A DNA stretch of 40,209 nucleotides from contig JAIDZC010000033.1 of assembly GCA_029057785.1 (NCBI GenBank), forward strand, positions 1 to 40,209, read 5' to 3'. The number at the start of each line of letters is the position of its first letter. Position 1 is the first letter of the stretch. Positions 1 through 40,209 of the stretch are shown one piece after another. Both the position numbers and the translations under genes were made by a program. This DNA comes from Anaeroplasmataceae bacterium (GTDB taxonomy: Bacteria; Bacillota_I; Bacilli_A; Acholeplasmatales; Anaeroplasmataceae). A model generated the notes under the pieces. That model did not search any database and was not told where the DNA came from. It saw nothing but the letters and a program-made list of their open reading frames with translations.

Positions 1-1415
1 GATGAAGAAACACCCTTAACATTATTAGAAATCTCTTCTAGACTCTCTAAACGCTTTGCATAATTTTCTAAAGAGTCACTTCTGGCTCCTGGTCTAGCTG
101 AGGATAATGCATCAGCAGCAGCCACTAATACAGCAATTACACTCTTTGGAGCAACATCCTCGTGATGAGATGCAATTGCATCAATAACCTCTTTTGGTTC
201 ATGATATTTTTTAGCTAGCTCTACTCCAATTTCTACGTGGGAGCCTTCAATTTCATGATCAACAGCCTTACCAATATCATGAAGCAAGCCTGCACGACGA
301 GCAATAACCTCGTTTTCTCCAATTTCACTGGCAAGCTTTCCAGAAATCATTGCAGTTTCTAAGGAATGTAATAATACATTTTGTCCATAGCTTGTACGAT
401 AGTTTAAACGACCGATTAAACGAACTAAATCTGGATGTATTTTACCAATTCCTGCCTTAAATACAGCTTCCTCACCTTTTTCACGAATTGCCATTTCAAC
501 TTCACCACGGCAACGCTCAACAACCTCTTCAATTCTTGCTGGATGAATACGGCCATCGCCAACTAAAATTTCTAAGGAGCGCTTTGCAATTTCTCTACGT
601 ACTGGATCAAATCCAGATAATACGACTGCCTCTGGCGTATCGTCAATAATCAAATCTACACCAGTCAAGGATTCTAAGGTTCTAATGTTACGCCCCTCTC
701 TACCAATAATACGTCCTTTCATTTCCTCTACAGGCAATGATACTGTAGAAACTGTAGTTTCTCCAGCAGTTTCACCGGCATATTTTTGAATTGCTAAGGC
801 TAAAATATTCTTTGCCTTTGTCTTAACTTCTAATCGAGCCTTTTCCTCTTCCTCTTTGATATAGGTAGCAATTTCTGTGCTCATTTCCTCACGAACACGA
901 TCCATGATAATTGTTTTTGCTTCTTCCTTTGTTAAAGCAGCAATCTCAATCAGCTTTTGCTCCTGTTGCTTCAAAATGGCTTCAACCTTATTATTTTGTT
1001 GTTCTAATTCATTTTTCTTTTCATCAATCTTATTTTCTTTAGCATTCAACATTTCTTCACGTCGATCTAAATTAATAGAACGACGATCTAAAGTTTCCTC
1101 TCGCTGATTTAGCTTATTTTCTAAATCTACGACAGCACTTCTTCTTTCTTTAATGTCTCTATCCGCATCAGCTTTCATATTTGCGATTTCTTGTTTTGCT
1201 TCTGTTAAAGCCTCTTTTTTCTTCTTTTCGGCTTCACCTTCTGCCATCGCAATAATTTTTTCAGCCTCATTCTTTGTACGTGTAAAAGATTTTTCATGCA
1301 TCTTAACACGTATAAAATAACCTGCCACTAATCCAATAATTAATCCGAAGATTAAACACAAAACAATAAGAAGAATCCAAATTGAGGCACTTAAACTTAA
1401 AATAGTTAAACTCAT
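1..1415 (-). CDS. rny: Ribonuclease Y, 3' end cut by window edge
   Basis: Membrane-anchored endoribonuclease that starts mRNA decay in Firmicutes. I read 471 codons from an ATG at 1415, preceded by an AAGGGGGA ribosome binding site; by comparison with the usual roughly 520-residue family about 45 C-terminal residues lie outside the window. Visible order: an N-terminal transmembrane helix (about residues 8-28), a long charged coiled coil rich in E, K and R, a KH RNA-binding domain with [16 protein letters not shown], and an HD phosphohydrolase domain with [12 protein letters not shown] (H379, D380 by my count). All these are family hallmarks. It is transcribed alone from a strong promoter at 1462-1490 and is divergent from the repeat protein at 1620. 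No defect is visible in the part present. Confidence 0.97.
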
Positions 1416-1461
1416 TATGTTTCCCCCTTGTTGATATAAATTTCACTTGAAATCACTTTTT

Positions 1462-1490
1462 ATTATACCCATTTTCTCCCTTTAAGTCAA
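1462..1490 (-). promoter_or_regulatory. Sigma-A promoter of rny
   Basis: On the minus strand TTGACT (1485-1490) and TATAAT (1462-1467) are separated by exactly 17 bases, about 47 bases upstream of the RNase Y start codon. This is a near-consensus housekeeping promoter. Confidence 0.85.
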
Positions 1491-1562
1491 TCAAAAACCC
1501 TTTTTAAATGCTAAATATGACAAAATAGGTATGAAATAACAAAAAAAATATCATAATTATTA

Positions 1563-1612
1563 GTGAAATTCTGTAAAGAATTTGTTATAATAGAAGATAT
1601 CATATGAGGTGA
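1563..1612 (+). promoter_or_regulatory. Promoter and ribosome binding site of the IQW-repeat protein
   Basis: A consensus -10 TATAAT (1586-1591) lies 17 bases after a weak -35 GTGAAA (1563-1568). GAGGTGA (1606-1612) sits seven bases before the ATG at 1620 and fixes that start. Confidence 0.65.
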
Positions 1613-1619
1613 AGTATAT

Positions 1620-2942
1620 ATGAAAGAAAATAAAAAGGGGAAATTTCATTTCCATTTACCAAAATTAACACCACTCAATTTAATATTGATGATTTTAATT
1701 CCAATTGTTTTATTTATAATCATTGCAATTCCTGTATTGTATGTTACTGATTATAATGCAAATAAGGTAACGCCTTTTGCAAGTCAATTAGAAGATGTAA
1801 ACAAAAAGGAAATAATTTATGGAGATAAAAATACGAAACTGGATTTTGAATTTGTGCTATATTGTACAAATTATGATAATGAATCAGGCACGATCAAATT
1901 CCAAGGATTTATCTACGAAAACGAAAACACAAGAAATGTTGTCAATTTAGCAGATCAAGTTTCAATTCGCATAGGAATGTATAGTGATTGGATTAAAGTA
2001 GAACAAACTTCTAGTTCTTATAATAAGTATATTGCTACAGGTCCTAGAACTGCTAAGGAACAAAGTAGAAGCCGTTATGATTTCACAATCTATAACATTC
2101 CAAAGCTACCTAAAAAAGGCAATCTACCTTTTATCAAAATCAATTCTATTCCCGTTTATGCTTACATTACTTATAAAACAACAGTTAATGGTACAAAAAC
2201 TGATAAAATGTATATCTTGAAATATACCTATAAAGATTATGTTATAGAATCAAAAACACTTGTAGATAATCGTAATATGGAATTAAATGTTTCTTCTACA
2301 AATATTCAGTGGAAATATAAAAACGATCTTTCATGGACAAATTCTATTGCTACTGAGGATTTGATTGGTATAGAAGCAAGAGCTTCCGATACACATATTC
2401 AATGGAAACGTAAATGTGATACAGAATGGACAAGTATAAGAGCATTTAATGAACTTTCAGGCTACTCTGACGGAAGAGTACCACAAGTAAAAATTGAAAG
2501 TGGGTATATTCGTTGGCGATTTGATGAAGACGATTCATGGAATTTACTAGTTAGCGTTTCAAGTTTAAAGGAAGTCGACGTAAGAGCTGATAAAGAAACT
2601 GGGTATATTCAGTGGAAACGTAAAAGTCAAACAGAATATACCAATTTAAAGGCTTTTTCAGAATTACCAAATTATACTTCTGAAAAAACGGTTGATGTTC
2701 GTATCAGCGGCAGCAATATTCAATGGAGATTTTCTTCTGAATCTGTCACCTGGACAACTTTACAAACTGTAGATTCTCTTATTGGTATGCGCGTTCAATT
2801 TGATGAGAATAGAAATGTACAATGGAAATGTGTAGATGATACGAAGTGGACAAATCTACTCATTAATGGAACACAAGTTAACGAATCAAATCTTGATTCA
2901 ACTCCTATTAAGTATGGACCTACTGCAGGTGGAATTGAATAA
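1620..2942 (+). CDS. Single-pass membrane protein with six extracellular IQW repeats
   Basis: Function unknown. The protein (440 residues) has a short basic cytoplasmic N-terminus, one strongly hydrophobic segment at about residues 20-43, and a long outside part, so a membrane-anchored surface protein is likely. There is no signal peptidase or LPXTG site. Residues about 50-215 form an unrecognised domain. Residues about 220-420 hold six imperfect repeats built around IQWK/R, six to ten polar residues, W-T-x-L, then a short L-x-G segment. Similar IQWR...WTNL units are common in tail-fibre and collagen-like adhesin proteins of Firmicutes phages and bacteria, which suggests a beta-rich binding stalk; that link is inference. 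It is monocistronic, with a good ribosome binding site and a strong terminator directly after the stop. Confidence 0.8.
   Translation: MKENKKGKFHFHLPKLTPLNLILMILIPIVLFIIIAIPVLYVTDYNANKVTPFASQLEDVNKKEIIYGDKNTKLDFEFVLYCTNYDNESGTIKFQGFIYENENTRNVVNLADQVSIRIGMYSDWIKVEQTSSSYNKYIATGPRTAKEQSRSRYDFTIYNIPKLPKKGNLPFIKINSIPVYAYITYKTTVNGTKTDKMYILKYTYKDYVIESKTLVDNRNMELNVSSTNIQWKYKNDLSWTNSIATEDLIGIEARASDTHIQWKRKCDTEWTSIRAFNELSGYSDGRVPQVKIESGYIRWRFDEDDSWNLLVSVSSLKEVDVRADKETGYIQWKRKSQTEYTNLKAFSELPNYTSEKTVDVRISGSNIQWRFSSESVTWTTLQTVDSLIGMRVQFDENRNVQWKCVDDTKWTNLLINGTQVNESNLDSTPIKYGPTAGGIE
2277..2879 (+). repeat. Six diverged IQW protein-coding repeats
   Basis: Cores in order: NIQWKYKNDLSWTNS, HIQWKRKCDTEWTSI, YIRWRFDEDDSWNLL, YIQWKRKSQTEYTNL, NIQWRFSSESVTWTTL and NVQWKCVDDTKWTNL. 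Unit length is about 30-40 residues. Units 2 and 4 have a longer linker containing N/S-ELxxY, so the array may be built of alternating two-unit modules. Confidence 0.8.
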
Positions 2943-2947
2943 AAATA

Positions 2948-2986
2948 AAAAGGTGATGTTTCTAGTTAAACATCCCTTTTCTTTTT
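2948..2986. terminator. Bidirectional intrinsic terminator
   Basis: GATGTTT and AAACATC pair around a CTAGTT loop, and the stem extends with AAAAGG/CCTTTT. It is followed by CTTTTT on the plus strand and by a T-rich run on the minus strand. It lies between the converging genes ending at 2942 and 2985, so it can serve both. Confidence 0.85.
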
Positions 2987-3485
2987 ACTTGAATTTACAA
3001 TTCTTCAATATTTTTGTTGGAAAAAACTCACCCAGCTCTAACCCTATTATAAAAGATTTTTCTAAAGACAACTGAAATTGTTCAAGGATTTTTACTCCCT
3101 CTTCTTCTTTACCACAATATAGTGTAATATGGGGTTCCCAAGGAAATCCATCCGAATAGTTTCCTTCAAAGGCTTTGTGAAGGAGCTCTAGTTCTTTTGT
3201 CAATCTTGGTTTGACAAAAATAACTTGATGATTGAAATGATCTAAACCTATAAGCTCTATAGCACTGGGCTCACTTATCTTTTGAATTTGATTCATTTTC
3301 TCTAATAGGGCATCCTTTTGTTCTACTGGAAAGCTCCCTAATGAAATGTGAAAAGGAATTCCCATCGTTTGAGTACCATTAGGAAATATCTTTAATATTT
3401 CATTTTGCAAATAAGTTAATTCTTTTTGGCTTTCATCATCTAGCACTGCATAAATAGTTAAAAATTTTTCTTTTTTCATTATCAT
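2985..3485 (-). CDS. 2'-5' RNA ligase family / 2H phosphoesterase
   Basis: The 166-residue protein carries the two H-x-S/T-x motifs that define the 2H phosphoesterase superfamily: HISL (H46, S48) and HITL (H119, T121). These paired histidines act on cyclic or 2'-5' phosphodiester bonds in RNA or nucleotides; the physiological substrate here cannot be told from sequence. Length is normal for the family. The start at 3485 has AGGTG nine bases upstream; an internal ATG six bases further in is possible but more poorly spaced. That AGGTG lies inside the 3' arm of a terminator-like hairpin (3491-3524), so translation may depend on the RNA fold or on readthrough from the small gene upstream. Confidence 0.85.
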   Translation of the reverse strand: MIMKKEKFLTIYAVLDDESQKELTYLQNEILKIFPNGTQTMGIPFHISLGSFPVEQKDALLEKMNQIQKISEPSAIELIGLDHFNHQVIFVKPRLTKELELLHKAFEGNYSDGFPWEPHITLYCGKEEEGVKILEQFQLSLEKSFIIGLELGEFFPTKILKNCKFK

Positions 3486-3490
3486 ATTTT

Positions 3491-3524
3491 AAAACACCTA
3501 GCTATTATAGTGGCTAGGTGTTTT
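3491..3524 (-). terminator. 12-bp terminator hairpin overlapping the next gene's ribosome binding site
   Basis: AAAACACCTAGC (3491-3502) and GCTAGGTGTTTT (3513-3524) form a perfect stem with a ten-base loop. It directly follows the stop of the 72-residue gene. Read on the minus strand the 3' arm supplies both a short T run and the AGGTG Shine-Dalgarno sequence of the 2H phosphoesterase. Confidence 0.75.
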
Positions 3525-3528
3525 TCTC

Positions 3529-3747
3529 CTATAAACTGAATTTTTTAGACTTACTGTCACCTTTGAAAGTAACCTCTAGCTCATTTACAGCGCTGCGTAA
3601 AGTCTTTAAAATCTTGTCCACATCATGAACATCATAGTCATAATTACTTGTATTTGCAAGATTTCCTATTAAAGAAATTTGCTTTAAAGCATTGTTTGTA
3701 CGAGCTTCTGCAAGTCTTGTAAATTTTTCTCTTTTTGTTTCTTCCAT
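3529..3747 (-). CDS. Small conserved hypothetical protein (EKFxRLAEARTN type)
   Basis: A 72-residue basic, helical protein with REKFTRLAEARTNNALKQI, GNLANTSNY and a following D-V-D-K-I helix. I recognise this layout as a widespread small Firmicutes protein of unknown function; its AEARTN segment and short helices could suit nucleic-acid or protein binding, but that is a guess. The start at 3747 has GAAGGA ten or so bases upstream and a promoter of its own (3772-3799). It ends at a strong hairpin, so it is probably transcribed alone with limited readthrough to the 2H phosphoesterase. Confidence 0.75.
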   Translation of the reverse strand: MEETKREKFTRLAEARTNNALKQISLIGNLANTSNYDYDVHDVDKILKTLRSAVNELEVTFKGDSKSKKFSL

Positions 3748-3771
3748 CTTTATTAACCATCCTTCACTATA

Positions 3772-3799
3772 ATTTTACAATATATTGCAAAAATGTCAA
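3772..3799 (-). promoter_or_regulatory. Promoter of the 72-residue gene
   Basis: Consensus TTGACA (3794-3799 on the minus strand) and TAAAAT (3772-3777) with 16-base spacing, just ahead of the ribosome binding site. It lies in the short gap after the ABC exporter operon. Confidence 0.65.
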
Positions 3800-3814
3800 T
3801 TATCTTTTTAAAAT

Positions 3815-5572
3815 TTAAGCCAGTTTGTAGTTTTTAGCTTGGGAGGTAAAAAGTTTATAATAAAGACTATTCTTTTCTTTCATTAAATTCTCGTGTGAAT
3901 CAAAATTAGAAACCTTACCATTTTCTAAAACTAATATTTTATCACAGAAAATAGATGAGGACATACGATGAGAAATATAGATAGCTGTTTTATGTAGAAC
4001 CATTTTATTAAAGTTCTCATAAATTTCTGCTTCTGCAAGTGGATCTAGTGCACTCGTAGGTTCATCTAAAATTAACAAATCAGCATGCTTTGCTAAAGCT
4101 CTCGCAATAGCAATCTTTTGTCTTTGCCCACCAGATAACTCAACTCCACCTTCATCATAATTTTTTGAAAGTACAGAATCATATTTTTGAGGTAGTGACT
4201 CAATTGCTTCTTTGATGCCCACCTCTTCACAAATTGATTTTAAAGATTCCTCCTCTAATTGTGGATGAATGTTTTCTTTTATAGAATAAGCAAATAATTT
4301 ATAATCCTGAAATACAGCACTAATCGTTTTGATATATTGTTCTTTTTGGTAATTCTGAATAGGGATGCCATTAATTCTAATCTCTCCTTCAGTAATTGAA
4401 TATAGTCTACAAATGAGTTTGACAATTGTTGTCTTCCCTGCTCCATTCAAACCAACAATGGAGATCTTTTCACCCTTTTTAATTTCAAAGGAAACATCTT
4501 CTAAAACATAGGTATCGGTTTTTGGATATTTAAAATACACATGATCAAAGCAAATCGTATCTAAGCTTTCTAAAATTACCTTTCCTTCTACTTTCTCTGT
4601 CGCTACTTCCATCAGTTCCACTAAAGGTGTAATATACTCTATTGCACGAATATATTGTCCATTGGCCTCTATTATGGATGTAATACAATCTGAAAAGCTT
4701 ATTGCAGAAGAAATGGTAAGTGTGAAGCTAGAAATTGGTAAGTGCTGAATCAAGGTTCTAATCCCTACCATACAATAAATAATTGCCATTTGAATATAAC
4801 GTAAGCCAGAAATTAAAGAATCATACAAATTCATTCCTACATTCACTTTTCTAAAATTTTTTGCCATCTGTTTAGAAAAACTATCCATATTATTTTTCAG
4901 CAATTCACCTAAACTATATAATCTAAAATCCTTACATTGAGTGGGACTCATTAATGTGTTTAGATAATATCCATATTTAAAATTGATTGGTAAGAGTTCC
5001 TTATAAAACTTGACCTGTGATTTCATCATAAAATACACAATCAAAATATTTAAAATAATTCCTATCACAAGAACAATAACTAACATCCAGTCAAAAGTAA
5101 TGATAATAGATATTAGCCCAATAATAGATACAATGCTTGAAAGTATTTTAGCCCCACTATTCATTAAAGAATATAAGGCACCCATATTAATCACTCCCAT
5201 TTCAGCATTCTTTTTGAGTTCTAAATAATGAGGATCTTCTAAATACTGAAATGGCAAATCCATTATTTTTTCAGATAAAGCCTGTTCTATAGCTTCACTC
5301 ATTTTAACCTGATGAACATCTATCAAGCGGATTGCAAATTGATTTAGTAAGGACAAAAGTACTTCTACTCCAACAAGTGCTATTCCCATATAGATTGTAT
5401 GGATATAGGCCCCCTTTTCCATTTGACCAATCAATAAAGAAAGGGTATACGCTCCAAAGAGAGTCATTAAAGAAGTAATCAAGATTTGAAAGAGTAACAC
5501 AAAGAAATAGGACTTATGCACCTTAAAAGAAATCTTTAAAAATTTCAAAAGGATATGCTTAGGCTTCTTCAT
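3815..5572 (-). CDS. ABC exporter half-transporter, second subunit
   Basis: About 585 residues with an N-terminal six-helix exporter domain (about residues 1-320) and a C-terminal ATPase. ATPase motifs: Walker A GLNGAGKTT, Q-loop FQDYKLF, signature LSGGQRQK, Walker B LLILDEPTSALD and the switch histidine in YISHR, all intact. I chose the ATG at 5572 (MKKPKHILL) because GGAGGGAGGTAA precedes it; the open frame runs 31 codons further upstream without a ribosome binding site. The start overlaps the end of the partner gene by 14 bases, so translation is coupled. Both subunits belong to the same exporter class and most likely form a heterodimer. Substrate unknown: lipids, peptides or drugs are all possible. 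Confidence 0.93.
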   Translation of the reverse strand: MKKPKHILLKFLKISFKVHKSYFFVLLFQILITSLMTLFGAYTLSLLIGQMEKGAYIHTIYMGIALVGVEVLLSLLNQFAIRLIDVHQVKMSEAIEQALSEKIMDLPFQYLEDPHYLELKKNAEMGVINMGALYSLMNSGAKILSSIVSIIGLISIIITFDWMLVIVLVIGIILNILIVYFMMKSQVKFYKELLPINFKYGYYLNTLMSPTQCKDFRLYSLGELLKNNMDSFSKQMAKNFRKVNVGMNLYDSLISGLRYIQMAIIYCMVGIRTLIQHLPISSFTLTISSAISFSDCITSIIEANGQYIRAIEYITPLVELMEVATEKVEGKVILESLDTICFDHVYFKYPKTDTYVLEDVSFEIKKGEKISIVGLNGAGKTTIVKLICRLYSITEGEIRINGIPIQNYQKEQYIKTISAVFQDYKLFAYSIKENIHPQLEEESLKSICEEVGIKEAIESLPQKYDSVLSKNYDEGGVELSGGQRQKIAIARALAKHADLLILDEPTSALDPLAEAEIYENFNKMVLHKTAIYISHRMSSSIFCDKILVLENGKVSNFDSHENLMKEKNSLYYKLFTSQAKNYKLA

Positions 5573-7373
5573 TTGGGTTACCTCCCTCCTGATAATATTT
5601 CCCTTGAACAGTAAACATATGATAATAACCTTTTTGGGCTTGTAAAAGTTCTTCATGCGTACCATATTCCTTTAATCCTTCCGAATCAAAGAAAGCAATT
5701 TTATCGCAGAACTTTGTAGAAGAAAGACGATGAGAAATATAGATAGCGGTCTTATTGGTAACTAAATCATCAAAAGACTGATAAATTTCTGCTTCTGCTA
5801 AAGCATCTAAGGCACTCGTTGGTTCATCTAAAATAACAACATTTCCATTCTTATATAGAGCTCTAGCAATGGCAAGCTTTTGTCTTTGCCCACCTGACAT
5901 ATCCACACCATTTTCATCAATGACCTTAAGCATTGGAGTATCATACGCTAAAGGTAAATTTTCAATATACTCTCCTAATCCAACACGCTCTAAACAATCC
6001 TTCCCTCGAAGATAAGCTTCTTTTGATTGATCTGTACCAATAACATTTTCCATTATACTACAAGCAAAGATGTCAAAATCCTGAAATACTGTGCTAAACA
6101 TCTTGTAATAAGATTCTTTATCAAATTGATCTACTGGAATCCCATTTATAAATATCTCTCCTTTTGTTGGTTTAAATAAACCACAAATCAATTTAATAAT
6201 GGTTGTCTTACCAGCACCATTTTCTCCAACAATAGCTAATTTTTCACCTGGAAATATAGTAAAGTTAAAATCCTTTAAAATCCATTTCTCTGTATCAGGA
6301 TATTTAAACCAAACATTTTTAAATTCAATTTTAGGAGCCGCATCTAAGCAAATATCTGTGATTGTGCCTGATGTTTTATAAATCTCTTGGTTGTCTAAAA
6401 AGTCAAAATAGGATTCTGTTAATTTGACATTAGTTATACAAGTTGTAATCTCAGAAGCAAAATTTCTTAAAACAGTTGTAAAGGCAACAATCGTTGTGAT
6501 GTATAAGGAAACATCAGCAATTGTGATTGCCTTATCAAAATAGGCTTTGATGATAAAATAATAGGAAAGTCCATCTTCTATAAGTAGCATTAGTAAACCA
6601 AACAAGGAATAAAGAAATCTCTTATTTCCTATGGCAGCAAAAATTTTAATGTAGCTTAAGGATTTATCCTTATATTTTTCCATCAGAAAATTCTTTAGTC
6701 CAAAGACACGAATATCCTTACCATAAGAAAAATCACTACATGTATTATAAAAATAATATTTTTGTCTACTAGAGTGCGCCCTATCCTTCTTGCGTTTATT
6801 GATATATCTTGTAACCCCTTGGTTCGCTAAGGCCGTAACAAGGGTAGAACAAAGACACAATAGTGCAATCCAAACATTAAATAAAGATAAAATAACACTA
6901 AATAGAATAATACTAATTAAGCTTTTAAAAATATTTTCTAAATTCTTATATACAGGCTGAAATCCCCAACCATCGCTTTGTAAAGCCTCAAAACCCACAT
7001 TAACTTCATCTTGAAAGTGAGGATTTTCTATTTTCTCATAGTCCACCTCAGAATACAGCTTTATAACACGCTGGAATTCCGTTTCTCTAAGGCACCAATA
7101 ATTTGTATCCGTAATGCCCCTAAATATACTAGATATAGTATAACAAAGAATGGATGCTCCTGTGAGAACGCCTATGATCAAAATTAAATCATTCCTAGAT
7201 CTATTTTGAGAAATACACTCAATGATTAGCTTAGAATAGAATACCCCGATAACCGGAATACAACCACCAAATAAAGCAATCATTGGCCAGTAAAAATAAA
7301 TAGAACTCAGTTTAGATGTTTTAATCAAATGAATCTGTCTTCCTAATGTTCGAAAGAAAGTATTCTTTTTCAT
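5559..7373 (-). CDS. ABC exporter half-transporter, first subunit
   Basis: A 604-residue membrane-ATPase fusion. The membrane domain covers about residues 1-330. The ATPase has Walker A GENGAGKTT, Q-loop FQDFDIF, signature MSGGQRQK, Walker B VVILDEPTSALD and YISHR. Motifs are intact in both subunits, so there is no sign of the one-dead-site asymmetry common in heterodimeric exporters apart from the M for L in this signature. AAGGTGG, which overlaps the stop of the DUF4097 gene, precedes the ATG at 7373. Third gene of the DUF2089 operon, so export is likely controlled by that regulator. Confidence 0.93.
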   Translation of the reverse strand: MKKNTFFRTLGRQIHLIKTSKLSSIYFYWPMIALFGGCIPVIGVFYSKLIIECISQNRSRNDLILIIGVLTGASILCYTISSIFRGITDTNYWCLRETEFQRVIKLYSEVDYEKIENPHFQDEVNVGFEALQSDGWGFQPVYKNLENIFKSLISIILFSVILSLFNVWIALLCLCSTLVTALANQGVTRYINKRKKDRAHSSRQKYYFYNTCSDFSYGKDIRVFGLKNFLMEKYKDKSLSYIKIFAAIGNKRFLYSLFGLLMLLIEDGLSYYFIIKAYFDKAITIADVSLYITTIVAFTTVLRNFASEITTCITNVKLTESYFDFLDNQEIYKTSGTITDICLDAAPKIEFKNVWFKYPDTEKWILKDFNFTIFPGEKLAIVGENGAGKTTIIKLICGLFKPTKGEIFINGIPVDQFDKESYYKMFSTVFQDFDIFACSIMENVIGTDQSKEAYLRGKDCLERVGLGEYIENLPLAYDTPMLKVIDENGVDMSGGQRQKLAIARALYKNGNVVILDEPTSALDALAEAEIYQSFDDLVTNKTAIYISHRLSSTKFCDKIAFFDSEGLKEYGTHEELLQAQKGYYHMFTVQGKYYQEGGNPNEEA

Positions 7374-7388
7374 AAAAGCACCACCTTT

Positions 7389-8264
7389 TTAACACTTAAA
7401 CTTAAAGCTATTTTTGATGATTTCAGAAATACTTTTGCTGATGACCTTTCCGCTAATTTCAACCTCTCCTGAAACGGTTGTAACCTTAACCTTGGTATCA
7501 TCTGCACCTTCTTCAATTCGAATATCCCCACTTACAGTACTCATAGTGTATTCAGCATCATTGGAAATTTGTATACTAATATCTCCTGAAACTGTAGAAA
7601 GTTTAACAGTATCTGCTGTAATCTCCTCTACAGTAATATCCCCTGATACACTGCTAATCTTAACAATTGGAGCCTCCACATCGTATAGTTCAATATCACC
7701 ACTAGTATTATTGATTACAATTGATTCCTCTGCAATGATATTTAAATCATTTACATCCCCATTTACATTTGATAAAGAAAAATCTGTACATTGAATTCTA
7801 AAATCACAAGTGACATCACAATTCACATTGTTGATTATGAATTGACCAAATTGAACATTAGATCCCACATACATCTTTCCTTCAAAATGTCTTCTTTTGA
7901 AAGAACCAAATACTTTACTTTTTAAATGAATGTTATTCCTTTCTCTCACAATTGATACATATTTGAAAGCATCCTCATCAATATCAAATTCTATGCCAGT
8001 GCATTCCTCTTTTCTTTCGATATTGAAATCAGAAAAGCACTCCAAATCTAATGTCACATCAAATGCGGAAGAGTCCTTCTTAGGTTTGCTAGCCGTAAGC
8101 ACAATATCTTCTATAGAATCAAAACGCTCTATGATTTCTTCATCACTCATTCCTGCTTCATGGCCTAAGGAGAAATGCTCTAAATACTTTGCAACAATTT
8201 CATCTCTATTTTCTACATTTGCCTCTTCTAAGGCTTTTCTTAATTCTTCTAAAAACTTTTCCAT
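7389..8264 (-). CDS. HAAS/DUF1700 plus DUF4097 beta-repeat protein
   Basis: A 291-residue protein without a membrane segment. Residues 1-55 (LEELRKALEE, YLEHFSLGHEAGMSDEEII) match the helical HAAS/DUF1700 domain found next to small transcription regulators in Firmicutes. Residues about 65-280 form a right-handed beta repeat of the DUF4097 type, with recurring TVSGDI/SVSGDI turns about 20-25 residues apart. DUF4097 proteins such as LiaG occur with envelope-stress regulators and ABC transporters, which fits this operon. AAGGAG ten bases upstream supports the ATG at 8264, and the gene starts one base after the regulator's stop. Its role is probably sensory or regulatory; no enzymatic motif is visible. 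Confidence 0.85.
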   Translation of the reverse strand: MEKFLEELRKALEEANVENRDEIVAKYLEHFSLGHEAGMSDEEIIERFDSIEDIVLTASKPKKDSSAFDVTLDLECFSDFNIERKEECTGIEFDIDEDAFKYVSIVRERNNIHLKSKVFGSFKRRHFEGKMYVGSNVQFGQFIINNVNCDVTCDFRIQCTDFSLSNVNGDVNDLNIIAEESIVINNTSGDIELYDVEAPIVKISSVSGDITVEEITADTVKLSTVSGDISIQISNDAEYTMSTVSGDIRIEEGADDTKVKVTTVSGEVEISGKVISKSISEIIKNSFKFKC

Positions 8265-8265
8265 T

Positions 8266-8643
8266 TTAATTCATCTCCTTTAATAATTTTTCTGCTTCCT
8301 CAAAACTAATTTCTTTTCGCTTTAATGCAGATAAAATTTCTTCTCTAGACATTTTCTCTTCAGGAAGAATATTATTTGACTCATATCCTAAATTCTTAAT
8401 CAATTCAGCTAAATTCTTTTTCACAGTAGGATAAGAAACTCCTAAATCTTTTTCCACTCCCTTAATATTTCCAGCATTCTTGATAAAAATTAACGCAAAT
8501 TCCTGAAGCTCTCTAGATAGATAATCAAACTTAGACAATTGAAATTCACCTGAAAGCTTAGTGTCACAGCATTTACAGCTTAATTCTGTAACAATGAGCT
8601 TATCTCCACAAATAGGACAATTTCCTAATATCTTCTTTTTCAT
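8266..8643 (-). CDS. DUF2089 zinc-ribbon / helix-turn-helix regulator
   Basis: About 125 residues. The N-terminus has a four-cysteine ribbon (CPICG near residue 9 and CKCCDTK near 29), followed by GEFQLSKFDYLS, then a helix-turn-helix (NIKGVEKDLGVSYPTVKKNL). The C-terminal tail (SREEILSALKRKEISFEEA) is the SHOCT-like module usual in DUF2089 proteins. I prefer the ATG at 8643: AAAGGA lies ten bases before it, and the two extra codons reached by the TTG at 8649 add nothing the family has. As first gene of the operon it is likely an autoregulator of the DUF4097 protein and the exporter. Confidence 0.88.
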   Translation of the reverse strand: MKKKILGNCPICGDKLIVTELSCKCCDTKLSGEFQLSKFDYLSRELQEFALIFIKNAGNIKGVEKDLGVSYPTVKKNLAELIKNLGYESNNILPEEKMSREEILSALKRKEISFEEAEKLLKEMN

Positions 8644-8675
8644 AAACAATCATTCCTTTCTTGATTTTTAATTAT

Positions 8676-8703
8676 ATATTACAACAAAAATTAATTTTGT
8701 CAA
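8676..8703 (-). promoter_or_regulatory. Promoter of the DUF2089-ABC exporter operon
   Basis: TTGACA (8698-8703, minus strand) and TAATAT (8676-8681) with 16-base spacing, about 33 bases upstream of the regulator's ATG. One TTAATTTT box lies in the spacer and four more lie upstream of the -35. Confidence 0.7.
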
Positions 8704-8750
8704 CACATTTAATTAATTTTTTTAATTTTTGTATTAATTTTATTAATTTT
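8691..8750. repeat. Five TTAATTTT boxes at the operon promoter
   Basis: Exact TTAATTTT copies start at 8691, 8713, 8722, 8734 and 8743 on the plus strand. Pairs nine bases apart recur with a 21-base period (8713/8722 and 8734/8743), about two helical turns. The placement suggests an operator for the DUF2089 regulator or an AT-rich UP element; the sequence alone cannot separate these. Confidence 0.5.
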
Positions 8751-8790
8751 TTATATAAAAATATTAAAAAATGCAGTAAAATACCAGAAT

Positions 8791-8820
8791 TTAAAAGAAA
8801 AAGACCAGTAAAAACTGGTC
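8791..8820 (-). terminator. Terminator of potABCD
   Basis: GACCAGT (8803-8809) and ACTGGTC (8814-8820) form a seven-pair stem with a four-base loop. On the minus strand it is followed by TTTTTCTTTT. It starts directly after the potD stop. Confidence 0.9.
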
Positions 8821-8821
8821 C

Positions 8822-10156
8822 TTATGCCTTTGCATTATTAAAAGTAGAATTTATTGTATTAATATATTTTCTAGAGAAGGTTGCTAAAATATCACCTTTA
8901 TAATGCTTTTTTTTCCCATTAGGAAGGAGTATCTTTTCTTCCTTTGGATAATACTTATCAAAAGCAATCCCAATAGCAACATCATATACCTTCCAATATA
9001 AATCAGAATCATATGCATCCTTAGAAGTAAAGCCTTCCAAATCCTCTACACTAAATTCTAAAGATTTTAGTTCTAAAATATCATCATATAAGCCCACATA
9101 TGGAGCATTATAGCTTACATAATATGTATTTTTGAATGCAGGGTCCACATGATTAGGTCCTTCATCTCTACCGCACATAAAGTTGATAAATTCTAAAGCC
9201 AAATCATAATTAGCAGCATGCTTAGGAATGACAAAATTATCACAGAAGGCTATTGTGTCACTTGGAATGAAAATATCAAAGCCAACCTGATACTTATTCT
9301 TGTAGATTCCGGCATCTGTAGTAATTGCTTCTATCATTGTACTAAAGTCTTCTATTTCTACATCTTTAGCAAGATAAGCATCAATAACAGTAGAGGCAAC
9401 ATTCTCACAATAATAATATAGGAAATCTCCTGTCCACATAAAACCTAAATCACGGTTCTTTGCCACAATATCTTTCTTAATATCATCTGTTCCCCAAGTG
9501 TCATATTTCATATTTTTAATCAATGAATAAATTTGATTCAATTCATTTTTAGAAAGCTCCGCTTCTGTATCAAAGCCTAAATATCTACAGGCTGCATAAT
9601 AGGCATGTAGATTAGAATCATACATTGCCACTTTAGTTCCTGAAGGAAGGCTATTTCTATCGAATAAGGATGCCCATTCATTTGGTGCAGTTGTTACAGC
9701 CTCTTTTAATCCTTCCTTATAGGTAGAGTAAACAATTCCCCATGTCCCCCATAAATATGGAACATAATAGGAAGTTATCCCCTCTTTTTTCTCTTCTAGT
9801 GTTTCAGCAATACCTTTCACACCAGGCATTCTATCTTCTAGATTATAATTTGGAATACGGCTAAAATCAATTTCTTGCAGCATGTCATTTTGTGCCATCT
9901 TTAAAACCATATAATCAGATGGACACATCACATCAAAGCAAGTTGTTCCAGCACTAATTTTAGAATAAAAGAGTTCATTGGACTCGCCAAGCTCCATTGC
10001 CACTTCACAATTATACAAACTTTCAAATTCCTCTAGCATCTCTTCATCAACATATTCTCCCCAATTCAAGAATAATAAGACATTTCTTCTTTGACAAGAA
10101 CAAAGACCGAGTAGGAAGAATAAACTAAGAAATATAAAACTAATTCTTTTTCGCAT
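8822..10156 (-). CDS. potD: Spermidine/putrescine-binding lipoprotein
   Basis: Extracellular substrate-binding subunit of the polyamine ABC importer. I place the start at 10156 (MRKRISFIF), preceded by AAAGGAAGAAG; the open frame extends ten codons further without a better signal. A lipoprotein signal peptide follows, with a hydrophobic core and cysteine after L-C-S (about residue 21), so the protein should be lipid-anchored. The mature part has the PotD-like NWGEYVDEEMLEEFE start and CPSDYMVLKM. It overlaps potC by 17 bases. About 444 residues, slightly longer than typical PotD (about 350). The long central linker around the YYCENVAS segment is family-compatible. Whether spermidine or putrescine is preferred cannot be read off. 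Confidence 0.93.
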   Translation of the reverse strand: MRKRISFIFLSLFFLLGLCSCQRRNVLLFLNWGEYVDEEMLEEFESLYNCEVAMELGESNELFYSKISAGTTCFDVMCPSDYMVLKMAQNDMLQEIDFSRIPNYNLEDRMPGVKGIAETLEEKKEGITSYYVPYLWGTWGIVYSTYKEGLKEAVTTAPNEWASLFDRNSLPSGTKVAMYDSNLHAYYAACRYLGFDTEAELSKNELNQIYSLIKNMKYDTWGTDDIKKDIVAKNRDLGFMWTGDFLYYYCENVASTVIDAYLAKDVEIEDFSTMIEAITTDAGIYKNKYQVGFDIFIPSDTIAFCDNFVIPKHAANYDLALEFINFMCGRDEGPNHVDPAFKNTYYVSYNAPYVGLYDDILELKSLEFSVEDLEGFTSKDAYDSDLYWKVYDVAIGIAFDKYYPKEEKILLPNGKKKHYKGDILATFSRKYINTINSTFNNAKA

Positions 10157-11018
10157 GGCTTCTTCTTCCTTTCGTCCAAATTGCATATAAGATGATTAAT
10201 ACCATAGAGATAAAAGTTAACGCAGTTGAAAAGGCATATACACCTGGGAATAAAGACTTCTTTCCTATAGAGGAGTAAATCCATATCGATAAAGTATTAA
10301 ATCCATTTCCTGTTGTAAAATAACCAACCACGAAATCCTCAAAGCTAATCGTAAAGGCTAACACAACGCCTGAAAATATACCTCCACGGATGGCAGGAAT
10401 TAAAACACGAATTACAGATTTTAAAGGCTTGATTCCCAAATCCATACTCGCATCCATTAAATTCGGATCAATTTCTTTCATTTTAGGTAAAACAGATAAA
10501 ATGATGTATGGAAATATAAAGAACAAATGTGCAATCAAGATTGTCCAAAACCCAAAAATATGTCTATTTATTGGTAACAATAAAGAGAAAATCAGCATTA
10601 AGGATATACCCGTAACGATATCTGCATTTAGCAAAGGTATATTGTTCAAAAGCATTAATCTTGATTTTACCTTAGGTGGTAGATAAAAAATACCTATTGC
10701 AACAAATGTTCCTAATACTGCAGCTATCAATGTAGCAGTAATAGAAACTAAAAATGTATTTTTAATTGAATTTGTAAGACTTCTCTTAGAAAACATTTGG
10801 ATATAGTTATCAAAGGTAAATCCTTGAAACTCTGTAGTTGAAGCGCTAGAATTAAAGGATTGGATGGCGATAACAATCACAGATAAATATAGCATAAAGA
10901 TTGAAAAGACAACTAAGATAATCTTAACCACTTTCCACACCATAGCCAAAGCGCGATAATCCTTGTAGCCATATTCTCCTAAAGTAGCCTTTGGAAATTT
11001 CACTTCTTCAGTCATCAT
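10140..11018 (-). CDS. potC: Polyamine ABC importer permease
   Basis: Inner-membrane permease, 292 residues, six hydrophobic segments. The EAA loop for contact with the ATPase is visible as MDASMDLGIKPLKSVIRVLIPAIRGG. AAGGAAGGAGAG precedes the tandem ATG-ATG at 11018, and the potB stop TGA lies inside this ATGATGA, so translation is coupled. This also shows that TGA is a stop codon in this organism. Confidence 0.94.
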   Translation of the reverse strand: MMTEEVKFPKATLGEYGYKDYRALAMVWKVVKIILVVFSIFMLYLSVIVIAIQSFNSSASTTEFQGFTFDNYIQMFSKRSLTNSIKNTFLVSITATLIAAVLGTFVAIGIFYLPPKVKSRLMLLNNIPLLNADIVTGISLMLIFSLLLPINRHIFGFWTILIAHLFFIFPYIILSVLPKMKEIDPNLMDASMDLGIKPLKSVIRVLIPAIRGGIFSGVVLAFTISFEDFVVGYFTTGNGFNTLSIWIYSSIGKKSLFPGVYAFSTALTFISMVLIILYAIWTKGRRSHAKKN

Positions 11019-11878
11019 ATTAGCGTCTCTCCTTCCTTATCAATTTTATTGATTAAAAGGATAGAGCCTAATATAATCACAAGAACAATAATTGCCAAAA
11101 CAGCTCCTTGATTATAGCTCATATTGATAAAACTCTGTTCAATTATATTACCAATAAGTAAAATATTTCCTGCACCTAATACCTTAGGGATAGCAAATCC
11201 AGATAAACATGGAAGTAAAACCATCATAGAACCAGAGACAACCCCCTTTAAGGATAATGGCACAATGACCTTCCAAAACTTAGTGAAATTTGTTACTCCT
11301 AAATCTAAAGCAGCTTCCTCTAAATAAGGATCTATTTTTTCTAATGAGGTATAGATAGGTAATACAATAAAGGGTAAATAGGTAAATACCATTCCTAAGA
11401 GAATTGCCCAATCTGTACCAATAATATTTAAGCCTGGTATATGAAAGATATCAGATAAGATATTTTCAGGCTTGAAGATGGAGGCAAGTGCATTGATTCT
11501 TAAAAGCACATTCGTCCACATCGGTAAGATTAACAACAACAATATCATATATTTATTTTTAATTTTTGATTTGTATAAGCTATATGCTAATAAATATCCA
11601 AAAAAGATACAAAGAATAGTTGTTAATATACTATACTTTAAGGAATTCCAAAAGGCAATTAAAACAGATTCTGTTCCAATAATTGCGAAATTGTTTACAG
11701 TAAATTGCATGCCACTAAACTGAATACCCTCTGTATCAACAAACATCAAGCAAAACATAATCAGTACTGGAAAACAGGCCAAAACATAAAGCCAGTACAT
11801 ATATGGTCTTGCAAGACGATCTAAATGATGATTACCCGCTGGATGAGGCTTAGCTACTCTGTTACGATGGTTTTGCAT
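11015..11878 (-). CDS. potB: Polyamine ABC importer permease
   Basis: Second permease, 287 residues, six membrane segments. Its EAA loop reads LEEAALDLGVTNFTKFWKVIVPLS. GAAGGAAGA lies ahead of the ATG at 11878. The start overlaps potA by 25 bases and the end overlaps potC, so the four pot genes form one coupled transcription unit in the order A, B, C, D. Confidence 0.94.
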   Translation of the reverse strand: MQNHRNRVAKPHPAGNHHLDRLARPYMYWLYVLACFPVLIMFCLMFVDTEGIQFSGMQFTVNNFAIIGTESVLIAFWNSLKYSILTTILCIFFGYLLAYSLYKSKIKNKYMILLLLILPMWTNVLLRINALASIFKPENILSDIFHIPGLNIIGTDWAILLGMVFTYLPFIVLPIYTSLEKIDPYLEEAALDLGVTNFTKFWKVIVPLSLKGVVSGSMMVLLPCLSGFAIPKVLGAGNILLIGNIIEQSFINMSYNQGAVLAIIVLVIILGSILLINKIDKEGETLI

Positions 11879-13044
11879 GAGCCGTCTTCCTTCATCAAGC
11901 AGATTTCATATGGGTCAACAGATAACCCAACCTTTTGTCCTGTTTTTATATCTTCATAGGTGTGAACCACAAACTCTTGTCCTTGTAAATCCACACACAA
12001 TTCATAATGTACACCTTTAAAAATAGAGGATGTCACATTTCCTACAAGCTTAGCTTTCTTAAGAGGTACAACATCCCAGTCTTCTGGACGTATGACGACA
12101 TCAACTACCTCTCCATCCTCAAATTGGTAGCCAACACATTCAAAATCTACATCTAAGAAACGAACTAAGTTCTTCTTCACATACACTCCACGAACAATAT
12201 TAGACTCTCCAATAAAATTAGCAACAAAACGATTGACTGGTTCATTATAAATATCCTTTGGAGTACCTAGCTGCTGAATAATGCCATCCTTCATCACGAC
12301 AATACGATCTGACATAACCATAGCTTCCTCTTGATCATGCGTAACAAAGATAAAGGTAATTCCTAAATCTCTTTGCATTTCCTTAAGCTCATATTGCATG
12401 TTTTGTCTAAGTTTTAAATCTAGAGCTGATAATGGTTCATCTAGTAAAAGAATTTTTGGCTTTAAGATAATGGCTCTTGCAATAGCTACTCTCTGCATTT
12501 GACCACCAGACATATTATTAATTTTCCGGTCCTCAAACCCAGCCAAATTCACCATTTCTAAGGCAGCTTTAACAGCGCTCTTTAATTTTTCTTTAAGCTT
12601 CCAGTTCATATCAAAAAAAGTGATTTTGTGTGCCTTTTCCTCCGGAACGCCTAAGGATAATTTGTCTTTTGTAATTTCTTCCTTTAAAGCCTCTTTACCG
12701 CCAAAAAACTCTATCATAAATTTTCGGCCACGATTTTTTAAACCAAAGGCCACATTATTAAAAACATTCAAATGTGGAAATAACGCATACCTTTGAAACA
12801 CTGTGTTGATTGGTCTTGCATAAGCTGGAAGATCATTAATCTCTTTACCATTTACAACGATTTGACCAGAATCCGGATTTTCAAATCCACCAATCATACG
12901 TAATGTTGTTGTCTTACCACAACCAGATGGTCCCAATAGGGTAAGAAATTCATTTTCATAAATTGTTAAATTAATATTGTCTACGACAGTTACTGCACCA
13001 TACTGCTTCACAATATTGTGCAATTCGATAATTGGTTTACCCAC
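11854..13044 (-). CDS. potA: Polyamine ABC importer ATPase with an inserted segment
   Basis: A 396-residue cytoplasmic ATPase. Walker A GPSGCGKTT (residues 38-46), Q-loop Q83 in VFQRYALFPH, signature MSGGQ (177-181), Walker B ILLLDEPLSALD (from 197) and THDQEEA are intact, and a TOBE-like domain follows. About 45 extra residues, charged and lysine-rich, lie between the Q-loop and the signature (about 104-155); a similar insert is known in PotA of Mollicutes and relatives. The start is GTG at 13044: the frame is closed by TAA nine bases upstream and no ATG is available nearby. The ribosome binding site is weak (CGGTAA), which may be compensated by coupling to a 28-codon upstream frame. Confidence 0.93.
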   Translation of the reverse strand: MGKPIIELHNIVKQYGAVTVVDNINLTIYENEFLTLLGPSGCGKTTTLRMIGGFENPDSGQIVVNGKEINDLPAYARPINTVFQRYALFPHLNVFNNVAFGLKNRGRKFMIEFFGGKEALKEEITKDKLSLGVPEEKAHKITFFDMNWKLKEKLKSAVKAALEMVNLAGFEDRKINNMSGGQMQRVAIARAIILKPKILLLDEPLSALDLKLRQNMQYELKEMQRDLGITFIFVTHDQEEAMVMSDRIVVMKDGIIQQLGTPKDIYNEPVNRFVANFIGESNIVRGVYVKKNLVRFLDVDFECVGYQFEDGEVVDVVIRPEDWDVVPLKKAKLVGNVTSSIFKGVHYELCVDLQGQEFVVHTYEDIKTGQKVGLSVDPYEICLMKEDGSCKTIVTE

Positions 13045-13050
13045 CGCAAT

Positions 13051-13137
13051 TTACCGAACTTGAAGAACAATTTTTAAGTTCTTCGCCTCTTTTTCCTTTC
13101 CTCTATATTTTTTAAGGAATGAGTCCTTGAATACCAT
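13051..13137 (-). CDS. Possible 28-codon leader peptide before potA
   Basis: An ATG at 13137 opens a 28-codon frame that is lysine- and arginine-rich and ends with TAA six bases before the potA GTG, in the same frame. It lies in the transcribed leader if the promoter at 13159-13186 is used. There is no Shine-Dalgarno sequence before the ATG, so translation is doubtful. A GAGGAAAGG purine run and a GAAGAAC/GTTCTTC hairpin fall within it. Confidence 0.25.
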   Translation of the reverse strand: MVFKDSFLKKYRGKEKEAKNLKIVLQVR

Positions 13138-13158
13138 CTATTTTTTATAGACGAAATA

Positions 13159-13186
13159 ATTATACAACAAATTTGAAATTTGACAA
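13159..13186 (-). promoter_or_regulatory. Promoter of potABCD
   Basis: TTGTCA (13181-13186, minus strand) and TATAAT (13159-13164) with 16-base spacing. The leader to the potA GTG would be about 110 bases, unusually long for this window, and contains three small hairpins. Confidence 0.7.
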
Positions 13187-13204
13187 GAAAAAATATATTT
13201 TTTT

Positions 13205-13237
13205 TATAAAAAAATAATCCCCTAAAAGAAAGGGGAT
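13205..13237 (-). terminator. Terminator after the GT8 gene
   Basis: ATCCCCT (13217-13223) pairs with AGGGGAT (13231-13237) around a seven-base loop. On the minus strand TATTTTTTTAT follows. It separates the GT8 gene from the potABCD promoter. Confidence 0.85.
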
Positions 13238-13247
13238 ATCTAACTCT

Positions 13248-14066
13248 TTAATATTCTAGCTTTGCTTCCATAGGGAAAATACGCTCATACTGCTCAAAAA
13301 TGTCATCAAAATCATGCATTTTGAAAAAACTATGAAGCTTTTTTACATTCCATTGTTTGTAATTATACACCTTGAAGAAAGGTAAATATCTTATCCCCTT
13401 ACAAAAGTGCTTAACAACAGTATCTGATTTAATACTTCGCTGTTCATTAAAACGGAAAGGAATATATACCTTTTCCTTACAAAACATATATAAAGCAGAC
13501 TGATCAGAAAAATATAATTTCTTTTGTTGAAGTAATTTAACTGCATTCTCAAAAAGCTGAGTTTCTTTTACTTTTTTCACATTGATATAAAGAACACCTG
13601 AATTAAAATAGTCCTTTTTAATCCAAAACTTACCTAAATAATCTAAACAAACCGCCATTTCTTTGTCTTCAATATCAATTTTTTTAAATTCTTCTAAGGA
13701 AGAACAGGTCATTGTATCTGCATCTAAATAGATTAATTTATCACAATCAATATATTTAGGAAATAAAAGTCGAATCAAAGAAGCTGGAGAATATTTAGGA
13801 TCCATATTTGGTGTATTCTTAAAGGTGGCCTCAAAATCTTCTGAAATATCATAATAAGAAACTTCATTTTCAAAATTAAAGCTCTTCATCACTTTTCTTA
13901 AATAATCTACAGATGCTTCTGATATCTTAGGAACCTTTGACCATGAAATTTGCATAGTCATAATATGCAAGTGAATTGGCTCCTTTGTATGCTTCATCAT
14001 AGATAAAACATTTAAACAAATGCCATGAAATATTTTCTGATTTCCCGTTTGTAATACATGTATCAT
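13248..14066 (-). CDS. Family 8 glycosyltransferase
   Basis: A 272-residue GT-A fold enzyme that transfers a sugar from a nucleotide donor. Markers: the metal-binding DxD in LIYLDADTMTCSS (D115, D117), YFNSGVLYINVKK, SDQSALYMF and the C-terminal HFCKGIRYLPFF. There is no membrane segment; such enzymes work at the cytoplasmic face. The start at 14066 has AGAGGAG seven bases upstream, within the tail of the previous gene, and only four bases separate the two. Co-transcription with a flippase-like membrane protein, opposite an acyltransferase, suggests glycolipid or wall-polymer synthesis. Acceptor unknown. Confidence 0.9.
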   Translation of the reverse strand: MIHVLQTGNQKIFHGICLNVLSMMKHTKEPIHLHIMTMQISWSKVPKISEASVDYLRKVMKSFNFENEVSYYDISEDFEATFKNTPNMDPKYSPASLIRLLFPKYIDCDKLIYLDADTMTCSSLEEFKKIDIEDKEMAVCLDYLGKFWIKKDYFNSGVLYINVKKVKETQLFENAVKLLQQKKLYFSDQSALYMFCKEKVYIPFRFNEQRSIKSDTVVKHFCKGIRYLPFFKVYNYKQWNVKKLHSFFKMHDFDDIFEQYERIFPMEAKLEY

Positions 14067-14070
14067 ATCT

Positions 14071-15216
14071 TTACTCCTCTTTGACTTCTATAGTTTGCTC
14101 CTCTTCTAAAGATGTCTCTGTTATTTGTACTTGTTTTTTCTTATATCTCTTCACCTTAATTTCATAAACCACATAAGCTATAGCACTTAAAATCATTAAA
14201 AGGTAATAGGTTAATGCTCTCCATAAAATCATACCTGTAAATCCAATATCTCCAGATAATGCACCAAATAAGGAGGCAGTGAAAATTGTTTTAAATGCAA
14301 ACTCTATTCCCCCAGTTCCTCCTGGTGTTGGAACCCATACCATTGTTGTAATTGCAAAAGCTGAAGCTAAAATGATATATGGCATCATCTTAAATCCAAA
14401 ATCAGCACCTAAAGCTTTTAAAATATAATACGGAATTGCATAATAAAACAATAAAGCCAACATTTTCAATAAAATAGCTCCAACAAAGGAAAGCTTATGT
14501 GAAAAAATACGTTTTGCAGCAACCTGAGCATTCTCACAATATTTTTCAAAGGCAGGTACCGCCTTGGTAAGATGCTTCCCAATAAATTTAATTTTACATA
14601 ACTGCAGCATAAGCTTTTTCAACACATCTCGTACTGTTTTAGAGGTCGCAACCATAATCATAAATACAAGAGTAAATAGATTCATCGCGAATCCTAAGCC
14701 TATCATCCAAGCAGTAGATCCTTCAAAATTTTCCGAAAACTTTCCATAGAAAACTAATGAGGCTATTGCATAGATATTACTTGCTATCATAAACGCAATA
14801 AAATTAGATACAATGATTCCTGTAGAATCACTTGCCCTTACCTTCTTTTGGGTGAATAAATACACCTGAACAGGCTGTCCCCCAGTAGCAAAAGGTGTTA
14901 TCGCATTAAAGAAATGCTCTGACTCACCTATTAAATATACATCAAAAAACTTGGCATTAAACTTATTTTGCATAGCTATAAAGCATAATGACATTGGCCA
15001 GAGTATTGCATAAATGACAAGACATAAAACTGCTTTTCCCATATCTACGCCATTTACTGTTTTTATCAACTTAATTGTTTCATTAAAATCATTGAAACTA
15101 AAAAGAATAACAAAAACAACTGCTGTAATAATGAGTACAACTAAAATGGATAAAATTGTCTTTTTATTATTGACAGGTTTCTTTTCCTGTTTCTGTTCAA
15201 TTTCTTGATTTTCCAT
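14071..15216 (-). CDS. Flippase-like integral membrane protein (LPG synthase TM / UPF0104 family)
   Basis: A 381-residue protein with a short charged N-terminus, about eight hydrophobic segments and a basic-acidic cytoplasmic tail. ITPFATGGQPVQVYLF and VWVPTPGGTGGIEFAF are the two conserved segments of the MprF-type flippase domain and the YbhN/AglD2-like family. It lacks the soluble aminoacyl-transferase half of full-length MprF (about 840 residues), so it should not aminoacylate lipids. AAAGGATTTGG precedes the ATG. It probably moves or binds a lipid made by the neighbouring enzymes. Confidence 0.85.
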   Translation of the reverse strand: MENQEIEQKQEKKPVNNKKTILSILVVLIITAVVFVILFSFNDFNETIKLIKTVNGVDMGKAVLCLVIYAILWPMSLCFIAMQNKFNAKFFDVYLIGESEHFFNAITPFATGGQPVQVYLFTQKKVRASDSTGIIVSNFIAFMIASNIYAIASLVFYGKFSENFEGSTAWMIGLGFAMNLFTLVFMIMVATSKTVRDVLKKLMLQLCKIKFIGKHLTKAVPAFEKYCENAQVAAKRIFSHKLSFVGAILLKMLALLFYYAIPYYILKALGADFGFKMMPYIILASAFAITTMVWVPTPGGTGGIEFAFKTIFTASLFGALSGDIGFTGMILWRALTYYLLMILSAIAYVVYEIKVKRYKKKQVQITETSLEEEQTIEVKEE

Positions 15217-15243
15217 AATTTTCCAAATCCTTTTCTATTCATT

Positions 15244-15272
15244 ATTTTACTTAAATATTCAATTTTTATCAA
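15244..15272 (-). promoter_or_regulatory. Promoter of the flippase-GT8 operon
   Basis: TTGATA (15267-15272, minus strand) and TAAAAT (15244-15249), spacing 17, directly upstream of the flippase ribosome binding site. Confidence 0.65.
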
Positions 15273-15290
15273 TAGTTAAAGACATTTTTC

Positions 15291-15319
15291 TTGATAATGA
15301 TAAATAAATTTGATAAAAT
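15291..15319 (+). promoter_or_regulatory. Promoter of the PlsC-type gene
   Basis: TTGATA (15291-15296) and TAAAAT (15314-15319), spacing 17. It has the same -35 and -10 hexamers as the divergent promoter 20 bases away, so the two may share control. Confidence 0.65.
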
Positions 15320-15357
15320 TTCTAATGTAGAACTAATTTTTACAAGGATTGTATTAT

Positions 15358-16152
15358 ATGAAAAAAAATAAAAAGCGAATTCAATATTATAAAGATCTAA
15401 AAAATGATGATTTTTCAGGAACAAATATCAAAGTAAAATCGCTACCTGAAAACTATAAATACATTCATAAAATTCCATTTTGGTTTCTTATTGCAAATTT
15501 TGTTTATTTTGTTATAGCAAAGCCTTTATTTTGGTTCATCACAAAATTTATTTGTCACCAAAAATATGCTAACAAAAAATTAATGAAGCAAGCTAAAAAA
15601 ACAGGTGCAATTCTCTATGGAAACCATACAACCTTACTTGCAGATGCATTTGTTCCGAATCTAGTCTTCTCATTTAGAAGAAACTATATTGTGGTATCAC
15701 CAGAAACACTATCTATCAAAGGAATTAAAACTTTGTTAGGGTATCTAGGGGCTATGCCATTAACAGAAAAAATATCTTTAAAAAAGAAATTTTTAAAAGC
15801 TTTGGAAAAACATTTAGACAAAAAAAAATTAATTACGATTTATCCTGAAGCGCATATTTGGCCATATTATACAAAAATAAGACCATTTGATGATACAAGC
15901 TTCAAATATGCAGCCTTATTTGATAAGCCTGTATTTGCACTTACAAATTGTTATCAAAAACGCAAATTTGGAAAGAGACCTAAAATCATAACTTACTTTG
16001 ATGGTCCTTTCTATCCAAAACCAGAATTGAATACAAAAGATAATGCTTCCTATTTAAGAGACTTAGTTTATAAGGCTATGGTCGATAGAGCAGAAAAATA
16101 TTCCACTTATTCTTATATTGAATATGTACAGATTTCTGATGACGAAGCATAA
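15358..16152 (+). CDS. PlsC-family lysophospholipid acyltransferase, divergent
   Basis: About 264 residues. After a basic N-terminus there is a hydrophobic stretch (FWFLIANFVYFVIAKPLF), then the acyltransferase domain. Motif I reads GNHTTLLAD: histidine and aspartate are separated by five residues, not the usual four. The later motif reads IYPEAHIWPY, in place of the common PEGTRS. Both are deviations but the overall order fits a 1-acyl-glycerol-phosphate type acyltransferase. I take the ATG at 15358 (AAGG ten bases upstream); an in-frame TTG nine bases earlier sits too close to that AAGG. It is monocistronic and ends at a strong hairpin. Confidence 0.8.
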   Translation: MKKNKKRIQYYKDLKNDDFSGTNIKVKSLPENYKYIHKIPFWFLIANFVYFVIAKPLFWFITKFICHQKYANKKLMKQAKKTGAILYGNHTTLLADAFVPNLVFSFRRNYIVVSPETLSIKGIKTLLGYLGAMPLTEKISLKKKFLKALEKHLDKKKLITIYPEAHIWPYYTKIRPFDDTSFKYAALFDKPVFALTNCYQKRKFGKRPKIITYFDGPFYPKPELNTKDNASYLRDLVYKAMVDRAEKYSTYSYIEYVQISDDEA

Positions 16153-16154
16153 AA

Positions 16155-16184
16155 GCCATTGCAAATAAGCAATGGCTTTTTTTT
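16155..16184. terminator. Terminator between the PlsC-type gene and the esterase
   Basis: GCCATTGC (16155-16162) and GCAATGGC (16169-16176) form a perfect eight-pair stem followed by eight T on the plus strand. On the minus strand four T follow, so it can also end the xylose operon. Confidence 0.92.
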
Positions 16185-16941
16185 AATCTAAAATGTGATA
16201 TAGGAAATGTGGAGTCTGTTCTAACCAGCTTGGCCAATCATGTGGACGATCATATCCCCAATAATCAAACCATGCAGGGACAGAATGACGACTAAATTCA
16301 AAGTCTAGCGCTCTTGTATCATTTAAGCATTCTTCTTCCCATGCTCCTTGGCCTACACAGACAATAATTCTTGCTCTACGATACAAATCTAAATAAGGAT
16401 GATTCATATCCATACAACGCATAGAATCTAACGGAGAATTTAAGAAAGTCAAATCATCAGCATAATTCTTAAAGAAGAACCCTGAGTGATAAATTCCAGA
16501 AAGTGCTAAAACAGCGTCAAAAATATCTGGCTTTCTCATAAAGAAATTCATAGCATGATATGCTCCCATAGAGCATCCAAAAGCCAGAATTCCAGAAGCT
16601 ACACCTCCACCATTCCCATAGGTATTAATCTCATAGACACGATGCACTATTTCATTAATGATATAATTGAAATATGCCTCTTGTGCTTCGATTCTCCACC
16701 GAGGATTCTTATTCACATCACTCCAAGATTCTCCATCAATAGAATCCACGCAAAAAACTTGTATTTTTCCTTGGTCAATATACCAACGCATTGCCTCAAT
16801 TAGTCCTCGATTTTCATAATCGAAAAATCTTCCATTTTGACAAGGAAAAGCAATGCAAGGCTTTCCTGCATGTCCAAATACCTTATACTCCATATCCCTT
16901 CCTAGAGTAGGACTATATTCTCTATAATACTCTACCTTCAT
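16183..16941 (-). CDS. Putative alpha/beta-hydrolase esterase
   Basis: A 252-residue cytoplasmic protein with the nucleophile elbow FGCSMGAYHA (S124) and a likely catalytic histidine in YDRPHDWPSW (H234). The fold type matches esterase-D/antigen-85-like putative esterases. Position as last gene of the xylose operon, 15 bases after xylA, suggests it removes acyl groups, for example acetyl from xylose or xylo-oligomers, but that is inference; there is no export signal, so any substrate would be imported first. GAGGTAG precedes the ATG at 16941. Confidence 0.82.
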   Translation of the reverse strand: MKVEYYREYSPTLGRDMEYKVFGHAGKPCIAFPCQNGRFFDYENRGLIEAMRWYIDQGKIQVFCVDSIDGESWSDVNKNPRWRIEAQEAYFNYIINEIVHRVYEINTYGNGGGVASGILAFGCSMGAYHAMNFFMRKPDIFDAVLALSGIYHSGFFFKNYADDLTFLNSPLDSMRCMDMNHPYLDLYRRARIIVCVGQGAWEEECLNDTRALDFEFSRHSVPAWFDYWGYDRPHDWPSWLEQTPHFLYHILD

Positions 16942-16956
16942 ATACTACCTCATTCA

Positions 16957-18261
16957 TTAAATATATTGATTTAAAATTGCCTCAAGCCATTCTTGACGTC
17001 CTGATGCATTTTCAATTTGGTCATGAGCTAAGGCATACTCACTTAATTCTTCTAAGGTCACTTTCTTCTCTGCAATTTTCTTACCAATACCTGTTGTATA
17101 GGATTGATAACGTTCTGCCTTAAAGTTTTCAAACACTTTATCCTCTAGTAATTTTGCAGCAATACGTAAGCCTCTTGCAAAGGTATCCATACCAGCAATA
17201 TAAGAGATAAATAAATCTTCATCTGTAAAGCTTTGACGGCGAACCTTAGCATCAAAGTTTAGACCACCTGTACCTAAGCCACCATTTAATAAAACCTCAT
17301 ACATTGCTAGGATAGCATCATAAAGATTTGTTGGAAATTGATCTGTATCCCAGCCTAAAAGCATATCTCCTTGGTTGGCATCAATTGATCCTAATACGCC
17401 ATTAATTCTAGCTACATTGAGTTCATGATTGAAGGTATGAATGGCTAAAGTTGCATGATTTGCCTCAATATTCATTTTGAAATCTTTTTCTAATCCATAT
17501 GTTCTTAAGAAGCCTAATACAGTTTGAACATCAAAATCATATTGATGCTTTGTTGGCTCCTTTGGTTTTGGCTCAATTAAAAGTTGGGCATTTAAACCAA
17601 TCTTTTTATTATAATCTCTTGCAAGAGTTAAAAGAGTTGCATAATGGTCAAGTTCTTGTTTCACATCTGTGTTTAATAAAGTATCATAACCTTCTCTTCC
17701 ACCCCAGAAGACATAGTTCTTACCACCAAGCTTCTTTGTAGTATCCATTGCCTTTTTAATCTGTGCAGCTGCATATGCAAATACATCAGCATTAGGGCTT
17801 GTCCCTGCACCTGCTAAATATCTCTTATGGTTAAAGCAGTTTGCCGTTCCCCATAAGCATTTGATATTGGTTCCTTTCATCTTTTCCAATACATAATCTG
17901 AAACCTTATCTAATGCTTCATTAGATTCCTTTAAAGTTGGCATTTCAGGTGCTAAATCACGATCATGGAAACAAAAATACTCAATGCCTAGTTTGTCCAT
18001 AAATTCAAAACCTGCATCTACCTTTTGATATGCTTCCTGTAAAGGATCATTTGCTTCAAAGGTTCTTACCATTGTGTTTGAACCAAATTGGTCAGATCCC
18101 TTAGCACATAGAGTATGCCACCAGCTCATTGCGAATTTTAAATGCTCATGCATAGGCTTCCCTAAAATCACTTCATCCTTGTTATAATACTTAAAAGCTA
18201 AAGGATTCGTTGATTTTGGACCCTCATATGCAATTTTTCCTACTTTAAAATATTCTTTCAT
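16957..18261 (-). CDS. xylA: Xylose isomerase
   Basis: Converts D-xylose to D-xylulose. The 434-residue length matches class II XylA. Signatures present: [11 protein letters not shown] (catalytic histidine), [31 protein letters not shown] (metal-binding glutamate) and [10 protein letters not shown]. The residue after NHATLA is isoleucine where glycine is usual (NHATLAGH), outside the metal ligands. AGGAGGAAG precedes the ATG at 18261. It follows xylB by 12 bases. Confidence 0.97.
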
Positions 18262-18273
18262 CTTTTCTTCCTC

Positions 18274-19743
18274 CTATATTTCAAAAGCTTTTTTATAATA
18301 TTTTTTTAAACTTAAATAAGCATCTTTATAAAGCTCATGGCCTTTAGAATACTGCTCTATCCAATTTTTATTAGGTTCAGTAATGTCTAATACTTTTATA
18401 ATTTTATCTGTAGCATCCTTAACAGACGGATAGATATGATCTGCAACCATCGCAAGTATTGCAACTCCTAAGGCTCCACCCTCATCCTGAACAATCCGTT
18501 CAATTGGAGTATTAAAGGCTGAAGCTAAAATAGTTCTCCAAAGAGTTCCTTTAGCCCCACCACCAGAAGCTCTGATGTGATATTGCTGTTTTGGTAGCAA
18601 GCTATAGCAATCCTTAAGACTATAGCTAACTCCTTCTAATACAGCTCTTATTATATCAGAATCTTTAGTGTTTTGTCTAATACCAATAAATGTTCCTGAA
18701 GCATAAGGATCTAAATGTGGTGTTCTTTCCCCATTCAAATAGGGTAAATATATTAATCCATTAGCAAGTGGCTTAGAAGCACTAGCCTTTTCATTTAAAG
18801 TGTTATAATCCGTACTTTCAAATAGCGTTTCTTTTAACCACTTATAGGAAAGTCCACAACCATTGGTAACTCCCATAATATGGTAGGTATTTGGAACAGC
18901 ATGCATAAATATCTGTAATGGGTTGTCCTCTATATCCTCTTTATGAATTGGCGAAAAAACAACACCAGATGATCCTAAAACCAAGCTTAAATCTCCCCGC
19001 TCAATAATCCCATTTCCTATCGCTGCAGCAGCTTGGTCGCCAGCTCCACCTACGACAAAACATTTCTCACTTAAGCTTAATTCTTCTGCTAAATCTTTTT
19101 TTATGTAACCACTAATCTCACTGGATTCTAGTAGCCTTGGAAGTTTGTCCAAAGATAAACCCATATAATCTAAAATATCTTTAGAAAAACATTTATGATG
19201 GATATCTACCATCTGCATTCCTGAAGCATCAGAATACTCTGTAGTAAAGCTTCCTGTTAATGCATATCTCACATAATCCTTCGGAAGCATAATTTTATCA
19301 ATTTTTTTGTAGATTTCAGGTTCATTTCTTTTTACCCATAATAGCTTAGATAATGTGAAAGAAGGAATCACAGAATTTCCTGTTATTTTCTGCATTCTTT
19401 GATTTCCAAAATTATGAACAAGCTCTTCTGCTTCGTTTATAGCTCTGTTATCACACCATATGATGCTTGGTCTTAAAACTTGATCATTTTCATCTAGCAA
19501 GACCAATCCATGCATCTGTCCAGATAAGCCTATTCCCGAAATAGGATATCCTTCCTTTGTAACAGCCTTAATAGTTTCCTTTGTTGCAGTAAACCAGTCT
19601 AATGGATTTTCTTCTGCATACCCCGGCTTTGGAACTGTCATATCATATGCATATGATTTTGAAGTCATTACTTCACCCGATTCATTAAAGCACACTGTTT
19701 TCGTTCCACTAGTTCCTACATCAATTCCTAAATAATATTTCAT
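18274..19743 (-). CDS. xylB: Xylulokinase
   Basis: Phosphorylates D-xylulose to xylulose 5-phosphate. 489 residues of the FGGY kinase family: N-terminal phosphate-binding LGIDVGTSGTKT, GLSGQMHGLVLLD, the catalytic D in VVGGAGDQAAAAIGNG and C-terminal ASGGGAKGTLWRTILA. GAGGTT lies six bases before the ATG at 19743. It begins 14 bases after the acetyltransferase gene and precedes xylA, the reverse of the usual xylA-xylB order. Confidence 0.97.
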   Translation of the reverse strand: MKYYLGIDVGTSGTKTVCFNESGEVMTSKSYAYDMTVPKPGYAEENPLDWFTATKETIKAVTKEGYPISGIGLSGQMHGLVLLDENDQVLRPSIIWCDNRAINEAEELVHNFGNQRMQKITGNSVIPSFTLSKLLWVKRNEPEIYKKIDKIMLPKDYVRYALTGSFTTEYSDASGMQMVDIHHKCFSKDILDYMGLSLDKLPRLLESSEISGYIKKDLAEELSLSEKCFVVGGAGDQAAAAIGNGIIERGDLSLVLGSSGVVFSPIHKEDIEDNPLQIFMHAVPNTYHIMGVTNGCGLSYKWLKETLFESTDYNTLNEKASASKPLANGLIYLPYLNGERTPHLDPYASGTFIGIRQNTKDSDIIRAVLEGVSYSLKDCYSLLPKQQYHIRASGGGAKGTLWRTILASAFNTPIERIVQDEGGALGVAILAMVADHIYPSVKDATDKIIKVLDITEPNKNWIEQYSKGHELYKDAYLSLKKYYKKAFEI

Positions 19744-19757
19744 TTTGAACCTCGCTA

Positions 19758-20570
19758 TTATAATTTTTTCTTTTCATCCGCCTTAGAAATCACACTATTT
19801 GCTGGAACACTTGATGTGATAAAAGCATTACTCCCTATTGTCACATTCGGTCCAATTATTGTTTCTCCACCAAAAATAGAGGCTTCAGAATAAATTGTCA
19901 CGTGATCTAATATGGTAGGATGCCTTTTGGTTCCCTTGAGCTTATGCCCATCCTTTAAGGATAAAGCTCCTAGTGTAACACCTTGGTATATTTTAACGTA
20001 GTTCCCAATACAAGTTGTTTCTCCTATAACAACTCCTGTCCCATGGTCGATAAAGAAGTGATGTCCAATAGTTGCAGAAGGATGAATATCGATTCCAGTT
20101 CTACTATGTGCCTCTTCACTTAACATTCTTGGCAACAAGGGAATATCTAGTTTTGAAAGCTTATGGGCAATGCGATACATAAATATTGCATAAAATCCTG
20201 GATAGCATAAAATGATTTCTGTTTTTGAGTTTGAGGCGGGATCTCCATCAAAGATAGCTTCTAAATCCATACCCAATTCCTCATCAATCTTTGGTAACTG
20301 TTCTACAAATTCTTCAACTAAAGCATTTGTATCTAACTTTATTTTAAGCATCTGTTCAATGCTATGAATAAGTAATATTAAATTTCTTTTTAAAGCATTC
20401 AGCTTTAATTCAAAATATGTATTTCTATCTAAAATTTCATCACTAAAGCCTGGAAACAAAATCTCCCAAGTAGATTGAATAAAATCCTGTACAACTTCTT
20501 TTTTTATCATCTTCATTTCATTCAATCTATCTTTTTTAAAAGAAAGCCAATGCTCTACTGTTTGACTCAT
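19758..20570 (-). CDS. cysE: Serine O-acetyltransferase-like hexapeptide-repeat enzyme
   Basis: About 270 residues. The first 150 are a helical domain. The rest is a left-handed beta helix with family signatures: [43 protein letters not shown] and [21 protein letters not shown]. These match SatA/EpsC serine acetyltransferases, which form O-acetylserine for cysteine synthesis; acetylation of another substrate is possible given the operon. I start at 20570 (MSQTVEHW) because GGGAG lies at good distance; the upstream ATG at 20585 has no usable site. It is the first gene of the xylB-xylA-esterase unit, an odd neighbour for xylose catabolism. Confidence 0.88.
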
Positions 20571-20596
20571 TCGTCCAACTCCCATACCTATTTACT

Positions 20597-20602
20597 ATTA
20601 TA
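20597..20602 (-). promoter_or_regulatory. -10 element of the acetyltransferase-xylose operon
   Basis: A consensus TATAAT lies 27 bases upstream of the start at 20570. The best -35 at 17-base spacing, TTTCTT, is poor, so an activator may be needed. I saw no clear CcpA site or XylR operator. Confidence 0.45.
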
Positions 20603-20629
20603 TAATGTTTTAAACAAAAAAGAAACTAT

Positions 20630-20660
20630 AGAAAAGAAAATTCCTCAAAAATGAGGAATT
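20630..20660 (-). terminator. Terminator of gdhA
   Basis: AATTCCTCA (20639-20647) and TGAGGAATT (20652-20660) pair around a four-base loop, and TTCTTTTC follows on the minus strand. The stem overlaps the gdhA stop codon. Confidence 0.88.
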
Positions 20661-22005
20661 AATAAACACCTAAAGCTAGCATAGCCTTTGAAACCTTTTC
20701 GAATCCAGCAATATTGGCTCCAGAAAGTGTATCATAAGGATTTCCTAAGCTTACTGCAGTATCATAAGTATTATGGAAAATATTCATCATAATTTCTTTT
20801 AGCTTTTTATCGACCTCTTCAAAGCTCCAGCTAAGTCTAGCTGAATTTTGACACATCTCTAAACCAGAAGTGGCAACACCACCAGCATTTGCTGCCTTTG
20901 CAGGACCATAAACAATTTTATGCTCCATAAAGTATTTTGCAGCATCTAAGGTGGAAGGCATATTTGCCCCCTCACATACTGCAATAACACCATTTTGAAC
21001 TAATACTTTAGCATCTTCTAAATCAAGCTCATTTTGAGTTGCACAAGGAAGTGCTATATCACAAGGAATCTGCCAAATTCCTTTTGCTGCTTCATGATAA
21101 GAAGCTGTTGGAACTTTTTCTAGATATTCTTTGATTCTACCTCTTCTAACTTCCTTGATTTCTTGGATTACATCTAATTTAATGCCTTTTGAATCATATA
21201 TATACCCATTAGAATCACTCATAGCAACCACCTTGGCTCCAAGCTCAGTTGCTTTCTTACAAGCATAGATTGCAACATTACCAGAGCCAGATATTACAAC
21301 CGTTTTGCCTTTAAAGGAATCCTTTTTCATTACCTTTAAAGCCTCTTCTGTAAAGTAACATAATCCATATCCTGTTGCCTCAGTACGAGCTAAAGAACCA
21401 CCAAAGGGAATTCCTTTTCCTGTTAAAACACCAACTGTTTTATTTTGAATTCTTTTATATTGACCATATAAAAATCCGATTTCTCTACCACCAACACCGA
21501 TATCTCCTGCAGGCACATCTGTGTCCTCTCCAATATGACGATATAGCTCTGTCATAAATGCTTGACAGAAACTCATAATTTCATTGTCTGATTTTCCCTT
21601 AGGATCAAAATCAGAACCACCTTTCCCTCCGCCCATAGGAAGCGAAGTCAAGGAATTCTTTAATACCTGTTCCAATCCTAAAAATTTTATAATGGAGGCA
21701 TTTACACTCGGATGAAAACGTAAGCCACCCTTATAAGGTCCAATACTAGAATTGTACTGTACACGATATCCTCTATTGACTTGTACCTCACCTTTATCAT
21801 CTATCCAAGCAACTCTAAACTGTACAAAACGCTCTGGCTCAACAAAGCGTTCTATTATCTTATTTTTTTCTAATTCTGGGTGCTTTTCTACATAAGGCTC
21901 TAAAGATTCTAGAATCTCATATGCCGCTTGTAAAAACTCTTTTTCATTTTCATTTTTCTTTTTTAAATCCTCATAGACTCTCTTAATATACTCTGTTTTT
22001 AACAT
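20659..22005 (-). CDS. gdhA: Glutamate dehydrogenase, NADP-type
   Basis: Reversible conversion of 2-oxoglutarate and ammonium to glutamate. About 448 residues, the normal size of the hexameric enzyme. Signatures: GPYKGGLRFHPSVN, PMGGGKGGSDFDPKGKSD with the catalytic lysine, PAGDIGVGGREIG and the nucleotide-binding VISGSGNVAIYACKKA. I use the ATG at 22005 (MLKTEYIKR), nine bases after AAAGGA; an ATG nine codons upstream opens the same frame without a ribosome binding site. It is monocistronic. Cofactor type is assigned by family only. Confidence 0.96.
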   Translation of the reverse strand: MLKTEYIKRVYEDLKKKNENEKEFLQAAYEILESLEPYVEKHPELEKNKIIERFVEPERFVQFRVAWIDDKGEVQVNRGYRVQYNSSIGPYKGGLRFHPSVNASIIKFLGLEQVLKNSLTSLPMGGGKGGSDFDPKGKSDNEIMSFCQAFMTELYRHIGEDTDVPAGDIGVGGREIGFLYGQYKRIQNKTVGVLTGKGIPFGGSLARTEATGYGLCYFTEEALKVMKKDSFKGKTVVISGSGNVAIYACKKATELGAKVVAMSDSNGYIYDSKGIKLDVIQEIKEVRRGRIKEYLEKVPTASYHEAAKGIWQIPCDIALPCATQNELDLEDAKVLVQNGVIAVCEGANMPSTLDAAKYFMEHKIVYGPAKAANAGGVATSGLEMCQNSARLSWSFEEVDKKLKEIMMNIFHNTYDTAVSLGNPYDTLSGANIAGFEKVSKAMLALGVY

Positions 22006-22226
22006 ATGAACATATCCTTTCTTCATTTGCAATTCATATCATACCACTAAAATACAAAAAAATCTATACAATGTTATCAAATGTTCGATAAATGGTAGTA
22101 AATGATAAATAATGTTCTTATATTCATTTCCTATTACAAATAAATATCTCTAATTCTTCATTTCATCTTATGCATCATGAAGAAAATTTAATTCTATTCT
22201 ATCTATCTTTTTTATTCCTCTTATGC
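22006..22226. other. Intergenic region upstream of gdhA with an 18-bp interrupted palindrome
   Basis: No gene is visible. A weak minus-strand promoter is possible (TATGAT at 22038-22043, poor -35). TTATC (22074-22078) and GATAA (22087-22091) form an inverted repeat around eight bases, about 70 bases upstream of the gdhA start, a plausible but unproven operator. The rest is AT-rich without further structure that I can support. Confidence 0.35.
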
Positions 22227-22335
22227 TATAATAATCCTATGAGAAATAAAAAAGTAAATGTTTGGTGTAAACCATTTTTACAATTTAAAAAAACACTATG
22301 GGCTTATCCGAAAGGGTAAGCCTTTATTATTTCTC
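22221..22335 (+). ncRNA. Candidate small structured transcript or attenuator leader
   Basis: An extended -10 (TATGCTATAAT, ending at 22232) is followed within about 70 bases by a strong hairpin: GGCTTATCC (22301-22309), GAAA loop, GGGTAAGCC (22314-22322), then TTTATTATTT. A weaker TGGT/ACCA hairpin lies at about 22262-22275. This is the layout of a short terminated RNA, or an attenuator before the RhuM pseudogene that starts at 22355. A 26-codon frame begins with the ATG at 22239, about seven bases after the -10, and ends in the hairpin; it lacks a ribosome binding site. Confidence 0.35.
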
Positions 22336-22354
22336 AAAAAAGGAGGAAATTAAT

Positions 22355-23226
22355 ATGTTAAATAACAAAAACAACTATGATTTAATCAAATTTGAAGATG
22401 GGGAATTCTCGCTTGATGTGAATGTGAGTCCACAAGAGGATACTGTTTGGTTAAATAGAACACAGATAGCTTCATTATTTAATAGGGATATCAAAACAAT
22501 AGGAAAGCATATTCTAAGCGCTCTAAAAGAGGAGGCAAAGAATTCAACTGTCGCAAATTTTGAGACAGTTCAACAAGAAGAAAAAAGACGAATCAAAAGA
22601 ACACTTCAGTATTATGATTTAGATGTCATCCTTGCAGTCGGCTACCGTGTAAAATCTGAAAGAGGTATCCTCTTCCGTAAATGGGCTACCTCTATCTTAA
22701 AACAATATATGTTGAATGGATATTCAATAAATGAAAAACGTTGCTTAGAATGTCAAGAAAATTTAGTTAGCTTGAATAATAAAGTAAATACATTACTAGA
22801 ACATGATATTCAGCATTCTAAAGATATATAAAGTCTTTCTAATCCTACTTCTCTATTATCAGATAAGCTATTCTATGAAGGAGAGATTTTTGATGCCTAT
22901 TCTTATATGAAACAACTATTTACTTCTGCAAAATTTTCTATCATTATTATTGATGGTTATGTAGATTTATCTGTATTAGATATGCTTGTAGGCATATCTC
23001 TATCTATACTTATCCATCTTCTACACTTACAAATCAAGATATAGATAAGTTTAATATCAATCACAATCTTACTGTTATTAAAACAAATAAGATACACGAT
23101 AGATTTATCATTATAGATAATACAATCTATCTATGTGGGGCTTCTATTAAGGATGTTGGCAAAAAGAGATTTGTTCTTACCAAATTAGAAGCCATTAATA
23201 AAGTTGATTTATTAAACAAGATTTAA
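22355..23226 (+). pseudogene. Broken RhuM-family gene with PLD-like C-terminal remnant
   Basis: Starts with AAAGGAGGAAATTAAT before the ATG. The first 158 codons match the RhuM/ORF6N-associated DNA-binding family (TVWLNRTQIASLFNRD, YYDLDVILAVGYRVKSERG, FRKWATSILKQYM). A TAA at 22829-22831 interrupts it, but the same frame continues with KLFYEGEIFDAYSYMKQLF. Near 22990 the frame shifts by one net base, and the last part reads HDRFIIIDNTIYLCGAS and KDVGKKRFVLTKL, a C-terminal segment I know from intact members. The total span (872 bases) is one base short of a whole-codon length of 291 codons. A nonsense change plus a frameshift make it non-functional as a full protein. Confidence 0.8.
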
Positions 23227-23786
23227 GATTTTTTAATTGAATATCCAAACTTACCTAAATTCTTTCCAAGTGCATAATACTTTCCATGTGAATAAGTAAT
23301 TGGATTTGATTCTTCTAAATTAAAGCGATTATTCTGATCTAAATAGGATTCCTCTACTGTTACACCTAATACCTCTGCAAGAAACATATCATGAGATCCT
23401 AATGGTATAATTTCTTTAATTCTACATTCTATATTTACAGGAGACTCCTTAATACTAGGGGCTTTGACATATTTAGATGCCATAGGAGTTAACTTGGTTT
23501 TTTCAAACTTATTGACGTCTTTTCCTGAAGTCACTCCACAATAATCTGTTGCATAAACTAAATCCTCTGTTGTCAAATTAATAACAAACTCTTTTGTTTC
23601 TTTTAATATAGAATAAGAATAACGTTCCGGTCTTACAGAAATATAGATCATAGGTGGGTTCGTACAACAAGTGCCTGTCCATGCAACTGTTATAATATTA
23701 TTTTTTCCATTTTTATCTTGCAAACTCACAAGAACTGCTGGCAAAGGATAAAGCATATTCCCAGCTTTCCAATATTGTTTTGACAT
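23223..23786 (-). CDS. Flavin reductase-like FMN-binding protein
   Basis: A 187-residue protein of the flavin reductase-like split-barrel family: GNMLYPLPAVLVSLQD near the N-terminus, TVAWTGTCCTNPPMIYISVRPERYS (FMN phosphate contact region) and EFVINLTTEDLVYATDYCG. It probably reduces FMN or uses it in electron transfer; the partner is unknown. GAAGGTGA precedes the ATG at 23786. Last gene of the GNAT/ABC-F operon. Its stop overlaps the end of the converging RhuM pseudogene by four bases. Confidence 0.88.
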   Translation of the reverse strand: MSKQYWKAGNMLYPLPAVLVSLQDKNGKNNIITVAWTGTCCTNPPMIYISVRPERYSYSILKETKEFVINLTTEDLVYATDYCGVTSGKDVNKFEKTKLTPMASKYVKAPSIKESPVNIECRIKEIIPLGSHDMFLAEVLGVTVEESYLDQNNRFNLEESNPITYSHGKYYALGKNLGKFGYSIKKS

Positions 23787-23803
23787 AAGTTCACCTTCAT
23801 TTT

Positions 23804-25549
23804 TTATGATTTATATTGTTCCTTAATTTCTTCAATTTCAAATAACCTTGTAATAGCTGCATCCAGTTTTGTTTCTAAATCTTTTTTCTCTTGTTCTTTT
23901 TCCATAAGCTTTACATAATCTGTAGTGAGTGTTTCCATAGATAAAGTAATTTCTTTTAATTGACTTTCATATAGTTCAATATCTTGTTCTAGCTTGGTTT
24001 GTTCATTTCTTAGCTTTGCAGGAAATTTATTTTCTTTAGACTTATTTACTCCTTTAGATATAGATACTGTATTCTTTTGACTTTGAAGTTGTTCTAAAAA
24101 TTCACTAAAAGATAATAGATAGGGTTGTATGGTTTTATTTTCATACACAAGAAGCTGATTACATATTTTATCTAAAAAATACCGGTCATGACTCACAACA
24201 AGCACGGGTCCTTTAAAGGATTCGATATAATCTTCTAATATTTCAATTGTATAAATATCTAAGTCATTAGTTGGTTCATCTAAAAGTAAAACGTTAGGAT
24301 TTTTCATCAATACTCTTACTAGCTGAAGTCTTCTTTTTTCTCCACCAGATAACATCTTTACTTTCGTATATTGTAAGTTGGAATCAAATAAAAAACGTTC
24401 TAATAGTTCACTAGCTGAAATTGTTCCATCTAAAGTTTCAATTAAAGATTGTTCTTCTTTTATATAATCAATAACACGGATATCTGGATCCATCCAATCT
24501 GCTATTTGTGAAAAATATCCAATCTTTAATGTTTCTCCTAGTATGAGTTCTCCTTGATCTAGCTGTTCTTCTTTCATTAAAATTTTAAATAAGGTTGTTT
24601 TCCCTGCACCATTGTCTCCAACAATACCTATGACATCATTTCTTTTTAATGAAAAAGAAACATTTTGAAACAGCTCTAAATTTCCGTATGCTTTAGATCC
24701 ATTTTTCATCTCTATTAATGTTTTTCCTAGATAAGTTTCCTTTGAAGAAAAAGCCATTTCCTTTGTCTCATGAAAAGTTATCTCTGACATTTTTTCGAAT
24801 CGCTCTATTCTACTTTTACTTTTTGTTCTTCTAGCTTCAACACCTCTATGCATCCACTCTGCTTCTTTTTTCAAGATACTTTTCAACTTTTGTTGTTCTT
24901 TCTTTTCATTCTCTAAACGTTCCGCTTTTAGGTTTAAAAACAAATCATAGTTGGCATCATATAGATAAACCTTACCATAATCTAATTCTAACATTTTATT
25001 ACAAGCTCGTTGCAAAAAATAACGGTCATGCGTTACCATTAATAATCCTTTTTTAAATCGCATCAAGTATTTTTCCAACCACAAAATCATCTCATTATCT
25101 AGATGATTGGTTGGTTCATCTAAAATTAAAAAATCACAATAGGTTACTAACACCTTGGCTAAAGCTAATCTTTTCTTTTGACCACCGGATAAATGTGTAG
25201 CAGTGGTGTCATAGTCTGTAAGACCTAGCTTAGATAGGATTGACTTAGCTTCATAATCTGCAATAGGATGTTCCTTGGTACTATCTGCCATAACAATATC
25301 TAATAGAGAAACTCCATTTTCAAACATAGGATCTTGAGGAAGATAATTGATTATCATCCCGCCAGATTTGATAATCGTTCCGGAAATAGGTTTTTCTATA
25401 CCTAATATGAGTTTTAACAGAGTTGTTTTTCCAGTTCCGTTAACACCGATAATACCCACCTTATCCTGATCAGTTATAGAGAAACTTGTATGATCTAAAA
25501 GCATTCTATCTATATATTTAAATGAGACATTATCAAAACTTATAACCAT
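23804..25549 (-). CDS. ABC-F family ATPase
   Basis: A 581-residue soluble protein with two ATPase domains and no membrane segments. First domain: GVNGTGKTT, LSGGQKKRL, LILDEPTNHLD. Second: GDNGAGKTT, LSGGEKRRL, LLLDEPTNDLD. A linker helix pair between them (about residues 210-275, with RRTKSKSRIERF) and a C-terminal coiled coil (about 500-575) fit the ABC-F class that binds the ribosome, especially the Uup-like branch. Translation factor or ribosome-protection roles are both possible; antibiotic resistance cannot be claimed. GGAGGAGT precedes the ATG; the gene starts three bases after the GNAT stop. Confidence 0.92.
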   Translation of the reverse strand: MVISFDNVSFKYIDRMLLDHTSFSITDQDKVGIIGVNGTGKTTLLKLILGIEKPISGTIIKSGGMIINYLPQDPMFENGVSLLDIVMADSTKEHPIADYEAKSILSKLGLTDYDTTATHLSGGQKKRLALAKVLVTYCDFLILDEPTNHLDNEMILWLEKYLMRFKKGLLMVTHDRYFLQRACNKMLELDYGKVYLYDANYDLFLNLKAERLENEKKEQQKLKSILKKEAEWMHRGVEARRTKSKSRIERFEKMSEITFHETKEMAFSSKETYLGKTLIEMKNGSKAYGNLELFQNVSFSLKRNDVIGIVGDNGAGKTTLFKILMKEEQLDQGELILGETLKIGYFSQIADWMDPDIRVIDYIKEEQSLIETLDGTISASELLERFLFDSNLQYTKVKMLSGGEKRRLQLVRVLMKNPNVLLLDEPTNDLDIYTIEILEDYIESFKGPVLVVSHDRYFLDKICNQLLVYENKTIQPYLLSFSEFLEQLQSQKNTVSISKGVNKSKENKFPAKLRNEQTKLEQDIELYESQLKEITLSMETLTTDYVKLMEKEQEKKDLETKLDAAITRLFEIEEIKEQYKS

Positions 25550-25552
25550 TTT

Positions 25553-26056
25553 TTACTCCTCCAAATTTCTTTCTACTACCACAATAGAATAAGCATCTTC
25601 CTTTACCACTACTCCTGTAGGTTGAAAGTGATTCTTCAACCAAAAGCCTTCACTTTCTTTATTTCCTGACACATACCCCAAACGTACATATTTATAATTT
25701 GGCATAAAATATTCTAAAGTATCTTTTATAATTTGGCTCCCGATACCTTTTCCTTGAAGCCTTTTATTCATCATAAAAAAGCCAATAAAGATAGTTTGCT
25801 CATTTGGATATTTCAATATCAAATCCATTACAGCCACTAAGGTTTCCTCTTCATAAAATCCAATATAAAATTTATCTTCAAGAGTTTTTCTTGGAGGTAG
25901 CTTTTTCAAATCTTCTCTTATACTCTCAAATGTCACCATCGGTGGACAGTGCTTATAATATAGAGGATTTCCTAAACACAATTCTAAAACCTCTGGGATA
26001 TTCTTTTCTGTTATTTTTCTTATCTGATATTTTTTTGATATACGAGAAACATCCAT
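25553..26056 (-). CDS. GNAT N-acetyltransferase
   Basis: 167 residues with the GNAT fold: the acetyl-CoA loop NKRLQGKGIGSQII follows IGFFM, and the C-terminal YVRLGYVSGNKESEGFWLKNHF is the usual last strand-helix pair. Substrate unknown. GGAGGG lies before the ATG at 26056. It is the first gene of a three-gene unit with the ABC-F protein and the flavin reductase-like protein. Confidence 0.88.
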   Translation of the reverse strand: MDVSRISKKYQIRKITEKNIPEVLELCLGNPLYYKHCPPMVTFESIREDLKKLPPRKTLEDKFYIGFYEEETLVAVMDLILKYPNEQTIFIGFFMMNKRLQGKGIGSQIIKDTLEYFMPNYKYVRLGYVSGNKESEGFWLKNHFQPTGVVVKEDAYSIVVVERNLEE

Positions 26057-26133
26057 TTTAATCCCTCCAAGTCTTATCTCTTTAAAAGTATATCATAAAA
26101 CTAGAATTTTTTAGCAATAAAATTCTTGATTTA

Positions 26134-26165
26134 TGCTATAATGATACTAAAAGAATAAAGGAGAG
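26134..26165 (+). promoter_or_regulatory. Extended -10 promoter and ribosome binding site of the aminotransferase
   Basis: TATGC then TATAAT (26137-26142) gives a TG-extended -10 that needs no good -35. AAAGGAGA (26158-26165) lies six bases before the ATG at 26172. Confidence 0.7.
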
Positions 26166-26171
26166 ATAGAT

Positions 26172-27314
26172 ATGATATCCTTGAATAAGAGAATACTAAA
26201 AGTTGAAACCTCAAAAATAAGGCAATTTAATGATTATGCTAAAGAGGTTGGAGCAAATGTGATTTTAACCTTAGGTGAACCAGATTTTAATACTCCTGAT
26301 GAAATTTCTAATGAAGCAATAAAAGCCTTAAATGAACATAAGACCAAATATGGTCCTACACCTGGCTTCTTAGATTTAAGAAAAAAAATCTGCACATATG
26401 AAAAAAGAGTAAACTCTTTTGAATGTTCTCCTGAAGAAATCATCATTACACATGGTTCTACTGAAGCTTTAACAAGTGCGCTTTTTACTATGCTAAATCC
26501 AGAGGATGAGGTGATTGTACCTAATCCAGCCTACCCTATGTATCGACAAATGGTGGAATTTATGGGGGCAAATCTGGTCACTATAGATACTACCCTAACA
26601 GATTTTCAAATTACAAAGGAACAAATTACAAAGGCGATAAGTCCTAAAACAAAAGCTATCATTCTTACCTCTCCAAATAATCCTACAGGCTCCGTTTTTA
26701 ACGACGAGACCTATGAGGTAATTTATCAAGCAATAAAGGATAAACCTATCTATGTGATTTGTGATGATGTTTATAATCAAATCATCTATGAGAATCGTAA
26801 ACCCGGATTTGTAAGATACGCAGATTTAAAGGATAAAATTATTGTTTGTCAGTCTTATTCAAAGTCTTATGCAATGCCTGGCTGGAGATGTGGCTATATG
26901 ATTGCCAATAAAGATTTCATCAAGCATGCTTCTAAAATCCATCAGTATATGATTGTTGCGTTAAATACCTTTATTCAGCCTGCAATGATTAAGGCTTTAG
27001 ATTATGATTCAAAGGAAATGGTTGAAAGCTACAAAGAAAGATGTGACTATATTTATAAGCGTTTAGTTGATATGAGACTAGAAGTTAAAAAACCTGAAGG
27101 AGCATTTTATATCTTCCCTTCTATCAAAAAATTTCATATCTCTTCTACTGAGTTTTGTAAGAGATTTGCTGAAGAATATAAAGTAGCTATTATTCCAGGA
27201 GACTGCTTTGAAGCAGATGATTATATTAGAATCAGCTATTGTGTAGACTTTGAAACAATAAAAACTGCCTGTGATAGGTTAGAACAGTTTGTTAAAGTGT
27301 TAGAGGAAAAATAA
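26172..27314 (+). CDS. Class I/II PLP-dependent aminotransferase
   Basis: 380 residues of fold type I. Visible: the N-terminal LGEPDFNTPDEI, HGSTEALTSALF (phosphate contact), ILTSPNNPTGSVF, VICDDVYNQIIY and the Schiff-base lysine in SYSKSYAMPGWRCGYM, then C-terminal RISYC with the carboxylate-binding arginine. These are typical of aspartate/PatA-like aminotransferases, but the amino donor cannot be fixed. It is followed one base after its stop by the aldo/keto reductase. Confidence 0.93.
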   Translation: MISLNKRILKVETSKIRQFNDYAKEVGANVILTLGEPDFNTPDEISNEAIKALNEHKTKYGPTPGFLDLRKKICTYEKRVNSFECSPEEIIITHGSTEALTSALFTMLNPEDEVIVPNPAYPMYRQMVEFMGANLVTIDTTLTDFQITKEQITKAISPKTKAIILTSPNNPTGSVFNDETYEVIYQAIKDKPIYVICDDVYNQIIYENRKPGFVRYADLKDKIIVCQSYSKSYAMPGWRCGYMIANKDFIKHASKIHQYMIVALNTFIQPAMIKALDYDSKEMVESYKERCDYIYKRLVDMRLEVKKPEGAFYIFPSIKKFHISSTEFCKRFAEEYKVAIIPGDCFEADDYIRISYCVDFETIKTACDRLEQFVKVLEEK

Positions 27315-27315
27315 T

Positions 27316-28149
27316 ATGAAAGATAAATATTTTACATTAACAAATGGCGTGAAAATTCCTGCCGTAGGCTTTGGCACGTGGCAAGTGAAGGACGGGCAAG
27401 AGGCCTATGATTCTGTAAGATGGGCCTTAGAAGCAGGGTATCGCCATATTGATACAGCCTATGTCTATGGAAATGAGGAAAGTGTTGCAAAGGCAATAGA
27501 GGATTCTGGTATTGATAGAAAGAAAATCTTTATCACAACCAAGCTTCCAGCAGACATTAAAACATACGATGGTGCAATAAAACACTTTAATTCTTCTTTA
27601 GAAAATCTTAAAACAGATTATATTGATTTGTATTTAATTCACGCCCCTTGGCCATGGAGCGATGTTGGTGGAGATTATACACAAGGAAATATTGAAGCAT
27701 GGAAAGCTATAATCAGTTTATACCAACAAAAAAAGATTAGAGCAATTGGAGTATCTAACTTCCACGTCAAGGATATTGAAGCTTTAATTAAAGCTACCAA
27801 TGTTAAACCTATGGTCAATCAAATTAGATACTTTATAGGAAATACACAAGAGGCAATTACTACTTATTGTCAGACAAATGACATTTTAGTTGAAGCTTAT
27901 TCTCCTTTAGCAACAGGACACATCTTAGAAAATGAGCGATTAAAAAAAATTGCAGAAAAGTATCATACAACAATTGCTAAAATTTGCTTACGCTACTGTT
28001 ATCAAAAAAATACACTTCCTCTTCCAAAATCTGTTCATAAGGAAAGAATCTTTGATAATTTAGATTTTAATTTTATAATAGACAAAGAGGATATGGATTA
28101 CCTAGATTCATTAAAAGAAATAGGACCAACCCGTCCTTTAAGAAGTTAA
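27316..28149 (+). CDS. Aldo/keto reductase
   Basis: 277 residues, TIM barrel, NADPH-dependent carbonyl reductase. Tetrad residues lie in GYRHIDTAYVYGNE (D and Y), ITTKLP (K) and YLIHAPWPW (H). IGVSNFHVKD and LPLPKSVHKERIFDN (cofactor binding) are also present. GAGG inside the end of the aminotransferase gene serves as ribosome binding site, so the two are one operon. Physiological substrate unknown. Confidence 0.93.
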   Translation: MKDKYFTLTNGVKIPAVGFGTWQVKDGQEAYDSVRWALEAGYRHIDTAYVYGNEESVAKAIEDSGIDRKKIFITTKLPADIKTYDGAIKHFNSSLENLKTDYIDLYLIHAPWPWSDVGGDYTQGNIEAWKAIISLYQQKKIRAIGVSNFHVKDIEALIKATNVKPMVNQIRYFIGNTQEAITTYCQTNDILVEAYSPLATGHILENERLKKIAEKYHTTIAKICLRYCYQKNTLPLPKSVHKERIFDNLDFNFIIDKEDMDYLDSLKEIGPTRPLRS

Positions 28150-28186
28150 AAAAATCTTTAAGCTTTATGTGCTTAAAGATTTTTTT
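28150..28186. terminator. Bidirectional terminator between the reductase and surE
   Basis: AAAATCTTTAAGC (28151-28163) pairs with GCTTAAAGATTTT (28171-28183), with T runs on both strands. It lies between converging genes and overlaps the surE stop. Confidence 0.92.
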
Positions 28187-28922
28187 AATGATTTTCAAAT
28201 TTATTTTTCAAATTTGCTAAACTATCGTACTTTGTTTGTTCTACCTGTAAAGGAACAAATGTAATATATCCCTGACTTGCAAGATATACATCTGTGTCAG
28301 GATTTTCATCATAAACAATAGCACTATCGCCATTTAAATATCTTCCCTCTTCTGTTTTAGAAAAGGTTGTCTTAAAATTCTTTATGCCTTGTCTACAAAA
28401 GCGATAGCCTTTAGATGCTTTAAAATCGCCTACAGGAAAATTTATATTCAGTACAAACTCTGTAGAGTAAAGCTGATTTTCAAAAATATAAGCTAATACA
28501 GTATCTAATTCTTGATCTACTATTGAAAACGCATTGTAGTCTGTAGATAAAGCTACAGCTGGAACTCCTTCAATATTTGCTTCTCTTGCAGCAGATACTG
28601 TTCCTGAATAAATAATATCTGTACCTAAATTCAAGCCATCATTCACACCAGAAAATACAACATCAAATGAAATATTTAATAAATCCATAGAAAGTCTTAC
28701 ACAATCTGCAGGTGTACCACTCGTTTTATACCACTCTATTCCATCGGATTTTCCTACATAATCAAATGACAAAGAGCCATGAATTACAATAGAATGTCCT
28801 GCAGCACTTCTTCCTGTATCAGGTGCACAAACAACAACATTCCCATATTTCTTCAAGGCTAAAGCCAGTTTCTTTATTCCTACTGCATCAATACCATCAT
28901 CATTTACAACTAAAATATTCAT
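28185..28922 (-). CDS. surE: 5'/3'-nucleotidase SurE
   Basis: 245 residues. Dephosphorylates nucleoside monophosphates. Signature regions: ILVVNDDGIDAVGI (metal-binding DD), CAPDTGRSAAGHSI, YKTSGTPADCVRL and FSGVNDGLNLGTDIIYSGTV. AGGAG lies eight to nine bases before the ATG at 28922. It is next to tRNA-Thr but separated by a hairpin. Confidence 0.95.
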   Translation of the reverse strand: MNILVVNDDGIDAVGIKKLALALKKYGNVVVCAPDTGRSAAGHSIVIHGSLSFDYVGKSDGIEWYKTSGTPADCVRLSMDLLNISFDVVFSGVNDGLNLGTDIIYSGTVSAAREANIEGVPAVALSTDYNAFSIVDQELDTVLAYIFENQLYSTEFVLNINFPVGDFKASKGYRFCRQGIKNFKTTFSKTEEGRYLNGDSAIVYDENPDTDVYLASQGYITFVPLQVEQTKYDSLANLKNKFENH

Positions 28923-28950
28923 ACTACCAACTCCTGATTTTATAAATCAA

Positions 28951-28976
28951 GCCTAAGCTTTTCACTTAGGCATTTT
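28951..28976. terminator. Hairpin between tRNA-Thr and surE
   Basis: GCCTAAG (28951-28957) and CTTAGGC (28965-28971) form a seven-pair stem. Six T follow on the plus strand, but on the minus strand, where both neighbours lie, the tail TTGATTTAT is poor. It may be a weak tRNA terminator that lets some transcripts run into surE. Confidence 0.55.
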
Positions 28977-28982
28977 TTCTCA

Positions 28983-29058
28983 TGGTGCCGAAAATAGGGA
29001 TCGAACCTACGACCTACGCGTTACGAGTGCGTTGCTCTACCAACTGAGCTAATTCGGC
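28983..29058 (-). tRNA. tRNA-Thr (anticodon CGU), CCA encoded
   Basis: 76 bases folding as a cloverleaf: acceptor stem GCCGAA paired to TTCGGC, D-arm GCTC/GAGC, anticodon loop CTCGTAA (anticodon CGU, reads ACG), T-arm with TTCGATC, and encoded CCA. Two stem positions do not pair: T7 against T66 at the base of the acceptor stem, and A31 against C39 at the foot of the anticodon stem. It has its own promoter. Confidence 0.93.
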
Positions 29059-29086
29059 AAATACATCATTAATCAAATGTATAAAA

Positions 29087-29115
29087 ATTATACAACAAAT
29101 TCTAAAAGAAATCAA
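29087..29115 (-). promoter_or_regulatory. Promoter of tRNA-Thr
   Basis: TTGATT (29110-29115, minus strand) and TATAAT (29087-29092), spacing 17, about 30 bases upstream of the tRNA 5' end. Confidence 0.75.
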
Positions 29116-29157
29116 CAATTCAAAGAGCTTAGATTATTTTCCATCTTCACTTTATAA

Positions 29158-29385
29158 TTATTTTAATAATGAGATTTCTTTTAGCTTTTCTAATTGCCAC
29201 AATCTTTCTTCTGTCACCTTTTCTAAATCATTATCATACATCAAATCAATTACTTTTATGGCATAATCACTAGCAACCATTGAGTGCTCTTTCATATGTC
29301 CACTTGCTACTGCATGCCCAATACCTTCAAAAAAGGTTAGGCGTACTGAAGTAATACTAAATTTTAATGAAAATGGGCAGTTCAA
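29158..29385 (-). pseudogene. 5'-truncated remnant of an immunity-protein-like gene
   Basis: The last 57 codons (EGIGHAVASGHMKEHSMV, DYAIKVIDLMY, ERLWQLEKL) resemble the C-terminal end of small putative immunity proteins with GHAVA-x-AHM and a final ERxWQ-x-xxL helix. The first 18 residues (from MNCPFSLKFS) are unrelated, come from intergenic sequence and have no ribosome binding site. The 5' part of the gene is therefore lost, most simply at the junction with the island to its right. Family assignment is from memory of the motif pattern and is tentative. Confidence 0.5.
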
Positions 29386-29398
29386 ATCCCCTCTGCCC
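29375..29398. repeat. GC-rich hairpin with tRNA T-loop-like core at the island's left edge
   Basis: GGGCAG (29375-29380) and CTGCCC (29393-29398) pair around a 12-base loop starting TTCAAATCC. The loop is a canonical tRNA T-loop, and CTGCCCTA could be the end of an acceptor stem, but the T-stem does not pair properly. On the minus strand ATTTTCATT follows, so it may only be the terminator of the RNase III-like gene. Confidence 0.4.
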
Positions 29399-29412
29399 TA
29401 ATAAAATACATT

Positions 29413-29904
29413 TTAGTCTGGCACATAAGGATGTAATTTCATCCAACTTTTTAATAGCGATTTTAAAGATTTTAAATTATGTTTCTCTTTATATATAGCA
29501 CCTATCATTGCTTCTACTGCTGTTGCAATATATTTATGTCTATTATTGTTTTCACTTTCGTTATTTTCATAATCATAGTCATTAGGTAAATTTTCATCTT
29601 TAGAATCTTTCATAATATGTTTTAATAAATCATATTTTTTTGCAACGTATTTTACAAGATACTTGTCCGATTCATAATGAGCTCTCTCTTCAGTTAATTC
29701 CTTACTTTCATCTAATAAAATTTCAGTATAGCAAAACTTTATTAATGCATCACCATATGTCGCTAAATCCGTATTAATTTCTCCGTCATATTCTCTCCTA
29801 TTTATTCGTTGAAATTCCTTTTTATAAGATGAATCTGTCAAAGCTCTTTTCACCCAACGAGATGAATTTTTTTCCGCTAACCGTACTAAAAATATATCTT
29901 CCAA
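29413..29904 (-). CDS. Divergent RNase III-domain protein
   Basis: 163 residues, a single RNase III-like helical domain with no dsRNA-binding domain. Core 1, LATYGDALIKFCYTEIL, aligns with the LEFLGDSIL signature; core 2, RHKYIATAVEAMIGAIY, aligns with ADTVEALIG. By this alignment two metal-binding acids remain (D52 and E131) and two are replaced (A48 and T128), so catalysis is uncertain. A charged, Asn-rich insert (about 103-122) precedes core 2. The start is TTG at 29904, seven bases after GAGGTG. It lies 71 bases after RhuM with no promoter or good terminator between, so probably co-transcribed with it. Confidence 0.7.
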   Translation of the reverse strand: MEDIFLVRLAEKNSSRWVKRALTDSSYKKEFQRINRREYDGEINTDLATYGDALIKFCYTEILLDESKELTEERAHYESDKYLVKYVAKKYDLLKHIMKDSKDENLPNDYDYENNESENNNRHKYIATAVEAMIGAIYKEKHNLKSLKSLLKSWMKLHPYVPD

Positions 29905-29975
29905 TTTTGTGCACCTCTTATACTTGAATGCTTTTGAAATCTAACTTGATTTTTCTTGATTCTCATCAAAAATAG

Positions 29976-31040
29976 TTACTCCTTCTTGTCATCTTTATCT
30001 TTTTTTACATGCTGTTCTAATTCTAATAAATACTTATCAAAATCAGACATAAACAATTTATCTTGAATTACTCTGTACTTTTCAAATTCTGTTTCAGCAT
30101 GAAGTTTAGCAATTTCATTAGATACACTTCCTGCATCTTTTAAAAGACCATATTCAAACATTTCAATAAAAGAATTTAAACGTTTTTCCCAATCTACCAT
30201 TGTTAAAGGAATTTTTCTTTGAGCCATGCTTTCAGCAAAATCTAAATATGCAGTAACCATTCTATTTAATTGCCCAAGTTCAAATTCGCTTAAATAATTC
30301 TTAGCAATTACAACATCTGATTTTTGGATTTTACCATCAGGTGCATCCTTCCAAGTAGTAAGTCCCATATGCTCTTTAGATGCATCTGCTCTTGCAACTA
30401 TAAGTTCTGCAGCAGTAAATCCATGAATGGCATAATGCATCTTATTTTGAACGGTCGCATAAAACCGTTTTGTACCTAAAGAATCTTTATCATAGTCAAT
30501 TGCTGTTGCATACAAATCAGTAATCTTCTGATAAAACTTTCTTTCAGATGCACGTATTTCACGAACACGCTCTAATTGTTCTTCAAAATATTTATCAGTA
30601 AGATATGTCCCCCTGATAAGTCTTTCATCATCCATTACCCAGCCTTTAATTGTGTATTCAGATGCAATTTGATTTACCCATTTACGAAATTGAACTGCTC
30701 TTTCTGAATTCACCTTAAATCCAACAGCAATGATCATTTGAAGATTATAATGAACTATTTCTCTATTAATAGTTCTTTCACCTTCATTTTGAACTATTCG
30801 AAATTTTCGAGTAGTTGCCTCTTCTAATAACTCACTATCAGAAAAAATCTTTTTAATGTGATAGTTGATAGTATTAGGCTCAACATCAAATAACATACCT
30901 AACATTTTTTGTGTTAACCAAATATTCTCATCCTCATATCTCACTTCAACATTTTGAATTTCATCTCCTATTGAAGCAACATACGTAAGATATTCTGCAG
31001 CAGAACTTCTAATTGTTATTTCATTATTTTTCTTTGCCAT
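29976..31040 (-). CDS. rhuM: Virulence RhuM family protein
   Basis: About 354 residues. N-terminal winged-helix-like region (VRYEDENIWLTQKMLGMLFDV, FRIVQNEGERTINREIVHYNL), then the RhuM core MIIAVGFKVNSERAVQFRKWVNQIASEYTIKGWVMDDERL, and a C-terminal helical part with SDFDKYLLELE. The family is common near restriction systems and on mobile DNA; biochemical function unknown. I start at 31040 (MAKKNNEITIRSS) because GGAGG lies six bases upstream. The frame stays open for 25 more codons to 31115; that stretch reads IETEFVEFKE, which resembles the start of AlbA_2-domain proteins but has no ribosome binding site. Confidence 0.85.
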   Translation of the reverse strand: MAKKNNEITIRSSAAEYLTYVASIGDEIQNVEVRYEDENIWLTQKMLGMLFDVEPNTINYHIKKIFSDSELLEEATTRKFRIVQNEGERTINREIVHYNLQMIIAVGFKVNSERAVQFRKWVNQIASEYTIKGWVMDDERLIRGTYLTDKYFEEQLERVREIRASERKFYQKITDLYATAIDYDKDSLGTKRFYATVQNKMHYAIHGFTAAELIVARADASKEHMGLTTWKDAPDGKIQKSDVVIAKNYLSEFELGQLNRMVTAYLDFAESMAQRKIPLTMVDWEKRLNSFIEMFEYGLLKDAGSVSNEIAKLHAETEFEKYRVIQDKLFMSDFDKYLLELEQHVKKDKDDKKE

Positions 31041-31135
31041 TTTAACCTCCACATTACTAATATAGTAAAGAGCATTTTCTTTAAACTCTACAAATTCAGT
31101 TTCAATAAATTCCATATTATCATCTGCTTAGACTC

Positions 31136-31164
31136 ATTATACCATAAAATAAAGAATATTTTAA
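31136..31164 (-). promoter_or_regulatory. Separate promoter of rhuM
   Basis: TGG-TATAAT (31136-31141, minus strand) is a TG-extended -10. TTAAAA lies at 17-base spacing (31159-31164). Together with the terminator at 31196-31227 it makes rhuM and the RNase III-like gene a unit separate from the restriction operon. Confidence 0.65.
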
Positions 31165-31195
31165 GTACAGAGTGGAAATACTTTATTAAATTATA

Positions 31196-31227
31196 AAAGC
31201 CCAATTCAATGTGTGAACTGAGCCTTT
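31196..31227 (-). terminator. Terminator of the restriction operon
   Basis: AGCCCAATTCA (31198-31208) and TGAACTGAGCC (31214-31224) form an 11-pair stem with some G-T pairs. On the minus strand TTTTATAATTT follows. It lies about 35-60 bases after the Res stop. Confidence 0.75.
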
Positions 31228-31259
31228 ATTTAAAGCACCCTAATCTCATCAGTTTTATT

Positions 31260-34200
31260 TTATATAGAGTTCATACAATCCAATAAATCCTTATATTTAG
31301 TAATATGCTGATATTTCACTTGCGAAGTAGATATCTTATTAAATAACTTTTCAGCGCATTCTATTTTAGCTTTTTCTACTCCTCTCAACTGCATAGAATC
31401 TAAAGATCCTTTAGTTTCTGCTAAGAAATAGATATGTTTTACAGAACCTTCTTTAAAAGCGATTGCCCAATCAGGACTGTAATTTCCTACTGGAGTAGGA
31501 ATATAAAAACTCCTAGGCATTTTAGCATAGACTACTACTTCATCTGCTAAATCCAAATCCTTAGCTAGATTTATCTCTATACCTCTGTCCTTATCCCCAT
31601 CTACAAAAACGAAATCTCTAATATGTTTTGAAGATTTAAATGCTTTTTTAAAATCAACAGTTAACTTAGATTCATTAAATATATTACTATCAAATTCTCC
31701 TTCTATTTGATTATAAGTAACATGTTCAACAATAATTGATGCTTTTTGTTCATTTATCATTTTTGAAACTTTATTTATAAATTCTTCTGGATTATTTTTA
31801 TACGAACTAAATTTTAATGCTGAGATTCCTTTTAATATTTCAGCTATTGTCTTTCGAGTTAAAGAGGTTTGTGATGAAATTTTACCTAACAAATCATAAA
31901 CTACATTGCTATTAGTATGAGTGTTCAAATCTTTTGTTACTGTCTTTGTTGCTTTAAATGAAACACCATTTGTAATTTCATCAACATTCATTATATCTTT
32001 TTGTGTACCACTAGATAAAGTATATGATAGTGTAGTAACAAAAAGTTTTTCATCTATTTCCTTAATGCAATTTTTAATCAATTCATTTGAATCAAAATCT
32101 ACATAATAAGCATATTTATGGTTAATAAGTTTCCATAATGCTTGAAACTCTTTTTTATAGAAATTATCATTTAATTTATTATCTTGCACTTTAGATTTAT
32201 GACCATTTTCTATAAATGCATCTAATGCTTTATCATCATAAATAGATTGCATAAGTTTAATAGTTATCTCTTGAAGATTTGAAATATCATCAGGAAAATG
32301 AACAAGTGTATTTTTCTCTAAATCTTGTTTAAATTGTTCACTCGGTTTGTCTTCTTCATCAATATAGTCATTCTTAATTAAATATTTATAAATGATTGAA
32401 GCTTGTTGTAAAGTTATTGCAGTTTCAACTCCATCTAGCATAATCTTCTTTCCAATAAAGAATTCTTTTGTAACTTTAGTTGGTCTATCATAAAGATTTG
32501 ATTTCATTTCAGTTTGTAGTCCTTTAACAAAATCTTCATAAGAATCATTTGCCACTACCGTTAATAAATTCATTTTATGAACATCAAAATTAGGAATTGT
32601 AGAATCCATTCTTTCTCCTGATGAATTGACACACAATCTTAATCCTCGCCCCACCTCTTGTCTACGTTGGACATTAGAATCACTATGCTTTAAAGTACAA
32701 ATTTGAAATACATTAGGATTGTCCCATCCTTCCCTTAAAGCAGAATGGGAAAAGATAAATCTGGTAGGTTCATCAAATGATAACAATCGTTCTTTATTTT
32801 TTAGTATTAAATCATAAGCAGAAATATCATCCGAAATATCACTACCTCTAATAGTTGAAGAATCACATTTTCGTCCTTTTTTATCTATAGAAAAATATCC
32901 TTGATGTGTTGCAGCTGCATCTATAGATTTTAAATATTGGACATAAGGTGTGTTGAAGATGGTTATATAATCATTTACTATATGATTGTATTCTTCTTCA
33001 AATATTTTCCCATAAACTCCATTAATTTCGTTTCCTTCATCATCATATTGACGATACTTAGCAACCTCATCAATAAAGAATAAGGATAGAACTTTTATAC
33101 CTTGGTTAAATAGTTCTTCTTCCTTTTCTAAATGAGATATAATAGTTTCTCTAATTTGAATTCTTCTTATATCTTCTTCAAATACATCTCCATAGGCCAT
33201 TCCTTGTTTTAAAGTTTCTCCATTAATGAATGTTACAGTATCATTATATGGATTAATATCATTTATCACAAAGCCATTCTTATATTGTTCCATTTCTTTG
33301 GATTCTTGATAAAGATTGTCTCCCACTTTAAGAATTCTTGTTTCACGATTAATTTTAGCATTTTTATATTGAATTTCTAATTCAATCTTTGCCATTGGTG
33401 GTTTATCTGGGCTAATGATAATCTTTTCTAAATATAAGTATCCATTAGTTCCTCGCAAATGATTAATAGCAAAACCTTTCACTTCTATCTTTTTTACTAG
33501 TTTTTTATTAAATGCATCTAATGCATCCAAAACATAAATTAAGTTATGTTGATTTTTATGTGTTGCTGAAAAATTCATAGAGAACAATGGATTAAATCTC
33601 AAAAGCGATTCTTGTGTAGCAGTACCACCCATTTTTTGTGGTTCATCCAAAATGAGAATTGGTCTATTCCTTGCAATAACATCAATAGGTCTTCTAGATT
33701 GAAATTCATCTAATTCCTCGTAAATACGTCTAGCATCAGCACCACGAGCATTAAATGCTTGTATATTTATAATCATTACATTAATAGAATCACTACTACT
33801 GAAATGCTCTATTTCATCAAGTTTTTTAGAATTATATATAAAGTATCTTGCCTTCTTGCCATAGGAATCCATAAAGTGTTCTTCAGTCATCTCAAATGTC
33901 TTTTTAACACCTTCACGAATTGCAATACTAGGAACAACAATTATGAATTTAGTAAATCCATATTTTTGATTTAATTCAAACATAGATTTAATATAAACAT
34001 AAGTTTTTCCTGTTCCTGTTTCCATTTCAATATCTAGTTCACAAGAACCAAGTTTATTACATAAAGAAGCCGATTCTTTAATATCAGATGAGCGTTGTAT
34101 TTCTTTTATATTAGATAACAATTCCATATTTGTTAGTTCTAATGATGGATTTGCATATCCCACTAATTCTGCATCATCATCAACATACTTAATCGTTTCT

Positions 34201-34367
34201 TGCATATCATCCATATTAAATATTGTTCTTTGCAAGAGAATTTTTTCTACATTTCCTCGATCAATAGAGTAATCAAAACTAGATTTATATGGCTGTCCTT
34301 TGAATACTCTTGTAATTGCCTCAACAGCATCTGTTTGATATTGTTGTATTTTAAATTTAAATTTCAT
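31260..34367 (-). CDS. res: Type III restriction enzyme, Res subunit
   Basis: 1035 residues. Superfamily 2 helicase/translocase plus nuclease. Walker A METGTGKTYVYIKSM (K121), motif II LILDEPQKMGG, motif III-like NFSATHKNQ, motif V FSHSALREGWDNP and motif VI QRRQEVGRGLRL. C-terminal PD-(D/E)xK nuclease: SPDWAIAF (D966) and FLAETKG (E984, K986). All are intact, so an active translocating nuclease is expected. With Mod it should cut DNA with head-to-head unmethylated sites. GAGGTGTAG precedes the ATG at 34367. The stop of mod is 11 bases upstream. Confidence 0.96.
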   Translation of the reverse strand: MKFKFKIQQYQTDAVEAITRVFKGQPYKSSFDYSIDRGNVEKILLQRTIFNMDDMQETIKYVDDDAELVGYANPSLELTNMELLSNIKEIQRSSDIKESASLCNKLGSCELDIEMETGTGKTYVYIKSMFELNQKYGFTKFIIVVPSIAIREGVKKTFEMTEEHFMDSYGKKARYFIYNSKKLDEIEHFSSSDSINVMIINIQAFNARGADARRIYEELDEFQSRRPIDVIARNRPILILDEPQKMGGTATQESLLRFNPLFSMNFSATHKNQHNLIYVLDALDAFNKKLVKKIEVKGFAINHLRGTNGYLYLEKIIISPDKPPMAKIELEIQYKNAKINRETRILKVGDNLYQESKEMEQYKNGFVINDINPYNDTVTFINGETLKQGMAYGDVFEEDIRRIQIRETIISHLEKEEELFNQGIKVLSLFFIDEVAKYRQYDDEGNEINGVYGKIFEEEYNHIVNDYITIFNTPYVQYLKSIDAAATHQGYFSIDKKGRKCDSSTIRGSDISDDISAYDLILKNKERLLSFDEPTRFIFSHSALREGWDNPNVFQICTLKHSDSNVQRRQEVGRGLRLCVNSSGERMDSTIPNFDVHKMNLLTVVANDSYEDFVKGLQTEMKSNLYDRPTKVTKEFFIGKKIMLDGVETAITLQQASIIYKYLIKNDYIDEEDKPSEQFKQDLEKNTLVHFPDDISNLQEITIKLMQSIYDDKALDAFIENGHKSKVQDNKLNDNFYKKEFQALWKLINHKYAYYVDFDSNELIKNCIKEIDEKLFVTTLSYTLSSGTQKDIMNVDEITNGVSFKATKTVTKDLNTHTNSNVVYDLLGKISSQTSLTRKTIAEILKGISALKFSSYKNNPEEFINKVSKMINEQKASIIVEHVTYNQIEGEFDSNIFNESKLTVDFKKAFKSSKHIRDFVFVDGDKDRGIEINLAKDLDLADEVVVYAKMPRSFYIPTPVGNYSPDWAIAFKEGSVKHIYFLAETKGSLDSMQLRGVEKAKIECAEKLFNKISTSQVKYQHITKYKDLLDCMNSI

Positions 34368-34378
34368 GTCTACACCTC

Positions 34379-36277
34379 TTACAATACCTTTATTACTGTA
34401 CTAGGTGAATACGTCTTAAATATTTGCTCATTATTAATTCCAACACTATCGCTACCAAAAGAAGAATTTTTAAATACTGCATATAGTGGTTGTAATTTAG
34501 CAATTTCTACAATTGCATCATTTGTCAAATTCATATCAAAGCAAGCGACTAAATCATTATCATTTACACAATAATACTTGGTTCCATTCGCATTCTTTTC
34601 TTCTATTTTAGAAGATAATAAGACACCTAATTCTAACATTACTTGGAATAATAAGTCTAAATCATTTCTATCATGCTTAATATTATCCACTGTAACATCT
34701 AATAAATTTTGTTCTAACTCTGATGGATTGTAATAAACATCATTCATATTTGATGAATCTAATTTTAAAACTCGGAAACCAGTATCTAAATCTTGTGTTG
34801 TAAGAGGATTCTCATCTTTAATTTTTTTTGCTGCTCTACAAATTCTTTCTTTACCAATCTCACATATATTTTCATACCCTACCTTATAGGCCTCTGATTT
34901 TTCATCACAAACTTCTGGTAATTGAACCATGATAAATCTACGATTGCCATTATCTTCTGCATTTAACTGCATAACAGCATGTGCAGTGGTTGCAGAACCA
35001 GAGAAGAAATCAAGAATTATCCCATTTTTATCATTTAAAATTTTAATAAGAAAAACCATTAATTCAAGAGGCTTTGCAAAATCAAAAGGTATTCCAAATG
35101 TTTTTATCAAATCTGCACCACGCCTATTTATATAATCATTTAAAATATTTCGTGGTTGTGTTCCATTTTCTTGTCTTTCTATTAAATAACTCTTAGTATA
35201 CAAATTCCAATGAGCTTTTTCACCAGTTTCTTCATCAATTAATGGAGATGTATTAGTTTTTTTAAATACGATTCTGCCTTCTTTTTTCCATTTGTTAAAA
35301 GTCTCTTCATTTGCTCTCCATGGCTTATTATCTGGAGTATTAACTTTCTGACCATCTGGGCAAACTATTGGATACCTAGATCCGCCATGCTTTAGACCCG
35401 ATTGAAAAAATGCTACATCATCTCTGAAATATTCTCCTTTATGTATTCCTTCTATTTCAACTTTCTTATACAAAGAAGAGTCTACCTCAACTTTAAAATG
35501 CGGTAATTTGTTAATATTTTTCGCATAACAAATAACATAATCAAGACTTTCAGCAAAATACTCCCCCATATTACTTGCAGTTTTTGCTACTCTTGTCACA
35601 AAAGAAATTCTATTTTTTTCACCTAGAAGTTCATCACAAAGTTTTATCAAATTAGACACTTCGCAGGAATCAATAGAGATAAAAATAACACCATCCTCTG
35701 CAATAATATCTCTTGCAATTTTCAATCTTGGATAAATCATATTTAACCAATCTGTATGGAATCTACCATTGCTATCTAAATTTTTTTCTAAACGATTCCC
35801 TTGCTCATCATAATAGTCAGTTCTATCTGTATATGCTTCACTATTCATTGCATATTCATCATTATATATAAAATCATTTCCTGTATTATAGGGAGGATCA
35901 ATGTATATCATCTTGACTTTGCCAAGATACGTTTCTCTTAAAAGCTTTAATACATCAAGATTATCTCCTTCAATGTAAAGATTCTGAGTATTATCAAAAT
36001 CAACACTTTCTTCTTTTACAGGTCGTAATGTTGCATTGATTTTTTGATTGGCTAATAGAATTGATTTTTTCTTATCAGGCCAAGTCATTTGATATCTTTC
36101 TTTTTTATCATCAATTATTTCATTGGATAATTCTTGTTTTAAGATATCAAAATCAATCCCTAAAGCAGTCTTACCATCTTCCACGCACTCTGTTACTGCG
36201 TTAGGAAATAATTCTCGAATTTTTTTTATATTTTCTTGAGTCAAGTCCTTTGTAGACATAGTTAATTTTTCACTCAT
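34379..36277 (-). CDS. mod: Type III DNA adenine methyltransferase, Mod subunit
   Basis: 632 residues. Catalytic motif IV DPPYNTGNDF (127-136) comes before the SAM-binding motif ILDFFSGSATTAHAV (425-429 for FSGSA), the beta-class order of type III N6-adenine methylases. The region between them (about 250-400) should hold the target-recognition domain; the recognised site cannot be predicted. GAGGTAAAG precedes the ATG. It overlaps the DUF4391 gene by eight bases. I saw no simple-sequence repeat that would make it phase-variable. Confidence 0.96.
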   Translation of the reverse strand: MSEKLTMSTKDLTQENIKKIRELFPNAVTECVEDGKTALGIDFDILKQELSNEIIDDKKERYQMTWPDKKKSILLANQKINATLRPVKEESVDFDNTQNLYIEGDNLDVLKLLRETYLGKVKMIYIDPPYNTGNDFIYNDEYAMNSEAYTDRTDYYDEQGNRLEKNLDSNGRFHTDWLNMIYPRLKIARDIIAEDGVIFISIDSCEVSNLIKLCDELLGEKNRISFVTRVAKTASNMGEYFAESLDYVICYAKNINKLPHFKVEVDSSLYKKVEIEGIHKGEYFRDDVAFFQSGLKHGGSRYPIVCPDGQKVNTPDNKPWRANEETFNKWKKEGRIVFKKTNTSPLIDEETGEKAHWNLYTKSYLIERQENGTQPRNILNDYINRRGADLIKTFGIPFDFAKPLELMVFLIKILNDKNGIILDFFSGSATTAHAVMQLNAEDNGNRRFIMVQLPEVCDEKSEAYKVGYENICEIGKERICRAAKKIKDENPLTTQDLDTGFRVLKLDSSNMNDVYYNPSELEQNLLDVTVDNIKHDRNDLDLLFQVMLELGVLLSSKIEEKNANGTKYYCVNDNDLVACFDMNLTNDAIVEIAKLQPLYAVFKNSSFGSDSVGINNEQIFKTYSPSTVIKVL

Positions 36278-36899
36278 TTTCTTTACCTCTTAATAAATCT
36301 TCTTTTTCTTTTAGTAAAAGCTTATATTTTGCATTCAATTCAAATTTATTTTTAGATTGAACTTCTGTAGCAATTGCTTGTTTTAATTTTTTCATTTTCA
36401 AATCATATTTGAAAAGCTTATCATTTCTAGTTAAATATTCTATTATTGATTCATTTTCCAAAGGACTATAATCTAGAAATTCAGATAAAATGAACTTATA
36501 TATTTCTGAAACATTTTGAAGAAGCGGTAATTCTTTATCTTCATCATTATTCCAATTTGTCATATAATATTTGCCTTTGAATTTGTTATGCTTATATTCA
36601 AACAGCATTAATTTATAGTCTTCATGTTTTAAATAAAATATAATGTTATTCTTAAATTTGCTATCAAACTCTTTTAAAAATTGCAATGGTATTATTCTTT
36701 CTTTTAGTCCAATTTCGAATATGAATAATTCCACATTATCTATGCAATTTAATGTTTTAGGAGATAATAAATTGCTTAAAATTATAGAATTAATTAGATG
36801 AGATTCTTTTCTTGCTTCTTTGCTTGCATTGATTTGCTTTAAAATATCTGACAACTTATATTTTTTATCAATTCTTGTTTTTGAAGGTAATTTATACAT
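36270..36899 (-). CDS. DUF4391-family protein
   Basis: 209 residues, no membrane segment, no known catalytic motif. Layout matches DUF4391: N-terminal YKLPSKTRIDKKYKLSDIL, a central beta-rich part (VELFIFEIGLKERIIPLQFL, NIIFYLKHEDYKLMLFEYKH) and a basic C-terminal helix (LNAKYKLLLKEKEDLLRG). The family is found between helicase and methylase genes of restriction-like clusters; its function is not established. GAGGTAACT precedes the ATG at 36899. Its position, coupled by overlap to mod and 12 bases after the helicase gene, argues for a shared complex. Confidence 0.82.
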   Translation of the reverse strand: MYKLPSKTRIDKKYKLSDILKQINASKEARKESHLINSIILSNLLSPKTLNCIDNVELFIFEIGLKERIIPLQFLKEFDSKFKNNIIFYLKHEDYKLMLFEYKHNKFKGKYYMTNWNNDEDKELPLLQNVSEIYKFILSEFLDYSPLENESIIEYLTRNDKLFKYDLKMKKLKQAIATEVQSKNKFELNAKYKLLLKEKEDLLRGKENE

Positions 36900-36911
36900 T
36901 TTAGTTACCTC

Positions 36912-39900
36912 TTATTTAATCACTAAGAAAGTAATTAATTCAAAATCATCTAGCCCTTTGATTTCATTTTCAAATAAAACACTTGAATCTCCATTAAACA
37001 GATTTTCTAAATCATTGGTTTCTTTCGTTTGAATAATAGATTCAATGCATCTATCTAGTAGTTGACTGTACTTATCCATTTTATATCCATCTTTAGTTTC
37101 TTTATTAAATTGTCTACATAAAGATTGTATTGGATTTACTTCAAATTTGCACATACTCCTAAATATATCAAGTATCTTTTTTACATCCATATGTGTATGA
37201 ACTACATTTCCCTCTTCATTCAAATAAACTAAATAATATGGATGTAATCTATTCTTTTTGCCAATATTAATCTCATTATTTCTATTTTTTAAAACATATA
37301 TAACCCCTTTAGGAATATCTAGTTCATCATTATGCTTTACAATTGCATATATACCATTTGGAATATTCTTGGGCTCTCCATTTTTCTTGATATAAGAAAT
37401 GACATCCATTCTAAATTCATTTAATCCTAAATCTGTAATTGTTATTGTTCCATCTACATCTTCTAAATCTTGTAGTTTTCCATCTCGAAGTTTTTGTAAT
37501 TGTTCTTTTCGGTATTCTAAATCGGGTGCATCAGGATTAATAATATTGTCATCGCCTGTTGCCGTTGTATTTACTAAAGTCATTCTATTTTCTACACGTG
37601 CATTTAAATTAATGTATTCGTCCAAAGACACATTAGGCCAAAAATTAATTAGGCGTATAGATTCATTCTTACTGCCTATTCTATCAATTCTACCAAATCG
37701 TTGTACAATTCTAACTGGATTCCAATGGATATCATAATTGATGCAAATATCACAGTCTTGTAAATTTTGTCCTTCACTCACACAATCTGTTGCTATTAAG
37801 ATATCTATATTTACATCTTTATCTTCAGGATAAATTAAATCTCTTTCTTTTGACATTGGAGAAAATAAAGATAATAATCTATCTGTGTCTTTATTCCCCT
37901 CAATAGTTGCAGCATTTCCATTTGTCGCACCCTGAATTCTTGCGGTATGTAGTCCATATAATTCAAGCATTAATGGTGCTATATTATCGTATAAATAATT
38001 AGTTGTATCTGCAAAAGCAGAAAAAATCAAAATTTTTCTATTATTTAAATTAAAAGGTTTTTCAATTTTACTTTGAATTATTTCAAGTAATTTTTGTAAT
38101 TTCAAATCCTTTTCTGGAGTTATCCATGACATCAATTCATATAATAACTCTAAACTTTCTATATCTTTTTCAAGATCCTTTTTCCATGCTCTTAAATCCA
38201 TATCAGATAATTCAATTTTAATTTTACCTATTGTCGAATCATCACTTAAGTCAAAATCTTCATTCTCTAAATCTTCTTCTGTAATTTGTTTTCCTTCAAA
38301 CGAAAATTCAGTTTTATTTTTTTGAAAACTAATGATTTTATCTAGTGTATCCGTATTGTAGTTTTTAATTTTATTTAAAGTTATTCTAAAAGACTCTACG
38401 CAAGATTCTAAACGTTTAAGCATATTTATAGTCATTAATTTTTGTAATGCTTTTTCACGATTAATTTGCTTTAATGTAGTAGCACCAACTTTAGTATCAT
38501 ATAGTTCCTCATATTTAGATTTCTTACTATCTAGAATGTAGTTCATCGGAGCATATACAGCCATTGTTAATTTCATTAATATCTCATAAATCTCACGATA
38601 TTCTAAAATATCTTCTTTTTTAGCAATGTCGCAATAATATGATAAAGGTTCTAAACGTTTTGGAAACTTCCCTATTTCTGAAATATCATAATATTTAGAT
38701 ATATGCTTTCTACTTCTTGCAATAGTTACATTATCTAATAGAATTGAAAAATCAATATCCAATTTGCTAATTAAATCGCTAGATTTTCTTTCTTCTTTTG
38801 GCAGTTTTGTCCAATCATTAAAAACTTGTTGAGCATTTCTTAAAATAACATCTACATTTTTTGTTGTATCTAATTTTTGATTGAATTCCTCATAATCATC
38901 TCCATAAGCCAGTGCTAGCTGATTTTTCAAATCATTAAATCTGTTATTTACAGGTGTGGCAGACAACATTAATACTTTTGTTTTCACACCTTCTTTTAAA
39001 ACTTTATTCAAAAGAAAGTCATATCTTGTTTCTCTATCTCTATAACTATTTGCATTTCTAAAATTATGAGATTCATCAATCACTATTAAATCATAATTAT
39101 CCCAATTAAATTGAGATAAATCATGGCCATTACTGTTTCCTCTTGTTCTACCTAAGTCCGTATGAAATAAAACATCGAAATGAATTCTATCTTTATAAAA
39201 AATGTTTGATTTAACATTATCTCTATATTTATTCCAGTTGTTTGCAAGACGCTTTGGAGTCAAAACTAATATATTCTTATTTCTGCAAGCATAATATTTC
39301 ATAACTCCTAATGCTGTAAATGTTTTACCCAAGCCTACAGAATCTGCCAAAATACAACCATTATATTTCTCTAACTTATTAATTACACCAATTACTCCAT
39401 CCTTTTGAAATTGATATAGTTTATTCCAAACAAGCGAAGTTTTAAAGCCTGTTCCCTCGTTTGGCATATAATCCTCTGACATTATATCTTCTAAAAATTC
39501 ATTAAAAATATTATATAATGTCACAAAATAAACAAATTCGGGTGAATTATCTACATAAGCTGATGATATATAATCAATGATGTTTTGAGTTACATCCACC
39601 ATTTTTGTTTTATCATGCCATAAAGCATCAAATGAATCACAAAAAAATTTAGAATATGAATATTCTTGATTTTTAACAATTCCTTGAAGCATCATATTGT
39701 TTTTTTCATATCCTAAATCAATAGATGTAAATCCATTAATAGGAGTATATGTAGTAATCATATCTTTGCTAGTAACTGAAATGAAATTTTGTACATTGCC
39801 TTCTGAAACATTAGATTTAAAAATAACCTTATCTTTAATCCACTCTGCACATTCTTTTGCTATTGCTTTTTGAGATAATCTGTTTTTTAATTTAATTTCA

Positions 39901-40172
39901 AATTCTGTTCCATAAAGAGAGTGTTCTTCTATCCTTTTAGGAATATAATATTCTCTCTTCTCTTTTTTAAATCTATCCTTAACACTCTGATCAACAAATG
40001 TATTTGTTGGAAATATAAATGATAACTCTTGAATATTATTAAGTTCCTCTTTTAATGCTTCAAAAGCATAAATAGAAAAATAAGAGGCAATTATTCTCAC
40101 CTTAGATCCTGTAAATATTTCTTGTTTCAAATCATCGCCTAACAACTTCAATTTATTATCCAACAATTCCAT
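36912..40172 (-). CDS. SNF2-type helicase with degenerate PLD-like N-terminus
   Basis: About 1086 residues. Residues 1-200 look like a phospholipase D-like module (SKVRIIASYFSIYAFEALK, LSFIFPTNTF), but the HxK catalytic motif is not visible. The helicase part has motif I ADSVGLGKT (276-284), motif II VIDESHNFR, motif III MLSATPVNNR, then IATDCVSEGQNLQDCD and VQRFGRIDRIGSKN. This is the SNF2/HepA-like layout of translocases in defence clusters. I start at 40172 (MELLDNKLK), five bases after GGGAGG; the frame extends nine codons upstream into the GTAC repeats. First gene of the operon with DUF4391, mod and res. Confidence 0.93.
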   Translation of the reverse strand: MELLDNKLKLLGDDLKQEIFTGSKVRIIASYFSIYAFEALKEELNNIQELSFIFPTNTFVDQSVKDRFKKEKREYYIPKRIEEHSLYGTEFEIKLKNRLSQKAIAKECAEWIKDKVIFKSNVSEGNVQNFISVTSKDMITTYTPINGFTSIDLGYEKNNMMLQGIVKNQEYSYSKFFCDSFDALWHDKTKMVDVTQNIIDYISSAYVDNSPEFVYFVTLYNIFNEFLEDIMSEDYMPNEGTGFKTSLVWNKLYQFQKDGVIGVINKLEKYNGCILADSVGLGKTFTALGVMKYYACRNKNILVLTPKRLANNWNKYRDNVKSNIFYKDRIHFDVLFHTDLGRTRGNSNGHDLSQFNWDNYDLIVIDESHNFRNANSYRDRETRYDFLLNKVLKEGVKTKVLMLSATPVNNRFNDLKNQLALAYGDDYEEFNQKLDTTKNVDVILRNAQQVFNDWTKLPKEERKSSDLISKLDIDFSILLDNVTIARSRKHISKYYDISEIGKFPKRLEPLSYYCDIAKKEDILEYREIYEILMKLTMAVYAPMNYILDSKKSKYEELYDTKVGATTLKQINREKALQKLMTINMLKRLESCVESFRITLNKIKNYNTDTLDKIISFQKNKTEFSFEGKQITEEDLENEDFDLSDDSTIGKIKIELSDMDLRAWKKDLEKDIESLELLYELMSWITPEKDLKLQKLLEIIQSKIEKPFNLNNRKILIFSAFADTTNYLYDNIAPLMLELYGLHTARIQGATNGNAATIEGNKDTDRLLSLFSPMSKERDLIYPEDKDVNIDILIATDCVSEGQNLQDCDICINYDIHWNPVRIVQRFGRIDRIGSKNESIRLINFWPNVSLDEYINLNARVENRMTLVNTTATGDDNIINPDAPDLEYRKEQLQKLRDGKLQDLEDVDGTITITDLGLNEFRMDVISYIKKNGEPKNIPNGIYAIVKHNDELDIPKGVIYVLKNRNNEINIGKKNRLHPYYLVYLNEEGNVVHTHMDVKKILDIFRSMCKFEVNPIQSLCRQFNKETKDGYKMDKYSQLLDRCIESIIQTKETNDLENLFNGDSSVLFENEIKGLDDFELITFLVIK

Positions 40173-40183
40173 AAAAACCTCCC

Positions 40184-40208
40184 GTACAAAAAAGTACACA
40201 TTTTGTAC
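40184..40208. promoter_or_regulatory. Candidate operator: three GTAC motifs at the restriction operon start
   Basis: GTAC occurs at 40184, 40194 and 40205, spaced 10 and 11 bases, one helical turn each. The last two sit in a perfect inverted repeat, GTACA-CATTT-TGTAC (40194-40208). It lies 12 bases upstream of the helicase start codon, next to its ribosome binding site, so a bound repressor would block expression. The window ends here, so the promoter is not seen. Confidence 0.45.
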
Positions 40209-40209
40209 A

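Follow-up and report, generated by a model that had tools for sequence, protein, structure and literature searches.

We describe a four-gene type III restriction-modification (RM) locus in which genes for a SNF2-family ATPase and a DUF4391 protein precede mod and res, and comparisons of gene content and order indicate that this arrangement is a genuine and widespread variant. Our preferred reading, held tentatively and with a little less than even confidence, is that a type III system has been joined by a nuclease-dead, sequence-blind SNF2 translocase that would act through Res, with DUF4391 as its adaptor. Textbooks treat type III enzymes as machines of two subunits, yet a large share of this subfamily has two more conserved proteins: DUF4391 is present in 22 of the 37 Pseudomonadota and 10 of the 14 Bacillota genomes that carry Res of the window subfamily. 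The role of the pair would reveal how restriction deals with sites that are badly spaced or covered by protein, or else how the host is spared. The literature searched, which mostly excluded subscription journals, held no description of the four-gene variant as such and no experiments on the system or its two extra proteins.

Organization of the locus

The window, meaning the whole stretch of DNA that was analysed, is an entire contig of 40,209 nucleotides. The four genes are all complete and lie on the minus strand, together with three neighboring features:

36912..40172, minus strand: SNF2-family ATPase gene (1086 aa; ATG at 40172, stop at 36912)
36270..36899, minus strand: DUF4391 gene (209 aa; PF14335)
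34379..36277, minus strand: Mod gene (632 aa; type III beta-class DNA methyltransferase)
31260..34367, minus strand: Res gene (1035 aa; type III restriction subunit)
31185..31231, minus strand: terminator hairpin of the four-gene operon, supported by fold energy and a T-rich stretch next to it
29976..31115, minus strand: RhuM-family gene just 3' of the operon (PF13310, E 7e-107)
28983..29058, minus strand: tRNA-Thr(CGU), at the edge of the suggested variable island holding the operon

The preliminary description had reported same-strand genes that overlap or are separated by no more than 12 bases, each with a strong ribosome binding site, and this layout was confirmed. The SNF2 and DUF4391 genes are 12 bases apart, DUF4391 and Mod overlap by 8 bases, and the Mod/Res gap is 11 bases; purine-rich ribosome binding sites precede every start (GGGAGG for SNF2 and AGAGGT for each of DUF4391, Mod, and Res). 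The terminator proposed at the operon end was also supported. A consensus terminator scan listed nothing 3' of res, but the hairpin at 31231-31185 has a folding energy of -18.4 kcal/mol (z -8.1, with 0 of 200 shuffled sequences equally stable), and this stability and the adjoining T-rich stretch support termination after res. Promoter-like sites at 31217-31190 and 31164-31136 lie 5' of the RhuM gene, and the regional frequency of such sites is not above chance. The contig ends 37 bases 5' of the SNF2 start codon, and an upstream regulator would be off the contig. No phase-variable repeats were found in the operon among the run types searched. The surE-tRNA-Thr segment is kept in five congeners while most of the sequence beyond the tRNA differs between them, which suggests that the operon sits in a variable tRNA-linked island site beyond tRNA-Thr(CGU).

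Mod and Res were said to be complete, and both proved to be homologs of the EcoP15I subunits with intact motifs. Mod matches N6_N4_Mtase in Pfam and MTase_III in PADLOC (699 bits), is homologous to EcoP15I Mod (4zcf_A, E 5e-59), retains the DPPY (DPPYNTG) and DFFSGSATT motifs, and has a variable target domain (TRD) at residues ~215-415. Res is an SF2 ATPase that matches ResIII and RE_endonuc in Pfam and REase_III in PADLOC (1000 bits) and is homologous to EcoP15I Res (4zcf_C, E 7e-71); its Walker A motif (ETGTGKT) and C-terminal PD...ETK nuclease motif (PDW...ETKG) are intact. By homology and motifs, the adjacent Mod and Res fit type III restriction-modification.

Linkage and co-evolution with mod and res

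The preliminary description had proposed an expanded type III system and a search of DUF4391 neighborhoods for SNF2, mod, and res. In a sample of 392 Bacillota genomes (phylum name inferred), DUF4391 scored above the Pfam cut-off in 10, and Res of the window subfamily was present in 10 of those 10 (p 5e-17). The nine other DUF4391 loci, when fetched, all had SNF2, DUF4391, and Mod in this order, and Res was at the same locus except in genome G290, where mod is truncated and Res is on a separate contig. Among 398 Pseudomonadota genomes, 23 had DUF4391 and 22 of these 23 had window-subfamily Res (p 3e-25). Their loci have SNF2 upstream and Mod/Res downstream wherever contigs reach; in the sole exception, G416, DUF4391 is at the contig start and Mod/Res were not seen downstream. 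DUF4391 thus nearly always lies beside SNF2, mod, and res, and the proposal of an expanded system held.

We also scanned 84,980 species genomes with a SNF2 alignment, which gave at least 583 confirmed stretches, and examined the best 80, drawn from many phyla. All four genes were present in 69 of these loci, and the order SNF2, DUF4391, Mod, Res and the strand were identical in 69/69. The remaining 11 were cut by contig ends, except for L087, where mod and res are broken, and L100, where only a mod fragment is left. Within these best 80 of at least 583 stretches, the clade-specific SNF2 gene occurred away from DUF4391, mod, and res only at contig ends or beside broken genes. At locus L055, mod and res come first, followed by SNF2 and a 242-aa protein that has no Pfam match and whose C-terminal hairpin resembles that of DUF4391. 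Searches with the SNF2 protein also matched 109 PLSDB plasmids, 5 phage records, and 88 of 5426 E. coli genomes. E. coli has both the four-gene and the two-gene forms, making a direct comparison within one species possible.

Res of the window subfamily occurs without DUF4391 in 15 of 37 Pseudomonadota genomes. Plain mod-res loci were confirmed in wider regions at L056, L151, L152, L237, L241, L244, L246, and L248, and two further two-gene loci (L057 and L238) have a damaged mod. Since DUF4391 is nearly always accompanied by Res, and Res is also found in plain mod-res loci, the SNF2-DUF4391 pair depends on mod-res, while the reverse is not true, and the pair is an add-on. Two-gene and four-gene forms interleave on a Res tree built by a quick method and containing some long branches. 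When all labels are used, the tree requires 9 label changes; the number falls to 6 for verified labels and to 5 when only loci with intact mod are counted. Gains and losses are indistinguishable on this tree.

Pairwise distances in 61 complete loci were compared by partial rank correlations. The values were highest for SNF2-DUF4391 (0.62), Res-Mod core (0.45), and SNF2-Res (0.41), and weaker for DUF4391-Mod core (0.26) and SNF2-Mod core (0.01). The SNF2-Res correlation cannot be put down to adjacency, since the two genes are the first and last of the operon. These distance correlations, which bear on contact only indirectly, suggest a contact chain of DUF4391-SNF2-Res-Mod. In the 15 pairs of loci with the most similar SNF2 proteins (87-99% identical), the Mod target domains were only 17-35% identical; target domains are swapped, and SNF2, DUF4391, and Res change little. 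Because these swaps occur without matching change in SNF2 and DUF4391, the pair is predicted not to read the target site. Of the candidate functions put forward in the preliminary description (sensing of stalled DNA, a wider target range, and control of the nuclease), a wider target range through sequence reading is disfavored.

The SNF2 and DUF4391 proteins

The SNF2 protein matches SNF2-rel and Helicase_C in Pfam, with helicase lobes at residues ~250-420 and ~690-840. Its first 250 residues gave no Pfam match. Residues ~1-200 are a degenerate PLD-like domain without HKD, which the preliminary description had overlooked. This N-terminal region aligns end to end with those of five HKD-intact, non-DUF4391 relatives (hhalign probability 96%, E 3e-9). 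The top structural match to the AlphaFold (AF2) model, which has a mean pLDDT of 73.6 and some low-confidence loops, was SauUSI (Z 13.4, rmsd 3.9, 148 residues), and NgoAVII R, BfiI, and others were further PLD-fold matches. The top PADLOC family, matched over the full length, was C3a139 'HKD+Snf2' (377 bits); the label implies a nuclease, whereas the DUF4391-linked clade is without HKD.

Neither the H-x-K...D motif (H-x-K-(x)4-D) nor GSSN occurs at its aligned position in the window protein or in 80 relatives (the best 80 of at least 583 confirmed stretches), and both are retained in the five non-DUF4391 relatives. An HKD pattern search of the 80 gave only five scattered matches, which we took as chance. 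ATPase motifs are intact in 80/80. With the nuclease motifs lost and the ATPase motifs kept, the SNF2 protein is, as predicted from its motifs, a pseudo-nuclease on a motor. SauUSI similarly combines an N-terminal PLD-type domain with an SF2 ATPase, but it has an SRA domain and is active as a nuclease, whereas the window protein has lost the catalytic motif and no SRA domain was detected in it. Against the DISARM DrmD NCBIfam equivalog it scored 145.9, below the cut-off of 610.

The window copy of DUF4391 matched PF14335 with 36.7 bits, above the gathering cut-off of 29.9. In its AF2 model (pLDDT 94.1, from an alignment of 69 sequences), an alpha+beta core is followed by a helical hairpin at the C terminus, and the hairpin has a conserved E-K-Q-F-N-R-K motif. 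Members of the family are basic (median pI 9.2), and the same 69-sequence alignment revealed no conserved catalytic constellation. Foldseek searches with the model against PDB and BFVD gave no match at E <= 0.001, and VIA-align matches were almost confined to the helical hairpin, a common arrangement, with none convincing. DUF4391 had no match in PADLOC-DB 2.0.0, and the literature searched contained a single mention of it, in an enrichment table (PMC7784981). Gene fusions were considered as a clue to function, and the open frames at L100 and L125 yielded DUF4391 alone.

Related systems and possible roles of the pair

Classical two-gene type III RM systems (EcoP15I, EcoPI, and the E. coli 042 asnT locus) have homologous, adjacent mod and res genes but, unlike the window, neither SNF2 nor DUF4391. 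Type III systems with an additional helicase have been described before: Murray et al. 2021 (PMC8259958) reported Eco86II and BspHIV as three-gene systems in which a helicase-like gene lies 5' of mod, and the count of 'more than 500 genomes' given there does not separate the two helicase types. In E. coli NCTC86, the locus that probably encodes Eco86II was found near fim, as SNF2-mod-res without DUF4391. As in the window, mod and res are preceded by a gene for an SF2/SNF2 ATPase. However, the Eco86II helicase belongs to a different SNF2 subfamily: it is DrmD-like (663 bits with the DrmD model), has no PLD-like domain, and resembles the window SNF2 only at the level of motifs. Its Mod has 1040 aa, compared with 632 aa in the window, where DUF4391 intervenes between SNF2 and Mod; the window system is therefore not of the Eco86II type. 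A fusion of DUF4391 into the long Eco86II Mod was ruled out (hhalign probability 0.2%). In two Pseudomonadota loci (L245 and L247), a DrmD-like SNF2 is paired with Mod/Res of the window subfamily. Together with Eco86II, these loci indicate that two different SNF2 motors fill one slot, 5' of mod, on related type III backbones. Type-2 BREX-related systems (PMC12839542) also resemble the window: they too combine a methyltransferase and a small DUF protein with an SNF2 helicase that carries a fused PLD-like domain. In those systems, HKD is the described active effector and the partners are DUF499 and DUF3780, whereas the window SNF2 protein has lost HKD and is accompanied by type III Mod/Res and DUF4391. 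Pfam matches of the four genes and RhuM, which cover only the part of the locus on the contig, included neither DUF499 nor DUF3780.

In our preferred reading, Mod alone would provide specificity and host protection, and Res would cut. The SNF2 motor would be an ATP-driven double-stranded DNA translocase working via Res, with DUF4391 bound to it as an adaptor or DNA-loading subunit and the dead PLD domain reused for binding DNA or protein. Such a motor may improve restriction under conditions in which plain Mod2Res performs poorly, for example by clearing proteins off the DNA or by joining enzymes from distant or badly oriented sites. This translocase reading is consistent with the fixed order in 69/69 four-gene loci, the co-occurrence with Res far above chance, the PLD fold that has lost HKD beside motor motifs intact in 80/80, the SNF2-Res correlation across the operon, and the TRD swaps. 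It also agrees with the two-gene Res relatives, which mark the pair as an add-on with at least 5 label changes on the Res tree, and with the second, DrmD-like SNF2 5' of mod in Eco86II and L245/L247. Against it, DUF4391 has no recognized fold or conserved catalytic site, and the module is missing beside many mod-res pairs of this subfamily. In addition, the Eco86II helicase is dispensable for methylation and gave no peptides in the active enzyme fraction (PMC8259958); by analogy, such extra type III motors may contribute nothing to cutting. A bolder version, which we regard as clearly unlikely, is that SNF2-DUF4391 is a transferable module that would convert a two-site type III enzyme that relies on diffusion into an actively translocating, type I-like machine, with the dead nuclease domain as a DNA or protein clamp and the slot 5' of mod refilled by the DrmD-like motor.

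The linkage to Res and not to the target domain would also suit a role in self-protection, in which SNF2-DUF4391 strips or resets Mod-Res on host DNA that has just been replicated or is under-methylated and so limits self-cleavage (restriction alleviation). SNF2 enzymes are known to dislodge bound proteins, as Mot1 does, and the module is nearly always accompanied by mod-res. Against this, two-gene systems with Res of the same subfamily, some of them in E. coli, do without it, and we consider this role unlikely. The pair could instead hit invaders independently, or once Mod-Res is inhibited, as a backup that guards mod-res. Guard genes are known in restriction loci, such as PrrC in EcoprrI (PMC12707154), and Schlafen, RhuM, Fic, HEPN, and GmrSD genes are nested in many four-gene loci. 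Unlike this cargo, however, SNF2-DUF4391 is constant and in fixed order, and the only catalytic sites found in it are those of the ATPase, making a separate effector decidedly improbable. The shared architecture, the PLD fold, and the C3a139 match recall nuclease-helicases such as SauUSI or those of Type-2 BREX-related systems, and such enzymes exist (PMC12839542). A role as a second ATP-dependent restriction nuclease was nevertheless dropped as very improbable, as H-x-K...D and GSSN are missing from their aligned position in the window protein and all 80 relatives but kept in the five non-DUF4391 ones. That the pair is a popular insertion beside mod-res with no functional connection would fit the location of the entire region in a variable tRNA-linked island, but it is contradicted by the linkage counts, the order fixed across phyla, the correlated evolution, and the near absence of DUF4391 alone, and is hardly credible.

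Of the 80 loci, 44 have additional open frames (100 aa or longer) in the intervals that separate the four genes, 87 in total. Of these frames, 83 are on the operon strand, and most are in the mod-res interval. Among the 78 frames scanned, the families included Schlafen-AlbA_2 (11), 23S-IVP-like (7), RhuM (6), and Fic (5), in addition to GmrSD, YhcG, HEPN, Abi_2, and Zeta. RhuM lies between mod and res in L021 and L022 and 3' of the terminator in the window, where the gene is possibly associated cargo.

Edge and content of the variable island

The tRNA-Thr(CGU) gene (28983-29058) marks the edge of a probable variable island, which continues past it to the end of the window at 40209. The surE-tRNA-Thr segment is kept in 5/5 congeners (L256-L260), and beyond it their content is mostly different. 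Within the island, a ribonuclease III-domain gene adjoins RhuM; no such protein was detected in the retrieved regions of the five congeners.

29413-29904, - strand: ribonuclease III-domain protein (PF00636, E 4e-12), 163 aa

Rearranged systems and nested cargo

The relative L055, whose genome is read with table 4, has the order mod, res, SNF2 and then a cryptic DUF4391-like protein (L055:13481-14206) without a Pfam match. At the Pseudomonadota loci L245 and L247, and likewise at L154, a DrmD-like SNF2 replaces SNF2-DUF4391 before mod on related Mod/Res backbones. Among L065-L144, the best 80 of at least 583 SNF2 matches, nested cargo is common between the four genes, chiefly on the same strand and in the mod-res gap (Schlafen-AlbA_2, RhuM, Fic, IVP-like, GmrSD and HEPN families).

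Two sister mod genes come from relatives with RhuM between mod and res.

L021:8133-10022, mod
L022:4974-6808, mod

Their final ~209 residues are 99.5% identical and the preceding part ~65%; the L022 gene has a frame shift at the border between these segments.

Regulators beside the E. coli copies

A WYL or small HTH regulator lies immediately upstream of the E. coli copies, as in other defence loci; that of L149 is annotated as MAD1-like.

L145:10096-11001, upstream regulator
L148:10156-10335, upstream regulator
L149:9249-9413, upstream regulator
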